Positions 1 through 64,000 of a stretch of 64,000 nucleotides of DNA are shown piece after piece. This stretch comes from Pelomonas sp. Root1217. Its GTDB lineage: Bacteria; Pseudomonadota; Gammaproteobacteria; Burkholderiales; Burkholderiaceae_C. The stretch is taken from NCBI RefSeq assembly GCF_001425705.1, contig NZ_LMDC01000032.1, forward strand, positions 1 to 64,000, read 5' to 3'. The notes beneath the pieces are model-generated. The model saw nothing but the letters and a program-made list of their open reading frames with translations. It did not search any database and was not told the origin of the DNA. The position numbers were made by a program, and so were the translations under genes. Every line of letters starts with the position of its first letter. Within the stretch, counting starts at the first letter, position 1.

Positions 1-1
1 C

Positions 2-304
2 ATGCCGCTGTACGCCGCACCGAACAGCGTCATCGCCTGGGGCGCCGAGACCGAGAAGCCGGACTACGACTACACCCGTGGCACGGTGCTGCGCGTGTTC
101 GAGCTGCAGGACGGCAAGAGCGCGGCCTTCACGGTGGTCAGCTCGGACGGCAGCGTTGCGGCGCGTGGCGCGGTCAGCCGCCAGGGCAGCCGCTACACAG
201 CGCAGGTCAGCGAAGGTGCGCTGCGGGACTGGGCGTTGGAGGTGGATGGGCGGCGCAGCCCCGTGCAGGCCGAGGGCAGAACCCTGACTTGGGAGCGTTC
301 ATGA
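2..304 (+). CDS. GH31 alpha-xylosidase, C-terminal fragment (5' end outside window)
   Basis: Only the last 100 residues are in the window; the frame is open to the left edge. The fragment resembles the C-terminal beta domain of YicI-type family 31 alpha-glycosidases: it has the stretch around PDYDYTRGTVLRVFELQDG and ends in short beta-rich segments. YicI-type enzymes release alpha-xylose from xyloglucan oligosaccharides. The stop codon overlaps the start of the next gene (ATGA, 301-304), so the two are probably one operon. The GH35 and GH27 enzymes at 18.7-21.6 kb fit the same diet, but the copper block lies between. The family call rests on similarity to the YicI tail only, so substrate is inferred. 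Confidence 0.65.
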   Translation: MPLYAAPNSVIAWGAETEKPDYDYTRGTVLRVFELQDGKSAAFTVVSSDGSVAARGAVSRQGSRYTAQVSEGALRDWALEVDGRRSPVQAEGRTLTWERS

Positions 305-1653
305 AAGCTTCACGCGTTGCAAACTCCGATGAGATCGGGCTGCGTACCGATTCGCTGACGGCGGTTCGGCTGCTTGCGCTCACCGCGCTCCTGCACACGC
401 CGGTGGCGGTGCTGGCTCAGGCCGGCACCTTTCCCGGCATGGAGCCTGGGCGCGTTGGCGGCGTGACGGCCGAGGGGCAAAACCCAGACAAGGCCGCTGC
501 GGCGGCCAAGAACAAGCAGATGGCGCAGGAGCTGATCGACCAGCAGCGTGACGAAGCCGCACGCCGCTTGATGGTCGAACAGCGGGCAAAGCTGCGTGAG
601 CGCCTGGAGCGCGACGCGGGGCTGCTGCGCCAGCCGGTGGACTTGCTGGCGGGCATGTTCCAGTTGCCTACAGATCTGAAGCTTTCACCCGAGCACCGAA
701 GCGTGGCCGAGGGTGTGCTGCGTCAACAACGGGAGCGCGCCCAGGCCGGCTGGGCGGCATGGCTGACCGAGGAAACCACTCAGGGCAAGGGCGAGCTGCG
801 GGCGGAAGTGGCCGCGCAGCGATTGAGCAATCGCGTGCTCAACGAAGTGGCGCTCTGGCAAGCCGATGCAACGCCGCACCCCAGCGACGCGATCTGGATC
901 GACGCGCTCAAGACGCCTGCCATTTGCCAGCGGCTGGACCAGACGCGGCCCGCAGCGCAAGTGGCGCAGCTGATCGAGGCGCTGCCCGCGGATCAGCGCG
1001 ACGCCGCTTGGCAGGGCGAGGCGGCGCGCCTGGCGCGATGGGGCCAGGTCCCGCGACAGGTACCACCCTCGCCGGACCGCGCGTTCGAAGACGAGCTGGT
1101 CGCCGCGCTGCCCAAGCCGCCGGGCAATGCATCCAGCCTCGCCCCCGAGGTGCGCAACGCGCTGCAGGCACCGGGCTGGACCTATGCCGCGCAATCACCC
1201 GCTTCGCGTTGCGAGCTGCTGCGGTGGTGGAGCCAGGAACAGGTGCGCACCCAGCGGATGACGGCGCCGCGTGCACTGCATGCCTGGCGCACCGCCATGG
1301 CCGTGCGCTCGTCGGGCTATTTGCTGCCCGACGTGCCACGCAGTGGCCCGGGCGCGACCGACGCGAACGGCTTTCCGCTATTCGCACGACGCGCCGAACT
1401 TGCCGGCACGGTCGTCGTGGAACAGGACATCGATGCCGCCGGCAAGATCGTGCGCAGCTTCGTGCAGCGCCGCGAAGTCACGGCGGCTGGCGTGCGCGGT
1501 ATGCCGGCCCTGGCCCTGGAGCGCGAACTGGACGCCGTAAGCCTGGCACGCGCCGCCACCACCCCCGCAGCCGCCCCCGACCCGGCGCAGCTGCGCGACG
1601 GAACGGCCACGCGCCGCATTGGCATCGAGTGGGTGCTGCCTCAAGGTCTTTAG
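301..1653 (+). CDS. Secreted protein with TonB-C-like C-terminal region
   Basis: This 450-residue protein starts at the ATG that overlaps the upstream stop; a longer in-frame TTG start at 289 is less likely. Residues about 22-40 are hydrophobic and end in VLAQA, a likely signal peptide. Residues 60-110 are charged and Ala/Gln/Arg-rich, probably a coiled coil. The C-terminal part (about 360-420: LAGTVVVEQDIDAAGKIV, then LERELDAVSLARAAT) has the layout of a TonB C-terminal domain. No proline-rich spacer or inner-membrane anchor is seen, so it is not a standard TonB. It may act in the envelope with the neighbouring glycosidase; function unknown. Confidence 0.6.
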   Translation: MKASRVANSDEIGLRTDSLTAVRLLALTALLHTPVAVLAQAGTFPGMEPGRVGGVTAEGQNPDKAAAAAKNKQMAQELIDQQRDEAARRLMVEQRAKLRERLERDAGLLRQPVDLLAGMFQLPTDLKLSPEHRSVAEGVLRQQRERAQAGWAAWLTEETTQGKGELRAEVAAQRLSNRVLNEVALWQADATPHPSDAIWIDALKTPAICQRLDQTRPAAQVAQLIEALPADQRDAAWQGEAARLARWGQVPRQVPPSPDRAFEDELVAALPKPPGNASSLAPEVRNALQAPGWTYAAQSPASRCELLRWWSQEQVRTQRMTAPRALHAWRTAMAVRSSGYLLPDVPRSGPGATDANGFPLFARRAELAGTVVVEQDIDAAGKIVRSFVQRREVTAAGVRGMPALALERELDAVSLARAATTPAAAPDPAQLRDGTATRRIGIEWVLPQGL

Positions 1654-1702
1654 GAAAACCGGGCCGAGGATCGCGTACTGGCGCTTCGCGCGGGGGGCTC
1701 GC

Positions 1703-3862
<2,160 letters not shown>

Positions 3863-3961
3863 CGTGTTCTCCAATTCATCCGGTAGTGATGCGCCAGCCA
3901 AGTAAGGCGATCAAGCCGGCCATTGCCAGCCAGCACACCTACACCCGACGCCGCCTTTGAT

Positions 3962-4222
3962 TCAGCGACCACCGCAGCCGCAGCAACTACCTGCCGCTTT
4001 TTTGGTCGTGGCGTTGGTCGGCGCGACGGGTGCCGGGCTATATCCCGCGTCCTTGATGGCCTCGGCCAGCTCATCCGCATCGGCGGAGCCGGGCTCGACC
4101 AGCACGCGATGTGTTGCCAGGTCGATCTGCACCTTGGCGGCGTGGTCCACGGCCTTCAGCGCCTTGGTGATGGTGCTGACGCAGTGACCACAGGTCATGT
4201 CGCGGACTTCGAAGGCGATCAT
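3962..4222 (-). CDS. CopZ-like heavy-metal-associated (HMA) copper chaperone
   Basis: This 86-residue cytoplasmic protein has one HMA fold with the metal motif MTCGHC at residues 9-14 and the usual beta-alpha-beta-beta-alpha-beta layout. It should bind Cu(I) and hand it to the ATPase encoded just downstream. Unusually, it carries a Lys/Ala linker and a Cys-rich tail (CCGCGG) that could bind a second metal ion. The start is fixed by a strong AGGAGG six bases upstream. The frame is open further upstream, but that sequence holds a MerR-type promoter rather than protein. Minus-strand operon with the ATPase. Confidence 0.9.
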   Translation of the reverse strand: MIAFEVRDMTCGHCVSTITKALKAVDHAAKVQIDLATHRVLVEPGSADADELAEAIKDAGYSPAPVAPTNATTKKAAGSCCGCGGR

Positions 4223-4256
4223 GGTGTCCTCCTGGGACTGGGTTGATGACAGCAGG

Positions 4257-4287
4257 CCTTTCAAGCCTCCCACAATGGGAAGGTCAA
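4257..4287 (-). promoter_or_regulatory. MerR/CueR-type promoter for the chaperone-ATPase operon
   Basis: On the minus strand a -35 like TTGACC (4287-4282) is followed by a 19-bp spacer filled by an imperfect dyad, ACCTTCCC / GGGAGGCT, then a poor -10 (GAAAGG). An overlong 19-bp spacer with a dyad between -35 and -10 is the hallmark of MerR-family metal regulators such as CueR. It sits 35-65 bp upstream of the HMA gene start. No CueR gene is in the window, so the regulator must be elsewhere. Confidence 0.6.
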
Positions 4288-4438
4288 GGCCCGCAGGCAA
4301 AAAAACCTTTGAAAGTGGTCCAACTGCGGTGGCCGCAGGCGCGACGGATGCCGTTGAGCGCCCCAAGGGCATCCGGCTTGGGAGCGTGACTTGCCCGCTA
4401 CGCGCAACCCCAGCGAATCCACCAGCAAGGAGTTCAAC

Positions 4439-4957
4439 ATGGACCATCAGGCTCACGAAAACGACCACGCCGGCAAATCCGGCTCCGCCCATGATGGCTC
4501 GTCCGCACATGCCTACGGGATGTTTGCAGTCAACCTCGCATTGAGCCTGATCCCGATGTACCTGGCCATGTTCACCATGATCGATGGTTGGCATGACTTC
4601 CGGAACAACGTCAACATGCTCTACATGGCAGTGACGATGCTCGCTCCCATGGGCGTGATCATGCTGGCAACGATGGGCAAGATGTATCGCAACAGGCGGC
4701 TGAACCTTGCGCTCTATGCGGGCTTGGCGGCCTTGTTCATCGCCTCACTGCTGGCAACGCGCCGCCAGGCGCTGGTCGACGATCAGCAATTTGTCGACTC
4801 GATGATTCCCCATCACTCCGGGGCCATCCTCATGTGTCGGGAGGCAAGACTCGCCGACCTGGAACTCCTCGCGCTGTGCGACCAGATCGTCAAGGCACAA
4901 CGTGCCGAGATCAACCAGATGGAGGCGATCGCCACACGACTGCGCTCGGCCACGTAG
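4439..4957 (+). CDS. DUF305 membrane protein of the copper block
   Basis: This 172-residue protein has a His/Gly-rich N-terminus, three predicted membrane helices (about residues 30-110) and a C-terminal DUF305 segment with DSMIPHHSGAILMCREA, a His/Met/Cys arrangement suited to copper binding. DUF305 proteins often sit in metal-resistance clusters, but their reaction is not established. The ATG at 4439 follows AAGGAG by six bases. The gene is divergent from the CopZ-like/CopA operon and upstream of the cus genes, so a role in periplasmic or membrane copper handling is likely. Confidence 0.8.
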   Translation: MDHQAHENDHAGKSGSAHDGSSAHAYGMFAVNLALSLIPMYLAMFTMIDGWHDFRNNVNMLYMAVTMLAPMGVIMLATMGKMYRNRRLNLALYAGLAALFIASLLATRRQALVDDQQFVDSMIPHHSGAILMCREARLADLELLALCDQIVKAQRAEINQMEAIATRLRSAT

Positions 4958-4999
4958 CGAAAAACGTTCTTTTGACCTGGCCCAAAGGCGATATGCCGC

Positions 5000-5030
5000 T
5001 TCACTTTGCGCTGGCGCAAGGTCATGCCCT
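5000..5030 (+). promoter_or_regulatory. Possible MerR/CueR-type promoter of the cus operon
   Basis: TTCACT (5000-5005) and TGCCCT (5025-5030) are separated by exactly 19 bp that contain the dyad TTGCGC-TG-GCGCAA within ACTTTGCGC..GCGCAAGGT. This resembles CueR-type operators (ACCTTGC...GCAAGGT) and the box upstream of the HMA gene. It ends 33 bp before the first gene of the efflux operon. The -10 is weak, as expected for a promoter that needs DNA distortion by its activator. Confidence 0.5.
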
Positions 5031-5063
5031 CACGCCGCTGCACGGCGCCGCTAGACTGGCGAC

Positions 5064-5459
5064 ATGAAAGTGAGGAAGGCCTACCTGCGCTGCATCGCGA
5101 GCTTGCTCGCGACGGTGATGGTGTGTCTTCAACTTGCCACCGCGGCCTATGCTTGCCCGGCGCCTGGACTCGCGAGCTCACCGACGGCCAGCATGGCCGG
5201 CTGCGAGCAGATGTCCGCGATGGACACCGAACAACCGCAGCTGTGCAAGGCGCACTGCGACCGCGACAAGCGGACGGTCAGCAACGTGCCTGCACCGGAT
5301 CTGGCGCCCACCGTCATCCTCGACCCGCTGCAGACCCGCTTGGCACTCTGGCTGTCGCCCGAAGCGGCCGAGGCACTCCCGGCGGTAATCACCGCCCACA
5401 CCGGCCCGCCTGAGGGCACGCCGCCGGTCTATCTCGCCCTCCAAGTCTTCCGCAATTGA
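5064..5459 (+). CDS. Small secreted Cys-containing protein, first gene of the cus operon
   Basis: The 131-residue product has an N-terminal Sec signal (positive MKVRKAYLR, then a hydrophobic segment ending in AYACP). The mature part has Cys residues in CEQMSAMD and LCKAHCDRDK, and no recognised domain. Similar short secreted Cys/Met proteins precede copper efflux operons in beta-proteobacteria; copper binding is inferred from the residues and the position. The gene lies 92 bp before the TolC-like gene and just after the 19-bp-spacer promoter. Not CusF-like in sequence. Confidence 0.6.
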   Translation: MKVRKAYLRCIASLLATVMVCLQLATAAYACPAPGLASSPTASMAGCEQMSAMDTEQPQLCKAHCDRDKRTVSNVPAPDLAPTVILDPLQTRLALWLSPEAAEALPAVITAHTGPPEGTPPVYLALQVFRN

Positions 5460-5550
5460 GCCCTGACGCTCGCGCGGCCGCGTTCGCGGCGATGCGACCA
5501 CGTCTGGCGATCGTGCTCGATCGCTTCCAGGGTCTTTGTGGAGAGCCTTC

Positions 5551-6813
5551 ATGGCCATCTTCTTTCGGGCGGGATTGCAGCCCCGTTCCCTCGTCGCGGC
5601 CGGCTTCGTGGCTGCCGTCTTCCTGGCCGCCCCGGTGGCCCATACCGCACCACTGAGCTTCGAGCAAGCACAGCTGCTGGCCGAACAGCGCTCGGCGGCG
5701 CTGGCAGCGCGCCAGGCCACTGCCGACGGCGCGCAACAGGCGCGCGTCGCCGCAGGGCAACTGCCCGATCCGAAGCTGGCGGTTGGCGTCGAGAACTTTC
5801 CGATCTCGGGGCCAGAGCGTTTCGGCTGGAACCGCGAGTCGATGACGATGCGCCGGGTCGGCGTCATGCAGGACGTGCCCAACGCCGCCAAGCGGGCCGC
5901 ACAACGCGACGCCGCCGGCGCCAAGGCGGAACGTGAGCGCGCGATGCTGGAGGCGGAACGACTGGCCGTGCGGCGAGAGGCCGCGCTGGCCTGGCTAAAC
6001 CTGCACTTCGCCGAGCGCAAGCTCGCCGCCTTTGCCATCCTTGAGCAGCAGAACCAACTCCTGCAGGACACCCTGGCCGCGCGCGTCGCTGCTGGCGCTA
6101 CGACGCCTGCCGATGCGCTGACAGCACGTCAGGAGGTGCTGGACCTTGCCGACCGCAGGGACGAGCTTCAAGCGGGCGTTGAGCAGGCACGCGCCCAGTT
6201 GCGTCGCTGGACGGGGGAACAACCTGACTTGACGACAGCTTCCGAGACCCCTCTCTTGCGCCCTGATCTCGCCCGATTGCTCGACGGGCTTGATCGGCAC
6301 GCCGAGCTGCTCGCGTTCAACCCGATGCTGGCCATGGCCCGCGCTGATGTCGATGAGGCCGTGGCAACGCGTCGGGGGGACTGGGGTTGGGAAGTGGCCT
6401 ACGGCAATCGGGCGCGCGCATTTGGCGACATGGTGTCCTTCCAGTTGACGTTTGAGCTGCCGGTTTCCAAGGCCACCCGTCAGGAACCTGTGATCGCCGC
6501 GCGCCAAAAGGAGGTGGAACGGCTGCAGGCCGAACGCGAGGACGCATTGCGCCGCATTCGTGCCGACGTGGACGGCCAGGTGGCCGAGCTGCAACGCCTG
6601 CAGCGCGTGCAGCAGCGCCAGCGCAGCGTCGCCTTGCCGCTCGCGCAGGAGCGCGCCCAAGTGGCCTTGACCAGCTACCAGTCGGGTCGTGCCGACCTCG
6701 GCGCCGTGCTCGTCGCGCGCAAGAACGCTGTCGAGGCGCAGTTGCGCGATCTCGATCTCCAAGCCCGGGTGCTCGCCCAGCAGGCCCGCCTGGCCTATCT
6801 CATTGCGGAGTGA
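5551..6813 (+). CDS. cusC: CusC/TolC-family outer membrane efflux protein
   Basis: The 420-residue protein has a signal peptide (to about residue 35, ending AHTAP) and two long helical repeats of the outer membrane efflux protein family (about 40-215 and 240-415), rich in Ala/Arg/Gln coiled coil. It should form the outer-membrane duct of the tripartite copper/silver pump. An in-frame TTG lies 15 bp upstream, but the ATG at 5551 is preferred. The stop is four bases before the adaptor gene, so the three transporter genes are translationally coupled. Some members of this family are named CzcC; the metal call comes from the RND subunit. Confidence 0.88.
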   Translation: MAIFFRAGLQPRSLVAAGFVAAVFLAAPVAHTAPLSFEQAQLLAEQRSAALAARQATADGAQQARVAAGQLPDPKLAVGVENFPISGPERFGWNRESMTMRRVGVMQDVPNAAKRAAQRDAAGAKAERERAMLEAERLAVRREAALAWLNLHFAERKLAAFAILEQQNQLLQDTLAARVAAGATTPADALTARQEVLDLADRRDELQAGVEQARAQLRRWTGEQPDLTTASETPLLRPDLARLLDGLDRHAELLAFNPMLAMARADVDEAVATRRGDWGWEVAYGNRARAFGDMVSFQLTFELPVSKATRQEPVIAARQKEVERLQAEREDALRRIRADVDGQVAELQRLQRVQQRQRSVALPLAQERAQVALTSYQSGRADLGAVLVARKNAVEAQLRDLDLQARVLAQQARLAYLIAE

Positions 6814-6817
6814 CCCC

Positions 6818-8110
6818 ATGACCTACAACAGCAAGTTGACTGCCGCAGCCGTGGTCCTCATCGCTCTCGGCGCCGGGCTCGGCTATGGCGTCGCACAGTG
6901 GCGTGCGGGGGTATCGCCCGGTGGGCATTCCGAAACCTCGCCAGCGGCCGTCAACAGCGCGGCGACCGGTGATCGCAAGGTGCTCTATTGGTACGACCCC
7001 ATGGTGCCGCAGCAGAAGTTCGACAAGCCCGGCAAGTCGCCCTTCATGGACATGCAGCTGGTCCCGAAATATGCAGACGAGGCACCCGCCGGCGGCGTGG
7101 CTGTCGATCCCCGTGTGGCCCAGATGCTCGGCGTGCGCTCCGCGACGGCAGAAAAGCAGCGGATCGGCGCTCCCCTGCAAGTCCCGGCCACCGTCCAGCT
7201 CAACGAACGCGATATCTCGATCCTGCAGGCCCGCACGGCAGGCTTCGTGCAACGGGTCGCCCGCCTGGCACCTGGTGACGTCGTGGCCGCTGGCGCCTTC
7301 ATCGCCGAGCTGCTCGTGCCGGAATGGGCCGGCGCCCAGCAGGAGTTCCTGGCGGTGCGCCGCACCGGCGACGAAGCCTTGGCCAGTGCAGCGCGCCAGC
7401 GCCTTGTGCTGATGGGCATGCCAGCCTCGCTCATCCAGCAGGTCGAGCGCACCGGCCAAGTCCAGGCGCTGACGACGGTGCATGCGCCCATCGGGGGCCT
7501 GGTGCAGGAGTTGATGGTCCGCCCGGGCATGACGGTGTCCCAAGGCATGAGCCTGACCCGCATCACCGGGCTGTCCACGGTCTGGATCGAGGCCGCGTTG
7601 CCCGAAGCCCGGGCCGGCATGGCGCGGGTGGGCGAACCCGTCGACGTGGTGCTGGCGGCTTTCCCGGGCGAGACGCTGCGCGGCAAGATCAGCGCGGTGC
7701 TGCCGGAGGCCAGCAGCGAGACGCGCACGCTGCGCGTCAGGGCCGAGTTGCCCAACCCCCAGGGGCGCCTGCGGGCCGGCATGTTCGCAACGATGCAACT
7801 GGGGTCCTCCGGCGAGGAAGCCCTGGTCGTCCCCGCCGAGGCGGTCATCCGCACCGGCCAGCGCGCGATCGTCTACGTCCTCGAGCAGCCAGGGCGATTC
7901 ACGCCGGTGCAGGTGCGCCTGGGCCGTGAACTCGGCGACAAGCTGGAGGTCCTGCAGGGCTTGCAGCCCGGCCAGCAGGTCGTCGCTTCGGGCCAGTTCC
8001 TCATTGACTCCGAGGCCAGCATGCAGGGTGTGCTGCAGCGGCACGCCAGCCCCGATGAGCCCGCCGCCAGCGCCGCGTTGCGCCGTGAACCCAAGGGAGG
8101 CGCCCAGTGA
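6818..8110 (+). CDS. cusB: CusB-type periplasmic adaptor of the copper/silver RND pump
   Basis: 430 residues: an N-terminal signal anchor (about 8-25), a heavy-metal-binding domain with [10 protein letters not shown] and [10 protein letters not shown] (about 50-80, Met-rich), then barrel-sandwich, alpha-hairpin and beta-barrel parts typical of membrane fusion proteins. Such adaptors bridge the inner-membrane pump and the outer-membrane duct, and CusB also receives Cu(I) through Met residues. Start ATG at 6818 lies four bases after the previous stop. The stop overlaps the GTG of the next gene by four bases. Confidence 0.92.
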
Positions 8111-11100
8111 TCGCCGCCTTGATCCGCTGGTCGGTCGGCAACCGCTTACTGGTTCTGCTGGCCACGCTCTTCCTTGCCGTCGCCGGCGTGCTGTCGCTGC
8201 GCTCCACGCCCATCGACGCGCTGCCGGACCTGTCGGACGTGCAGGTCATCATCCGCACCAGCTATCCCGGCCAGGCGCCGCAGATCGTCGAGAACCAAGT
8301 CACCTATCCGCTGGCAACGACCATGCTGTCGGTGCCGGGCGCCAAGGCCGTGCGGGCTTTCTCGTTCTTCGGGGACTCCTTCGTCTACGTGATCTTCGAG
8401 GATGGCACGGACCTGTACTGGGCACGCTCACGGGTGCTGGAGTACCTCAACCAGGCCCAGGGCAGGCTGCCGGCAACGGCCAAGCCCTCGCTCGGGCCCG
8501 ACGCGACCGGTGTGGGCTGGGTGTTCCAGTACGCGCTGGTGGATCGCAGCGGGCAGCACGATCTGTCGCAGCTGCGCGCGCTGCAGGACTGGTTCCTCAA
8601 GTTCGAGCTGAAAGCCGTCGCCAATGTCGCCGAGGTGGCCACCGTCGGCGGCATGGTCAAGCAATACCAGGTGGTCATGGATCCGGCCAAGCTGGTCGCC
8701 TATGGCGTCACGCACAACCAGGTGCGCGAGGCGCTGATGAACGGCAACCAGGAGGCCGGTGGCGCTGTGCTGGAACTGGCCGAGGCCGAATACATGGTGC
8801 GCGCCAGCGGCTTCCTCAAGTCACTGGACGACTTCCGCAGCATCGTTCTGGCCAGCCGCAACGGCGTGCCGGTGCTGCTGGGCCAGGTCGCCAGCGTCCA
8901 GATCGGCCCGGAAATGCGCCGCGGCATCACTGAGCTGGATGGCGAAGGCGAGGCGGTGGGCGGCGTGGTGATCCTGCGCACGGGCAAGAACGCCCAGGCC
9001 ACGATTGCCGCGGTCAAGAACAAGCTCAAGCAATTGCAGGCCAGCCTTCCCAAAGGCGTCGAGATCATCACGACCTATGACCGCAGCTCGCTGATCCAGC
9101 GGGCCATCGACAACCTGTCGATGAAGCTGGTCGAGGAATTCATCGTCGTCGCGCTGGTCTGCGCCGTGTTCCTGTGGCATCTGCGCTCGGCGCTGGTGGC
9201 CATCATCTCGCTGCCGCTGGGCGTCATGGCGGCCTTCCTGGTCATGCAATACCAGGGGCTGAACGCGAACATCATGTCGCTGGGCGGCATCGCCATTGCC
9301 GTCGGCGCCATGGTGGACGCGGCCGTCGTCATGATCGAGAACGCCCACAAGAAGCTGGAGGCCTGGCAGCACGCGCATCCGGAGGTGGAACTCAACGGTG
9401 AGGCCCGCTGGGCGGTCATCACCGACGCTGCCGTCGAGGTGGGACCGGCGCTGTTCTTCTCGCTGATGATCATCACGCTGTCCTTTGTCCCGGTCTTCAC
9501 GCTGCAAGCGCAGGAGGGGCGACTGTTCGGGCCACTGGCCTACACGAAGACCTATGCGATGGCAGCCGCCGCGGGCCTGTCGGTCACGCTGATCCCGGTG
9601 CTGATGGGCTACTGGATCCGCGGGCGCATTCCGGACGAGCGGCGCAACCCCATCACGCGGGGGCTGATCGCGATGTATCGGCCGGCGCTGGAAGTCGTGC
9701 TGCGCTGGCCCAAGGCCACGATCGTGGTGGCCGTGGCGGCGTTCGCGACGACCTTCTGGCCTTTGATGCGCCTGGGCGGTGAGTTCCTGCCGCCCCTGGA
9801 CGAGGGCGACCTGCTGTATATGCCGTCGGCGTTGCCCGGTCTGTCAGCACAGAAGGCCGCCGAGCTGCTGCAGATCACCGACCGCATGATCAAGACGGTG
9901 CCCGAGGTGCAACGGGTGTTTGGCAAGGCCGGGCGGGCCGAAACCGCGACCGACCCGGCGCCATTGGAGATGTTCGAGACCACCGTCCAGCTCAAGCCGC
10001 GCGACCAGTGGCGCCCTGGCATGACGCCGGAGAAGCTGGTGGAGGAACTGGACCGCACGGTGAAGGTGCCGGGCCTGAGCAACATCTGGATCCCGCCGAT
10101 CCGCAACCGCATCGACATGCTGGCCACCGGCATCAAGAGCCCGATCGGGGTGAAGGTTTCCGCCGCGGATCTGGCCGCCATCGACCGGGTCGCCGCACAG
10201 ATCGAGGCCGTGGCGAAGGATGTGCCCGGTGTCAGCTCGGCATTGGCCGAACGCCTGACTGGCGGCCGCTACGTCGACGTGCAGATCGACCGGGCGGCGG
10301 CGGCGCGGTTTGGCATGAACGTGAGCGACGTGCAGTCCGTGGTGTCGGGCGCCATCGGCGGCGAGAACGTCGGCGAGACCGTCGAAGGACTGGCCCGCTT
10401 CCCGATTAACCTGCGCTATCCACGTGAACTGCGCGACACGCCGGAGAAGCTGCGCAACCTGACGGTGCTCACTCCCAGTGGCCAGCAGGTGACGCTGGGC
10501 AGCCTGGCCACCGTCGCCCTCGTCGATGGGCCGCCCATGCTCAAGAGCGAGAACGCCCGGCCATCCGGCTGGGTCTACGTCGACGTGCGCGGCCGTGACC
10601 TCGCGTCGGTCGCTGGCGACCTGCGGCGCGCGGTGTCCCAGCAGGTGCGCCTGGAGCCCGGCATGAGCCTGGCGTACTCCGGGCAGTTCGAGTACATGGA
10701 GCGAGCCAACGAGCGGCTGAAGCTCGTCGTGCCGGCGACGCTGCTCATCATCTTCGTGCTGCTGTACCTGACGTTCCGGCGCGCCGAGGAGGCGGCGCTG
10801 ATCATGGCCACGCTGCCGCTCGCGTTGACCGGCGGGGTCTGGTTCCTCTACCTGCTGGGCTACAACCTGTCCGTGGCCACCGGCGTGGGTTTCATCGCGC
10901 TGGCGGGCGTGTCGGCGGAGTTCGGGGTGGTGATGCTGCTGTACCTCAAGCACGCGCTCGAAGACCGGGTGCGCGCCGGCATGTCCATGACGCGGGATGT
11001 GGTGCTCGACGCCGTCCGCGAAGGCGCCGTGCTGCGAGTGCGACCCAAGGCCATGACGGTGGCCGTGATCCTCGCCGGCCTGCTGCCCATCGTCTGGGGC

Positions 11101-11247
11101 TCGGGCACCGGCTCAGAGGTCATGAGCCGCATCGCCGCGCCGATGCTCGGCGGCATGTTGACGGCGCCGCTGCTGTCCCTTTTCGTCGTGCCGGCGGCTT
11201 TCACATTGATGCGGGGGAGGCCGCAGCCAGCGGCATGCCCACAGTGA
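8107..11247 (+). CDS. cusA: CusA heavy-metal RND efflux pump (Cu+/Ag+)
   Basis: 1046 residues, the usual HME-RND length, with twelve predicted membrane helices and two large periplasmic loops. It starts at GTG in a GTGA overlap. Met residues in the contexts APLEM, RIDML and RFGMN match the three-methionine copper relay of E. coli CusA, which separates it from zinc/cobalt CzcA proteins. It drives proton-coupled export of periplasmic or cytoplasmic Cu(I)/Ag(I) through CusB and CusC. The gene ends only 11 bp before the convergent oxidoreductase gene. Confidence 0.93.
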
Positions 11248-11258
11248 CACGCTTGGCA

Positions 11259-12584
11259 CTAGAAATCAGCCACCTTGCCCCAGGACGATTCGTTGAATCG
11301 TGCGGGATTGAAAGGCGCGGGATCGAAGATCGGCCGGGCACCCGAGACCAGATCGGCGATCAGGTGGCCCGCGCCGGGGCCGATGCCGAACCCATGTCCC
11401 GAGAAACCTGCAGCCAGGATGAAGCCCGGCATCTGCGGCAGTTCCCCGATTCCCGGCACGCCGTCGGGCGTGCTGTCGATGTAGCCCGCCCAGGTGCTGG
11501 CAATGCGGGCCTCGCGCAGCGCCGGCAACAGGTCGACGGCACGGCGGTGGGTTTCGCGAACCCCGGCGGGGTCGGGCTTCGGGTTGAGGATCCGCGCCCT
11601 TTCCATGGGGGTGGGCGCGTCCAGCTTCCAGCGTGCGCGGGTCTCGTGGCCCCAGCGCATGCCTTCCAGGCCGCCGGGGAACACGTTGCGCCAGCGCTTG
11701 GCGAACATCGGGATGAACTGTGGCGCGAAGCGCATCAATTGCGGCGTGGGATCGACGCGCCCACGCCCGCTGATGGCCAGGACGTAGTGGCCGTCGGGGC
11801 GCCGGGTGACGGCGACGCGCGGGCCCGCCAGGGCGTCCGGCAGACGCTGTTGCACCGGCGCCAGGCGCACGATGGATTGGCGCACCGTGGCGACCGGAAA
11901 CTGCACGCCGAGCTGGTTGCAGAACGACGACGCCCACGCGCCACCTGCGAGCACCGCGGTGCGGGTCTTGATGGTCCCGGCTTCCGTCACGACGCCGCTG
12001 ACGCGCCCGCCCTCAAGCTCGATGCCGCGAGCGGCGCAGTTCTGGTGGACGGTGCCGCCGAGCTTCATGAGCGCAGCTGCCACGGCAGGTGCCGCCTTGG
12101 CGGGGTCTGCCGTACCGTCGCTCGGTGAGAAGACGCCGCCTTTCCACGCGCGGCCGGTCGCCTGGCCCCGTTCCGACGCCTCGCGGCCACTGAGCATGTG
12201 GGTGGTCACGCCAGCTGTCTTCGCCAGCTCGCGCCAGCTGGCCCAGCCGGAAATCTGGGCATCGTCGTCGCTCAGGTAGAGCAAGCCGCACCGCTTGAAG
12301 CCGGTGTCTTCGCCGGTGTCGGCGGCGAACTGGTCCCAGAGTTCGAGGCTTTTGGTGGCCATCGGCAGTTCGCGGGCGTCCCGGTTCTGCTGGCGGCACC
12401 AGCCCCAGTTGCGGCTCGACTGCTCGGCGCCGATGAGGCCCTTCTCGACAACGGCGACCGACAGGCCGCGCCGGGCCAGGTAGTAGGCGGTGAAGACACC
12501 GATGATGCCGCCGCCGATCACGACAACGTCGGCGCTGGCCGGCGGCTTGGGCGAGGTCTCGATGAGGCGCAATGGCTGGGACAT
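11259..12584 (-). CDS. FAD-dependent D-amino-acid-oxidase-family oxidoreductase
   Basis: This 441-residue protein has the dinucleotide fold near its start (VVVIGGGIIGVFTAYYLAR, about 20-38), an acidic end to the second strand (VVEKG), and SSRNWGWCRQQ, as in glycine/sarcosine/D-amino-acid oxidases. A C-terminal GFSGHGFGIGPGAG is the second FAD contact. It probably oxidises a secondary amine or D-amino acid. It is the third gene of a minus-strand set with a bicupin and an aldehyde dehydrogenase, which would take the aldehyde formed. Substrate unknown. Confidence 0.82.
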   Translation of the reverse strand: MSQPLRLIETSPKPPASADVVVIGGGIIGVFTAYYLARRGLSVAVVEKGLIGAEQSSRNWGWCRQQNRDARELPMATKSLELWDQFAADTGEDTGFKRCGLLYLSDDDAQISGWASWRELAKTAGVTTHMLSGREASERGQATGRAWKGGVFSPSDGTADPAKAAPAVAAALMKLGGTVHQNCAARGIELEGGRVSGVVTEAGTIKTRTAVLAGGAWASSFCNQLGVQFPVATVRQSIVRLAPVQQRLPDALAGPRVAVTRRPDGHYVLAISGRGRVDPTPQLMRFAPQFIPMFAKRWRNVFPGGLEGMRWGHETRARWKLDAPTPMERARILNPKPDPAGVRETHRRAVDLLPALREARIASTWAGYIDSTPDGVPGIGELPQMPGFILAAGFSGHGFGIGPGAGHLIADLVSGARPIFDPAPFNPARFNESSWGKVADF

Positions 12585-12604
12585 ATTGGATCTTGACAGT
12601 CGTT

Positions 12605-13324
12605 TCAGGCCGGGACGGTTTGCACCACGTAGAACTTCGCGACGTGGTTGTGGCTCTCCCAGCCGATGGGCGTGCCCTGCGGCACGAAGAGCGCATCGCC
12701 AGCGCCCGCCGACAGCACGCTGCCGTTGGGGCTGGTGAATCGCACGTTGCCGGCCAGCAGATGCATGAATTCGTTGAGGGGATGCGGACGGACGACGCGG
12801 TGATAGGGCGTCGAGTCCCAGGTGCCGGCGCGGTACTGCGTCTGCTCCTCAGTGAAGACGTTGTCGCTGCGGCAGGCCGGGCTCGGGCCTAGCAGCGTTT
12901 GCGCCAGTGGCGGGTTGGAGGGCTTCAGGTCGGCCTCGGCGTGCAAGGGCGTGATGCCGGGCGCCGATGGGCCATCACTTGCGGCCGCGCAGCACACGAA
13001 GCGCACGCCAACCCCGGCCTGGATGCGCACCGCAGTCCCCCGTGCGATGACGGCGCCCGCCTCGGGACCGAGCACCAGCGGAGCCGCGCCAGCCGCTGTC
13101 AGCGTCAGCTGGCCCGCCACGACGACGAGGGTCTCGGTATGAGGAAAGCTGGACACGTCGATGTCGCCAGTGAAGTTGACCCGGCCGGCGATCATCGCGC
13201 CGGGTCCTTCCCAGGCGACCTCGCGACATGGCGCGAACGGGTCGTCCTTGCCGAAGCCTGCCTTGCGGAAGGGGGTTGAGATGGGGGCACCGTGGGCGCG
13301 GTGCAGCAGCAGGGCTGCGGTCAT
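12605..13324 (-). CDS. Bicupin (EutQ/DUF861-like) protein
   Basis: The 239-residue protein has two cupin halves (about 40-110 and 160-235). The second carries HPLNEFMHLLAG and GDALFVPQGTPIGWES, like DUF861/EutQ cupins often encoded with amine or ethanolamine catabolism. The His/Glu metal ligands are only partly kept, so binding or regulation is as likely as catalysis. Its start codon overlaps the stop of the aldehyde dehydrogenase gene (ATGA, 13321-13324), and it lies 20 bp before the FAD enzyme gene, so the three form an operon. Confidence 0.7.
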   Translation of the reverse strand: MTAALLLHRAHGAPISTPFRKAGFGKDDPFAPCREVAWEGPGAMIAGRVNFTGDIDVSSFPHTETLVVVAGQLTLTAAGAAPLVLGPEAGAVIARGTAVRIQAGVGVRFVCCAAASDGPSAPGITPLHAEADLKPSNPPLAQTLLGPSPACRSDNVFTEEQTQYRAGTWDSTPYHRVVRPHPLNEFMHLLAGNVRFTSPNGSVLSAGAGDALFVPQGTPIGWESHNHVAKFYVVQTVPA

Positions 13325-14790
13325 GTTGGCTCCTCGTTCATGTAGCCAAGAATGGCTTTGGTTTCCAGGTATTCCTGCAGGCCTTCCACGCCGTATTCAC
13401 GGCCGTTGCCCGAGCGCTTGTAGCCGCCGAAGGGGGCGTGGGGATTCCAGGCCGGATGGTTGATGTGCACCTGCCCCGAGCGGATGCGCGCAGCGACAGC
13501 GCGCGCGGCGGCGGGGTCGCGGCTCTGCACATGGGCGCCCAGGCCGTAGACCGTGTCGTTGGCGATCTCCACGGCTTCGTCCACGCTGTCGTAGGCAATG
13601 ATGGCCAGCACCGGCCCGAAGATCTCCTCCTGCGCGATACGCATGCGCGAATGCACGTCCGAGAAGATGGTCGGGCGGATGTAGAAGCCGCGCTCCAGGC
13701 CTTGCGGCCGGCCGGGGCCGCCGCAAACGAGCCGGGCGCCTTCCGAGATACCGGCTTCGATCATTGCCTGCACGCGGCTGAACTGGGCGCCATTCGCGAC
13801 TGGGCCATGCGTGGTCTGCGGCAAGCGCGGGTCGCCGACGACGAGGGCCGCGGCCGCTTCGGCGGCGAGCCGCTCGACCTTCGCCAGGCGCTCGCGCGGC
13901 ACGATCATGCGGGTCGGGGCGCTGCAGGACTGGCCGACATTGCGCAAGGCCGCGGCCACGCCCAGCGGTATGGCATGCGGGAGGTCCGCGTCGGGCAGCA
14001 CGATGTTGGGCGACTTGCCGCCCAGTTCCTGCGCAACCCTCTTGACCGTCGGCGCGGCCGCCTGGGCCACCAGCACGCCGGCGCGCGTCGAGCCGGTGAT
14101 CGAGATCATGTCCACGTCCGGGTGCGACGCCAGCGCGGCGCCCACCTCGGATCCTTCGCCGTTCACCAGGTTGAACACGCCGGCCGGAATACCGGCATCG
14201 CGCATCACCTCGGCGAAGAGCAGCGCGCTCAAGGGCGACAGCTCGCTGGGCTTCAGCACGACCGTGCACCCCGCCGCCAGCGCGGGGCCGACCTTGGCGG
14301 TGATCTGGTAAAGCGGCCAGTTCCAGGGCGTGATCAGCCCGCACACGCCGATGGGCTCGCGCAGGATGGCGACGCTCTCGCGATGCACGAGGAAGGGGTA
14401 GCCGCGCAGCACGTCCCGCGCCACTCGGATGTGCTCTGCCGCGACCGGTACCTGCGTGCTGCGCGCCACGCTGATGGCCGCACCCATCTCCAGCGAGATG
14501 GCCTGTGCGAACAACTCCGCGCGCTCCAGGATCAAGGCGTGCACGCGGTCGAGCAACGCGGCCCGGGTTTCGACGGCAGTGACGGACCAGGCGGCAAAGG
14601 CCTGCCGGGCCGCGGCCACGGCGGCGTCCACGTCCTGCGCATTGCCCAGCGCAATCTCCGCGATGGCCTGCTCGGTCGACGGGTCGATGACCGCGCTGCG
14701 GCCCTGGCCCGCCGGCGTGCGCCACTCGCCGCGGATGAAGACGCGATCCAGGTGGCCAGCGTTCGTGAGACGCTCGATGACGGGGTGCAT
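13321..14790 (-). CDS. NAD(P)-dependent aldehyde dehydrogenase
   Basis: 489 residues from the ATG at 14790; an in-frame extension to 14814 starts with a non-ATG codon and is less likely. The general base Glu sits in QELGGKSPN and the nucleophile Cys in NVGQSCSAPTRM, with PWNWPLY and the FTGSTRAG-like ITGSTRAG cofactor loop. It would oxidise the aldehyde produced by the co-transcribed FAD oxidase to a carboxylic acid. First gene of the minus-strand trio; divergent from the M20 hydrolase gene, with 163 bp between. Confidence 0.88.
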   Translation of the reverse strand: MHPVIERLTNAGHLDRVFIRGEWRTPAGQGRSAVIDPSTEQAIAEIALGNAQDVDAAVAAARQAFAAWSVTAVETRAALLDRVHALILERAELFAQAISLEMGAAISVARSTQVPVAAEHIRVARDVLRGYPFLVHRESVAILREPIGVCGLITPWNWPLYQITAKVGPALAAGCTVVLKPSELSPLSALLFAEVMRDAGIPAGVFNLVNGEGSEVGAALASHPDVDMISITGSTRAGVLVAQAAAPTVKRVAQELGGKSPNIVLPDADLPHAIPLGVAAALRNVGQSCSAPTRMIVPRERLAKVERLAAEAAAALVVGDPRLPQTTHGPVANGAQFSRVQAMIEAGISEGARLVCGGPGRPQGLERGFYIRPTIFSDVHSRMRIAQEEIFGPVLAIIAYDSVDEAVEIANDTVYGLGAHVQSRDPAAARAVAARIRSGQVHINHPAWNPHAPFGGYKRSGNGREYGVEGLQEYLETKAILGYMNEEPT

Positions 14791-14953
14791 TCGGTGTGTC
14801 CTTTGGCCTGACAAGGCGAACGAAAGTAGACATGAAGGGCGGCTTGAGGACGTGCCGGATGTGTGCCGGCTTTCGCAAGAATCTGTCGTGCCAGCCTCGC
14901 AGAACAGCGGGCGCTGCTGTCGACGGCCGCAGCCCCGGACCTAAGCTCGCGCC

Positions 14954-16123
14954 ATGCTCGAAGAACAGATCCCCGCCACTGCGGTCGACGACCTGATGCC
15001 CGACCTGGTCGCCCTGCGCCGCGACCTGCATGCCCACCCGGAACTGGCCTTCCAGGAGCGCCGCACCGCGGGCATCGTCGCGGCGGCGCTGCGCCTGCTC
15101 GGGCTCGAAGTGCACGAAGGCCTGGGCGGCACCGGCGTCGTCGGCACGCTGCGCCACGGCACGAGCGATCGCTCGGTCGGGCTGCGCGCCGACATGGACG
15201 CGCTGCCGATGGCCGAGCAGTCACGCCTGGGCCATGCCAGCCGCCATGCCGGCGCACACCACGGTTGCGGCCATGACGGCCACACAGCGATGCTGCTCGG
15301 CGCCGCGCGCCACCTGGCGCGCACCCGGCAGTTCGACGGTACGGTGCACTTCATCTTCCAGCCGGCCGAGGAAGGGCAGGGCGGCGCCCGCGTCATGGTG
15401 GAGCAGGGCCTGTTCGAGCGCTTCCCGTGCGACGCGGTCTACGCGCTGCACAACTGGCCCGACCTGCCGCTGGGCCACGCGCAGACACGGCCCGGCCCCA
15501 TCATGGCGGCGGCGGATCGCTTCGACATCACGCTGCGCGGCCGAGGCGGCCACGCCGCCCAGCCGCACCACACGCCCGACGCGCTGCTTGCCGCGAGCCA
15601 GCTGGTCGTGCAGCTCAACACCATCGTCTCGCGCCGCATCGACCCGGCCGATTCGGCCGTGCTGTCGGTCACCCGGCTTGAAGGCGGCCAGAGCCACAAC
15701 GTGCTGCCGGCCGAAGCCCGCATCACCGGCACGGTTCGCAGCTTCGACGCAGCGGTGCAGGACCGCATCGAGGCCGCGCTGCGCGACGCGGCGGCCGGCG
15801 TGGCGCTGGGCCAAGGCCTGGCGGTCGACGTGGCCTACACCCGCTACTACCCGTCCACCATCAACACGCCGCCCGAGGCCGCGCTCGCGCTGGCCGCGGC
15901 AACCGACGCCGGCCTGCAGGCCACCGAGGCACCCAGACCCGCCTTCACCAGCGAGGACTTCGCCTTCATGCTGCGCGAGCGGCCGGGCGCCTATCTGTGG
16001 CTGGGGCAGGGCGGCGACAGGCCGCTGCACCATCCCTGCTACGACTTCAACGACGAGGCGTTGCCGCACGGGGTGCGGTGGTTCTGTGCGGTTGTGGAGC
16101 GGGTGCTTCGGAAGGGGCCGTAG
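14954..16123 (+). CDS. M20 family metallo-amidohydrolase (hippurate hydrolase-like)
   Basis: The 389-residue protein matches the HipO/AbgB-type amidohydrolases: DLHAHPELAFQE near the start, the di-metal motifs GLRADMDALP, HGCGHDGHTAML and PAEEGQGGA, a dimerisation domain (about 180-290), and the closing SEDFAFM. It should remove an acyl group from an N-acyl amino acid or similar amide. Divergent from the aldehyde dehydrogenase operon, it may feed that pathway with free amine. Cytoplasmic; no signal peptide. Confidence 0.87.
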   Translation: MLEEQIPATAVDDLMPDLVALRRDLHAHPELAFQERRTAGIVAAALRLLGLEVHEGLGGTGVVGTLRHGTSDRSVGLRADMDALPMAEQSRLGHASRHAGAHHGCGHDGHTAMLLGAARHLARTRQFDGTVHFIFQPAEEGQGGARVMVEQGLFERFPCDAVYALHNWPDLPLGHAQTRPGPIMAAADRFDITLRGRGGHAAQPHHTPDALLAASQLVVQLNTIVSRRIDPADSAVLSVTRLEGGQSHNVLPAEARITGTVRSFDAAVQDRIEAALRDAAAGVALGQGLAVDVAYTRYYPSTINTPPEAALALAAATDAGLQATEAPRPAFTSEDFAFMLRERPGAYLWLGQGGDRPLHHPCYDFNDEALPHGVRWFCAVVERVLRKGP

Positions 16124-16201
16124 TCTCTGCCATGTTGGAGTGGCGGGACCTCGTGCAGGCGCCATGCACGAGGAGAGAAGCGGCTGCTCAGGCTGGCTGC
16201 G

Positions 16202-17044
16202 TCAGGGGTCGCGGTATCCATGCGCAATGAGGAATGCGTCGATCGCTGCGTACGCTTGTGCTTGGATAACAAGGTCCGGTTTTGGCATGCGATCGTCCGG
16301 CTCCCCGGCTGGCGTGAAGAGATGCCCCACCCCGTCAAAAACCTTGAGCACCGAAACGTTGCCTGCCTCGAGCATTCTTTCGTGGAATTTCGACACCTCG
16401 GCCAAGGGCGTGACCGTATCGGTCCGGCCGGTCACGATGATTGCTGGAGGCAGGCCTGGCTTCACATGCTGAGCCGGCGAGAAGTCCGAAATCGACACCT
16501 CGGGCGGGAACAACGCGCGAAAGTGCTTGTCGTTAACGACGGATAGTGCGGGGGAGACGAATGCAAGCAGATCCGGCCGCTGCGCTTTGTCGTTGGCAAA
16601 CACCGCTGCTGATGCAGCCAGGTGGGCGCCGGCTGACCAGCCCAGTGATGCGATCCGATTTCTGTCGAGATGGAACTGGGCTGCGCTCTCACGCGTCCAT
16701 TTGATCGCCGCCATGGCATCGTCCGACGCCTCGGCCGGAGATGCGGTCTTCTGATCAGACAGTCGGTACTGTGCAACCACAACAGTCATGCCCTTGCAAG
16801 CGTAGCGGTCCACCAGCCAAAACGCCCACGGCGGTTCTCCAGCGACCCAGCCACCGCCATGGAATATGACCACCGCAGCTCTGGGCTTCGCCGGCTGGCC
16901 AACCGGTGAGAACACGTAGGCTTTCAATGCGCCATTTGGGGTGTTGCTGTACACGTGTTCGGATTTTTCCAGCGCGCATTCGCCATGGGCACCTGCAGCA
17001 AGCGGCAACATCAATGCAAGCGCTGTGACAAGTAGCCGTGCCAT
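16202..17044 (-). CDS. Secreted alpha/beta hydrolase (HSL/BD-FAE-type esterase)
   Basis: The 280-residue protein has an N-terminal signal peptide (cleaved near AAGAHG). The oxyanion-hole motif HGGGW (about 63-67), nucleophile elbow GWSAG (about 135-139), acid Asp in GRTDTVTP (about 209) and base His in GVGHLF (about 240) form a complete triad. It is a carboxylesterase, possibly removing acetyl groups from polysaccharides or small esters. It is divergent from the LacI-family gene that precedes the GH35/GH27 genes, so a link to plant polysaccharide use is plausible but unproven. Confidence 0.82.
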   Translation of the reverse strand: MARLLVTALALMLPLAAGAHGECALEKSEHVYSNTPNGALKAYVFSPVGQPAKPRAAVVIFHGGGWVAGEPPWAFWLVDRYACKGMTVVVAQYRLSDQKTASPAEASDDAMAAIKWTRESAAQFHLDRNRIASLGWSAGAHLAASAAVFANDKAQRPDLLAFVSPALSVVNDKHFRALFPPEVSISDFSPAQHVKPGLPPAIIVTGRTDTVTPLAEVSKFHERMLEAGNVSVLKVFDGVGHLFTPAGEPDDRMPKPDLVIQAQAYAAIDAFLIAHGYRDP

Positions 17045-17171
17045 AAGGTCTCCTCAGGGTCTGTCTGTGCGCTCACGTTATCGGTCGATGGTCGGAATGA
17101 CTGTGGCGATACCTGGTTCCAGCTAGACGCGATGCTAGAGTGCCTCGCCCCGTCTCCCCCGCCCGCCGGCA

Positions 17172-18278
17172 GTGTCCGCTCCAATACCTCAGCCTTCCAA
17201 GCCGCCGAAGAGCCGTCGTCACAAGTTGCCCACGCTCGCCGATGTCGCGCGAGAAGCAGGCGTTTCTGGTGCGGCCGTGTCCGCCGCACTCAGCGGTGCG
17301 AAGGGTTCGACGCGGGTGTCGGCCGAGACGCGGGAGCGGGTCCTGGCTGCGGCGGAGCGCTTGCGCTACCGACCGAACGCCACCGCGCGTGCGCTGACGT
17401 TTCAACGCACCAACGCCATCGGCTTCGTCGCCAACATCGCCAACGAGGAACCCAACCTCTACTTCCTGGAAATATTCAATGGCGTCGTGCGGGGCGCGAC
17501 TGAAGCCCACCAGACGACGTCCATCTTTCCACTCGGCGGCTGGGAAGAAGCGCCCCAGCGCATCCCCGCCTTGTGCGATGGCCGCGTCGACGGGCTCGTC
17601 GTGCTGGCGCGTCAACTGGAAGATGACAGCACGAACTGGCTACCACCACACACGCCGATGGTCACGATCCACGCCGGGCCGCTACTGCAGGCTCAGGTGA
17701 ACGTGGAGGCTGACGATGAAGCGGGCGGCTATGTCATTGCGCGCCACATGCTCGGGCTTGGATATCGCCGGATCCTTTGCTTGGGCGGCCCGGTGAACGT
17801 CAAGGGGGCAGACCGCAGGGTCGAGGGTTTTCTGCGTGCCCATGCCGACGCTGGGGTGGAAGTTGCTTCGGACCACGTCATCCGTACGTGGTTCACCGCC
17901 GACGGTGGTAGACAGGCCATGCTGGAATGGTTGCGACGCCACCGCGGTCAGCCGTTGCCCGAGGGCGTCTGCTGTGGCAGCGACGACATCGCCTTCGGCT
18001 GCATCGACGCGCTGGAGGGCTGCGGGCTGAGTGTTCCTCGGGACATCTCGATTACGGGCTTCGATGACACCTTGCTGGCCCGCTCACTGCGGATGACGAC
18101 CGTGAGCCAGCCCCTGCTGGAGATGGGTCGTCGCGCGGTTGGTGCCCTGATGCAGCTGATCGAAGCGCAGCGCCGTGGCGAGGCCTACGAAGGCCCTCGC
18201 GACATCGTGCTGCCCGTCGAAATCGTCAACAGGCGGACCTTGCCGGGACCTCGAGGCACGCCACTGATCATCCCTTGA
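17172..18278 (+). CDS. LacI-family transcriptional regulator
   Basis: 368 residues from a GTG start. The helix-turn-helix (about 20-45: TLADVAREAGVSGAAVSAAL) is followed by the hinge helix and a periplasmic-binding-protein-like effector domain (about 80-350) with GFVANIANEEPN and ITGFDDT. It should repress glycoside-use genes until a sugar binds. The two glycosidase genes follow on the same strand, and a central-CG palindrome 39 bp after its stop is a candidate operator. Confidence 0.88.
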   Translation: MSAPIPQPSKPPKSRRHKLPTLADVAREAGVSGAAVSAALSGAKGSTRVSAETRERVLAAAERLRYRPNATARALTFQRTNAIGFVANIANEEPNLYFLEIFNGVVRGATEAHQTTSIFPLGGWEEAPQRIPALCDGRVDGLVVLARQLEDDSTNWLPPHTPMVTIHAGPLLQAQVNVEADDEAGGYVIARHMLGLGYRRILCLGGPVNVKGADRRVEGFLRAHADAGVEVASDHVIRTWFTADGGRQAMLEWLRRHRGQPLPEGVCCGSDDIAFGCIDALEGCGLSVPRDISITGFDDTLLARSLRMTTVSQPLLEMGRRAVGALMQLIEAQRRGEAYEGPRDIVLPVEIVNRRTLPGPRGTPLIIP

Positions 18279-18694
18279 CACGGGGAGGCTGCTAGGTTTT
18301 TCCCCTAGTCAGCTTGATTGGTCGACCAATTTAAGATGCGCGTGCGGCGTTGCCGCACCTTTTTTGATTATTTGATTAAACGGATAATCAAATTTCATCA
18401 GCCGATGAATCAAGCCGCAAAAGCACAAGAGCCGTATGTTCCTGGGTCAGGACGAACACAACAATTTCTCCGGAGGAGTGCTAGCCCGCGCGTCAGCAGG
18501 AACGCAGACCGCGCCGACGCGCCATGCCGGGCAGCGACCTTCGGCGCGCGACGCTGCCGGCCAGCTGCGGCCGCCCTCGGATGCGCGATCCAACGGATGT
18601 GCTTGGCGCCGAACGGCGCAAGGCGCGCTGTCCCACCCGGGTGGTATGACCAAAAATCGCGCCTGATCCAGCAAGCGAATCACAAAGCTACCCG
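18279..18694 (+). promoter_or_regulatory. 416-bp regulatory gap: operator-like palindrome and two hairpins before GH35
   Basis: The gap holds a perfect palindrome ATTGGTCGACCAAT (18317-18330) with the central CG usual for LacI-family operators. It is followed by an AT-rich block with inverted repeats TTGATTAT/ATAATCAA (18364-18371 and 18384-18391) and TTCATC/GATGAA (18394-18399 and 18404-18409). The rest, about 18410-18690, holds one weak open frame with no recognisable protein. The palindrome could also suit a GntR-family regulator. Confidence 0.5.
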
Positions 18695-20329
18695 ATGAAG
18701 AAGACCTTCCTGATCGCGGCCCTGCTCGCCGCGACGCTGGCTACGCCCGTCAACGCCGCCGAAGCCCCGCGCCTTGTGCAGCGAGACGGCCACCATGCCT
18801 TGCTCGTCGACGGCAAACCCTTCCTGATGCTCGGCGCCCAGGCGCACAACTCCAGCAACTATCCCAAGGCCCTAGGCAAGGTTTGGGCCGCGGCAGCCGA
18901 CGCGCATGCCAACACCGTGCTGATGCCGGTGGCCTGGCAGCAGGTCGAGCCCCACGAAGGTCAGTTCGACTTCAGCTTCCTCGACGTCCTCATCAAGGAA
19001 GCGCGGCAGCAGGACAAGCGCCTCGTGCTGTTGTGGTTCGCGACGTGGAAGAACACCGGCGGCTCGTACACCCCCGACTGGGTCAAGCTCAATGGGAAGC
19101 GTTTCCCTTCCATGCTGGACCGCGACGGCAAGCCCAACTTCTGCTTCAGCCCCTTCGGCGAAGAGACGCTCAAGGCCGACAAGCGCGTCTTCGTGGCGCT
19201 CATGGCTCACCTGAAGAAGATCGACGGCGACAAGCGCACCGTGCTGATGGTTCAAGTCGAGAACGAGGCCGGCACCTACGGCCTCGTGCGCGACTTCGCG
19301 CCCGCCGCCCAGGCGGCCTTCGAGCAGCCGGTGCCCGCCGAAGTGGTGGCTCGTCAGAAGCCCAAGGCCGCCGCATCAGGCAACTGGCGCGAGGTGTATG
19401 GCGACTACGCTGACGAGTACTTCCACGCCTGGGCCATTGCCCGCTACATCGGCAACATCGCCAAGGCCGGCCGCGCCGTCTACGACCTGCCGATGTACGT
19501 CAACGGCGCGCTGCGCGACGCGCTGGAACAGCCGCCCAAGCCCTGGCAGGGCAACTTCGCCAGCGGCGGACCGGTCTGGGACGTCATCGACATCTACAAG
19601 GCTGCGGCGCCCAGCATCGACATCATTGCGCCCGACATCTACACGGCCGACTCCGAGGCGATCAAGGCCAACATGCGCCTGTACCAGCGCCCGGACAACG
19701 CGCTGTGGGTTCCCGAGATCGGCAATGCCGAGGGCTATGCGCGCTGGATCTACGCGGCCCTGGGCCGCGGCGCCCTGGGCGTGGCGCCCTTCGGCATCGA
19801 CTACTTCAACTACGCCAACTTCCCGCTGGGCTCCAAGCGCGCCGACAAGACCATGGTCGAGCCCTTCGCCCGCGTCTTCGGCGCCTTCCGGCCCATCCAG
19901 CGCCAGTGGGCGCAGTGGGCCTTCGAGGGGCGCACGCGCGGCGCCGCTGAAGGCGACGACCGCAAGCCGCAGTCGCTGGACCTGCCGGGCGGCTGGGTCG
20001 CCAAGCTGACCTACCGCCAATGGCAGTTCTGGGACCTTGCGTGGGACAGCAAGGACGAGCGACCGGCCGGCACCGAGCAGCCCGGCGGCGGCGTGGCCAT
20101 TGCGCAGATCGGCGACGACGAGTTCCTCATCGTTGGTCAGCGCACCCGCGTTCGCATCGAGGGTGGGGCGGGTGCCAGCGGCTTCATGCTGCGAGCCGAG
20201 GAAGGCAGCTTTGACGACAAGGGCCGCTGGCAGATGGAGCGCGTCTGGAACGGCGACCAGGTCGACAGCGGCCTGAACCTGATGGCCGAGCCCATCATGC
20301 TCAAGGTCAAGATGGCGCGCGCGCGCTGA
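18695..20329 (+). CDS. GH35-like beta-galactosidase with DUF5597-type C-terminus
   Basis: The 544-residue protein has a signal peptide (cleaved near VNAAEA). The TIM barrel runs from about 35 to 370, with acid/base Glu191 in VENEAGTYG and nucleophile Glu341 in WVPEIGN. The C-terminal beta domain (about 400-535) matches the DUF5597 part of secreted/periplasmic GH35 enzymes. These remove terminal beta-galactose, for example from xyloglucan side chains. It is followed 45 bp later by the GH27 gene, so the pair is likely an operon under the upstream LacI regulator. Confidence 0.85.
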   Translation: MKKTFLIAALLAATLATPVNAAEAPRLVQRDGHHALLVDGKPFLMLGAQAHNSSNYPKALGKVWAAAADAHANTVLMPVAWQQVEPHEGQFDFSFLDVLIKEARQQDKRLVLLWFATWKNTGGSYTPDWVKLNGKRFPSMLDRDGKPNFCFSPFGEETLKADKRVFVALMAHLKKIDGDKRTVLMVQVENEAGTYGLVRDFAPAAQAAFEQPVPAEVVARQKPKAAASGNWREVYGDYADEYFHAWAIARYIGNIAKAGRAVYDLPMYVNGALRDALEQPPKPWQGNFASGGPVWDVIDIYKAAAPSIDIIAPDIYTADSEAIKANMRLYQRPDNALWVPEIGNAEGYARWIYAALGRGALGVAPFGIDYFNYANFPLGSKRADKTMVEPFARVFGAFRPIQRQWAQWAFEGRTRGAAEGDDRKPQSLDLPGGWVAKLTYRQWQFWDLAWDSKDERPAGTEQPGGGVAIAQIGDDEFLIVGQRTRVRIEGGAGASGFMLRAEEGSFDDKGRWQMERVWNGDQVDSGLNLMAEPIMLKVKMARAR

Positions 20330-20374
20330 AACCACGTTACTGCTACAACTGATCGAACTGAGAGTGATTCAGAA

Positions 20375-21640
20375 ATGAAAGCAAAGCACACAACACACAA
20401 GACGCTGTTCCACAGCTGGGCAATGATGGCCGTCGCGGCGCTGACCCTGTTCCTTGGCGCGGCAGGCAATAGCTGGGCTCAAAAGGCTGAAGGCCTGGCC
20501 CTCACCCCGCCCATGGGCTGGAACAGCTGGAACAAATTTGCCTGCGATATCGACGAGCGCCTGATCCGCGAGACCGCCGATGCCATGGTCAAGTCGGGCA
20601 TGAAAGACGCCGGCTACCAGTACGTGAACATTGACGATTGCTGGCAAGGCCAGCGCGACGCCGACGGCAACATCCAGCCCGACGCCAAACGCTTCCCATC
20701 CGGCATCAAGGCGCTGGCGGACTATGTGCATGGCAAGGGACTCAAGCTGGGCATCTACTCGGATGCCGGCGACGCCACCTGTGGCGGCCGTCCCGGCAGC
20801 CGCGGCCACGAATATCAGGATGCGCTGGTCTATGCGCGCTGGGGCATCGATTACGTCAAGTACGACTGGTGCAACACCCCGGGCATGAGCGCCGAACCGG
20901 CCTACACCACGATGCGCGACGCGATCGCGAAGGCGGGCCGTCCGATGGTGTTCAGCATCTGCGAATGGGGCATGAGCAAGCCGTGGGAGTGGGCCGGCAA
21001 GGTCGGCCATCTGTGGCGCACCACGCCCGATATCTATAACTGCTTCGACTGCCAGTTCAATCCCGGTTTCTCGACGGGTCTGGGCGTGCTGCGCATCCTC
21101 GACAAGCACGCTGACGCCAACCTGCGCAACTTCGCAGGGCCCGGCCACTGGAACGACATGGACATGCTCGAAGTCGGCAATGGCATGAGCGAGGACGAAG
21201 ACCGCGCCCATCTGTCGATCTGGGCCATGCTGGCCTCGCCCCTCATCCTGGGCAACGACCTGCGCTCCATGTCCGAGTCGACCCGCCGCATCCTGACCAA
21301 CCCCGGCGTGATTGCGGTGAACCAGGACAAGCTGGGTGTGCAGGCGCTGCGCGTCCTGGTCGACGGTCCGGTGGAGTTCTATGCCAAGCCGCTCGACGGC
21401 GGGGACTGGGCACTGATGTTCCTGAACCGCTCCAACCAGCCTGCCGACGTTCATCATGACTGGAAGAAGCAAGTCCTGGGCGATGACCTGAGCAAGCGGT
21501 CGGTCGATTTCAAGCAGGCCGTCTACCGCTGGTCCGACTTGTGGAGCAAGAAGACGGGCGACACCAGCAGCAAACTAGAAGCGCGCCTGGCGCCGCACAG
21601 CGTGCTGATGCTGCGTCTGACCGGCCCCGCGAAACCATAA
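20375..21640 (+). CDS. GH27 alpha-galactosidase
   Basis: The 421-residue protein has a long signal peptide (about 1-36, ending SWAQ). Family 27 motifs are PPMGWNSWN (about 45-53), nucleophile Asp164 in KYDWC, and the acid/base Asp pair in WNDMDM (about 259-264), then a C-terminal beta-sandwich. It hydrolyses terminal alpha-1,6-galactose from galactomannan or raffinose-type sugars. Neighbouring GH35 and LacI genes point to a galactose-decorated plant polysaccharide. The gene is followed by a convergent DUF1428 gene. Confidence 0.92.
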   Translation: MKAKHTTHKTLFHSWAMMAVAALTLFLGAAGNSWAQKAEGLALTPPMGWNSWNKFACDIDERLIRETADAMVKSGMKDAGYQYVNIDDCWQGQRDADGNIQPDAKRFPSGIKALADYVHGKGLKLGIYSDAGDATCGGRPGSRGHEYQDALVYARWGIDYVKYDWCNTPGMSAEPAYTTMRDAIAKAGRPMVFSICEWGMSKPWEWAGKVGHLWRTTPDIYNCFDCQFNPGFSTGLGVLRILDKHADANLRNFAGPGHWNDMDMLEVGNGMSEDEDRAHLSIWAMLASPLILGNDLRSMSESTRRILTNPGVIAVNQDKLGVQALRVLVDGPVEFYAKPLDGGDWALMFLNRSNQPADVHHDWKKQVLGDDLSKRSVDFKQAVYRWSDLWSKKTGDTSSKLEARLAPHSVLMLRLTGPAKP

Positions 21641-21738
21641 GGCGCGCCCGGCCGCGGAGACGCCCAACGGGCTCCCACGCGATGCCCAGACGCCCGCCGT
21701 GGCGCTGGGCCCGTCCTGAGGGCGTCGTCCGCCGCCGC

Positions 21739-22107
21739 TCAGGTCTTCACTTCGACCACCTGTTCGAAGCCGCCGAAGATCATGCGTTTGCCGTCGAAGG
21801 GCATGGGCGGGTTGCCGGGTGTGGACGGATCCATGCGCGGGTCTTCCATCATCTTCTTCATGCCTGTGTCGCGCGTGGCCTTGTCGGGCCATTCGACCCA
21901 CGAAAAGGCCACCGTCTCCTCGGCCGTGGCCTGGACGGCGCGGCGGAAATCGGTGACCTTGCCGTCGGGGACGTCGTCGCCCCAACCTTCGATCACACGG
22001 GTCGCGCCCAACTCGAGGAACATCGCGTCGAAGTGGCGCGCGTGCTCAATGAACTTCTGCTTGTTGGCGGTGGGAACCGCGATCACGAAACCATCGATGT
22101 ATGACAT
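21739..22107 (-). CDS. DUF1428 family protein
   Basis: This 122-residue protein matches the DUF1428 family (YbaA type), small ferredoxin-fold proteins of unknown role: MSYIDGFVIAVP at the start, EGWGDDVPDGKVTDF, and GKRMIFGGFE near the end. The start at 22107 has AGGAG five bases upstream; longer in-frame starts would run into the region before the short-chain dehydrogenase. No signal peptide. It is divergent from the dehydrogenase gene and convergent with GH27. It may help in stress responses, but nothing in the sequence proves it. Confidence 0.85.
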   Translation of the reverse strand: MSYIDGFVIAVPTANKQKFIEHARHFDAMFLELGATRVIEGWGDDVPDGKVTDFRRAVQATAEETVAFSWVEWPDKATRDTGMKKMMEDPRMDPSTPGNPPMPFDGKRMIFGGFEQVVEVKT

Positions 22108-22342
22108 GTCTTCACTCCTGCTAGTTGACCGAACGGAGCGCCCCCTGAGGGCACCTCGTCTCCCATCGACGAACGACGGGAACCCAAATCGACATGGCGC
22201 ATCGCGCAGATGCACGAAGCGATCGGCAAGGCGGGCAGCCGACGTGCCTGGAAAAGAAGGCCTGAGAAGCCGCAGCCCGGCGCTTACGTCGGGAGCGCCG
22301 TTTGCTGGCAGGGCGCTCGTTGCGAAACCAAGGAGCGCCTCC

Positions 22343-23182
22343 ATGAACCAACCCGCACAGCAACAGGACCTGCCCGGCAAGACCGCCCCGATGCGCCCGC
22401 AGCCGGACCATGGCGAGCACAGTTACAAAGGCAGCGGCAAGCTTGCCGGCAAGGCCGCCATCATCACGGGCGGTGACTCAGGCATCGGCCGCGCGGTGGC
22501 CATCGCCTACGCCCGCGAAGGCGCGGACGTGCTGATCGCCTACCTCGAATCGCATGACGACGCGCAGGAGACGCGCCGCTGGGTGGAGGAGGCGGGCCGC
22601 CGCTGCGTGCTGATGGCCGGCGACATCGTCGATGCCGAACACTGCAAGGCGATCGTGCGTCGCGCCGTCGACGAGTTCGGCCGGCTAGACATCCTCGTCA
22701 ACAACGCCGCCTTCCAGATGTCGCGCCAGTCGCTGGATGAGATCTCCGACGACGAATGGCGGCACACCTTCGACGTCAACATCCATGCGCAGTTCTATCT
22801 CGCGAAGGCGGCGCTGCCGCATCTGAAGCCGGGGTCGTCCATTCTCAACACGACGTCGATCACCTCCGACAAGCCGCCCAAGGAGCTCATCCCCTACTCG
22901 GCGACCAAGGCGGCCATCGCCAACTTCACCACCAGCCTCGGCGAGTTGCTCGCAGAGCAGGGCATCCGCGTCAACTCGGTCGCGCCTGGCCCGATCTGGA
23001 CGCCACTGATCCCCGCGACGATGCCGCCGGACAAGGTCGAGAAGTTCGGCAACGAGGTGCCGATGAAGCGGCCCGGCCAGCCGCGCGAAGTGGCGCCCCT
23101 GTTCGTCTTCCTCGCGTCGGATGAGGCGAGCTACATCACCGGTGCGCGTTACGCCGTGACGGGCGGCGCGCCGCTGCTGTAG
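22343..23182 (+). CDS. Short-chain dehydrogenase/reductase (YghA-like)
   Basis: 279 residues from the ATG at 22343. The extended N-terminus (QPDHGEHSYKGSGKLAGK) is typical of the YghA/GsiB-type general-stress SDRs. The NAD(P) motif is TGGDSGIG (about 45-52), NNAA follows, and the catalytic Tyr-Lys is in YSATKAA (about 187-193). It reduces or oxidises an unknown alcohol or aldehyde. The family is often induced by stress or stationary phase. Separated by 235 bp from the divergent DUF1428 gene and convergent with the porin gene. Confidence 0.88.
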   Translation: MNQPAQQQDLPGKTAPMRPQPDHGEHSYKGSGKLAGKAAIITGGDSGIGRAVAIAYAREGADVLIAYLESHDDAQETRRWVEEAGRRCVLMAGDIVDAEHCKAIVRRAVDEFGRLDILVNNAAFQMSRQSLDEISDDEWRHTFDVNIHAQFYLAKAALPHLKPGSSILNTTSITSDKPPKELIPYSATKAAIANFTTSLGELLAEQGIRVNSVAPGPIWTPLIPATMPPDKVEKFGNEVPMKRPGQPREVAPLFVFLASDEASYITGARYAVTGGAPLL

Positions 23183-23192
23183 CGAGGCCTAC

Positions 23193-24155
23193 TCAGAACG
23201 AGTGCGTCATGCCCGCGCCGTAGACCTCTTTGGTGCCGGTGCCGAGCAGGCGCTTGGAGGCCAGGTCCGCATACACCGCGGTGCGCTTGGACAGGCTGTA
23301 GCCGGCGCTCACCGAGACCATCTTCTCCTTCTTCAGGCCGTCCACATCGGCCTGGCCCCAGCCCGCCTTCAGCGTCGTGGCGCCCATCACATAGACCGCG
23401 CCCAACGTTGTCACCTTGGCCTTGGAACCAGCCAGGGACTCGCTGACGTTGTACATGCCCATCAACGACAGCATGCCGAAGGCGGCACGCACGCCGACCG
23501 AGGTCTCGGTGGCGCCGGCGCTGTTCTTGCCGCTGCCCAGCATCATGCGCAGCTTGCCGTCGTTGTAGAGCAGGGTGGCGGCGCGCGTCTTTGCCACGGC
23601 GCCTGCCGGCGACTCGGGCGAGGCGCTGACGTGAAGCGAGACATTGGCGAACTTCGGCGAGTCGTAGAAGACGGCGTTGGCCACGCGGCCCGAGCCGCCA
23701 CCGGTCGGGTCTGCCGAGTAGTTCCAGTGCCACAGATCCCAGGCGGGCGACACGATGCGGTCGTAGTTGCTCCAGGCATCGAAGGCCCAGTCCTGCGCCT
23801 GGATGGCGTCGAGCGCGCGCCCCAGGCGCAAGGCGCCGAAGCCGCCCTTGATGCCGACGGTCGATTCGCCGTGCCAGAACGGCCTGCCCGTGCCGGCCTC
23901 CGGCGTGCCGGTGTCCGCGTCGAAACGGTGGCGCAGGCGGAAGGTCGCGGCCAGGCCGTCGCCGAGGTCTTCGGTGCCCGCGAATTCCAGGTGGCTGCGC
24001 TGGATGGTGCCGACGTTGGTGCGGCCGGCGGTGTCGCGGAATACGCCCGCGTCGATGCTGCCGCTGATGGTCACGTTGGATTGCGCGTGGGCAACGCTGC
24101 CGCACAGGGCGGCGCCTGCGACGGCGAGAAGACGGATACGGGTGAAAGCTGTCAT
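23193..24155 (-). CDS. Classical outer-membrane porin (beta-proteobacterial type)
   Basis: The 320-residue protein has a signal peptide (cleaved near AHAQS) and begins SNVTISGSIDAGVF, like trimeric general porins of Burkholderiales. It contains alternating beta strands and ends in Phe (GAGMTHSF), the sorting signal for the outer membrane. It should allow passive diffusion of small solutes. A longer in-frame start at 24239 lacks a good ribosome site; the ATG at 24155 is the better choice. Monocistronic as far as can be seen. Confidence 0.9.
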   Translation of the reverse strand: MTAFTRIRLLAVAGAALCGSVAHAQSNVTISGSIDAGVFRDTAGRTNVGTIQRSHLEFAGTEDLGDGLAATFRLRHRFDADTGTPEAGTGRPFWHGESTVGIKGGFGALRLGRALDAIQAQDWAFDAWSNYDRIVSPAWDLWHWNYSADPTGGGSGRVANAVFYDSPKFANVSLHVSASPESPAGAVAKTRAATLLYNDGKLRMMLGSGKNSAGATETSVGVRAAFGMLSLMGMYNVSESLAGSKAKVTTLGAVYVMGATTLKAGWGQADVDGLKKEKMVSVSAGYSLSKRTAVYADLASKRLLGTGTKEVYGAGMTHSF

Positions 24156-24473
24156 GGGTTCCCTCTTGTTGGTGGCTTGTCGGCGACGACGAGGGCTGCA
24201 ACTTCGCTCCGGAAGCCGCACCGCTCGGTGCCAGGGCATTCCAGCACCGGGGGCTTTGCAAAGCTTCGCGTTGTAGCCGTCTGCAGCGGCACGAACTGCG
24301 GTTGTGATGGGCGCCGGCAGCGTGGTCTGCGCCGATGCCGAAACCGTGCGCCGGGCGCGTGATTGCTGCGGTTGAGAGGGATGTCGCCGGCAGCGTCTGC
24401 GGCATCGTCACGGGTGTCGGCGCTGCAAAAGAAACAGGCCCGCGGATGCGGGCCTGTGTGAATACGGGTGCGC
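24156..24473 (-). other. 318-bp gap upstream of porin; contains the Lrp-gene terminator
   Basis: No gene is seen here. The right end (24425-24457) is an intrinsic terminator for the Lrp-family gene, listed separately. The remainder should hold the porin promoter and 5' leader; no clear -35/-10 pair stood out. Confidence 0.5.
24425..24457 (-). terminator. Intrinsic terminator after the Lrp-family gene
   Basis: A perfect 10-bp stem, ACAGGCCCGC (24434-24443) with GCGGGCCTGT (24448-24457) around a GGAT loop, is followed on the minus strand by a T-rich run (TTTCTTTTGC). It begins 17 bp after the stop codon of the regulator gene. Confidence 0.85.
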
Positions 24474-24968
24474 TCAGCGTGTTTCGTGGAACAGCTTTTC
24501 GATCGGGCAATGCGTCTTCACGAAAGGCGACTTGATGACGATGTAGCTGAAGTACTTCTCGATGCCGATATTGCGTTCGAGCAGGCCCTCGATGACCTGC
24601 TGGTAATGGTTCACGCCGCGTGTCATGAAGCGCAACAGGTAGTCGTAGCCGCCGCTGACGAGGTGGCACTCAAGGATCTCGTCGACCTCGCGGATGGCGC
24701 TCTCGAAGCGGATGAAGTCCTCGCGGTGGTGGTCGGTCAGCGTGACTTCGGTGAACACCGTCAGCGTATCGCCCAGTTTCTCCAGCCGCAGGTGGGCACC
24801 GTAGCCGCTGATGTAGCCGGCCTGTTCCAGCCGCTTGACGCGGATGAGGCAGGGGCTGGGCGACAGCCCGACCGCATCGGCGAGATCGACGTTGGTGATG
24901 CGGCCGTTCTTCTGCAGCTGGGCCAGGATGCGCAGGTCCAACCGATCGAGTTTGAGAGCTTCTGCCAT
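24474..24968 (-). CDS. Lrp/AsnC-family transcriptional regulator
   Basis: 164 residues from the ATG at 24968. The N-terminal winged helix (about 8-55) includes NGRITNVDLADAVGLSPSPC and a recognition helix; the C-terminal RAM ligand domain (about 65-150) carries EVDEILECHLVSGGYDYLL. Such proteins respond to amino acids. It sits 49 bp downstream of the aminotransferase gene on the same strand, so it probably controls the surrounding amine/amino-acid genes. The best terminator in the window follows it. Confidence 0.92.
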   Translation of the reverse strand: MAEALKLDRLDLRILAQLQKNGRITNVDLADAVGLSPSPCLIRVKRLEQAGYISGYGAHLRLEKLGDTLTVFTEVTLTDHHREDFIRFESAIREVDEILECHLVSGGYDYLLRFMTRGVNHYQQVIEGLLERNIGIEKYFSYIVIKSPFVKTHCPIEKLFHETR

Positions 24969-25017
24969 GGTGGGTGCCCAAAGGTTGGCGAATGGCGCGA
25001 TTGTGTGGCGCCGGTGT

Positions 25018-26457
25018 TCAGCTGCCGGCCATCGCGGCGCGTACGTTGGGCGCTTCCAACGCATCGTCCAGCACGCGGCGCAGGCGCGCGAACAGCTCAT
25101 CGAGCTCGACCTCGGTGATGGTCAGCGCGGGCGCGAAGCCGAGCACATGGTCGCCGAAGCTGCGGAACACCAGGCCGCGCTGGTAGCCGAGGGCGAACAG
25201 CCGGTCGGCCAGGCCGAGTGCGGGGTCGAACCCACGCCGGTTGGTCTTGTCGCTCACCAGTTCCAGCGCACCGAGCAGGCCGCGGTAGCGTACGTCGCCC
25301 ACGAGCGGGTGCGGGCGCAGCGCCTCCAGCCCGGCGGCGAAGCGCGCGGCAACGCGCTGGGCGTTCGCGAGGATGCCGCCTTCCTCGTAGAGCCGGATCA
25401 CTTCGAGCGCGACCGCTGCCGACACCGGATGGGCCGAGTAAGTGGCGCCGTGGCCGATCGGCTGGCCGGCCGGGGCACCGTCGGCGATGCCAGCGTAGAC
25501 CCGCTCGGACATCATCGTCGCGCCCATCGGCACATAGCCCGAGGTCAGCCCCTTGGCGAGCGTCATCAGGTCGGGCTGCACGCCTTCGGCATCGCAGGCG
25601 AACATCGTCCCGGTGCGGCCGAAGCCGGTGATGACCTCGTCGACGACGAACAGGATGTCCAGCTCGCGCGCCGTGTCGGCCATGGCCTTCAGCCAGCCCG
25701 GCGGCGGCACGATGACGCCACCCGAACCCTGCACCGGCTCGCAGAAGAAGGCGGCGACGTTCTCCGCCCCCAGCTCGGCCACCTTGGCGCGCAGCGAGGC
25801 GACGGAGGCGGCGATCAAGGCTGCGGCGTCGCCGCCGCTTTCATGGCGGTAGGGGTTGGGCGATGGGATGTGGTGTTGCGTGGCCAGCGGCAGGTCGAAG
25901 CCGCGGTGAAAGACCGGCAGCGCCGTCAGCCCCGCACCGGTGGAAGATGAGCCGTGATAGCCCCGCTCCAGCGCGATGAAGTGCTTCTTGGCCGGCCGGC
26001 CGGTGTTGTTGTAGTACTGGACGATGAAGCGCACCGCGGCGTCGACCGACTCCGAGCCGCCCAGCGTCAGGTAGGCGCGGGTCAGCGAAGCCGGCGTGAT
26101 CTCGACCAGCTTGGCCGCCAGGCGGATGGCCGGCTCGCTGGCGAAGTGGAAATAGCCGGTCGCATAGGGCAGGCGGCGCATCTGCTCGACGGCGGCCTGC
26201 ACGACGCTCTCCTGGCCGTAGCCGACGTTGACGCACCACAGGCCCGCGAAGGCGTCGAGCAGCTCGCGCCCCTGGGCGTCCTGCAGCCAGACGCCGTGGC
26301 CGGAGCTCAACACCATCGGGCCGCGCTCCTCATGTCGGCGCCACGGCGCCACGGGGTGGATGAGATGCGCTCGGTCCAGGCCGGCCAGCGCGGCGTGCTG
26401 TTCCGGGGTGGCGATGTTGGCGCGGGCAGCGGTTTGGGCGAGGGGGAGGGCGGTCAT
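25018..26457 (-). CDS. Class III (omega) aminotransferase
   Basis: The 479-residue PLP enzyme has the class III fold: GHGVWLQDAQGRELLDAFAG, GSESVDAAV, the Asp of VVDEVITGFGRTG and the PLP lysine in LAKGLTSGYVPMGA. Its length and start resemble omega-amino acid-pyruvate and putrescine-pyruvate aminotransferases (SpuC/AptA). It would turn an amine or beta-amino acid into an aldehyde or keto acid; the GabD-like dehydrogenase at 37.3 kb could take the product. Exact substrate is not decidable from sequence. Confidence 0.87.
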   Translation of the reverse strand: MTALPLAQTAARANIATPEQHAALAGLDRAHLIHPVAPWRRHEERGPMVLSSGHGVWLQDAQGRELLDAFAGLWCVNVGYGQESVVQAAVEQMRRLPYATGYFHFASEPAIRLAAKLVEITPASLTRAYLTLGGSESVDAAVRFIVQYYNNTGRPAKKHFIALERGYHGSSSTGAGLTALPVFHRGFDLPLATQHHIPSPNPYRHESGGDAAALIAASVASLRAKVAELGAENVAAFFCEPVQGSGGVIVPPPGWLKAMADTARELDILFVVDEVITGFGRTGTMFACDAEGVQPDLMTLAKGLTSGYVPMGATMMSERVYAGIADGAPAGQPIGHGATYSAHPVSAAVALEVIRLYEEGGILANAQRVAARFAAGLEALRPHPLVGDVRYRGLLGALELVSDKTNRRGFDPALGLADRLFALGYQRGLVFRSFGDHVLGFAPALTITEVELDELFARLRRVLDDALEAPNVRAAMAGS

Positions 26458-26590
26458 GGGCGGCGTGTTGCAGTGGATGGCTGACGCTCAGTTTGGGCGT
26501 TCGACCTCGCCGATGGGTGCTGCATTGGCCGCTCGCGGCAGCGTCTTGCGCTGAACTGCGGGCCGCCACGGCAGAAGCTGCCGCTCGCGC

Positions 26591-27520
26591 TCAATAGCCT
26601 TTGCGGCGATCCACCAGGCCCACCAGAGGCAGCCCGGCCTCGAAGCGCCGCAGGTTGTCCAGCACGACGGCGGCTGCGGTGTCCGGCTGTGTCATGCTGG
26701 CGATGTGCGGCGTGATCTGCACGCGCGGGTGGCGCCACAGCGGATCGTCGGAAGGCAGGGGTTCTGGGTCGGTCACGTCGAGCACGGCCTCGCCGAGGCG
26801 GCCATCGTCGAGGGCGCGCAACAGGTCTGCGTTCACCAGCTGCGGGCCGCGGCCGACATGAATCAGCGACGCGCCGCGCGGCAGTGCGTCGAACAAGGTG
26901 CTGTCGAGCAGGCCGCGCGTCGCGTCTGTCAGCGGCAGCAGACAGATGAGGATGTCGCTGCGGCGCAGGAACTCGGCCCGCTCGGCTTCGCCGGCAAAAC
27001 ACCGCACGTCGTCGATGTTGCGCCGGCTGCGGCTCCAGCCGGCGCAGTCAAAGCCCAGGCCATGCAGCGCGTGCAGCACGGCTTCGCCAAGTGAGCCCAG
27101 CCCCAGCACGCCGACGCGGCATTGCGCTGCGGTGCGCACAGGCAGCGGCCGCCACTGCCTTTGGGTCTGCTGGCGCCGGTAGGCGGGCATGTCGCGGTGC
27201 AGGTCCAGCACGGCATGCAGCACGTACTCCACCATGCCCTGCACGATGCCCGGCTCGACCATGCGCACCAGCGAGACGGCCGGCGGCAGCGCGGCCAGGT
27301 CGAACTGATCGACGCCGGCACCGGTCGAGAACAGCAGCTTCAGGTTCGGGAAGCGCTCGGCCAGTTGCCCGGGTTGCTGCCAGGTGGCGAGGTAATGCAC
27401 CTGCGCCGGATCGCCCACGTCCGGCCAGAGCCGGAAGTCCACCGCCGGCGCATCGCGGCGGAACAGTTCGCCCCAGCGCCGGCCGCGTTCGGCGTCGGCC
27501 ATGTACAGGAAAGTGGCCAT
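26591..27520 (-). CDS. ghrA: Glyoxylate/hydroxypyruvate reductase A-like D-2-hydroxyacid dehydrogenase
   Basis: 309 residues, the usual GhrA length. The NAD(P) motif is VGVLGLGSLGEAV (about 138-150). Catalytic residues are Arg in HVGRGPQLV, Glu in DVTDPEPLP and His in TPHIASMTQ. It reduces glyoxylate or hydroxypyruvate, or another 2-oxoacid, with NADPH. It ends six bases from the acetyltransferase gene stop-start region, so the two are co-transcribed. A link with the amine block (removal of oxoacids) is inferred. Confidence 0.85.
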   Translation of the reverse strand: MATFLYMADAERGRRWGELFRRDAPAVDFRLWPDVGDPAQVHYLATWQQPGQLAERFPNLKLLFSTGAGVDQFDLAALPPAVSLVRMVEPGIVQGMVEYVLHAVLDLHRDMPAYRRQQTQRQWRPLPVRTAAQCRVGVLGLGSLGEAVLHALHGLGFDCAGWSRSRRNIDDVRCFAGEAERAEFLRRSDILICLLPLTDATRGLLDSTLFDALPRGASLIHVGRGPQLVNADLLRALDDGRLGEAVLDVTDPEPLPSDDPLWRHPRVQITPHIASMTQPDTAAAVVLDNLRRFEAGLPLVGLVDRRKGY

Positions 27521-27526
27521 CGCGCT

Positions 27527-28414
27527 TCAGCCCAGCGCCTGTGTGACGATGGCATAGCCCCTGGGCGCGCCGGGTGCCGATGGCTTGGCAGCCGGGCCGC
27601 GTTGCATCACCACCGGTGCGTCCACGCGCAGCAGGCCCATTGCCTCCAGCCATTCGGCCAGGCCGCTGTCCAGGTCGATGTCGATGCGCGTGAAGCGGCC
27701 GGCGTTGGTGCCGGTCAGGTGGGCGATGACGGCCTTTGCACCTTCCTCGTCCGGCGCGACGACCGGCCCGATGGCGTGACCGCGGCCGAAACGGCGCAGC
27801 AGGCCGAAGCCACGCACCGTGTCGCCATCGTCCAGCACGACGGTGGCCTCCGCCTCGGCCAGCAGCTCGTCCAGCAGCGCGTCGCGTGGCATGCCACAGG
27901 CCTGGGCGTCGAGCGCCTTCAACACCGGCGCATCAGAAGCGCCCGCCGGTCGCAGCCGCCAGCCGCTGGCCAGCGCCACCAGCGGCGCCGGTTGCGCAAT
28001 GCCCTGATGCTGGCGCAGCTCGCCGATGCGCACGAAGCCCAGGCGCTCATACAGGCCGCGGCCTTCCATCGTGGCATTGAGCCGCACGCGGCGGTCGTCC
28101 AGCCCGTCGAGCAGTGTGCTCATCAGCCGGTGGCCGATGCGCCGGCCCTGCTGCGCCGGTGCGACTATGACCAGGCCGATGGTCGCGTCCTGCGGGCCCC
28201 AGAGGAAGCGCAGGCCGGTGCCGACGACCTCGCCGTCGCGTTCGGCGACGAAGCCGTCGGCGTGGCGGAAGACCTGCTGCCAGTCGGCCGGGCGGTGGGG
28301 CCAGTGCAGTGTGTCAGACAGGGCGTTTGCCGCGCGCAGGTCGGCGGCATTCATTGGGCGCAGCCGCACGCCGTCGTCGGCGGGAGCTGCATTCGTGGTG
28401 GCGGGGGCACCCAT
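27527..28414 (-). CDS. Tandem GNAT-domain acetyltransferase
   Basis: The 295-residue protein has two GNAT folds. The first (about 18-145) carries the acetyl-CoA loop QQGRRIGHRLM and YERLGFVRIGE; the second (about 155-285) is more degenerate, with PVVAPDEEGAKAVIAHL. The start at 28414 is chosen over an in-frame upstream codon because the domain begins at residue 17. It should acetylate an amine or amino acid. It starts an apparent operon with the GhrA-like gene. Confidence 0.8.
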   Translation of the reverse strand: MGAPATTNAAPADDGVRLRPMNAADLRAANALSDTLHWPHRPADWQQVFRHADGFVAERDGEVVGTGLRFLWGPQDATIGLVIVAPAQQGRRIGHRLMSTLLDGLDDRRVRLNATMEGRGLYERLGFVRIGELRQHQGIAQPAPLVALASGWRLRPAGASDAPVLKALDAQACGMPRDALLDELLAEAEATVVLDDGDTVRGFGLLRRFGRGHAIGPVVAPDEEGAKAVIAHLTGTNAGRFTRIDIDLDSGLAEWLEAMGLLRVDAPVVMQRGPAAKPSAPGAPRGYAIVTQALG

Positions 28415-28910
28415 GTGGCGGGGTCTCCTGAAGGGCAAGGGGTTGCCGATGTTGCGGCCTTTCGCGGGTGCCGCGCCAGCCCAAATACGGCCTGCCACCC
28501 ATTTCGGCAGCTTGCGCTGTGAGGCCTGCTGCGCACGGCATTCAATGCTGCGGAGGGCCAGTCTGTGGCCACAAATTTCGCGGCCGCGTCCCTACCATCA
28601 GCGCCCATTCACCCATGACATCGCAGGTCAATCGCATGCAAGTCGCCAAGCCGCATTTGCCAATGCCCGCCCGGACGCCGGGGTTGTGCAAGGCCGATTC
28701 GCGGTCCCGCATTTGCGCCACCGGCTGGTGCCTCCGGGGTTCCATTGAAGGGCGCCCGTCCCCGTCCAAGTGCACGCCGCAGGGCATGCCGCTGAGCCGC
28801 CTTCGAACGGCAGTTTCAGCGCCTGCGACAGGCCGTTTTCCCCACAAACCACTTCACTGCACATGCTGCAATGAAGCCCTGATGACAACCCACTGAGCGA
28901 GACGCACGAC
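28415..28910. other. 496-bp divergent intergenic region; dyad near the HAD gene
   Basis: No convincing gene is seen between the acetyltransferase and HAD genes. An imperfect dyad TTCACTGCA-CATGC-TGCAATGAA (28853-28875, arms matching at eight of nine positions) ends 35 bp before the HAD start and could be an operator for the following catabolic operon. Confidence 0.4.
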
Positions 28911-29576
28911 ATGAGCATCCGACCCAAGTACATCACCTTCGACTGCTACGGCACGCTGACCCGCTTTCGCATGGCCGAGATCACACGCGACATCTTCTTC
29001 GACCGCGTGCCGGCCGAGCGCATGGAGCAGTTCATCGCCGACTTCACGGCCTACCGTTTCGACGAAGTGCTGGGCGACTGGCAACCGTACGACGTGGTGC
29101 TGAAGAACGCGGTACGTCGGCTGTGCCGCAAGTGGAAGCTGCAGTACCTGGACGCCGAGGCGCAGCGCTATGTCGATGCCGTGCCTACCTGGGGCCCGCA
29201 CGACGACGTGCCCGCGGGCCTGGCCAAGGTTGCCAAGGAAATCCCGCTGGTGATCCTGTCCAACGCGATGGACCACCAGATCCAGACCAACGTCGCCATG
29301 CTCGGCGCGCCCTTCCACCGGGTCTACACCGCCCAGCAGGCCCAGGCCTACAAGCCGCGGCTGAAGGCCTTCGAGTTCATGATCGATTCGCTGGGCTGCA
29401 ACCCCGAGGACCTGCTGCATGTGTCGTCCAGCCTGCGCTACGACCTGATGTCGGCCGACGACATCGGCATCGTCAACAAGGTCTTCGTCAACCGCGGGCA
29501 TGGCCCCGGCTGCCCCGACTACCGCTACACCGAGATCGCCGACATCGGCGGCCTGGCCGGCGTCGTCGGTCTCTGA
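28911..29576 (+). CDS. HAD-superfamily hydrolase, haloacid dehalogenase type II-like
   Basis: 221 residues. The nucleophile Asp lies in FDCYGTLT (about 10-17), followed by the helical cap, the Ser/Thr motif VILSNA, Lys in YKPRLKAFEFM, and the acidic loop SADDIGIVNK. The layout is that of L-2-haloacid dehalogenases, yet members in catabolic operons often act on other substrates. It is first in a long plus-strand run, 20 bp before the FAD oxidase, with a dyad upstream. Actual substrate unknown. Confidence 0.83.
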   Translation: MSIRPKYITFDCYGTLTRFRMAEITRDIFFDRVPAERMEQFIADFTAYRFDEVLGDWQPYDVVLKNAVRRLCRKWKLQYLDAEAQRYVDAVPTWGPHDDVPAGLAKVAKEIPLVILSNAMDHQIQTNVAMLGAPFHRVYTAQQAQAYKPRLKAFEFMIDSLGCNPEDLLHVSSSLRYDLMSADDIGIVNKVFVNRGHGPGCPDYRYTEIADIGGLAGVVGL

Positions 29577-29596
29577 ACGTCGAAAGCGACCCGGCC

Positions 29597-30886
29597 ATGA
29601 AGCTCGATGCCTACTGGACCGACAGCGTGCCGGCGTTCGTGCCAGCCGCGCGCGAGCTGCCGCAGCGCGTGGACGTCGCCGTGGTGGGCGGGGGCTTCAG
29701 CGGCCTGTCAGCCGCCCTGGCGCTGGCAAGGCGCGGTGCCACGGTGGCGGTGCTGGAGGCCGGTGCGCGCGTCGCGTCCGAAGCCTCGGGGCGCAACGGC
29801 GGCCATGTGAACAACGGCCTCGCGGTCGACTATGCCGAGGCGGCCGCCCGCCACGGCGCCGCGCGGGCAGCCGCCTGGTACCGCGCCTACGACACCGCCG
29901 TCGACACCGTGGCGCAGTTGGTGCAGCAGGAAGGCATCGCCTGCGATTTCAGCCGCACCGGCAAGCTCAAGCTGGCGACGCGGCCGGCGCAGCTCGACGC
30001 GCTGCGCCGCAGCGTGGAGCGCCTGCATGCCGATGGCGTCGACTCCGACACCGAGATCCTTGATGCTGCCAGCGTGCGTGCCGAGGTGCAGAGCGAGCGT
30101 TTCCACGGCGGCATGCTCTACAGGCGCAGCGGCCAGATGCACATGGGCCGCTTCGCCAACGGCCTGGCCGAAGCCGCCGAGCGCCAGGGCGCGGGCATCT
30201 TCACCGGCACGTGCGTGCAGCGGATTGAGCGCACCCACGGCCATGCCCACCGCCTGCACACCACGCGCGGCACCGTGGCGGCCGACCAGGTGCTGCTGGC
30301 CACCGGCGCGTCGCGCCACGGCGGCTACGGCAGCTTCGGCTGGCTGCGCCGGCGCATCGTGCCCATCGGCAGCTTCATCGTCGTGACCGAGCCGCTCGGC
30401 GCGGAACGCGCGGCCGCGCTGCTGGCGGCGCGCCGCACCTACACGACGGTGGCCAACATCCACCACTACTTCCGGCTGACGGCCGACCACCGGCTCGTCT
30501 TCGGCGGCCGCGCGCGTTTCGCGATCAGCAGCCCGCAGCAGGACGCCGCCAGCGGCGAGGTCCTGCGCGCCGGCCTGCTGCAGACCTTCCCGCAGCTGGC
30601 CGGCGTGCGGCTGGACTACTGCTGGGGCGGCCTCGTCGACATGACGCAGGACCGCCTGCCCCATGCCGGCGAGCGCGACGGCCTGTACTACACGATGGGC
30701 TACAGCGGCCACGGCACGCAGATGTCGGTGCTGATGGGCCAGCGCATGGCCGCGCTGATGGGCGGCGATGCCGCCGCCAACCCGTGGGCGGACCGAGCCT
30801 GGCCGGCCATTCCCGGCCATGTCGGCCCGCCCTGGTTCCTGCCCGCCGTCGGCCTGTACTACCGGCTGAAGGATCGCCTCGCCTAG
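29597..30886 (+). CDS. FAD-dependent amine oxidase (PuuB-like)
   Basis: 429 residues from the ATG at 29597. It opens with AYWTDSVP and has the FAD fold VAVVGGGFSGLSAALALARRG (in two contiguous parts, about 27-47), ASGRNGGHVNNGL, and the C-terminal MGYSGHGTQMS. This is the layout of gamma-glutamylputrescine oxidase and related amine oxidases. It would give an aldehyde and hydrogen peroxide or reduced carrier from a primary or secondary amine. Its place beside an amine/peptide importer and GabD-like dehydrogenase supports polyamine or related amine use. Confidence 0.85.
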   Translation: MKLDAYWTDSVPAFVPAARELPQRVDVAVVGGGFSGLSAALALARRGATVAVLEAGARVASEASGRNGGHVNNGLAVDYAEAAARHGAARAAAWYRAYDTAVDTVAQLVQQEGIACDFSRTGKLKLATRPAQLDALRRSVERLHADGVDSDTEILDAASVRAEVQSERFHGGMLYRRSGQMHMGRFANGLAEAAERQGAGIFTGTCVQRIERTHGHAHRLHTTRGTVAADQVLLATGASRHGGYGSFGWLRRRIVPIGSFIVVTEPLGAERAAALLAARRTYTTVANIHHYFRLTADHRLVFGGRARFAISSPQQDAASGEVLRAGLLQTFPQLAGVRLDYCWGGLVDMTQDRLPHAGERDGLYYTMGYSGHGTQMSVLMGQRMAALMGGDAAANPWADRAWPAIPGHVGPPWFLPAVGLYYRLKDRLA

Positions 30887-30960
30887 CCTGGAGCGGGCGG
30901 CTCTCCCAAGACCCGCCCCGAACTCGTCAACCCCTTAGAACACTGAACGAGAAACACACC

Positions 30961-32577
30961 ATGAGCCATCGCCAACCCCTCGACGCCCTTGTCGGCCCGC
31001 AAGACAGCCAGCGTCTGTTCGACGCGCTCCAGCGCGGCGCCAGCCGGCGCGACATCCTCGGCCTGCTCGCCGGGGCCGGTATGCAGGCGGGCCTCGCCGG
31101 CGCGCTGGCCGGCACGGCGATGACGGCCCACGCGCAAGCGCCCAGGCGCGGCGGCAAGCTGCGCGTGGCCGGCGCCACGGCCGCGGCCAGCGACACGCTG
31201 GATCCGGCCAAGCAGTCCAACCAGGCCGACTACTCGCGCTGCAACATGCTCTACAACGGGCTCACGTCGCTGGACGGCAGCCTGACGCCGCAGCCGGCCC
31301 TGGCCGAGCGCTTCGATACCAAGGACGCCAAGACCTGGGTGTTCACGCTGCGCAAGGGGGTGACCTTCCATGACGGCAAGGCGCTGACCCCGGCCGACGT
31401 CGTCTACTCGATCGCCCGCCACAAGGACCCGGCCACGGCCAGCAAGGCCAAGGTCCAGACCGACCAGATCGAGAGCATCAAGGCCAGCGGCGCCAACGAG
31501 GTGACCATCGTGCTGACCTCGCCGAACGCCGACCTGCCGGTCATCCTGGGCACCTTCCACTTCCACATCGTCAAGGACGGCACGACCGACTTCAACGCCG
31601 GCATCGGCACCGGCCCCTACAAGCTCAAGGAGTTCAAGCCCGGCGTGCGCTCGGTCGTCGTGCGCAATGAGGCCTACTGGAAGCCCGGCAAGCCCTATCT
31701 GGACGAGATCGAATTCGTCGGCATCGGCGACGAGAACGCGCGCGTCAATGCGCTGCTGTCAGGCGGCATCGACCTCGTCGGCGCCGTCAACCCGCGCTCG
31801 CTGGCACGCATCGCCGGCACGCCGGGCTTCGCCGTGTTCAAGACCCAGTCCGGCCAGTACTCCGACCTGACGATGCGGCGCGACACCGGCCCCGGCGCCA
31901 ACCCCGAGTTCGTGCTGGGCATGAAGCACCTGTTCGACCGCGAGCAGATGAAGAAGACCATTGCGCTGGACCAGGCCGTGGTCGGCAACGACCAGCCCAT
32001 CGACCCCACCAACCGCTTTCATTTCGCCGGCCTGCCGCAGCGCGCCTTCGACCCGGAGAAGGCGAAGTTCCACCTGAAGAAGGCCGGCGTATCCGGCGCG
32101 GTGCCGGTGGTGTGTTCGCCTGCGGCGCTGTACTCGGTCGAGATGGCGCTGCTGCTGCAGCAGACGGCCAAGGAGGTGGGGCTGGACATCGACGTCAAGC
32201 GCATGCCGGCCGACGGCTACTGGTCCAACCATTGGCTCAACAGCGCTGTAGGCTTCGGCAACGTCAACCCGCGGCCGAGCGCCGACATGCTGCTGACGCA
32301 GTTCTTCAAGTCGGACGCGCAATGGAACGAGTCGCGCTGGAAGAACGAGAAGTTCGACCAGTTGCTCGTTGCCGCACGCGGCGAGACCGACCTCGCCAAG
32401 CGCCGCCAGATGTATGCCGACATGCAGACGCTGATCCACCAGGAGGCCGGCATCGGCATCCCGTTGTTCCTGGCCAGCCTGGACGGCCACAGCACCAAGG
32501 TCAAGGGCCTGTCGCCCATCCCGCTGGGCGGGTTGATGGGCTACAACTTTGCCGAGAACGTCTGGCTCGCCGCCTGA
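30961..32577 (+). CDS. ABC importer substrate-binding protein, family 5 (peptide/amine), Tat signal
   Basis: 538 residues from the ATG at 30961. The N-terminus has a twin-arginine motif, SRRDILGLLAG (about 28-38), then a hydrophobic segment ending AHAQA, so it is likely exported folded. The rest is a family 5 solute-binding protein (KTWVFTLRKGVTFHDGKALTPADV). It captures a peptide, opine or amine in the periplasm for the permeases and ATPase encoded next. A GC-rich hairpin (about 30893-30925) lies between it and the oxidase gene and may reduce read-through. Confidence 0.88.
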   Translation: MSHRQPLDALVGPQDSQRLFDALQRGASRRDILGLLAGAGMQAGLAGALAGTAMTAHAQAPRRGGKLRVAGATAAASDTLDPAKQSNQADYSRCNMLYNGLTSLDGSLTPQPALAERFDTKDAKTWVFTLRKGVTFHDGKALTPADVVYSIARHKDPATASKAKVQTDQIESIKASGANEVTIVLTSPNADLPVILGTFHFHIVKDGTTDFNAGIGTGPYKLKEFKPGVRSVVVRNEAYWKPGKPYLDEIEFVGIGDENARVNALLSGGIDLVGAVNPRSLARIAGTPGFAVFKTQSGQYSDLTMRRDTGPGANPEFVLGMKHLFDREQMKKTIALDQAVVGNDQPIDPTNRFHFAGLPQRAFDPEKAKFHLKKAGVSGAVPVVCSPAALYSVEMALLLQQTAKEVGLDIDVKRMPADGYWSNHWLNSAVGFGNVNPRPSADMLLTQFFKSDAQWNESRWKNEKFDQLLVAARGETDLAKRRQMYADMQTLIHQEAGIGIPLFLASLDGHSTKVKGLSPIPLGGLMGYNFAENVWLAA

Positions 32578-32608
32578 CGCCGAACCCCCACACCAGGCCA
32601 GGCATCCT

Positions 32609-33565
32609 ATGAACGGGATCATCCTCAAGCTGCTCGCGCAGCGCATCGCGTTGTCGCTGCTGTCGCTGCTGGCGGTGTCGGTGATCGTCTTCTCCGTGAC
32701 CGCGGTGCTGCCGGGCGACGCCGCCCAGGAGCAGCTCGGCCAGGACGCCACGCCCGAGGCCCTCGCTGCGCTGCGGACGCAGATGGGGCTCGACGTTCCG
32801 GCTCCCACGCGTTATCTGCGCTGGCTGGGCGGTTTGGTGCGGGGCGATTTCGGCAAATCCTCGACGGCCTACCAGCCGGTGGCCGAGCTGATCGGCTCGC
32901 GGTTGCCCAACTCGCTGCTGCTGGCGGCCATCACGGCGCTGTTCTCGGTGCCGATCGCGCTGGCGGCCGGCATCGCCTCGGCGGTGTGGCGGGGCTCGTG
33001 GTTCGACCGCGCCGCGTCCACGGCCTCGGTGGGCATCGTCTCGGTGCCGGAGTTCCTGATCGCGACGCTGGCGGTGCTGGTGTTCGCGGTACAGCTGCGC
33101 TGGCTGCCGGCGCTGTCCTATGTCAACGACATCGAATCGATGGGCCAGTTGCTGAAGGCCTTTGCGATGCCGGTGCTGACGCTGACCTGCGTGATCGTCG
33201 CCCAGATGATGCGCATGACGCGTGCGGCCGTCATCGACCAGCTGGAGGCGCCCTATGTCGAGATGGTGCGGCTGAAGGGCGCTTCGTCGCTGCGCCTGGT
33301 GATGTGCCACGCCTTGCCGAATGCGGTCGGCCCGATTGCCAACGCGGTGGCGCTGAGCCTGTCCTACCTGCTCGGCGGCGTGATCATTGTCGAGACCATC
33401 TTCAACTACCCCGGCGTGGCCAAGCTGATGGTCGACGGCGTCGCGCAGCGCGACACGCCGCTGGTGCAGGCCTGCGCCATGCTGTTCTGCAGCGGCTACC
33501 TGATCCTCGTCACGGCCGCGGACATCTGCGGCATCGTCGCCAATCCGCGGCTGCGGCATCGCTGA
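32609..33565 (+). CDS. ABC importer permease, DppB-type
   Basis: 318 residues with about six membrane helices. The N-terminal region has VIVFSVTAVLPGD, and the EAA loop is near MRMTRAAVIDQLEAPYVEMVRLKG. It pairs with the DppC-type permease encoded 13 bp later to form the inner-membrane channel. The start at 32609 is chosen because the upstream in-frame region overlaps the binding-protein gene. Confidence 0.9.
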   Translation: MNGIILKLLAQRIALSLLSLLAVSVIVFSVTAVLPGDAAQEQLGQDATPEALAALRTQMGLDVPAPTRYLRWLGGLVRGDFGKSSTAYQPVAELIGSRLPNSLLLAAITALFSVPIALAAGIASAVWRGSWFDRAASTASVGIVSVPEFLIATLAVLVFAVQLRWLPALSYVNDIESMGQLLKAFAMPVLTLTCVIVAQMMRMTRAAVIDQLEAPYVEMVRLKGASSLRLVMCHALPNAVGPIANAVALSLSYLLGGVIIVETIFNYPGVAKLMVDGVAQRDTPLVQACAMLFCSGYLILVTAADICGIVANPRLRHR

Positions 33566-33578
33566 ACGGAGCACAGGC

Positions 33579-34448
33579 ATGACTGTCATTTCCATTCCCC
33601 TGCCTGCCGGGCGCTCGGCGGTCTGGCGCCGCCGGCTCGCGCAGTTCGGCCCCTCTGGCTTGCTCGGCTTGGCCGTGTTGGGCTTCTGGATCCTCGCCGC
33701 CTTGCTAGGCCCGGCGCTGCTGTCCCGCAGCGGCTCCCAGGGAGGTGCTGCGGTGTTCGCGCCGATCAGCGCTCATCACTGGCTGGGCACTGACTACCTC
33801 GGCCGAGACATGCTGGCGCGCGTCATCGAAGGCGCGCGCTACACGGTCGGCGTGGCCCTGGCCGCCACGCTGCTGGCCAGCGGCATCGGCACGCTGCTGG
33901 CACTGCTGGCGGCCGCCAGCGGGCGCTGGATCGATGGCGCGCTCAGCCGCGTGCTGGACACGCTGACAGCCATTCCGAGCAAGATGTTCGCGCTGCTGAT
34001 CGTGGCCGGCTTCGGTTCGTCGGTGCCGGTGCTGATCGTGACGGCCGCCGTCATCTATGTGCCGGGCGCCTACCGCATCGGCCGCTCACTGGCAGTGAAC
34101 ATCAATGCGATGGACTACGTCACCGTGGCTCGCACGCGCGGTGAGGGCACCTGGTATGTGATGCGGCGCGAGATCCTGCCCAACATCCTTGGGCCCATGC
34201 TGGCTGACCTCGGGCTGCGCTTCGTCTACGTCGTGCTGCTGCTGGCGTCCTTGAGCTTCCTCGGTCTGGGCGTACAGCCGCCAATGGCCGACTGGGGGTC
34301 GCTGGTGCGCGAGAACATCGGCGCGCTGGCCGATGGCGGCGCCTCGGTGATCGCACCGGCCGGGGCAATAGCCAGCCTGACCATCGCCGTGAACCTGGTG
34401 ATCGACAACCTGCCGGGCCGCAAGGCCCGCGAGAGAGGAGCGCGCTGA
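33579..34448 (+). CDS. ABC importer permease, DppC-type
   Basis: 289 residues. It has the N-terminal helix followed by HHWLGTDYLGRDMLARVIEGAR, the classic DppC/OppC lead-in, about six membrane helices, and an EAA loop (YVTVARTRGEGTWYVMRREILPN). It is the second half of the channel. Its stop TGA shares a base with the ATG of the ATPase gene (34448), so they are translationally coupled. Confidence 0.9.
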   Translation: MTVISIPLPAGRSAVWRRRLAQFGPSGLLGLAVLGFWILAALLGPALLSRSGSQGGAAVFAPISAHHWLGTDYLGRDMLARVIEGARYTVGVALAATLLASGIGTLLALLAAASGRWIDGALSRVLDTLTAIPSKMFALLIVAGFGSSVPVLIVTAAVIYVPGAYRIGRSLAVNINAMDYVTVARTRGEGTWYVMRREILPNILGPMLADLGLRFVYVVLLLASLSFLGLGVQPPMADWGSLVRENIGALADGGASVIAPAGAIASLTIAVNLVIDNLPGRKARERGAR

Positions 34449-36076
34449 TGGGCAGCCTTGTGGAAGTGAGCAACCTGACGGTTGCCGCGGGCGACGCCAC
34501 GCTGGTGGACGCGCTGTCGTTCACCATCCGGCCCGGCGAGGTGCTGGCGCTGATCGGCGAATCGGGTTCGGGCAAGACGACCACGGCGCTCGCGCTGATG
34601 GGCTATGTGCGCCACGGCTGCCGCATCGCCGCCGGCCAGGTCCGCATCGACGACATCGACGTGCTCAAGCTCGGCCCCCGCCAGCTGCGCAGCCTGCGTG
34701 GCCGCAAGGCGGCCTACTTCGCGCAGAGCGCGGCGGCGTCGTTCAACCCGTCGCGCACCATCCTCGACCAGGTCGTGGAGCCGGCGACGATGCACGGCAC
34801 GCTGTCGCGCGCGGCGGCCGAGCTGAAGGCCATCGCGCTGTTCCGCGAGCTTGCGCTGCCCGACCCGGAAGGCATCGGCGCGCGCTATCCCCACCAGGTC
34901 TCCGGTGGCCAGCTGCAACGGCTGATGGCGGCGATGGCGCTGATCACCGACCCCGATGTCGTCATCCTCGACGAGCCGACCACGGCGCTGGACGTGACGA
35001 CGCAGGTCGAGGTGCTGCGCGCGTTCAAGCGCGTGGTGCGCGAGCGCCAGGTGACGGCCGTCTACGTCAGCCACGACCTCGCGGTCGTCGCGCAAATGGC
35101 CGATCACATCCTGGTGCTGCGAGGCGGGCGCATGCAGGAGCTGTCCAGCACCGACCGCGTGCTGGCCCAGCCGGCGCATGAGTACACGCGGGAGCTGCTG
35201 GCCGCCGCGCGGCCGGCGGCGCGCGACTCCGGCCACCAGCCCGGCAGCACGCCAGCGCTGCTGGAAGTGAGCGGCGTCAGCGCCGGCTACGGCGCGCGCG
35301 ATGCCCAGGGCCGGCCGCAGGTGTGCATCCTGCAGGACATCGACCTGCGGCTGGAGCGCGGCCAGGCCGTGGGCGTCATCGGCGAATCGGGCTCGGGCAA
35401 GACCACGCTGGCACGCGCCGTCGCCGGCCTGCTGGCGCCCAGCGCCGGCACCATCCGCTTCGACGGCCGGCCGCTGGCACCGACGCTTGGAGAACGCAGC
35501 AAGGAGGAGCTGCGCCGCATCCAGATCGTCTTTCAGTCGGCCGACACGGCGCTGAATCCGTCGCAGACCGTCGAGAGCATCCTGGCCCGGCCACTGCAGT
35601 TCTACCGTGGCCTGAAGGGGGTCGTCCTGCAACGCCGCATTGCCGAGCTGCTGGACCTGGTGAAGCTGCCCGCCAACCTTGCCGGCCGCCTGCCTGCGGG
35701 CCTCTCGGGCGGCCAGAAGCAGCGCGTCAACCTGGCACGGGCGCTGGCCGCCGAGCCGGAGCTGCTGCTGTGCGACGAGGTCACGTCGGCGCTGGACACG
35801 GTCGTCGGCGCCGCGGTGCTCGACCTGATCGCGGAACTGCGCCGCGAGCTGGGCCTGTCGATCCTGTTCATCAGCCACGATCTGCATACGGTCCGCGCGG
35901 TCTGCGACGAGATCGTCGTGATGCGCCATGGCCACAAGCTGGCCCAGGTGGCACGCGCCGACTACGACCGTGGGCCGCACCACCCCTACTACGAGCAGCT
36001 CGCGCGAGCCGTGCCCGAGCTGCGGCGTGGCTGGCTCGAGGAACTCGACCCGCCACGGCCCGTCCTGGTCGCCTGA
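34448..36076 (+). CDS. Fused double ATP-binding subunit of the peptide/amine ABC importer (GsiA/DppDF-type)
   Basis: 542 residues with two complete ABC cassettes. Cassette 1: Walker A GESGSGKT (about 37-44), signature SGGQLQR, Walker B VVILDEPT. Cassette 2: GESGSGKT (about 314-321), signature LSGGQKQR, Walker B LLLCDEVTSALD. Such fusions replace separate DppD and DppF. It powers uptake through the two permeases. The linker around residue 260 is Ala/Pro-rich. Confidence 0.92.
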   Translation: MGSLVEVSNLTVAAGDATLVDALSFTIRPGEVLALIGESGSGKTTTALALMGYVRHGCRIAAGQVRIDDIDVLKLGPRQLRSLRGRKAAYFAQSAAASFNPSRTILDQVVEPATMHGTLSRAAAELKAIALFRELALPDPEGIGARYPHQVSGGQLQRLMAAMALITDPDVVILDEPTTALDVTTQVEVLRAFKRVVRERQVTAVYVSHDLAVVAQMADHILVLRGGRMQELSSTDRVLAQPAHEYTRELLAAARPAARDSGHQPGSTPALLEVSGVSAGYGARDAQGRPQVCILQDIDLRLERGQAVGVIGESGSGKTTLARAVAGLLAPSAGTIRFDGRPLAPTLGERSKEELRRIQIVFQSADTALNPSQTVESILARPLQFYRGLKGVVLQRRIAELLDLVKLPANLAGRLPAGLSGGQKQRVNLARALAAEPELLLCDEVTSALDTVVGAAVLDLIAELRRELGLSILFISHDLHTVRAVCDEIVVMRHGHKLAQVARADYDRGPHHPYYEQLARAVPELRRGWLEELDPPRPVLVA

Positions 36077-36094
36077 CAACAGAAGGAAAAACTC

Positions 36095-37183
36095 ATGATG
36101 AACACATTCCGCATCGCTGCCATCGCGGGAGATGGCATCGGCAAGGAAGTGATGCCCGAGGGTCTGCGCGTGCTGAAGGCGGCGGCGGATCGCTTCGGCT
36201 TCGCCATCGAGCTGCGCGAGTTCGACTGGGCCAGCTGCGACTGGTATGCGCAGCACGGCCAGATGATGCCGGACGACTGGAAGCAGCAGCTCGCCGGCGT
36301 TGACGCCATCTACTTCGGCGCCGTCGGCTGGCCGGCGACCGTGCCCGACAACGTCTCGCTGTGGGGCTCGCTGCTGAAGTTCCGGCGCGAGTTCGACCAG
36401 TACATCAACCTGCGGCCGGTACGGCTTTTCGAGGGCGCGCCGTGCCCATTGGCGGGGCGCAAGGTCGGCGACATCGACTACGTCGTCGTGCGCGAGAACA
36501 CCGAGGGCGAGTACACCAATCTCGGTGGCGTGATGTTCGCCGGCACCGAGCGCGAGATCGTCATCCAGGAATCGGTGTTCTCGCGCCACGGCGCCGACCG
36601 CGTGTTGCGCTACGCCTTCGAGCTGGCGCGCTCACGCCAGCGCAAGTCGCTGACCGTGGCCACCAAGAGCAACGGCATCGCCATCAGCATGCCCTGGTGG
36701 GATGCGCGCACCGACGAGATGGCGCGGCAGTACCCGGACGTGCAGGTCGACAAGCAGCACATCGACATCCTGTGCGCCCGCTTCGTGCTGCAACCGCAGC
36801 GCTTCGACGTCGTCGCGGCGACCAATCTGTTTGGCGACATCCTGAGCGACCTCGGCCCCGCGACGACCGGCACCATCGGCCTGGCACCGAGCGCCAACCT
36901 CAACCCGGAACGCCAGTTCCCATCGCTGTTCGAGCCGGTGCACGGGTCGGCCCCCGACATCTACGGCCGCCGCATCGCCAACCCCATCGCCATGATCTGG
37001 TCGGGTGCGCTGATGCTCGACTTCCTGACGCAAGGGCAGGGCAGTGGGCGCGCGGCGCACGACGCCATCGTGCGCGCCATCGAGGACGTGATCTTGCGCG
37101 GGCCACGAACGCCCGACCTTGGCGGCGACGCCCATACCGAAGACGTCGGCCGGGCGATTGCCGATCAGGTGAAGGGCACCTGA
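36095..37183 (+). CDS. Tartrate dehydrogenase/decarboxylase-like beta-decarboxylating dehydrogenase
   Basis: 362 residues, the usual TtuC length. It has IAGDGIGKEV at the start, VRENTEGEYTNLGG (Arg/Tyr active-site region), KSNGIAISM with the catalytic Lys, NLFGDILSDLGP and FEPVHGSAPDI. Relatives act on tartrate, D-malate or isopropylmalate with NAD and a divalent metal. In this operon, directly after the ABC importer, it probably oxidises a hydroxy-dicarboxylate from the same catabolic route. An inverted repeat follows the stop. Confidence 0.85.
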   Translation: MMNTFRIAAIAGDGIGKEVMPEGLRVLKAAADRFGFAIELREFDWASCDWYAQHGQMMPDDWKQQLAGVDAIYFGAVGWPATVPDNVSLWGSLLKFRREFDQYINLRPVRLFEGAPCPLAGRKVGDIDYVVVRENTEGEYTNLGGVMFAGTEREIVIQESVFSRHGADRVLRYAFELARSRQRKSLTVATKSNGIAISMPWWDARTDEMARQYPDVQVDKQHIDILCARFVLQPQRFDVVAATNLFGDILSDLGPATTGTIGLAPSANLNPERQFPSLFEPVHGSAPDIYGRRIANPIAMIWSGALMLDFLTQGQGSGRAAHDAIVRAIEDVILRGPRTPDLGGDAHTEDVGRAIADQVKGT

Positions 37184-37198
37184 GACGAAATTCAAAGG

Positions 37199-37273
37199 CA
37201 ACCACAGAGGCAGAGAGACACAGAGGAAATCCAGAGCGAGCACTTCTCTGTGCCTCTGTGTCTCTGTGGTTGC
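37199..37273. repeat. Imperfect inverted repeat built from 8-9-bp CACAGAG units
   Basis: The left arm (37199-37229) reads as units ACCACAGAG, GCAGAGAG, ACACAGAG; the right arm (37243-37273) reversed reads ACCACAGAG, ACACAGAG, GCACAGAG. The arms pair over about 30 bp with substitutions and a short loop. Related CACAGAG-rich intergenic hairpins occur scattered in many environmental proteobacteria. It lies between the tartrate-dehydrogenase-like gene and the GabD-like gene and could act as a terminator or mRNA-stabilising hairpin. Confidence 0.75.
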
Positions 37274-37330
37274 ATTCCCGCATTCGATTCATCCGTCGCG
37301 GGTGCCGCGAACGCGAAATGGAGAACTGAG

Positions 37331-38800
37331 ATGACATTGACGATTCAACATGACGACCTGCTCCCCGGCCGCAACTTCATCGCGGGGCAATGGCGCGAGG
37401 CGCTGGAGGGTCAACGTTTCGGGGTGACCGACCCGGCGACCGACGCAGTGTTCGCCACTGTGCCGGACAGCGGGGCTCTCGACGCCGCTGCGGCGCTGGA
37501 AGCGGCCCATGCGGCCTTTCCGATCTGGCGTGCGGTGCCGGCCAAGCAACGAGCGCAGATTCTCAATCGCTGGAACGCACTGATCCTCGCGCACCAGGAC
37601 GACCTGGGCCGCCTGATCTCTCGTGAGCAGGGCAAACCGCTGGCCGAAGGGCGAGGGGAGGTCGCCTACGCTTCAAGTTATGTGGAATGGTTCGCTGCCG
37701 AAGCCACGCGTGCCAATGGCGACGTGATTCCCGCGTCGGTGCCCGGCCGGCGCATGTTCGCGCTGAGGGAGCCGGTCGGCGTCGTCGCCGCTATCACGCC
37801 CTGGAATTTCCCCGCGGCGATGATCGCGCGCAAGATCGCTCCCGCGCTGGCCGCCGGCTGTACCGTGGTCTGCAAGCCGGCCGAAGACACGCCGCTGACC
37901 TCGCTGGCGCTGGTCAAGCTGGCCGAGGAGGCAGGCGTTCCGGCGGGTGTGCTGAACATCGTGACTGCCTCGCGTGAACGCACGCCCGAGGTCGTCGATG
38001 TCTGGCTCGACGACCCGCGCGTGCGCAAGATCACCTTCACCGGCTCTACACCGGTGGGCAAGCATCTGGCGCGGCGCGCCGCCGACACGCTCAAGCGGCT
38101 GTCGCTGGAGCTAGGTGGCAACGCGCCCTTCATCGTCTTCGAGGACGCGGACCTCGACGCCGCCGTCGAAGGCCTGATGGTGGCCAAGTTCCGCAACGGC
38201 GGGCAGACCTGCGTCAGCCCGAATCGGGTGTTCGTGCAATCAAGCGTGCACGACGCCTTCGTCGAGAAGCTGGCCGCCCGCATCTCGGCGCTCAAGGTCG
38301 GTCCGGCCAGCGACTCGGCCTCACAGATCGGGCCGATGATCAATGCGAGAGCCGTCGACAAGATCGAGCGCCATGTGCAAGACGCCGTCGCGCGTGGCGC
38401 GGTCACGCGGGTCGGGGGCGCGCGGCTGGCAGCTCTCGGGCCGAACTACTTCGCGCCGACGCTGCTGGTCGGTGCCGATGGCGGCATGGCCTGCGCCTGC
38501 GAGGAAACCTTCGGACCGATGGTGGCCATCACCCGCTTCGAGACCGAAGCCGACGTGACCCGCGCGGCGAACGACACGCCTTTCGGCCTGGCCGGCTATT
38601 TCTATGCCACCGACTTGCGGCGCATCTGGCGCATGGCGGAGGCCTTGCAGACCGGCTTGGTGGGCGTCAACGAAGGCGCACTCGCGGCCGAGGCGGCACC
38701 GTTCGGCGGCGTCAAGGAGTCAGGCTACGGGCGTGAGGGCTCCGTGCATGGCCTGGACGATTACACGCAGCTGAAGTATGTGTGCCAAGGGCAGCTCTGA
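37331..38800 (+). CDS. gabD: Succinate-semialdehyde dehydrogenase-like (GabD) aldehyde dehydrogenase
   Basis: 489 residues from the ATG at 37331. Key parts are PWNFPAAMIARKIAPALAAG, KPAEDTPL, the general base Glu in LELGGNAPF (about 260) and the nucleophile Cys in GGQTCVSPNRV (about 294), plus the C-terminal AAPFGGVKESGYGREGS. These match GabD-type enzymes, which give succinate from succinate semialdehyde with NADP. It is the last step expected for a gamma-aminobutyrate route from putrescine. It is the last chromosomal-type gene before the accessory island. Confidence 0.85.
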   Translation: MTLTIQHDDLLPGRNFIAGQWREALEGQRFGVTDPATDAVFATVPDSGALDAAAALEAAHAAFPIWRAVPAKQRAQILNRWNALILAHQDDLGRLISREQGKPLAEGRGEVAYASSYVEWFAAEATRANGDVIPASVPGRRMFALREPVGVVAAITPWNFPAAMIARKIAPALAAGCTVVCKPAEDTPLTSLALVKLAEEAGVPAGVLNIVTASRERTPEVVDVWLDDPRVRKITFTGSTPVGKHLARRAADTLKRLSLELGGNAPFIVFEDADLDAAVEGLMVAKFRNGGQTCVSPNRVFVQSSVHDAFVEKLAARISALKVGPASDSASQIGPMINARAVDKIERHVQDAVARGAVTRVGGARLAALGPNYFAPTLLVGADGGMACACEETFGPMVAITRFETEADVTRAANDTPFGLAGYFYATDLRRIWRMAEALQTGLVGVNEGALAAEAAPFGGVKESGYGREGSVHGLDDYTQLKYVCQGQL

Positions 38801-39292
38801 CAGAGGCGGCCACTGAATTTTGGCGACAATGTGCATTATGTTAAATTGACATCGTCCTTAGCTGCTCGCGATGGTCGGAGCTAGTGGCTGCCGGAAGCAT
38901 TCATGCACGTGCAATGTGAAGCAACACTGCACGCCACCGCCTCTTGGGCAGCCACTGGTTGGGACTGACCCAACTGTGCTGACCCCCTGGTTGCGGCCTA
39001 CCTGACAGTCCTTACCACTTTCCGGCCGTTCCTTGGCGGATCCGCCGGACGCCATGTTTCCTGCGACTGGCTTTCACACGCCGAACTTTGCTCACCGTTA
39101 GCCGCGCCGACGGTCAGCGGCGACATACCTTTGCTGCACTTCGAGCGGTACTTGGCTGTCGTCGACCAAGCATTGCCGCCAGAAACTCCAGACTTTGGCT
39201 GTCGAATGTCGACCTCTGCTGCACTTGGCTGCTACGAACATCAGCTTGCTGCTGATTGGACAACCGAGCGCAGACCGACAACGCCAACCCAT
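38801..39292. other. Gene-poor left part of the accessory island
   Basis: About 490 bp without a convincing gene. It starts with an AT-rich stretch (38830-38852, around TGCATTATGTTAAATTGACA), unlike the high-GC surroundings, and includes a perfect 12-bp palindrome GGCGGATCCGCC (39035-39046). Short open frames exist on both strands but none has protein-like features. The sharp loss of coding density right after the GabD-like gene suggests an insertion edge. Confidence 0.5.
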
Positions 39293-39392
39293 AGGCAATT
39301 TCAGGCTCCGTTTCAGCCTATCAGGCTTCGACCTCCCTGTGCGCCATGAGCCTGTCACACCCATGGGAACGTCGCTTGTATGGAGTCAAATA
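39293..39392 (+). repeat. Direct repeat copy 1 (about 100 bp)
   Basis: This segment and 39805-39903 are homologous along their length. The identical core is 31 bp (39350-39380, starting CCTGTCACACCCATGGG), followed by GAGTCAA-TAC in both. Outside the core, identity is lower but clear. The two copies are in the same orientation, 512 bp apart. Confidence 0.85.
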
Positions 39393-39410
39393 CCACCATG
39401 AGGAGTCATC

Positions 39411-39740
39411 TCAGATCCAGCCCAACTGGGCCGCCCAGTCGCCGCTTTTGAAGCACGAGATGTCCGGTGGCAGCCATGGATGCGTGGGGATCCAACTGAC
39501 TGAAAGCACCTTCCGCCCAGGGACGGCCCAGACCTCGACCATCGACGATAGGCCAGGGTCATCAGGCAGACGCAGCGCGGTCTTCGTGAACAACAGGCTG
39601 AAGCCCGGCAGATCGAGAATCCAGTGGGTTGGGGTCGCGGCGTTGCCCTCGCAATAGCGGCCCTCCCCTTGAATCCGCGCGGGCAGCGCGCCGATGGCCC
39701 AGCGGGCAATTTCGAGCTTGGGGACCTTCACTTGAGTCAT
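39411..39740 (-). CDS. Hypothetical protein flanked by 100-bp direct repeats
   Basis: 109 residues, ATG start at 39740. The product has several Trp and Pro residues (HWILDLPGFSLLF, PTHPWLPPDIS) and no recognised domain, signal peptide or membrane helix. The gene lies inside the unit bounded by the two direct repeats: one copy ends 19 bp beyond its stop, the other begins 64 bp before its start. Base use is less extreme than in the core genes. It may be a passenger gene of a cassette-like unit. Function unknown; coding status is plausible, not certain. Confidence 0.5.
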   Translation of the reverse strand: MTQVKVPKLEIARWAIGALPARIQGEGRYCEGNAATPTHWILDLPGFSLLFTKTALRLPDDPGLSSMVEVWAVPGRKVLSVSWIPTHPWLPPDISCFKSGDWAAQLGWI

Positions 39741-39804
39741 CGATGTCTGCGAATTCGAATCGCTGAGAGCGTCGCCGTCTATTCAGGCTGACGCCGACGC
39801 CGCT

Positions 39805-39903
39805 GGCAAATCCACGCTCCATATCAGCCTACCTCGCGTTGGCTCCGCTGTGCGAAATGAACCTGTCACACCCATGGGAACGTCGCTTGTATTGAGTCAA
39901 TAC
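39805..39903 (+). repeat. Direct repeat copy 2 (about 100 bp)
   Basis: Second copy of the repeat at 39293-39392, offset by 512 bp. Read on the minus strand, both copies contain ATGGGTGTGACAGG followed by similar codons (MGVTGS-RT...RL..S..LP), which run into a stop after about 30 codons here, so they may be remnants of a duplicated coding end. Confidence 0.85.
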
Positions 39904-40022
39904 AGATCCCAGCGTTCCAGACTTGGTGCCGGCTTGATCCGACGTACGGCCGACGGCGTCAGTTGATCGGTGCGCTTGCGCCGTCGACTAGCGACTGACC
40001 GGCAGCAACTCTGGGAAATGAC

Positions 40023-40598
40023 ATGACGCGCAAGACCTCGACTCGCCCAACTGTGCCCTATGAGGAGCGGCCGCTACCTGAGGACCTCTATCCGCGGTTT
40101 CTCAGCTGGCCCTCCGTCGAAGGTGAGCCGATCTCTCGGGTGCTGTCTTGTCTTCGCGATCTAGACGAGGTCGAGTTGAAGGAGTTCTTCAACATGAGGT
40201 CAAAGGACTTCTGCAGACTGACCCCCGCAGAACTCTTGTGCGGTCAGCCTGAATCAGACTCCCCGCTGGGAGAGCCTCAGGCCACTCTGCTGAAACTCCC
40301 CAGGCTGGTTCGGCTGGACATGGTTTGTGGCTCGGCTGCAAGGTTTAGGGAGCTCGTCTTCCGGCAACTGAGAGACATGGACGGCGCCGCCAACGACGCC
40401 GACAAGCGCAAACTTCTCGGGATTCGACGAACAACTGCGCAACTGATCGAGGCCGCCGCCGCCGCCCACGGGAGGTCAAAGAACAGCCGAGTGATCGCGG
40501 CGTTGAACGCCCTTCACAGCTTCTCAGAGGAGTTGGAGGTGGTCATTTCCCAGGCACGGGACGAAGGTCTGGCTAACCCTCGCGCAGCAGGGACTTGA
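40023..40598 (+). CDS. Hypothetical protein of the accessory island
   Basis: 191 residues from the ATG at 40023. The sequence is acidic and helical, with RVLSCLRDLDEVELKEFF and a C-terminal helical stretch (AAAAAHGRSKNSRVIAALNALHSFSEEL). No domain, signal or membrane segment is recognised. Its 3' end overlaps by 26 bp the end of the convergent gene at 40573-40806. It sits alone on the plus strand between the repeat unit and the minus-strand trio. Function unknown. Confidence 0.6.
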   Translation: MTRKTSTRPTVPYEERPLPEDLYPRFLSWPSVEGEPISRVLSCLRDLDEVELKEFFNMRSKDFCRLTPAELLCGQPESDSPLGEPQATLLKLPRLVRLDMVCGSAARFRELVFRQLRDMDGAANDADKRKLLGIRRTTAQLIEAAAAAHGRSKNSRVIAALNALHSFSEELEVVISQARDEGLANPRAAGT

Positions 40599-40806
40599 AG
40601 CCCCGTCGAATGCGGCTGGTGTGTCGTCGATCGCAGCGGCGACCCTGCGGCTGCGGCGAGACTTCAATCCGACCAAGCCCGACCTGGAACCATACGCGCT
40701 GGCCCAACCGCCACGGCGCAGTGCGTCCCGTCATCACCACTTGCTGGGTGCCGTCGGACCGGCGCTTCAGCCGAGTCACCGTCGTCGGAGCCCGACTACT
40801 TCTCAT
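40573..40806 (-). CDS. Small basic hypothetical protein, third gene of an overlapping trio
   Basis: 77 residues from the ATG at 40806, which has AGGGGG six bases upstream. It is strongly basic and Arg-rich (VTRLKRRSDGTQQVVMTGRTAPWRLGQRVWFQVG), with a beta-rich look that could be an AbrB- or SymE-like small nucleic-acid-binding fold, but no match is certain. It overlaps the preceding gene by 11 bp and the convergent gene by 26 bp. Probably translated with the two genes upstream. Confidence 0.5.
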   Translation of the reverse strand: MRSSRAPTTVTRLKRRSDGTQQVVMTGRTAPWRLGQRVWFQVGLGRIEVSPQPQGRRCDRRHTSRIRRGFKSLLREG

Positions 40807-41119
40807 GATTACCCCCTGCGGGGCCATCAGATGTGGCCGACCCAATGGGCAGCACTTCTTCAATGCTGCCGTCGCTGAGCCAGATCTCGATGGCGTTGTT
40901 GATGGTGTCCGACATCCGCCGCTGGTTGTCGAACAGCCAGTAGATGTCGCAACCGTCGAACATCAGTTTTCCCTGTCCCGGATCAACCAAAACGTCGTAC
41001 TGCTCTTGGCCATTGAAGAAACCCAGCATGATCTGCTTGCGGATATCGAAGTGGCGCTGGACGTGCCGCGTGCTCCGCTCGACGGCGCCTCGAGCGTCGT
41101 TCCCGCCCTCGCCGCTCAC
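40796..41119 (-). CDS. Hypothetical protein, second gene of an overlapping trio
   Basis: 107 residues, likely GTG start in a GTGA overlap with the upstream gene. It carries GKLMFDGCDIYWLFDNQRRMSDTINNAIEIWLSDGSIEEVLP, apparently alternating strands and one helix. No known domain. The tight overlaps on both sides mean the three minus-strand genes (41694 to 40573) are one translational unit and probably work together. Confidence 0.55.
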   Translation of the reverse strand: MSGEGGNDARGAVERSTRHVQRHFDIRKQIMLGFFNGQEQYDVLVDPGQGKLMFDGCDIYWLFDNQRRMSDTINNAIEIWLSDGSIEEVLPIGSATSDGPAGGNHEK

Positions 41120-41694
41120 GAGCTCTTCGTCCTTCTGCTGGCGGCGCCGCCGGCGCGGCGGTTCGAATCACCGGGAGCCGGCTTCGGCTTGACGCGGATT
41201 AGCAATTGCTTCTCGACATCGCCAACGTGCTCTGGAATCAACCCGCAATCGAACTCCTGGCCGGCGTTGTCCGCAAGGACGATGTGCTGGCCGCTGTGAG
41301 AGCTGAGAATCCAAACCTCTCGTATCTCACGAGACCACCATTGGCCAGTGGGCGACTGCCAAGCCGGCATCATGCAGACGATCCCTTTCACCCGCTCGGG
41401 GTCGAGCGGGCGCAGCACGTCAGCCAAGTCGTGGTCTCGGGCGATGCACAAGGTGCGTGTGATGCTGCGATCGCGCTCAGTGGGATCGACGAACTCCACC
41501 GAGAGCAGGAACCATGGAGCATGCAGGCTCAGCTCCACCATCCGCCAATGCAGGGTGCCCGGGTCATCGAGGGCAGGCGGCATTGGGGACTGGTACTCGG
41601 GGTGTGAAACGAACATGGCGGGAAGGTGGGCGAAACGGTCCGCCGGCGAAGTTTTGATAGCCACTGATTTTTTGGGCCGCCCTGCCGTATGCAA
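41116..41694 (-). CDS. Hypothetical protein, first gene of an overlapping trio
   Basis: 192 residues from a TTG codon at 41694; an internal ATG about 26 codons later (MFVSHPEYQ) is an alternative start. The N-terminus is basic (AGRPKKSVAIK), the middle has strand-rich WFLLSVEFVDPTERDRSITRTL, and the tail is Arg/Lys-rich. No known domain. It is divergent from an XRE regulator gene with 50 bp between them, so that regulator may control the trio. Confidence 0.55.
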   Translation of the reverse strand: MHTAGRPKKSVAIKTSPADRFAHLPAMFVSHPEYQSPMPPALDDPGTLHWRMVELSLHAPWFLLSVEFVDPTERDRSITRTLCIARDHDLADVLRPLDPERVKGIVCMMPAWQSPTGQWWSREIREVWILSSHSGQHIVLADNAGQEFDCGLIPEHVGDVEKQLLIRVKPKPAPGDSNRRAGGAASRRTKSS

Positions 41695-41744
41695 ATTCTT
41701 GATATCGAGTCGCTTGGGATACGGTGCGGGGCTGAGAGAAATCC

Positions 41745-42071
41745 ATGTCCAAATCCCTGTATAGCCGCCACAACGAAGCCTTTCTGAAGAAGCTCAAAGG
41801 CCTGCGCGAGTCACGCCAGTTGCGCCAGGCCGACCTTGGCGACCTGCTTGGCCGCAGCCAAGGCTGGGTCAGCTATGTCGAGAGCGGCGCCATCACCCTC
41901 AACGTCATCGAGCTGCGGGAATGGATCGAAGCGCTGGAGTTCAACTTCCTCGAGTTCCTGCAGGAACTGGACGAAGAGCTCCGCTGGCTCAGCGGCGTCG
42001 GTCTACGCCCCCGGCCGCACAAGCGAACTGTGAGGGCGGCGCACAGTCGACGGGCCCCGAGAGAGAAGTGA
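41745..42071 (+). CDS. XRE-family helix-turn-helix regulator
   Basis: 108 residues. The helix-turn-helix spans about 14-60 (LKGLRESRQLRQADLGDLLGRSQGWVSYVES), as in phage-repressor-type regulators; the C-terminus is basic. The ATG at 41745 follows GAGAGAA. It is divergent from the unknown trio and convergent with the two-gene XRE operon. Likely a repressor of island genes. Confidence 0.8.
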   Translation: MSKSLYSRHNEAFLKKLKGLRESRQLRQADLGDLLGRSQGWVSYVESGAITLNVIELREWIEALEFNFLEFLQELDEELRWLSGVGLRPRPHKRTVRAAHSRRAPREK

Positions 42072-42082
42072 GTTGGCTCAGC

Positions 42083-42343
42083 TCAGTGGCGGTCAGAAGT
42101 CGCTACCGCCAGGCGTCGTTCCAAGCGCTCAACAAAGCCATCGAGTGAGTTGCCACAGGCCTGGCACCATCGAAACAGCTCGACCACGTCGACCTCTCGC
42201 CGCCCTGCTTCGCTGAGCTCCACATCTCCCGCCTGGATATCAAGCTGCTCCGCCAACTCGTCCTGGCTCAGCCCCGCCTGCAGCCGTAGCTGCGTCAGCT
42301 CTGCAGCGAAGGCGACCACGGCCGCCGGCGACGTCGGGTTCAC
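42083..42343 (-). CDS. Small XRE-type helix-turn-helix protein
   Basis: 86 residues from a GTG start within a GTGA overlap with the gene upstream. The HTH is LTQLRLQAGLSQDELAEQLDIQAGDVELSEAGRR in two parts (about 16-49). The C-terminal half mentions FRWCQACGNSLDGFVERL, a short dimer-like helix. Co-translated with the other XRE gene. Could be part of a regulator pair or an antitoxin-like unit; no toxin is recognised beside it. Confidence 0.7.
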   Translation of the reverse strand: MNPTSPAAVVAFAAELTQLRLQAGLSQDELAEQLDIQAGDVELSEAGRREVDVVELFRWCQACGNSLDGFVERLERRLAVATSDRH

Positions 42344-42669
42344 GTGGTCTTGCGATGCCTGTCCCGCGTGCCAAGCCGCAGATCCTCGAACGAGGCGATC
42401 TCATCGCGGACAGCGGCCAGAACCTTGTCGACTTCCGCTGCCGTGCCCTTGTTGCAGAAGGACAGCGTCAGCAGGGTCAGCGGGTGGACGCCCATCGTCT
42501 GAGCCAACTGGGCGACCTTGTTCAGCGACGGGCTCGAACCCTGGTTCTCCAGACGGCTCAGGTGGGTGCGGCCCGAGACTTCGTAGAAGTCTTCTTGCGA
42601 CAGCCCGCGCTCAAGCCGCACGGCACGTAGCGCCTGTCCGAATTTGGGGGTGGCTGTCTTGAGACTCAT
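42340..42669 (-). CDS. XRE-family helix-turn-helix regulator
   Basis: 109 residues from the ATG at 42669. The HTH is ALRAVRLERGLSQEDFYEVSGRTHLSRLENQ (two contiguous parts, about 13-43), close to phage-type repressors; the rest is helical (LAQLAQTMGVHPLTLLTLSF). It ends in the GTGA overlap with the next XRE gene. Three XRE genes within one kilobase suggest layered control of the island or an immunity circuit. Confidence 0.8.
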   Translation of the reverse strand: MSLKTATPKFGQALRAVRLERGLSQEDFYEVSGRTHLSRLENQGSSPSLNKVAQLAQTMGVHPLTLLTLSFCNKGTAAEVDKVLAAVRDEIASFEDLRLGTRDRHRKTT

Positions 42670-42839
42670 CGCGGGTCGATTCCGGCCCGCATTGGCTCAT
42701 CATGCACCTTTAAGGACTACACCTTATCCGGTGCGTTTGCATCGAGAACTCGGGCCATCTGAGCCCTTCTAGACTCCATCGACCACGGCCAGACATACCC
42801 ACTCCCAACCCGGCTGCCGACGGGCTGATTCGGACGCTT

Positions 42840-43202
42840 CTACGCCAGCTCGCTGAAACCCGCTTGCAGCTTGTCGCCGAGATTGCTGACCAGCGCCACG
42901 GCCTGGAGTGACGGATAGTCCGCCCGGCTGCCGGCCATCGATGCCGCGGTGCGGCGACAGGCGCCAGCGACCGACGCGGCCGCGGCGGCGATTTCACCGT
43001 TCGGCTTCTCCAGCGCGATCGTCAAGCGCAGCACCTGAACCAGGCGGTCGACGTCGCCGAGGCGCACGGCCAGTTGGCGCTGCCAGGGCTTGGTGCGGGT
43101 CATCCTTTTGAGGATCAGCTGCACCAGCTCGTCCAGGTCATTGATCGTCTTGGCCACCGACACCAGCTTGGGGTCGGCCAGGCTACCCGTCAGTTCGCTC
43201 AT
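42840..43202 (-). CDS. Small helical protein co-encoded with the KfrA-like gene
   Basis: 120 residues, all-helical and without known domain (LADPKLVSVAKTINDLDELVQLIL; later VAGACRRTAASMAGS). Its ATG overlaps the stop of the KfrA-like gene (ATGA, 43199-43202), so the two are translationally coupled and may bind each other. Genes of this kind often accompany KfrA-type proteins next to tyrosine recombinases in mobile elements; a role in element maintenance is inferred. Confidence 0.6.
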   Translation of the reverse strand: MSELTGSLADPKLVSVAKTINDLDELVQLILKRMTRTKPWQRQLAVRLGDVDRLVQVLRLTIALEKPNGEIAAAAASVAGACRRTAASMAGSRADYPSLQAVALVSNLGDKLQAGFSELA

Positions 43203-44245
43203 GGACCGCCAGAGTCTGCCTTGCGGCGACTGCCGCGCTTGGTCGTCGTGCTTCCTTCGGGCGTCGGCGGCGGCGTCAGTCGCTCCACCATAGCCTGCAA
43301 GGTCCGGGCTTCGGCCTGGTGGCGAGACACCGCCTGCTGGCTTTCGGCGAGCTGCTGCTGAAGCTCTGCCACTTGACGGCTGAGTCCATCCCGGGCTTTG
43401 ACCGCCGCGTCCAGCGCGAGCTTGGCCTGATTGACGTCGATCTCCAGGCGTGTGGCCTTGGCCGCGTGCTGGACCGCCTGTTCTCGTGCGGCAGCTTCGA
43501 TCTGGGAAAGCTTCTGGCGTGCAGCCTCGGCGCTTGTGTCAGCCCTTGCGCGCGCCTGGCGCTCCTGCTCGATTTCCCTGAGCGCCCTGCGTTCGGCGCC
43601 AGCGGCGCGCTCATTGGCGGCCTCGATGGCCTCCCGAGACTTGGCTAATTCGGCGGCGAACCCCTCCTGCAGCGCTTGCTGTTGTCGGCCTGCTTCTTCG
43701 AGCTGGCTCTGCATCTGTTGGACCCGTGCCTGCGTCCCGGCATGGGAACGGCGCTCGGCCTCGAGTTCCTCGCGAGTGGCCTGGCTCTCAGCCTGGACCC
43801 GTTCCATGTTGGCGCGCTGCTCCACGGCGGCTTCCTGCATGCGGGCGACCGCCTGTTCTGCGGTGTCCCGGCTGGCCCTGGCCTGTTCAGCTTCCTGCTG
43901 GAATTCCAACCGCGCCGCGGCAAGTTCGCCTCGCGCGGCCTCGGTGGCCTGGCTCCAGAGCGCAGCGATGGCTTCGGCGGCCACGGCTTTGATGGGATCC
44001 GGCAGGTCTGGATGCTGGATGTCGACGCGCGCCCGGTGTCGCAGGTCGTCCCAGAACTTGCCAACCTCTTCGGTCGGCACGTTCATCGATCCGCGGCGGA
44101 CGTACTGGTACAGCTTGTTGGCGGTCGGTGTGATGCCGAACCTGAAGAACAGCAGCGCGCAGACCTCGCGATACAAGGCCCGCGTGTCGCTGAAATTGGC
44201 CTTCAGTGCCTCGACTTCGCTCAGGATCTCAGTCTCTGTGTTCAT
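43199..44245 (-). CDS. KfrA-like DNA-binding coiled-coil protein
   Basis: 348 residues. The N-terminal KfrA_N domain (about 10-95) includes FFRFGITPTANKLYQYVRRG and VGKFWDDLRHRARV. From about 100 to 320 it is a nearly unbroken Ala/Glu/Gln/Arg coiled coil, and the tail is basic (TTTKRGSRRKAD). Plasmid KfrA binds inverted repeats at its own promoter and forms filaments that aid partition. Here it is divergent from the recombinase gene, with a matching palindrome between them, so it probably represses both. Confidence 0.85.
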   Translation of the reverse strand: MNTETEILSEVEALKANFSDTRALYREVCALLFFRFGITPTANKLYQYVRRGSMNVPTEEVGKFWDDLRHRARVDIQHPDLPDPIKAVAAEAIAALWSQATEAARGELAAARLEFQQEAEQARASRDTAEQAVARMQEAAVEQRANMERVQAESQATREELEAERRSHAGTQARVQQMQSQLEEAGRQQQALQEGFAAELAKSREAIEAANERAAGAERRALREIEQERQARARADTSAEAARQKLSQIEAAAREQAVQHAAKATRLEIDVNQAKLALDAAVKARDGLSRQVAELQQQLAESQQAVSRHQAEARTLQAMVERLTPPPTPEGSTTTKRGSRRKADSGGP

Positions 44246-44253
44246 GGTGTAAA

Positions 44254-44268
44254 TATTACGACGTAATA
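44254..44268. promoter_or_regulatory. Perfect palindrome TATTACG-A-CGTAATA, likely KfrA operator
   Basis: A 15-bp site with 7-bp perfect arms begins nine bases upstream of the KfrA-like start codon, where an autoregulatory operator is expected. KfrA-type proteins bind such palindromes. The surrounding 90 bp are far more AT-rich than the genes on either side. Confidence 0.6.
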
Positions 44269-44289
44269 CGTTAGATATCCAGCGATCAA

Positions 44290-44318
44290 TTGGATTATTT
44301 TGACATTACCTGTATAGT
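44290..44318 (+). promoter_or_regulatory. Predicted sigma-70 promoter of the tyrosine recombinase gene
   Basis: TTGGAT (44290-44295) and TATAGT (44313-44318) have an exact 17-bp spacer and lie 33 bp before the recombinase start. The -10 is inside a longer dyad (TTGACA...TGTCAA, 44300-44323) that may be a second operator. Confidence 0.65.
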
Positions 44319-44350
44319 GTCAAAAGTTCTTTAAACGGCCACGCAACGCG

Positions 44351-45607
44351 ATGCATGAGACCTCTGAGGCGCCAAAGGCGATGTCGACGAGCATCACCGC
44401 CCTGCCCCCGCTGGACGAAATCGCCGTCGTCGAGGAGATGTCCGGCCGTCACGGCTCGAACCGGTCGACCGGCAAATGTCAGCTCAGCGCAGACACCGAT
44501 CAGGAGGCAGTCCTGGCATGGTTGGCGCGGTACGCCGACAGTCCCAACACCCTGGCCAACGGCCGCCGCGAGGCGGAGCGCCTGCTGCTCTGGTCGCTCA
44601 CCGAGCGGCGCAAGCCGCTGTCCTCCCTGACGCACGAAGATCTGCTGGTCTACCGCCGCTTCTTGGCGAACCCCCAGCCAGCCGACCGGTGGGTGATGGC
44701 ACCAGGCCGCAAGCCTGGCCGGCGGGATCCCCGCTGGCGCCCATTCGCCGGCCCACTGTCCGAGGCCAGCATCCGACAGTCCATGGTGGTGCTGAACTCC
44801 ATGATGTCTTGGCTGGTCGAGGCCGGCTATCTGCGCGGCAATCCGCTGTCGTTGAGCCGAACCCGCCGCAAGGCCCCTCCCCCGCGCGTGGTGCGCTTCC
44901 TGGAAGCCGACCTCTGGGAAGCCGTTTGCCAGACCATCCTCGCCCTGCCGCAGGAGACGCCTCGCCAGCGGGCGGTCTATGCGCGCGCCCGGTGGCTGTT
45001 CAGCCTGATGTTCCTGGGCGGCCTGCGCATCTCGGAGGTCGTCAGCAACGGCATGGGCGATTTCTTCATGCGCTCGGACCCCAAGACCGGTGACCAGCGC
45101 TGGTGGCTACAGGCCACAGGCAAGGGTGACAAAGAGCGCCTGATTCCAGCCACGGCGGAGTTGATGGTCGAGTTGATGAATTACCGGCGCTCGCTCGAGC
45201 TGAACGACCTTCCTCAGCCGGCCGAACCGTCACCACTGATTTTCCCGGTCGCCTGGCGTCGATCCACCCATCCAGCGCCGGCCTGGCCGGAGCCGCTCAC
45301 GCGCAGCGCCATCCACGGCATCCTGAAACAGATCTTCGCGCTCGCTGCTGATCAGTGGCGGCGGAACGGCCGAGGCGACGCACAAGCCGCAAGACTGGAG
45401 GCTGCCTCGGCCCACTGGCTGCGCCACACCGCTGGATCGAACTTGTCCAACCAGATCGATCTGAAGCATGTGCGGGACACCCTCGGCCATGTCTCGATTG
45501 CCACGACCAGCATCTACGTGCATGGCGAAGACGATGCCCGCCACGATGCAGTGAGCAGCGCCCATCGCATGAGCTGGGACACCGTGGGCAACTCACCAAA
45601 GACCTGA
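44351..45607 (+). CDS. Site-specific tyrosine recombinase (phage-type integrase)
   Basis: 418 residues. The N-terminal SAM-like DNA-binding part (about 50-175) is followed by the catalytic domain with a complete set of residues: Arg226 (LGGLRISEV), Lys258 (ATGKGDK), His355 and Arg358 (SAHWLRHTAGS), His380 (LGHVSIATT) and Tyr389 (SIYVHG). It has no extra insertion of integron integrases. It likely moves or has moved the island. The next gene follows 14 bp later, so both are probably co-transcribed. Confidence 0.9.
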   Translation: MHETSEAPKAMSTSITALPPLDEIAVVEEMSGRHGSNRSTGKCQLSADTDQEAVLAWLARYADSPNTLANGRREAERLLLWSLTERRKPLSSLTHEDLLVYRRFLANPQPADRWVMAPGRKPGRRDPRWRPFAGPLSEASIRQSMVVLNSMMSWLVEAGYLRGNPLSLSRTRRKAPPPRVVRFLEADLWEAVCQTILALPQETPRQRAVYARARWLFSLMFLGGLRISEVVSNGMGDFFMRSDPKTGDQRWWLQATGKGDKERLIPATAELMVELMNYRRSLELNDLPQPAEPSPLIFPVAWRRSTHPAPAWPEPLTRSAIHGILKQIFALAADQWRRNGRGDAQAARLEAASAHWLRHTAGSNLSNQIDLKHVRDTLGHVSIATTSIYVHGEDDARHDAVSSAHRMSWDTVGNSPKT

Positions 45608-45621
45608 GCGAGCCCCTTCCC

Positions 45622-46809
45622 ATGCGACTCGCGTTCTTTCCCTGGATACGCCTGGACGAGCCGATGACGCTCGGAGACGTGCGCCTGATCCCCTACTTCC
45701 GCAAGGCTCGCTCGCTGCCACTGGCACACATCCCCAAGGCTGACGTCGACGCTATCTTCAAGGCCTACGCCGACCGGCCCGGCAAGGCCGTACAGCACGG
45801 CGTCATTGTTGAAGTGGCGGACTGGCACTCCGGTACCGACATGCCCGCGCCGGTCTTTGATCGCCTATGGCAGGTCAAGGAGATTCTGACCCTAAGCGCA
45901 CTGGCCAGTCGGCACCTGTTCGTTAGTGACGGAAGCTATGTGAATAGCCACGCATATGCCCTAGTCGTCCAAAACTTCACGGCCGGCTCGGCCCACGGTT
46001 TCGCGTTCTCGACGCGGCGTCGTGACGGCGTCGCGACCAACTTCTGGTCGAGCGAACAGTTCGCGTTCCAGCGGCCTCTGCACGTGTCGGATCGCTGGCG
46101 CGTGACCGTCGATGTCAAGCTTGCCGAAGCGCTGCTGGCGCTGCCCGTCGACGATCCAATACTGGAGGCGATCCGAGAATTCAACGCCGCCAACACTGAT
46201 TCAGGCGACGTCGCGCCCCATGTAGAGATCGTCATGGTCAAGTCGGCCTTCGAGTGGCTGCTCGGCATTGACGAGAAGCGCAGTTCCCTTTCGGCGGCGC
46301 TGACAAAGCTCTTTCCCGCACCCGCCCACGGCGCGGAAGGCGGGCCGCTGAGGGACGCATGGCTCAAGCGGCACAAGCCTTCAGATCAAAGACTGCTGTC
46401 GGCGTGGGTCGCCGACTTCTGCGTCCTTCGTGGTTCGGCCGCCCACGGCAAGGGACGGGGTCGCGCGCCGACGGTCTGGGACCACTTCCCTCACCTGGCG
46501 TTTGCCTCCATCTTGTTCCCGCTGCTGGTGAAGAAGGTCCTCGCTGAACGCGGGCTTTACCGCCCCTCAGACCGGGACAACGACGAGTTCGCACACATCG
46601 AAGACTATCTCGAGGTCGATCCTCGCGCAACGGAAGACATGCCGCATGAATTCGCATGGAGCGGCGTGCGCCGAAAGCTCACCGAGTTGGCGCTTGGCCG
46701 AGGGCTGCACAAGGCGATCCTTGATGCATTGAACAAGACACAGGCAGTCGACGCTGCGCCGCCAACGGCGGCCGAGAAAAGGCGCCGGCCTCGCAAAACA
46801 GACCGATGA
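45622..46809 (+). CDS. Unknown protein with a possible HEPN motif, downstream of the recombinase
   Basis: 395 residues from the ATG at 45622. No familiar domain is clear in the N-terminal two thirds. Near the C-terminus, DFCVLRGSAAHGKG holds Arg270-x4-His275, the R-x4-6-H signature of HEPN ribonuclease folds, in a helical region followed by long helices. The tail is basic (AAEKRRRPRKTDR). HEPN proteins are often RNases of defence or toxin systems, but the motif is short and could be chance. It ends 36 bp before the convergent Ntn-hydrolase gene. Confidence 0.55.
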   Translation: MRLAFFPWIRLDEPMTLGDVRLIPYFRKARSLPLAHIPKADVDAIFKAYADRPGKAVQHGVIVEVADWHSGTDMPAPVFDRLWQVKEILTLSALASRHLFVSDGSYVNSHAYALVVQNFTAGSAHGFAFSTRRRDGVATNFWSSEQFAFQRPLHVSDRWRVTVDVKLAEALLALPVDDPILEAIREFNAANTDSGDVAPHVEIVMVKSAFEWLLGIDEKRSSLSAALTKLFPAPAHGAEGGPLRDAWLKRHKPSDQRLLSAWVADFCVLRGSAAHGKGRGRAPTVWDHFPHLAFASILFPLLVKKVLAERGLYRPSDRDNDEFAHIEDYLEVDPRATEDMPHEFAWSGVRRKLTELALGRGLHKAILDALNKTQAVDAAPPTAAEKRRRPRKTDR

Positions 46810-46845
46810 CGCCAAGGCGCGGGAGGCGCCCTACATCGCCCAAGC

Positions 46846-47610
46846 TCACACCGCGGCTTCGCCGGAGCCCAAGAAGTCGTTCGTGCCGAGGCTCAGCAGG
46901 TCGTCCACAGCGCCATCGAAATAGCGGGACACGCTGTGCGTATCCGGATCCTTGATGGTCACGCCGATTTGTGCACGTGCTGAAGCTTCCTTGCTGTGCC
47001 GGCTCACAACGCCGATGAACGCGGCGGCGGCCTTCATAATTCTGATGCCGTCGCCTGTCCTGCGCGACAAATCCAGTTCGTTAAAGAACACCTGCTTTGC
47101 TGACGCCGCCACGTTGGTTGGTACGTCCAACGGCGTATTGGCCACGAACACACCTCGGTTCGCTGCGGTGCGAGGGTCGTCGGGCCCAACACCAAGTGTC
47201 CACACGCCACCATCGGGGCTGAGCTCGGCGCCAATTACCAGCGTCTCTCGCAGCTGAGCAGTCGGCACGCCCATCTCGCTCAACGCGCGGGCTTCCAACG
47301 CCTCTCTTGCTCGGTCAAGGGTCGATTGGGCTAGATTGAACCGGGCAGCCTTGGCTTCGCGCAGTGCGTCAAGCACCAGCGAGCCGCTCACAAACTCGCC
47401 CGTGATGACTGCCCAACCGGCGCCCAGGAAGCGGATTTTTCGCTGCCGGTAGGGAATCACTGCCTCTCGCCCCAGCAACGCCAGGCCCACGGGCAGATCT
47501 TTCGGGCCATCATGGACGGCAGGCTCGCCAAGATCATGGTGCAAGACAACGCGCGTGTCGGCTGCAGCGACGACCACGCCTGGAATGGAGGCGATGAAGC
47601 AGAAGGTCAT
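46846..47610 (-). CDS. Proteasome-fold (Ntn) hydrolase-like protein
   Basis: 254 residues. The start MTFCFIASIPGVVVAAADTR aligns with proteasome/HslV/Anbu beta subunits (Thr1, then G-V-V-x-A-A-D-T-R): after Met removal, Thr2 is the nucleophile, Asp18 sits 16 residues on as in beta subunits, and Lys58 (RQRKIRFLGAGWAVITGE) fills the Lys33 place after an insert of about 25 residues. The following SGSLVLDAL and TLVIGAELSPDGG resemble the core helices and strands. It is not HslV: there is no HslU gene nearby. It is translated just after the AlbA_2-like gene (8-bp gap). The role is unknown; a peptidase or self-processing function is inferred. Confidence 0.65.
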   Translation of the reverse strand: MTFCFIASIPGVVVAAADTRVVLHHDLGEPAVHDGPKDLPVGLALLGREAVIPYRQRKIRFLGAGWAVITGEFVSGSLVLDALREAKAARFNLAQSTLDRAREALEARALSEMGVPTAQLRETLVIGAELSPDGGVWTLGVGPDDPRTAANRGVFVANTPLDVPTNVAASAKQVFFNELDLSRRTGDGIRIMKAAAAFIGVVSRHSKEASARAQIGVTIKDPDTHSVSRYFDGAVDDLLSLGTNDFLGSGEAAV

Positions 47611-47618
47611 GCTCGAAC

Positions 47619-48263
47619 CTATCCCTTAGGAAACCGAACCAGGAGCATGGGCCGGTATTTCTCCTCGTCGTAGGTGACGGTGATGTTTTCCAGTGGCTCT
47701 GTAATTCGCTCGCCCCGGGCGATGTCTTCGAGCCTCACCATGTGCGCTGTGCAGGCGCTGATCCGGCACTCACGAGTCTCCAAGTAGCCCGCGTCACCCA
47801 GCGGCTTCTGGCTTCCCACCTTGTAGCCAATCCCGCGCACGGTGAAGACGTCATGCCTGTGCCTGAGAATTTCTCGGGCCTTGTCGACTCGGCTGAGGAT
47901 CAGCTCTTCAAACTGCGCCGCCGAGGCCTTCGGGCTCTCTGATCCAACTCGAACGTAGGCCGGGCCGCTGAAATGCGGCTTCAAATCACTCGGCGGGATG
48001 ACGACCGCCACGACCGCCTTGTCGCCTACGGCCAGAACTTCGGATTTGTATTCGATGGGTGGGTAACAGTCGCCCTGAGCGGCATCGCGGATGCGCTTCT
48101 GCATGTGGTCGGTGTTGGTGACGCCCATGACCTCACCTGTCTTGTCATGGATGCCAACGTGTTGGCCTGCTAAGTCCTTTTTCGCTGTTTCTACCGCTAG
48201 GACGGCGTTTCCTGAGACCAAAGTCAGAAAGACCAACGAAGCGGTGGGCGTAGCGTTGTCCAC
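47619..48263 (-). CDS. AlbA_2/Schlafen-domain-like protein
   Basis: 214 residues from a GTG start; an in-frame stop lies six codons upstream, so it cannot extend far. Residues about 35-130 fit the AlbA_2 (Schlafen-type) fold: HVGIHDKTGEVMGVTN, then PPIEYKSEVLAVGDKAVVAVVIPPSDLKPHF and AYVRVGSESPKA (read as separate motifs). The usual N-terminal strand of the fold seems short or missing. AlbA_2 proteins bind nucleic acid or act as RNases or regulators in defence and mobile elements. It is first in an operon with the Ntn-hydrolase-like gene. Confidence 0.65.
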   Translation of the reverse strand: MDNATPTASLVFLTLVSGNAVLAVETAKKDLAGQHVGIHDKTGEVMGVTNTDHMQKRIRDAAQGDCYPPIEYKSEVLAVGDKAVVAVVIPPSDLKPHFSGPAYVRVGSESPKASAAQFEELILSRVDKAREILRHRHDVFTVRGIGYKVGSQKPLGDAGYLETRECRISACTAHMVRLEDIARGERITEPLENITVTYDEEKYRPMLLVRFPKG

Positions 48264-48601
48264 CGCCAGCCGGGCGCGCTAGCGCCCGGCCCCTTCTCCG
48301 TGGGTCCTCGCGCGCAGCCAGCCGCATCGCGCTTCACGAGCACACTGATTCAGGCGATGGAGACCGGGGGCGCGTAAGCGCCTCAAGGGTTCAAAACGCA
48401 TGTGGGCGAAGAGATCCCCCTCCTGCCACGAGCGCGTGAGGGCTGGACTGCGAGAGGCAATGCGCCGGATCACTGCACATGGGTCATGCTCCGACGTCAT
48501 TTCGGCCGCCAGTCAAGCTAGCGCTTGGGCAGCGCATTGCCGCCTACAGGACAACGCCTAGCCCCGCCTGAAGGCGGCCCCTCGCCTGCGCCTTCCGGGG
48601 G
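48264..48601. other. 338-bp gap at the right end of the island, with two hairpins
   Basis: No gene is convincing here. A perfect 9-bp stem GCCGGGCGC-GCTA-GCGCCCGGC (48269-48290) lies directly upstream of the AlbA_2-like start, on the 5' side of that operon. A shorter CCGCC-TGAA-GGCGG hairpin (48564-48577) follows the hmp stop codon and may be its terminator, though it lacks a T tail. This gap is where the island appears to end. Confidence 0.5.
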
Positions 48602-49786
48602 TCAGGCGGCCAGCAGATCCTCGGCGGGGCCGAAGAACTCGTAGCGAAGCTGTGCCGCCTGTACGCCCAGCGCCAAGCCGTGCGCGTAGACCGCCCGCAT
48701 GAAAGACTTTGGACCCAGCAGGTACACATCGACATCGCGGTCGGCGGGCATATGGCGTGCTAGCAACTCGCGGTCGACGCGGCCCACCGCGTGCGGACGG
48801 TCCGCGGCACGCGGCTCGTCGTAGACATAGACCACCTCAACGTTGTGATGAGCCCGCGCCAGCTCGTCGACACGTTCGCGGAAGGCATGCGCCCCGCCGT
48901 GCCGCGCGGCATGGATGAATCGAATTGGCCTGCCGCCGGCCGCTGCCACCTCCAGCATGGCCATCGCTGGCGTGATGCCCACGCCGCCCGTCACCAGCAG
49001 CAGCGGGCGTTGGGCCTGGTCGTCCAGCGTGAACTCGCCCGCCGGCGGCTGCACCTGCAGGAGGGCGCCGGCCTCGACCTGGTCGTGCAGCCAGTTGGAC
49101 GCGATGCCACCGTCCTCACGTTTGACGCTGATGCGGTACCAGGGCTGATGCGGCCCGTCGGACAGCGAGTAGTTGCGTCTCAGCCGCCTGCCATCAATGT
49201 CCAGCGCCAGCGTGAGGTACTGGCCAGCACGGAAGGCCGGCAGCGGCCGGGCGTCGGTCGGCACGAGGTAGAACGAAGTGATGATGTCGCTCTCCCTCAC
49301 CTTGCGCATGACGCGCATCGTGCGTTCGCCGCGCCAGCCACCGGGCTGCGCCGCTGTCTGCGCATAGACCGCTTCCTCAGCGTCGATCAGCAGTCGTGCA
49401 AGGGCGTCGTAGGCCTCGGCCCAGGCGGCCATGATCTCGTCCGTCGCCACCTCGCCCAGCACATGGCGGATGGCGCGCAACAGAACGCCTCCGACGATGG
49501 GGTAGTGCTCGGGCTGCACGCCCAGCGCTACATGTTTCTGGATGATGCGCGGCAGCGCCGGTGCCAGGGCCTCCAAGCGGTCGATGTGGCTGGCATAGGC
49601 CAGCACTGCGCCGGCCAGTGCGCGGGCCTGCGTGCCCTGTGCCTGATGCGCCTCGTTGAAGAAGGCTTTCAGCTCGGGGTGCTCGTCCAGCATGGTCCGG
49701 TAGAAGTGGCGGGTAATTTCTTCGCCGCGCGCTTTCAGCAGCGGCACGGTTGCCTGAATCAGTGCAATGGTCCTGGTCGAAAACAT
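48602..49786 (-). CDS. hmp: Flavohaemoglobin, nitric oxide dioxygenase
   Basis: 394 residues. The globin domain (about 1-140) has Tyr29, Gln53 and proximal His85 at the same positions as E. coli Hmp. The FAD domain has RRNYSLSDG, and the NAD domain GGVGITPAMAML. It converts NO to nitrate with O2 and NAD(P)H in the cytoplasm. The frame is open for 53 further codons upstream, but the ATG at 49786 has AGGAG eight bases before it and starts the globin fold exactly. Divergent from norR, which should activate it. Confidence 0.95.
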   Translation of the reverse strand: MFSTRTIALIQATVPLLKARGEEITRHFYRTMLDEHPELKAFFNEAHQAQGTQARALAGAVLAYASHIDRLEALAPALPRIIQKHVALGVQPEHYPIVGGVLLRAIRHVLGEVATDEIMAAWAEAYDALARLLIDAEEAVYAQTAAQPGGWRGERTMRVMRKVRESDIITSFYLVPTDARPLPAFRAGQYLTLALDIDGRRLRRNYSLSDGPHQPWYRISVKREDGGIASNWLHDQVEAGALLQVQPPAGEFTLDDQAQRPLLLVTGGVGITPAMAMLEVAAAGGRPIRFIHAARHGGAHAFRERVDELARAHHNVEVVYVYDEPRAADRPHAVGRVDRELLARHMPADRDVDVYLLGPKSFMRAVYAHGLALGVQAAQLRYEFFGPAEDLLAA

Positions 49787-49829
49787 CAAGAGGCTCCTGA
49801 GTGGCTGGGTGATAGATACCTCTCGATAG

Positions 49830-49843
49830 CCAAGAACCATGCC
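49830..49843 (-). promoter_or_regulatory. Possible sigma-54 promoter of hmp
   Basis: On the minus strand GGCATGGTTCTTGG resembles a -24/-12 element (GGCAc-N5-TTGC) but has TTGG in place of TTGC. It lies 44 bp before the hmp start, and the three NorR-type sites are 53-121 bp further upstream, the normal layout for an enhancer-driven promoter. Confidence 0.4.
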
Positions 49844-49895
49844 TGATGGGACTCGACCGCAAGACCCTGCTGCACAACGAGTTTTACTGATGCAG

Positions 49896-49951
49896 GTCAA
49901 ATAGACCGAGATGCAATCCAGGTCGAAGTGACAGCACATGGTCAATATGAC
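49896..49951 (+). promoter_or_regulatory. Three NorR-type binding sites (GTC-N5-GAC)
   Basis: GTCAAATAGAC (49896-49906), GTCGAAGTGAC (49922-49932) and GTCAATATGAC (49941-49951) all fit the NorR consensus GT-(N7)-AC with TCA/TGA flanks. E. coli norV also has three sites. The third covers codons 2-5 of norR, so NorR could also repress its own gene. Confidence 0.75.
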
Positions 49952-51461
49952 AACCGATAGCCACTACCGCGCGCTGCTCGTTGCGGTGAGGGGCTTGATC
50001 GCCTGCGACGCAGTTGCGCTACTGCGCCTGCTGCCTGAACAGGCCGGCGAGGCGGTGTTGCAGCCAGTGGCCGTGGACGGGCTGGCGGAGGAGGCGCTGG
50101 GGCGGCGCTTTCCGGCCGCGGCGCACCCGCGCCTGGCGCGGCTGCTGGCCAGCGGTCCCCAAGGGCTGCGCTTTGCCGCCGACGCCGGGCTGCCCGATCC
50201 CTACGACGGCCTGCTAGCCCATCAGCAGGCTTTGCAAGCCGTGCACGACTGCATGGGCATGCCGTTGCACCACGAGGGACGCTTGTGGGGCCTGGTGACG
50301 CTGGATGCGCTCAACCCCAAGGCCTTCAACCGCATCGATCCGGGCCGCCTGCAGGTCGTCACCAACCTGCTCGAATCCGGCATCGCCGCGCAGCAGAGCA
50401 TGCAGGCGCTGGCGGCCCGTGCCGAGCAGGCTCAGGCCGTCGCGCAGGAGCACTGGCAGGGCGGGCGTCCACGAGAGCTGCTCGGCAAGAGCGCAGCGAT
50501 GAACCAGCTGAAGCGAGAGATCGACACGGTGGCGGGGTCGGACCTGACCGTGCTCATCCTCGGCGAGACCGGCGTCGGCAAGGAGCTGGTGGCGCAGCGC
50601 CTGCACGCCCATTCCGCACGCTCCGCCAGGCCACTGGTGCAGATCAACTGCGCCGCGCTGCCAGAGACGCTGGCGGACAGTGAGTTGTTCGGCCACAAGC
50701 GCGGTGCCTTCACCGGTGCGGTAGCGGATCGCGTCGGCAAGTTCGAGCTCGCCGACGGCGGCACGCTGTTCCTCGATGAGGTGGGCGAGCTGCCGCTGGC
50801 CGTGCAGGCCAAGCTGCTGCGCGTGCTGCAGAGCGGTGAGGTACAGCGGCCAGGCAGCGACCGGCTGCTCCGCGTGGATGTGCGCGTTTTGGCAGCCACC
50901 AATCGCGATCTCGGCCACGAAGTCGCCCGAGGCCGCTTCCGTGCCGACCTGTACCACCGGCTGTCGGTCTATCCCCTGCTGGTGCCGCCGCTGCGCGACC
51001 GCGGCCGCGATTTGCTGAGCCTGGCCGGCGGATTCCTCGAGGAGAACCAGCACCGTCTGGGCGCCCGTAACCTACGGCTGACGCCCGAGGCCTCTGCCGC
51101 GTTGCTGAGACAGCGTTGGCCGGGCAACGTGCGCGAGCTGGAGCACCTCGTCAGCCGCGCGGCGTTGCGGGCCTGGGCCGAACAGGCGCCCGGCGGCCGT
51201 TGGACTGCCATCGAACTGCGCCACCTGGGTTTGGAGGGGGCGGCGGAAGTCCTCGCCGCGTCGTCGGCTCCGGCGGCGCCGATGCAGGCAGCGCCCGGCC
51301 AGGGGCTGAGGGAAGCCACCGAGGCCTTCCAGCGGCAGTGGATAGAGGCGGCGCTGCTCCGGCACGGCGGCAGTCTGGCCGGAGCAGCCCGCGATGCGGG
51401 CATGGACAGAAGCAATCTGCTGCGCCTGGCCAAGCGGCTGGGCTTGCAGCGCTGCGGCTGA
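49938..51461 (+). CDS. norR: Anaerobic nitric oxide reductase regulator (sigma-54 activator)
   Basis: 507 residues. An N-terminal GAF sensor (about 10-160, with DCMGMPL at Cys105) is followed by an AAA+ domain with Walker A GETGVGKE (209-216), the sigma-54 loop GAFTGA (256-261) and Walker B GGTLFLDE, then a FIS-type HTH (about 480-505: SLAGAARDAGMDRSNLLRLAKR). In E. coli the GAF iron centre binds NO, which frees the ATPase to activate sigma-54 promoters. Target here is probably hmp. A second ATG at 49947 is possible, inside NorR site 3. Confidence 0.92.
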   Translation: MVNMTTDSHYRALLVAVRGLIACDAVALLRLLPEQAGEAVLQPVAVDGLAEEALGRRFPAAAHPRLARLLASGPQGLRFAADAGLPDPYDGLLAHQQALQAVHDCMGMPLHHEGRLWGLVTLDALNPKAFNRIDPGRLQVVTNLLESGIAAQQSMQALAARAEQAQAVAQEHWQGGRPRELLGKSAAMNQLKREIDTVAGSDLTVLILGETGVGKELVAQRLHAHSARSARPLVQINCAALPETLADSELFGHKRGAFTGAVADRVGKFELADGGTLFLDEVGELPLAVQAKLLRVLQSGEVQRPGSDRLLRVDVRVLAATNRDLGHEVARGRFRADLYHRLSVYPLLVPPLRDRGRDLLSLAGGFLEENQHRLGARNLRLTPEASAALLRQRWPGNVRELEHLVSRAALRAWAEQAPGGRWTAIELRHLGLEGAAEVLAASSAPAAPMQAAPGQGLREATEAFQRQWIEAALLRHGGSLAGAARDAGMDRSNLLRLAKRLGLQRCG

Positions 51462-51607
51462 GGGCTTACCGTGTCATCCCGGCGGCATTCTCGTGACAGT
51501 AAGACTGAGCCAGTGCAACGCCCGATTGCCCCGAGTCCGCCGAGCAAGCGTAGTGATAGCGGGTCACACCTGAATCCTTCATCTGCACCATTGGTTTTCA
51601 CGCCGAC

Positions 51608-52567
51608 ATGAGTGACCTGACCCTCGCTGAGCTGAGCGAGACGATCCGCCAGATCTACGCCGCTTCGCGCTGCGGTGATGTCGAGGACTATCAGCGTCGC
51701 GCGCTCGACGTCGTTGCCAGGCACATTGCCTTCGACGCCGCGTGGTGGGGGCGGGGCTCTTTCGCGCAGGGCGTTCACCATGTCCACTGTTCGTTCCCGT
51801 ACCGCCTGCCGGTCGACATCGCCGAGCGGCTGAACCTGTCGGACCCGGATAACGTAGTCGCGCGGCGGGTCGTTACCGATCCCGGCCGTGCGCACTACTT
51901 CGGGCAGAACGACTTGATGTCGCAACCGAGCACGGCCCTGCTGACCGAGTACATGGGAATCGCCCAGTCGGTCTGCATCGCCGATGTCGATGCAGAACTG
52001 GGCGTTTCCGGTTTCGTTTCCCTTGCGCGCAGCAGCCCGACACCGCGCTTTTCCGCACGCGAGCTGGACGTCCTCGAGTTGCTGAGTCCGCATCTGGCCG
52101 CAGGGCTGGACATGGCATTGGCCGACGAATTGACCATGCGGCGCAATCCCGAGCGCACGGCCCTTCTGGCGACTGACACGTTGGGGCTGCTGAGGGTCGG
52201 CGAGGCGAGCGCTGCGGACATGCTGAGGCTCGAATGGCCGGGATGGACGGGGCCGAGGCTGCCCGCACCGCTGGTCGAGCGCATCGTGGGCAGAAAGACG
52301 GAGTTCCTCGGCCGCCAGTTGCATGCCGCCATTCATTGGGTCGGTGACCACGTCTTCGTGTCCATGCGTCGACGAGAGCCGCGCGACATGCTGACCCGCC
52401 GCGAGCGCGAGGTCGCAAACGCCTTTGCCGCCGGCCAGTCCTACCGCGAGGTGGCGCTGGCGCTGGACCTGTCGCCGGCCACCGTGAGGCATCACCTGCG
52501 TTCGGCCTACGTGAAGCTCGGCGTCACCGACAAGGCGGCATTCGCGACTCGGCTGGGCTCGTCCTAG
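51608..52567 (+). CDS. LuxR-type helix-turn-helix regulator
   Basis: 319 residues. A C-terminal LuxR HTH (about 255-315) reads LTRREREVANAFAAGQSYREVALALDLSPATVRHHL. The N-terminal 240 residues look GAF-like and helical, without clear autoinducer-binding residues. It is encoded next to, and convergent with, the minus-strand catabolic cluster (gap 21 bp), so it is a good candidate to control that cluster. Ligand unknown. Confidence 0.82.
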   Translation: MSDLTLAELSETIRQIYAASRCGDVEDYQRRALDVVARHIAFDAAWWGRGSFAQGVHHVHCSFPYRLPVDIAERLNLSDPDNVVARRVVTDPGRAHYFGQNDLMSQPSTALLTEYMGIAQSVCIADVDAELGVSGFVSLARSSPTPRFSARELDVLELLSPHLAAGLDMALADELTMRRNPERTALLATDTLGLLRVGEASAADMLRLEWPGWTGPRLPAPLVERIVGRKTEFLGRQLHAAIHWVGDHVFVSMRRREPRDMLTRREREVANAFAAGQSYREVALALDLSPATVRHHLRSAYVKLGVTDKAAFATRLGSS

Positions 52568-52588
52568 AGAAGGACGAATCTCAGGCTT

Positions 52589-53485
52589 TCAGCTCATCTC
52601 CAGCACGCGCAGCCCGTTGGTGGCCACTGCGTTGCCCGGGGCGCTGAACTCGATCATTTCGGCGCTCAGGTATTCGATGATCGGCAAGTCGGCGATGCCG
52701 TTGACCACATGGAAGGTTGTGGGCAACTGCTCGAAGCTGGCACGGTGCCACCGCAGGGCGCCACCTTCTGCGCGCCACTTCCGGTAATGGGCTTCGCCGA
52801 ACTTGATCGTCTGTGCGCTGCGCTCCTCGCCGGGCAAGGGGTGCGCGCAGGTCACATAGGACACGTCGCAGCCGCCGCTGCCGAAGGGCCCGGTGCGTGG
52901 CATGTACTTGTAGAAGATCGAGCCGCCCTTCGGACCGAGCAAGCGGCGGTCCTGCGGGGCGACCTCGACCTCCTTGAGGCCCTGCATCTCCATCTCGAAG
53001 AAGGTGTGCTCGAACCAGGACGCGCGGCCGCCGATGCGGCCGCTGTCGGCATCGAGCCGGACGTCCGGGATATCGGCATACAACTTCGGGAATCCCAGTT
53101 CCTCGCGGCCAGTGGTGATGGCGTCCGGGCGCCCCTCCCACAGCACCAGGCACAAGCCGCCTTCGATGCGCTGATCGCGCCCGCTGCACACGACCGGGAT
53201 CTCGACGTTGACGATGCCGTAGCCGCGGCCAGCCAGCCAGTACAGGTTGCGGAAGAAGCCCAACGTCACATGGACCACCGGCTCGGCGAGCGTGAAGCCC
53301 GGCGGCAGCAGCGCCTCCAGCATCGCGGGGTCGGAGCGATAGGCGATGGTGGCCCATTGCACGTTGGCCGTGCCGCTTTCCTGCGCCTCCCAGGGCACAC
53401 CGGTCGCCTTCTGCCGCGGGCCGGGGGCCGGGCCGAACATGACGGGCATGCGGTAGCGCACATTGGGTTTGAATTCGAAGCTCAT
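52589..53485 (-). CDS. Acetoacetate decarboxylase-family protein
   Basis: 298 residues from the ATG at 53485, with GAGGAAA upstream. The family motif ELGFPK places the Schiff-base Lys at about 134, and GGLCLVLWEGRPDAITTGRE follows the fold. Longer than classical acetoacetate decarboxylase by about 50 residues at the C-terminus. Relatives in catabolic clusters include decarboxylases and hydrolases of beta-keto acids. It lies 17 bp after the aldehyde dehydrogenase gene and is last in the operon. Confidence 0.8.
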   Translation of the reverse strand: MSFEFKPNVRYRMPVMFGPAPGPRQKATGVPWEAQESGTANVQWATIAYRSDPAMLEALLPPGFTLAEPVVHVTLGFFRNLYWLAGRGYGIVNVEIPVVCSGRDQRIEGGLCLVLWEGRPDAITTGREELGFPKLYADIPDVRLDADSGRIGGRASWFEHTFFEMEMQGLKEVEVAPQDRRLLGPKGGSIFYKYMPRTGPFGSGGCDVSYVTCAHPLPGEERSAQTIKFGEAHYRKWRAEGGALRWHRASFEQLPTTFHVVNGIADLPIIEYLSAEMIEFSAPGNAVATNGLRVLEMS

Positions 53486-53502
53486 GGGTTTCCTCGTAGA
53501 CG

Positions 53503-54957
53503 TCAGAAGGGGTAGTGGCGTGGCGTGGTCTGCACCGTCAGCCAGCGCAGCTCGGTGAACTCGTGCACCCCGGCGCGGCCGCCGAAGCGCCCGATGCCGC
53601 TGGCCTTCACGCCGCCGAAGGGCATCTGCGCCTCGTCGTGCACGGTGGGGCCGTTGACATGGCAGATGCCCGAATCGACGCGCCTGGCCACCTCCAGCGC
53701 ACGTGCGACGTCGCGACCGAAGACGGCTGCCGAGAGCCCATATTCGTTGTCGTTGGCGCAGGCAATGGCGGCTTCCATGCCTTCCACCCGCACGATGCCC
53801 TTGACCGGGCCGAAGGATTCCTCGCCATAGATCTTCATGGCCGGCGTCACGCGGTCCAGCAGCGTGGCGGGGAACAGGGTGTCCTGCGTCTTGCCGCCGC
53901 ACAGCAGCTTGGCGCCCTTGGCCAGCGCGTCGTCGATCAGTGCATTGCAGCGTGCCACGGTGGCCATGTCGACCACCGAGCCGAGGACCACGGGCGCCGG
54001 TCCGCGCGGGTCGCCCAGCGGCAGCGCCTTGACCTTGGCGACGAGCTTGTCGACGAAGTCATCGGCCACCTTGGCATCGACGACGATGCGCTCGGTGGAC
54101 ATGCAGATCTGCCCCGAGTTCATGAAGGCACCGAAGGCCGCGGCGTCGACCGCGGCGTCGAGATCGGCGTCGTCCAGCACCAGCAGCGGCGCCTTGCCGC
54201 CGAGTTCCAAGATCACCGGCTTAAGGTGCCTGGCGCAGGCCTGCGCAATGACGCGGCCCACGCGGGTGGAGCCGGTGAAGTTCACGCGGCGCACCGCGGG
54301 ATGGGCGATCATCGCCTCGACCACGGCAGCCGCATCGGCCGGTGCGTTGGTCACGAAGTTCACCACGCCGGCCGGCATGCCGGCTTCCTGCAGCGATTCG
54401 ACGATCAGCTGGTGGGTGCGCGGGCACAACTCGGAGCCCTTGAGCACCACCGTGTTGCCGCAGGCCAGCGGCGTGGCGATGGCACGCACGCCCAGAATCA
54501 CCGGCGCGTTCCAGGGCGCCATGCCCAGCACGACGCCGACGGGCTGGCGCACCGCCATGGCGAGGCTGCCGGGAACGTCGGAGGGAATGACCTCGCCGCT
54601 GATCTGCGTCGTCAGGGCGGCGGCTTCCTGCAGCATGCCGGCGGCCAGCTGGGCGTTGAAGCCGCCCCACATTGCACTGGCGCCGGTTTCGGCGGCCACC
54701 GCCTCGATGAACTGGGGCGTCTTGGCTTGCAGAATGGCCGCCGCCTTGAGCAGCAGGCTGCGGCGTGCGCCCGGGCCCTGGCGCGACCATTCCGGGAAGG
54801 CTGCGGCCGCTGCCTCGATGGCGGCAACCGCGTCCTCCGGGGTCGCCGCGGCGGCCCGCGTGACGACGGCTTCGGACAATGGATTGCGGCGCTCGAAGGT
54901 GGCGCCGGAGGACGCCGGGCGCGATTGCCCGGCGATCAGCAGTTGGACGTCAAACAT
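53503..54957 (-). CDS. Aldehyde dehydrogenase (aromatic-aldehyde type)
   Basis: 484 residues from the ATG at 54957; the in-frame extension to 55230 is not needed. The general base Glu lies in LELGGKAPL and the nucleophile Cys in NSGQICMSTER, with APWNAPVILG and FTGSTRVG. The length and INMSGQ-like pattern resemble vanillin and salicylaldehyde dehydrogenases. In this cluster it could oxidise an aldehyde from ring cleavage or a side chain. The substrate is inferred. Confidence 0.86.
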   Translation of the reverse strand: MFDVQLLIAGQSRPASSGATFERRNPLSEAVVTRAAAATPEDAVAAIEAAAAAFPEWSRQGPGARRSLLLKAAAILQAKTPQFIEAVAAETGASAMWGGFNAQLAAGMLQEAAALTTQISGEVIPSDVPGSLAMAVRQPVGVVLGMAPWNAPVILGVRAIATPLACGNTVVLKGSELCPRTHQLIVESLQEAGMPAGVVNFVTNAPADAAAVVEAMIAHPAVRRVNFTGSTRVGRVIAQACARHLKPVILELGGKAPLLVLDDADLDAAVDAAAFGAFMNSGQICMSTERIVVDAKVADDFVDKLVAKVKALPLGDPRGPAPVVLGSVVDMATVARCNALIDDALAKGAKLLCGGKTQDTLFPATLLDRVTPAMKIYGEESFGPVKGIVRVEGMEAAIACANDNEYGLSAAVFGRDVARALEVARRVDSGICHVNGPTVHDEAQMPFGGVKASGIGRFGGRAGVHEFTELRWLTVQTTPRHYPF

Positions 54958-55016
54958 GGTTGCTCCTTGCAGAAATGGAAGGGATGGCGAGTCGTTGGGC
55001 CCGGGTCGGGTGGTCG

Positions 55017-55862
55017 TCAATTCAGGCGCACCGCCGGCAGCGTGATGCTGTGGTCGCCCAGCACCACCGCCACCTGTGCCTGGCCCCGTTGTGCGTGGTG
55101 CACGTCGAAGGTGAACGCGCCGCTGCCGGTCGCGAGGCCGTCGAAGCGGAAGTCGCCGAACGCATCGGTGCGTGTCGTGGCCACGGCGCGCCCGCCCTGC
55201 GCGAGGTTGACCTCGGCACCCTCCACGCATTCGACGCGACCATCGACCGTGGCGACGACGCTGCCGCCGATGAACAGGCAGTCGATGCGGTGCAGATTGC
55301 GATAGTGCACGCGCGGCCGCGTGCCGAGTTCGGGCTGCAGCACGCGCAGGCCTTCGCGCTGCGCCCGCTCGGCCATGGCGGCGTCACTGGCGCGCACGGC
55401 CTGCAGCGCGCGCGTCGGGCACACGGTGGCGGCGCGCGGCGTGGTCCAGTCCTGATCCAGCAGATGGGCGTCGAAGAACCACGTCTGCGGCAACTGCTGC
55501 TCCTCGTTCCACACCACGGCGCCGTAGGGACAGGCGTCGACCAGGTCGCGCCGGCCTTTGGCCTTGATGGGGTCGAAGATCACGACGCCGTCGTGGCGCT
55601 TGCGTACCGAACCGTCCGCGCCGGCCTTCAGGCAGGGGCCGTCGTCGCAGTGGTTGCACAGGCGCGGCAGGTAGGCGGCATCGCTGAGGTGGCCGCTGCC
55701 GCGCACCCGGCGCTCGATGCGGATGACCGCCGGCCCGTGGGCCGCATGTGGCGCGCTGTAGCCGGGGAAGTCATTGCCGACGAACTCGTCCTTGGCCGAG
55801 AGCACGCAGTTGTGGCAGTTGTGGCACTCGGCCACGTCGATGATGAGGTTCCACTTGTCCAT
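55017..55862 (-). CDS. Iron-sulphur subunit of a transhydroxylase-like molybdoenzyme
   Basis: 281 residues from the ATG at 55862. Cys clusters CHNCHNC (about 13-19), CNHCDDGPC (about 69-77), CPYG and CPTR bind [4Fe-4S] clusters. The C-terminal part (about 195-280: GGSVVATVDGRVECVEGA and TRTDAFGDFRFDG) is a beta-sandwich like the carboxypeptidase-regulatory domain in the small subunit of pyrogallol-phloroglucinol transhydroxylase. It lies 8 bp from the large-subunit gene. No membrane anchor subunit follows, so the enzyme is soluble. Confidence 0.82.
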   Translation of the reverse strand: MDKWNLIIDVAECHNCHNCVLSAKDEFVGNDFPGYSAPHAAHGPAVIRIERRVRGSGHLSDAAYLPRLCNHCDDGPCLKAGADGSVRKRHDGVVIFDPIKAKGRRDLVDACPYGAVVWNEEQQLPQTWFFDAHLLDQDWTTPRAATVCPTRALQAVRASDAAMAERAQREGLRVLQPELGTRPRVHYRNLHRIDCLFIGGSVVATVDGRVECVEGAEVNLAQGGRAVATTRTDAFGDFRFDGLATGSGAFTFDVHHAQRGQAQVAVVLGDHSITLPAVRLN

Positions 55863-55870
55863 GTCTGGCT

Positions 55871-58867
55871 TCAGGCGATCGTTTCGGCCACGGGGTGGGC
55901 GGATGACACCGGCTGCCCCAGTCGCCCGGTCCATTTCTCGACCTGCACCATGCAGGCGTTGGGCGCCATGCTGTGCGTGCCCTGAATTGCGGTACGTGAG
56001 GGCACCAGCACGTTCATGCTGCCGCCGATGTCGACCACGCCCTGGTCGGACTGCACCGGCGTATAGCGGGCGCTGGACTCGAAGGACTTGACCACACCCG
56101 GCGCCACCAGGGTGGACACGTCGACGGCGCAGACCACCGCGCCGCGCGCGTTGTGCACCTTCACCAGGTCGTGGTGGGCGATGCCGCGCGCTGCGGCGTC
56201 GGCCACGTTCAGACGAACCAGCCAGTACGGATGGCCGGCTATGCGCACGCGGTGGTCCTCAATGTCGTCGAGGAAGCCACCCTTGCCGTCCACGTGGGTG
56301 TGGAAGCTGTAGCGCGAGTGCGTGGCAATGAGCTGCAGCGGCCAGCTGCGGACATGCTCGCTGCGCGGCCCTTCCCACGACGGCATATAGCGGTTGAGCA
56401 CGGGACGCTCGGGGTTGTGCGCATCGTGGCGTACCAGCGTGGTGGGCATGAACTCGAGCTTGCCGCTGGGCGTCTGCAGGCCCTGGCCGAACTCGCCCGC
56501 CCATTGCGAGGGCAAAGGCTGCGCCTCGGCGATGTCCTTCATGCGCCCCTCTGCGAACCAGCGCAACAGCACCGGCGAGCGCATCGGCTCCTGCTCGGCC
56601 GACACCACGTAGTAGCCCTTGCGGCAGAACTCGGCCCAGGAGATGTGCTGCGCCACGTCGGAGGACTCGAAAACGCGCTTGCACCAGTCCAGTTCGCTGC
56701 AACCTTCGGTGAACATGGCACCCAGCCCCAGGCGCTGCAGGATCAGACTGAAGATCTCGTAGTCGGACTTGGATTCGCCCAGCGGCTCGATGCACTTGTG
56801 CTGCAGCGCGACGACACGGTGGTTCACGTTGTTGAAGCCGTGCGGCAGGTAGCCGCCGCCGTTGCACCATTCACCGATGTCATAACGCTCGAACTGCGTG
56901 CAAGCCGGCAGGATCACGTCGGCGAACTGGGTCTCGCCCTCCATCCAGATCGACTGGTTGACCACGAACTCGATGCTCTCGTGGCGGTAGGCCGCCTCCA
57001 TGCGCTTGGACTCGGTCAGTGTGCTGAACCACGAGCCGCCGTACTTGTAGATCATGTGGATACGCGGGTAGCCCGGCATCGGGTATTCGAACGGCGTGAA
57101 CTGGATCTCGGTGGCCAGGCCATCCCACAGATAGCCGCTGGCGCGCCCTTCGATGATGGCTTCGGGGAACTTCTGCTTGGGCACCAACTGCCGCACCGGG
57201 TTGACGGTGATGACGTGCGGCATCTTCTGGTAGTTGTTGACCGCATTGCCGTTCCAGTTCAGCTCCCCGGAGATGCCGCCGTCGGCGTAGCCGGGGAAGT
57301 AGAACTCCAGATCCACCGGAGCCCCTGACTCCAGGTTGCCGAAGTTGATGCCCGGCTTGCCCAGGCCGCGCATGGCCATGAGCATCACCATGCAGCGCGC
57401 CCATTGCGCCCCGGTGGCGCCGCGCCCTGCCCCGCCGAAGCCACCGCCGGCGGCACCGGCGGCCAGGTAGAGCTTCTTGCGCGCCATCAGCCGCGCGAGG
57501 GCGCGCACGTCCTTGGCCGGCACGCCGGTCTCCTCTTCCTGCCACTCGGGCGTCTTGGCCACGCCATCGTCCACGCCCATCAGGTGGTCACGCCAGGTCT
57601 CGAAGCCCGTGGTGCGCTGGGCCACGTAGTCCTTGTCGTAAAGATCCTCTGCAACCCAGACCTGCATGATGGCCTGGGCCAGCGCGGCATCGGTGCCGGG
57701 CTTGATGGGCACCCAGCGCCCGCCCAGCCACGCGGCGGTGGGATTGAGGTGCGGGTCGATGTGCACGAACTCGATGCCCAGCTCGCGCGCCCATTGACGC
57801 CGTTCGGTGCCCTCGTGCGCGGAGTACGCGCCGCGCGTGGATTCCGGGTCGCTGGACCAGAACACCATCAGCTCGGATTCCTGCAGACAGTCTTCCACCG
57901 TGCCGTAGCTGCCGGCGATTCCCACACGCTGCGCATGGCCCCAGTGGTGCATGGCGCCCCAGTACCAGCCTTCCCAGCTGTCGGGGTTGGCCGCCACACG
58001 CGTGAAGCCGACGAGGTTGCCAAAGCGCAGTAGTGCGCTGAGGTAGTAGCCCACGTTGCCCCACTGGTGGTGCGAACCGTGCGCCAGCGTCATCGCCCCG
58101 GCACCGTGGACCTGCTTCTGCCGCACGATCTCCCTGGCGACGAGGTCCAGCGCCTCGTCCCACGTGATCGGCACGTAGCCGCTCTTGCCGCGGTTGTGCG
58201 GGTTGCGCTCGCCGTTCGGGTCGAAGTCGACGCGCTTCATCGGCGTGAGGATGCGGTCGGGCGAGTACACCGCCGACTTCAGCGCCAGCGCGTGCGACGC
58301 CACCGTGGCCATGCGGCGCGGCGAGAAGCGCCGGCCACGGGCTGTCACCGTCCAGCTGGCGCCGTCCCAGGCATCGAATTCGATCGGCACCAGGCGCACG
58401 ATGCGCCCGGCCTTCACGTGCACGAACAGCGGTCCGCCGTTGGTCATCGTCGTGTAGCGGGTGCAGCCGTCGGGCAGCGGCGTGCCCATCTTCAAGGCCG
58501 AGGTCTGCGACAGGTTCATCAGCTGCATGAACCAGGTGGCCAGCGGGTCGGGCCCCATCACCATGACCTTGAAGTTCTTGGCCGCATGCACCACTTCGCC
58601 CATGTCGGCCGCCGGCTTCAGCATGGCCAGTGCGGTGCGCAGGTCCTTGAACACCATGCGCACTACCGGGTTCGGATGCGCACCGGCCACACTGCGGACC
58701 TTGCCGCCAGCGATGAAGTAGTGCCGCACGACGCTGCCGTCCTTCAGGCCGATCTGGACCACCGCGTCGTGGCGCGAAAGGAAGGCGCGGAAGGCGGGTC
58801 GCCGCGCTGCGCGATTGAGCATCGGCCCGAGCGCGAACAGGATGGTGCGAAGGACTGCGCGTTGCAT
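55871..58867 (-). CDS. Molybdopterin transhydroxylase-like large subunit with SCP2-like N-terminal domain
   Basis: 998 residues. Residues about 1-122 resemble an SCP2/sterol-carrier fold (VVQIGLKDGSVVRHYF, VMVMGPDPLATWFMQ). Residues 123-998 are a DMSO-reductase-family subunit. His266, Asp296 and Ser297 (SHHQWG, ANPDSWEG) sit exactly 122 residues beyond His144, Asp174 and the Mo ligand Ser175 of the Pelobacter pyrogallol transhydroxylase; Tyr527 (FPGYADG) is near its Tyr404. No [4Fe-4S] motif or Tat signal is at the N-terminus, as in that enzyme. It probably moves or adds hydroxyl groups on phenols. The fusion is odd. Confidence 0.78.
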   Translation of the reverse strand: MQRAVLRTILFALGPMLNRAARRPAFRAFLSRHDAVVQIGLKDGSVVRHYFIAGGKVRSVAGAHPNPVVRMVFKDLRTALAMLKPAADMGEVVHAAKNFKVMVMGPDPLATWFMQLMNLSQTSALKMGTPLPDGCTRYTTMTNGGPLFVHVKAGRIVRLVPIEFDAWDGASWTVTARGRRFSPRRMATVASHALALKSAVYSPDRILTPMKRVDFDPNGERNPHNRGKSGYVPITWDEALDLVAREIVRQKQVHGAGAMTLAHGSHHQWGNVGYYLSALLRFGNLVGFTRVAANPDSWEGWYWGAMHHWGHAQRVGIAGSYGTVEDCLQESELMVFWSSDPESTRGAYSAHEGTERRQWARELGIEFVHIDPHLNPTAAWLGGRWVPIKPGTDAALAQAIMQVWVAEDLYDKDYVAQRTTGFETWRDHLMGVDDGVAKTPEWQEEETGVPAKDVRALARLMARKKLYLAAGAAGGGFGGAGRGATGAQWARCMVMLMAMRGLGKPGINFGNLESGAPVDLEFYFPGYADGGISGELNWNGNAVNNYQKMPHVITVNPVRQLVPKQKFPEAIIEGRASGYLWDGLATEIQFTPFEYPMPGYPRIHMIYKYGGSWFSTLTESKRMEAAYRHESIEFVVNQSIWMEGETQFADVILPACTQFERYDIGEWCNGGGYLPHGFNNVNHRVVALQHKCIEPLGESKSDYEIFSLILQRLGLGAMFTEGCSELDWCKRVFESSDVAQHISWAEFCRKGYYVVSAEQEPMRSPVLLRWFAEGRMKDIAEAQPLPSQWAGEFGQGLQTPSGKLEFMPTTLVRHDAHNPERPVLNRYMPSWEGPRSEHVRSWPLQLIATHSRYSFHTHVDGKGGFLDDIEDHRVRIAGHPYWLVRLNVADAAARGIAHHDLVKVHNARGAVVCAVDVSTLVAPGVVKSFESSARYTPVQSDQGVVDIGGSMNVLVPSRTAIQGTHSMAPNACMVQVEKWTGRLGQPVSSAHPVAETIA

Positions 58868-58870
58868 CGC

Positions 58871-59740
58871 TCAGGCCTGCGGAGGTTCGGCTCGCACCGG
58901 GTTCTCGATGTGACCCAGGCCCTCGATGGCGACCTTCACCACATCGCCCACCTGCAGGAACTTGCCGAGCGCGATGCCCACGTTCGCGCAAGTGCCGGTG
59001 GCGATCAGGTCGCCCGGCTCCAGCGTCATCACCTGGCTCAGCTCGTGGATCTGTTGCCAGATGTCGTAGATCATGCCGCCGGTGCTGGCCTGTTGCCGCA
59101 GCTCGCCGTTGACCCACAGCTGCATCTGCAGCGCATGCGGGTCGGCGATCTCGTCGTCGGTGGTGATCCAAGGGCCGATAGGCCCGTGGCTGTCAAAGCT
59201 CTTTCCGAGCGTGAAGGTCGGGCTCTTGAACTGCCAGTCGCGCGCCGTGACGTCGTTGCAGACGAAATAGCCGCCGACCACGCTGCGCGCCTGCTCGACG
59301 CTGACGTAGCGGCAGCGCTTGCCGATCACCACGCCCATCTCGGCCTCGTAGTCCATCTTCTCGGACACGCGCGGCTTGTAGATCGGGTCGAACGGCCCGG
59401 TGATGCAGCTCACCTGCTTGTTGAACCACAACTGGTGCTTGGGCACCGGCACGCCGGCGCGCGCGGCTTCCTCGGCGTGGTCGTGGTAATTCATGCCGAT
59501 GGCCAGGTACTTCTGCGCATCGGGAATCGGTGCTTCGAGCTTCACCTGTGCCAGCGGCGTGCCGCGCGGCGCGGCCTCCAGCGCCTGCGCGATGCGCGCG
59601 CGGCCCGCGACGCCCGCAGCCAGCAACCCGCGGATGGTCCGCGGGGCGGTGGGATCGAGCGTGGCGATCTCGACCACGTGGTCGTCGACGACGGCACCGA
59701 CGGTGGTTCGGCCGTTATGGGTGTAGCGGGCAAGTTTCAT
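58871..59740 (-). CDS. Fumarylacetoacetate hydrolase (FAH)-family protein
   Basis: 289 residues. YLAIGMNYHDHAEE, then DYEAEMGVVIGKR and NDVTARDWQ are the FAH metal and fold motifs; the C-terminal half has GDLIATGTCANVG. Members hydrolyse, decarboxylate or hydrate acyl-ketones from aromatic ring cleavage. It is directly upstream (three bases) of the molybdoenzyme gene and after the dioxygenase gene, which fits a ring-cleavage pathway. Metal-dependent, cytoplasmic. Confidence 0.88.
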   Translation of the reverse strand: MKLARYTHNGRTTVGAVVDDHVVEIATLDPTAPRTIRGLLAAGVAGRARIAQALEAAPRGTPLAQVKLEAPIPDAQKYLAIGMNYHDHAEEAARAGVPVPKHQLWFNKQVSCITGPFDPIYKPRVSEKMDYEAEMGVVIGKRCRYVSVEQARSVVGGYFVCNDVTARDWQFKSPTFTLGKSFDSHGPIGPWITTDDEIADPHALQMQLWVNGELRQQASTGGMIYDIWQQIHELSQVMTLEPGDLIATGTCANVGIALGKFLQVGDVVKVAIEGLGHIENPVRAEPPQA

Positions 59741-59773
59741 GAGGCAGTGATCTCGTTCGAAGGGGAGCCTGAA

Positions 59774-60706
59774 TCAGGCGAAGAACTCGGGGTTGAGGGG
59801 CGGTGCCCACTGCTGCAGTTCGTCGGGCTTGATGGGGGCATGGCCGACCGGCGTGCTGTCGTTGACGAGGTCGCCATCCGTCCAGTGCTCGATCTTGTGA
59901 CCGAAGGGGTCGCGCCAGTAGTCGAAGATCTGGCTGCCCTGGACGTGGCGGCCCACGCCCCACGAATGCCGGTGGCCACGCTGCTTCAGCCACTCTCCGC
60001 CCTGCATCACGTCGTCGAGGTCGAGCACCTCGAAGGCGCTGTGGTCGAAGCGGCTGACGCCGTCCTGGGCGCCGATCAGCGCCAATGTGTGGTGGTCGGT
60101 CCACTGATCGCCCAGGCCGCAGTGCATGAAGGCCGCAATGGTGTTGGTCTCGGTGCCCGCCCAATAGGTGTCCGACGGCTCGAACCCGAGCACCTCGCGG
60201 TAGAAGGCCAGCGTCTTCGGGAAATCGGCCACCAGCAGCGCGACGTGCCCGAGCCGCATCACCGATGACGGTTCCGGCTTGAGCCGGATCGGCTGGCCCA
60301 GGCGTCGGCGGCCGGTGGCGCCGTTGAACGCCAGCGGCCCGCGCACCGGCAGCGGCGTGTGCGTGGCCTGGCCGTGGATCACATCGACGACGAAGCCGGC
60401 CGGATCGGTGAAGCGCACGCGTTGGCCGCCGCCGGGCTCGGGATTGGCTTCCATGGGCCGGCCGGCGCGCGCCGCCACGTCGGCAAGCGCCTCGGCGCTG
60501 CGTGCCAGCAGGCCGAACCCCACCGTGGCGTTTTCGGGACCGAGCTCCGCGATGTGCACGTGATGCATCGCCCCGGCCGCGCGTGAGTACAGCGCGTGCG
60601 GCGTGCGGATGACGGCGTGAAGACCGAAGTCGGCCAGGAAGGATTGCATCCGGTCCAGGTCGGTGACCTGGTAGCGGACGAAGGCGATGTCTTGGATGGG
60701 ACTCAT
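59774..60706 (-). CDS. Type I extradiol dioxygenase-like (VOC) protein
   Basis: 310 residues from the ATG at 60706. Two VOC modules (about 1-115 and 148-280) match ring-cleavage dioxygenases. The Fe(II) ligands appear as His154 (RLGHVALLV), His222 (FDHSAFEV) and Glu273 (FGHKIEHW), the two-His-one-Glu pattern. It should open a catechol-type ring next to the hydroxyls. It sits in the same minus-strand run as the FAH protein and the molybdoenzyme. Confidence 0.85.
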   Translation of the reverse strand: MSPIQDIAFVRYQVTDLDRMQSFLADFGLHAVIRTPHALYSRAAGAMHHVHIAELGPENATVGFGLLARSAEALADVAARAGRPMEANPEPGGGQRVRFTDPAGFVVDVIHGQATHTPLPVRGPLAFNGATGRRRLGQPIRLKPEPSSVMRLGHVALLVADFPKTLAFYREVLGFEPSDTYWAGTETNTIAAFMHCGLGDQWTDHHTLALIGAQDGVSRFDHSAFEVLDLDDVMQGGEWLKQRGHRHSWGVGRHVQGSQIFDYWRDPFGHKIEHWTDGDLVNDSTPVGHAPIKPDELQQWAPPLNPEFFA

Positions 60707-60720
60707 GGCAGATCCTCGAT

Positions 60721-63150
60721 TCAGCGGTGGACACGGCCATCGGCCGCGAGATGGCTTGCGGCAGCGCGACCGGCCTGCCGGGAAGGCGTCAGCAGGAAAC
60801 AGGCGAGCGCAGGCAGCAGCACCAGGGCGCCCAACATGTTCCACAGGAACATGAAGGCGAGCAGCACGCCCATGTCGGCCTGGAACTTGATCGGGCTCGC
60901 GACCCAGGTGATGACGCCGGCGGCCAGCGTCACGCCGGTCAGCATCACGACCTTGCCGGTGAACAGCAACGCCCGGTGGTAGCTCTGCGCAAGGCTGCGA
61001 CCCTGGCGCAGTTCTGCCAGCACGATGGACAGGATGTAGAGCGCATAGTCGACGCCGATGCCCACACCCAGCGCGATCACCGGCAGGGTCGCGACCTTGA
61101 CGCCCATGCCCAGCGCCACCATCAGCGCCTCAGCGAGAAATGAGGTGACGACCAGCGGCAGCACGGCCACGAGAACGGCCCGCCACGAGCGGAACGTCAC
61201 GAAGGACAGCAACACCACGGCGCCGTAGACCAACCAGAGCATCGTGCGCCAGGCGTCGTGGACGACGATGTTGGTCGCGGCTTCGATGCCCGCCGAACCG
61301 GCGGCCAGCAGGAACTGCGCGTCCGGCCCATCGTGCCGGGTTGCGAAGGCCTGCACGTGCTCGACGACGCGCGCCAGCGTCGAGGCCTTGTGGTCGCACA
61401 GGTAGACATAGAGCGTCAGCAGGCTGCAGGCGTCGTTGTACAGGCCGCGGGGCGCATTGGCCGTCACGGTGTTGACCATGTCCTGGCTGGGCAGCATCTC
61501 GTACCACTTCGCGCTGCCGTCGTTCAGACCGGTGGCGACCCGGCGGTTCAGCAGCGCCAGCGTGTTCGTGCTCTCCACGCCGTCGAGCTGCCGCAGCTCC
61601 CATTCCAGCTCATCCACCTGCTGCACGGTGGACAGCTTGGCGCACTGGCCGTCGGGCGTGCGCACCATCACCGCCAGCACGTCGCTGGACGCGCCGTAGC
61701 CGGCGTTCATGAAGGCGACGTCCCGGTTGTAGCGGCTGTCGGCCCGCAGTTCGGGCGCGCCGGGATCCAGGTCGCCAATGGCCAGCCGGGTGCTCGCCAC
61801 GATGCCGCCGGCCAGCAGCAGTGCACCGACGACGACAGCCGCCGTGGCCCAGCGCGGCTGCGTGAAGCGGCCGAGGAAGGCCCACAGCGGATGACGCGCG
61901 TCGCCGCGCTCGTCCGCCAGCTCGTCGCGCAGGCTGCGTCGCGCGGCCGCCGGATCCACGCCGACGTAGCTGAGCAGGATCGGCAGCAGGATCAGGTTGG
62001 TGAAGATCAGCACGCCGACGCCGATGGAGGCGGCGATGGCCAGTTCGCGGATCGCCTGGATGTCGATCACCAGCAGCACCGCGAAGCCGACCGCGTCTGC
62101 CAGCAGGGCCGTCAAGCCGGCCAGGAACAGGCGGCGGAATGTGTAGCGCGCGGCGACCAGCCGGGGCAGTCCGCGGCCGATGTCCTGCATGATGCCGTTC
62201 ATCTTCTGCGCGCCATGGCTCATGCCAATGGCGAACACGAGGAAGGGCACCAGCATCGAGTACGGGTCGAGCGCGTAGCCGAGCGTGGGCAGCAGGCCGA
62301 GCTGCCACACCACTGCGACCAGCGACGCGGCCACGACCAGCAGGGTCGATCGGGCGCAGCGGGTATAGGCGTAGACCATGGCCGCGGCAATCGCCACTGC
62401 GAGGGCGAAGAAGCCCAGCACCGCCCGCACACCCTCGATCAGGTCACCCACCAGCTTGGCGAAGCCTGTGATGTGGATCGCGACGCCCTGGGCCTCGTAT
62501 TTGGTGCGCAGCGTCTCCAGTTGCCGGGCGAAGTCCGTGAGGCTCACCGGCTTGCCCTCGGCATCGCGCGACAGCAGCGGGACGAAGACGATGGAGGACC
62601 TCGCGTCGAGCGCGACGAGCTGGCCGATCTCGCCCGAACGGGCGATGTTGTTGGCCAGACGCTGGAGATCATCGGGGCGGCCCTGCCAGCCGTCCGGGAT
62701 GACCGGACCGCCTTCGAGTCCTTCCTCGGTGACGCCCGACCAGCGCGTGTTGGGCGTCCACAGGCTCTTGAGGCCCGTGCGGTCGACGCCGGGCATCAGG
62801 AACACCTCGTCGTTGAGCCGGCGCAGCGTGTCCTGGTACCTGGCGTCGTAGATGGTGCCGGTGGGATTGGTCACCGCGATGCGCACGGCGTTGCCCAGGC
62901 CCTTCAACTCGTTCTGGTGAGCCACGAAGTTCACGATGAACGGGTGCGAGCCGGGGATGGTCTTCTCGAAGCTCGCCGACAGCTGCAGCCGGGTCGCCTG
63001 CCAGCCGAGCAGCAGGGTGGCGAGCAGGCACAGCGCGACCACCAGGGCGCGGTGATTGAAAAGCACGCGTTCGACGAACGAACCCGAGTGCGGATCGAAG
63101 CTGGCTGCGTCGAAGCGGCCGGTCGCGGAAGCGGTCATGGTGGCGCTCAT
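60721..63150 (-). CDS. RND/MMPL-family transporter (HAE3-type)
   Basis: 809 residues from the ATG at 63150. Twelve predicted membrane helices in two halves, each with a long periplasmic loop; the sterol-sensing-like MMPL block is VALGVGIGVDYALY. The N-terminal 25 residues are hydrophilic. Members of this family move lipids and hydrophobic molecules. Its gene overlaps the Ycf48-like gene by four bases (ATGA, 63147-63150), a common pair in beta- and gamma-proteobacterial catabolic clusters. Likely role: uptake or export of the hydrophobic substrate. Confidence 0.88.
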   Translation of the reverse strand: MSATMTASATGRFDAASFDPHSGSFVERVLFNHRALVVALCLLATLLLGWQATRLQLSASFEKTIPGSHPFIVNFVAHQNELKGLGNAVRIAVTNPTGTIYDARYQDTLRRLNDEVFLMPGVDRTGLKSLWTPNTRWSGVTEEGLEGGPVIPDGWQGRPDDLQRLANNIARSGEIGQLVALDARSSIVFVPLLSRDAEGKPVSLTDFARQLETLRTKYEAQGVAIHITGFAKLVGDLIEGVRAVLGFFALAVAIAAAMVYAYTRCARSTLLVVAASLVAVVWQLGLLPTLGYALDPYSMLVPFLVFAIGMSHGAQKMNGIMQDIGRGLPRLVAARYTFRRLFLAGLTALLADAVGFAVLLVIDIQAIRELAIAASIGVGVLIFTNLILLPILLSYVGVDPAAARRSLRDELADERGDARHPLWAFLGRFTQPRWATAAVVVGALLLAGGIVASTRLAIGDLDPGAPELRADSRYNRDVAFMNAGYGASSDVLAVMVRTPDGQCAKLSTVQQVDELEWELRQLDGVESTNTLALLNRRVATGLNDGSAKWYEMLPSQDMVNTVTANAPRGLYNDACSLLTLYVYLCDHKASTLARVVEHVQAFATRHDGPDAQFLLAAGSAGIEAATNIVVHDAWRTMLWLVYGAVVLLSFVTFRSWRAVLVAVLPLVVTSFLAEALMVALGMGVKVATLPVIALGVGIGVDYALYILSIVLAELRQGRSLAQSYHRALLFTGKVVMLTGVTLAAGVITWVASPIKFQADMGVLLAFMFLWNMLGALVLLPALACFLLTPSRQAGRAAASHLAADGRVHR

Positions 63151-64000
63151 GCGTGCTTGTCCAGTCGCGTGGCGCCGCCCAAGCCGAGCGCGAGCCGCCC
63201 CCCGGCGGGCAGCGCCAACGCTTGAGAAAGCGGCGGCAGGGCCGGGCCGGGCAGCACCGTGAGCGAGCTGCCTGCGCGCGTGACGAGCACTTGCCCCGCC
63301 TGGTTGGCCAACAGCACGCCCCCTTCGGGCAGCGCGCCGGCACTGACCAGGCTGGCCGGTGGCGCGCCCTCGATCTGCCTCCAGCGCTGGCCGTCGTCGA
63401 TCGAGCGCCAGGCTTGGCCGCGCAGGCCGGCAATCACCCACTCGCCGTCGCGCGTGGCACACGCCGCCAGCCAGGTACCGTTGTAGGGCGACGCGATGCG
63501 CGCGAAACGGCGCCCGTCGTCGGTGGAGCGCAGCAGCAGTCCCTGTTCGCCAGCGAGCAGCCAGGTGGACCCGCGCACGGCGATGGCGTACAGGTGCTGG
63601 CCCTTCGGGTTGTCCAGCCGGTCCAATGCCGCCGTCCAGCTGGCGCCGCCGTCGAGCGTCTCGAAGAACAGGCCGTAGGCGCCGACCACGGCGACGCGGT
63701 GGGCATCGACAACGTGCAGGTCCAGCAAGGGCTTGTCCGGACCGTCCTTGACCAGTTGCCCGGCCTCCCTGGCCAGCAGGGCACCGCGCGGGTCATCGCC
63801 AAAATTCGTGGCGGCGCTTGCCGCCGCCTGAGCCAGCCGAGCGCCATCGGACTGCAGCACCCAGCGCTCGCCGCCGTCGCGCGTCGCCAGGATGACGCCC
63901 CCGTGACCGACGGCCCAGCCGTGGGCGGCGTCCGCAAACCGAACCGCGGTGAGGGTGACGCTGACCGGCACGCTGCGCGCCTGCCGCCAGTGGCCGCCAC
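63147..64000 (-). CDS. Ycf48/BNR-like beta-propeller protein, 5' end outside window
   Basis: At least 283 residues, frame open to the right edge; an internal Met at 63971 is not the true start, because the preceding codons (GGHWRQARSVPV) continue the fold. Repeats such as FADAAHGWAVGHGGVILATRDGGERW and LLLRSTDDGRRF are the Ycf48/BNR propeller pattern. Such proteins are exported and co-occur with MMPL transporters; a role as assembly or periplasmic partner is inferred. It ends in the four-base overlap with the transporter gene. Confidence 0.82.
   Translation of the reverse strand, partial: GGHWRQARSVPVSVTLTAVRFADAAHGWAVGHGGVILATRDGGERWVLQSDGARLAQAAASAATNFGDDPRGALLAREAGQLVKDGPDKPLLDLHVVDAHRVAVVGAYGLFFETLDGGASWTAALDRLDNPKGQHLYAIAVRGSTWLLAGEQGLLLRSTDDGRRFARIASPYNGTWLAACATRDGEWVIAGLRGQAWRSIDDGQRWRQIEGAPPASLVSAGALPEGGVLLANQAGQVLVTRAGSSLTVLPGPALPPLSQALALPAGGRLALGLGGATRLDKHA

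Follow-up and report, generated by a model that had tools for sequence, protein, structure and literature searches.

Do two minus-strand genes that lie 8 bp apart in a mobile segment encode a functional unit, or are they unrelated genes that came to lie side by side? The first-pass annotation of this locus had favored a unit, proposing that a nucleic-acid-sensing AlbA_2/Schlafen-like protein is coupled to a proteasome-fold Ntn hydrolase in a new type of defence or conflict module. The window (the whole stretch of DNA analysed, 64,000 nt) is part of contig 32 in a 6.6-Mb genome. Both open reading frames (ORFs) were found where that annotation had placed them, on the minus strand and separated by 8 bp, with the AlbA_2 ORF upstream:

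46846-47610, minus strand: ATG-started ORF of a 254-aa orphan protein, a probable proteasome-like Ntn hydrolase by its N-terminal resemblance to Anbu; no homologues found
47619-48263, minus strand: GTG-started, 214-aa ORF of a 5'-truncated SLFN_AlbA_2 gene, by its match to PF04326

The GC contents at the three codon positions are gene-like for both ORFs (0.68/0.48/0.71 for the 254-aa ORF and 0.63/0.42/0.72 for the AlbA_2 ORF). The reading that we prefer, with a probability of about 0.6, is that a widespread recombinase-KfrA module carries two unrelated cargo genes next to each other in its variable slot, one an AlbA_2 remnant and the other a solitary, divergent proteasome-like Ntn hydrolase. 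Overall, the earlier observation was confirmed in part and its interpretation supported in part.

Cargo block and carrier module

The DNA that carries the pair was delimited by comparison with G008, a genome of the same genus. By blastn, window positions 40572-45577, which form the module left of the cargo, align with G008 at 76.8% identity, while the right flank aligns from 48258 (to 49693) at 95.7% identity. Between module and flank the window holds 2,680 bp where G008 has 73 bp (L042, 18490-18562), so the HEPN-like, 254-aa and AlbA_2 genes constitute a cargo block that is absent from G008. The 254-aa and AlbA_2 ORFs sit at the edge of this block:

41116-43202: other carrier-module ORFs (120 aa, three HTH proteins, 192 aa), with matches to HTH families
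43199-44245, minus strand: KfrA_N coiled-coil protein, 348 aa (PF11740, E 5.3e-16)
44351-45607, plus strand: tyrosine recombinase, 418 aa (Phage_integrase PF00589, E 1.1e-15)
45578-48257: cargo block, 2,680 bp, with 73 bp at the same place in G008
45622-46809, plus strand: HEPN-like ORF, 395 aa, a separate cargo gene with relatives on plasmids and in genome G013

The cargo block and the recombinase bear out the earlier description of a mobile setting with a tyrosine recombinase alongside the pair. The module in 40572-45577 runs from the 192-aa ORF through the three HTH ORFs, the 120-aa ORF and KfrA to the recombinase, an order that is identical in the window, G008 and G013. Unlike the gene order, the cargo after the recombinase varies from copy to copy when judged by eye, with metal-efflux-like operons and transposases behind other recombinase copies. 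The recombinase is present in 10 of 20 genomes of the genus, its own included (E ≤ 1e-60), and has relatives in 1,609 plasmid records (E ≤ 1e-20); the recombinase-KfrA module gives at most three matches per genome within the genus. A repeat search of 38700-48700 returned no readable pair of att sites. Left of the carrier module, two 96-nt direct repeats (39294-39389 and 39805-39900), 81% alike, lie 511 bases apart.

The ORF adjoining the pair had been flagged as a possible HEPN protein. It contains the sequence RGSAAH, which fits the HEPN motif RX4-6H, and a Pfam search with it gave no match. Relatives occur on five plasmid records, including pMOL28 of Cupriavidus metallidurans and Microvirga plasmids, and in G013, where one lies behind the same recombinase module (87% over the 224 residues before the contig ends); G008 gave a weak (22%) match. 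No match to the 254-aa protein was detected in G013, the assembly of which is fragmented and 91% complete. A weak PADLOC hit of the HEPN-like frame to PDC-S40 (E 0.0065) covered residues 20-65, ahead of the start used (45622), and was set aside.

Front end of the AlbA_2 gene

Membership of the upstream gene in the AlbA_2/Schlafen group is supported by its match to SLFN_AlbA_2 (PF04326), which at 36.3 bits passes the Pfam cut-off of 25.3. This match spans only profile positions 37-116 of 118, and the complete domain with both glutamates is absent. None of the alignments to relatives, drawn from six plasmid records, four other genomes, ten genome loci and one viral contig, begins before query residue 35. 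The remaining homology and the DNA ahead of it divide as follows:

47622-48158, minus strand: part of the AlbA_2 frame homologous to full-length relatives, residues 36-214, from alignments to them
48159-48257, minus strand: about 99 bp between the AlbA_2 homology and the common flank, in which an N-terminal profile run against three frames left no trace of the missing N-terminus

When applied to all three frames of 48101-48600, the N-terminal profile did not detect the ED-x3-ERK...AFAN front end in any of them and found merely the first residues of the remaining AlbA_2 part; a full-length relative used as a control scored 94 bits, but that relative was itself in the profile. Because the G008 alignment begins at 48258, the first two codons, GTG included, belong to the flank common to the window and G008. 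With its front end absent and its start in the common flank, we conclude that the open frame belongs to a truncated gene and now begins in foreign DNA. Judged from the sequence, what had been described as a short N-terminus is a lost one, and the proposed intact nucleic-acid sensor is not supported, since the front part of the AlbA_2 domain is gone. The ORF is most likely the remnant of a small (~230-aa) Schlafen/AlbA_2 protein. Because the 5' end with the two presumed RNase-site glutamates is missing and the start lies in flanking DNA, this remnant is most likely inactive and presumably dead. The frame is nevertheless still open and gene-like, so selection on it is possible, which counts against reading it as a remnant.

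For comparison, the upstream DNA was read at 15 of 17 loci from the plasmid, genome and viral sets (all but L009 and L010). An in-frame N-terminus with ED-x3-ERK and AFAN was present in 13 of these 15 relatives, and the Asp of a G-[IVL]-x-D motif was kept in 11 of the 13 full-length relatives, with Asn in L020 and L023. The two others, L024 (5893-6453) and L025 (6022-6396), also lack the N-terminal part, so AlbA_2 truncation may recur; their alignments begin at query residues 66 and 82, with 36 unrelated residues in place of the N-terminus in L024 and none in L025. Together with the open, gene-like frame in the window and the many residues that its AlbA_2 part keeps in common with relatives, these two copies would fit a short form that functions without the front end, as a nucleic-acid-binding or decoy protein. 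We consider such a variant unlikely, as the closest relatives, L016, L017 and L018 (65-66%), all have the full N-terminus and the start codon of the window copy comes from flanking DNA. In addition, the L024 gene comes after an ORF that resembles a transposase by eye, which suggests that this copy is broken too.

The residues carried by the missing stretch can be placed by comparison with characterized Schlafen-type RNases. Rat SLFN13 has the acidic residues E205, E210 and D248, and its E205A and E210A variants are reported to be inactive (PMC5862951); for SAMD9L the residues are E186/E198/D243 (PMC11221667). By hand count, L016 and L018 contain Glu-x4-Glu-x35-Asp, with spacings of 5 and 36 that are close to the 5 and 38 of rat SLFN13 as given in the former source (PMC5862951). 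From this order and spacing, the Glu/Glu/Asp of the AlbA_2 relatives may represent the RNase triad. Unlike Schlafen-type RNases, the window copy lacks the stretch that bears both glutamates.

The intact relatives (L016-L023, L026 and L005-L008) are stand-alone Schlafen/AlbA_2 proteins of ~230 aa with the ED-x3-ERK...AFAN...GxxD pattern, found on plasmids, in islands and in one viral contig, and it is possible that they constitute a small mobile RNase family. Their neighbours vary; those at AlbA_2 loci, by annotation or by eye, include an integrase, DUF4238, RelE, a restriction-modification-like pair and recombinases. In L017 (3380-6537), the AlbA_2 relative lies directly behind two ORFs that by eye are methyltransferase-like and restriction endonuclease-like. 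G154, a genome placed in the same family as that of the window, carries the AlbA_2 gene of the Albitalea terrae record NZ_QUSW01000009, and weak AlbA_2 matches were obtained in G048, G262 and G443 (E 4e-4 to 1e-3).

Resemblance of the 254-aa protein to proteasome homologues

The 254-aa protein is an orphan, with no credible homologue in any collection searched. It gave no proteasome match in Pfam, PADLOC, NCBIfam, PDB sequences or PHROGs, and none to PF00227 at E ≤ 1; a PF00227 search of its own genome returned two other genes, read as HslV and Anbu, and not the 254-aa gene. No homologues were found in plasmids or phages, nor in genome contigs and viral contigs scanned with six exact 8-residue peptides, a scan that reveals close relatives only. 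In overlapping genome sets, it was detected in its own genome only among 100 relatives, 398 genomes of the phylum and 210 of the order (one genome in each set), while its own genome plus weak matches accounted for 3 of 399 genomes of the family (L003, L004) and 2 of 369 of the class (L027). These weak matches, all partial, at 19-22 bits and without the N-terminus, were set aside as chance; by eye, moreover, the L003 frame runs antisense to what is likely an oxidoreductase ORF. Counter to the chance reading, L003 and L004 reached blastp E values of 6e-6 and 9e-4 in a small locus set. An AlphaFold2 single-sequence model was unusable (pLDDT 38.2, pTM 0.28), nothing matched it at E ≤ 0.001 in a Foldseek search, and the 50 matches listed included no proteasome; the strand and helix order in the model is compatible with a beta subunit but was given no weight.

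The resemblance to proteasome homologues is centered on the N-terminus:

47552-47610, minus strand: N-terminal motif MT-F-C-x13-D-T-R (Thr2, Asp18), read from the translation

Proteasome-like proteins use an N-terminal Thr (or Ser) nucleophile with Asp17, Lys33 and, for the oxyanion, Gly47. Thr2, Asp18 and Lys58, which had been noted earlier, are all present in the translation, and Gly71, 13 residues past Lys58, is near the expected place of the oxyanion Gly, such that Lys58 and Gly71 fit Lys33 and Gly47. The start of the protein, MTFCFIASIPGVVVAAADTRV, aligns without gaps with the start of Anbu from its own genome, MTYCVAMRLRAGLLFASDTRT, and shares with Anbu the MT-aromatic-C start, Thr2 and Asp18-Thr-Arg in ungapped register. 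On a matrix built from 16 Anbu N-termini, the first 22 residues match Anbu without gaps and score 7.6 bits. None of 6,531 other in-frame starts, taken from the window and the fetched loci with the Anbu and HslV loci left out, reached this score (best, 3.6 bits). Shuffled sequences did so in 7 of 200,000 cases, although such shuffle counts overstate the weight of the similarity because it came to notice when a reader looked through many genes. An HslV N-terminal matrix gave -2.8 bits, which counts against the Ntn reading.

A gapped Anbu+HslV HMM separated the protein less sharply from chance. Scores as high as that of the 254-aa protein were reached by 2 of 8,525 starts and 5 of 5,000 shuffles over strands S1-S2, by 86 of 8,525 and 70 of 5,000 for the Lys/Gly region alone, and by 4 of 8,525 and 0 of 5,000 for both regions together. 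Whole-length HMM scores were weak: of 5,000 shuffles, 26 did as well with the HslV model, 133 with the Anbu model and 136 with the combined one. Probabilities from hhalign were 2.5% for Anbu, 1.3% for HslV (in a different region, residues 118-149) and 3.2% for both. The local alignment placed residues 1-22 on Anbu 1-22 and scored 22.3, the highest of 60 shuffles reaching 21.8; with Anbu+HslV, too, the local score exceeded all 60 shuffles. Global alignments failed. A DNA signature of the N-terminus occurred once in the window, in 0 of 100 shuffles and nowhere in the viral contigs, where an Anbu query also found nothing.

Could the 254-aa protein be an unrelated orphan with an N-terminus that is proteasome-like by chance? 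It has no family library match and no PDB proteasome match, its whole-length scores are weak, its single-sequence model is useless, and the resemblance was picked from many genes. In that case the AlbA_2 gene would still be a remnant and there would be no module. Against chance, the Anbu register is ungapped over 22 residues, is anchored at Met1 and beats 6,531 other starts, and Lys58-Gly71 provides a second, independent but weak signal (1% of starts). We regard a chance resemblance as a real possibility, though an improbable one. The earlier claim of a proteasome-type protein is supported as regards a plausible N-terminal active site, with an Anbu match above chance; the fold is not confirmed by any library match.

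We consider it fairly likely that the 254-aa protein has an Ntn fold; the probable reading is a proteasome-like Ntn hydrolase that is solitary and very divergent. The mechanism proposed here is inferred, as are the fold and the substrate. Removal of Met1 would make Thr2 the N-terminal nucleophile, Asp18 and Lys58 would assist, and Gly71 would form the oxyanion hole. Such a hydrolase would need neither an AAA+ partner of its own nor the AlbA_2 remnant.

The pair in the context of known systems

Whether the two genes recur together was examined by comparing the 254-aa protein with ORFs of at least 60 aa at 17 AlbA_2 loci (L005-L010 and L016-L026; L012 is the same place as L018). No relative was present in the examined flanks, some of which are short (L019 has only ~100 bp of downstream DNA after the AlbA_2 gene); the best matches had E values of 3.1 (blastp) and 0.21 (phmmer), the latter to an AlbA_2 ORF itself. 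The conserved pair that had been proposed therefore does not recur near these loci, trivially so, as the collections searched yielded no homologue of the 254-aa protein at all. PADLOC matched neither protein, which leaves the suggested defence module unsupported, and no paper on a pair of an Ntn hydrolase and a Schlafen/AlbA_2 protein was found in the open-access literature searched. Bacterial Schlafen RNases are named as defence effectors in work on BREX, in passages that make no mention of proteasome or Ntn (PMC12839542).

A functional nucleic-acid-sensing peptidase module acting in defence or conflict would fit two genes that share a strand, are separated by 8 bp and lie in a mobile cargo block with a HEPN-like gene adjoining, and intact AlbA_2 relatives likewise reside on plasmids and in islands. 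We consider it highly improbable, given the missing AlbA_2 front part, the lack of such a pair near the 17 loci, the absence of a PADLOC match for either protein and the different neighbours of the intact relatives. With the AlbA_2 N-terminus truncated, the pair does not consist of an intact AlbA_2 protein and a peptidase coupled to it. That the AlbA_2 C-terminal fragment is kept beside the 254-aa protein as a non-catalytic adaptor is perhaps a long shot. Because one partner is truncated and the pair does not recur, two cargo genes left adjacent by recombination provide the simplest account, and since the pair was not found elsewhere, the genes look like accidental neighbours rather than a new defence system.

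If the 254-aa gene is considered by itself, as our preferred reading implies, its protein has Lys and Gly at places plausible for the proteasome-like family (Anbu, HslV, BPH, connectase and 22 newer homologues), and beyond the N-terminus and the weak Lys/Gly match it has no recognizable similarity to that family. The Asp-Lys spacing in 20S beta subunits is 16; the 254-aa protein has ~24 extra residues between the two. The place of this insert is absent from the insertion sites that the available parts of the survey by Fuchs et al. (2021) list; these describe 22 new proteasome-like homologues, many of them very divergent, that lack AAA+ partners and informative gene contexts (PMC8665760). The 254-aa protein likewise lacks an AAA+ partner and may belong to one of their clusters; as one more orphan, it would be a further homologue of that kind. 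A more tentative and rather doubtful idea is that it is the first of a new, mobile lineage of proteasome-like hydrolases that stand alone and have an insert between the Asp17 and Lys33 strands.

These findings show that a small intergenic gap is insufficient to call a module: of the two genes here, one is truncated and lies at the edge of the cargo. If the Ntn reading is true, the 254-aa protein would be an unusually divergent, mobile addition to the proteasome-like family, many newer branches of which lack known function. The intact ~230-aa Schlafen-like relatives, found on plasmids and islands with varied neighbours, may be the more testable lead.
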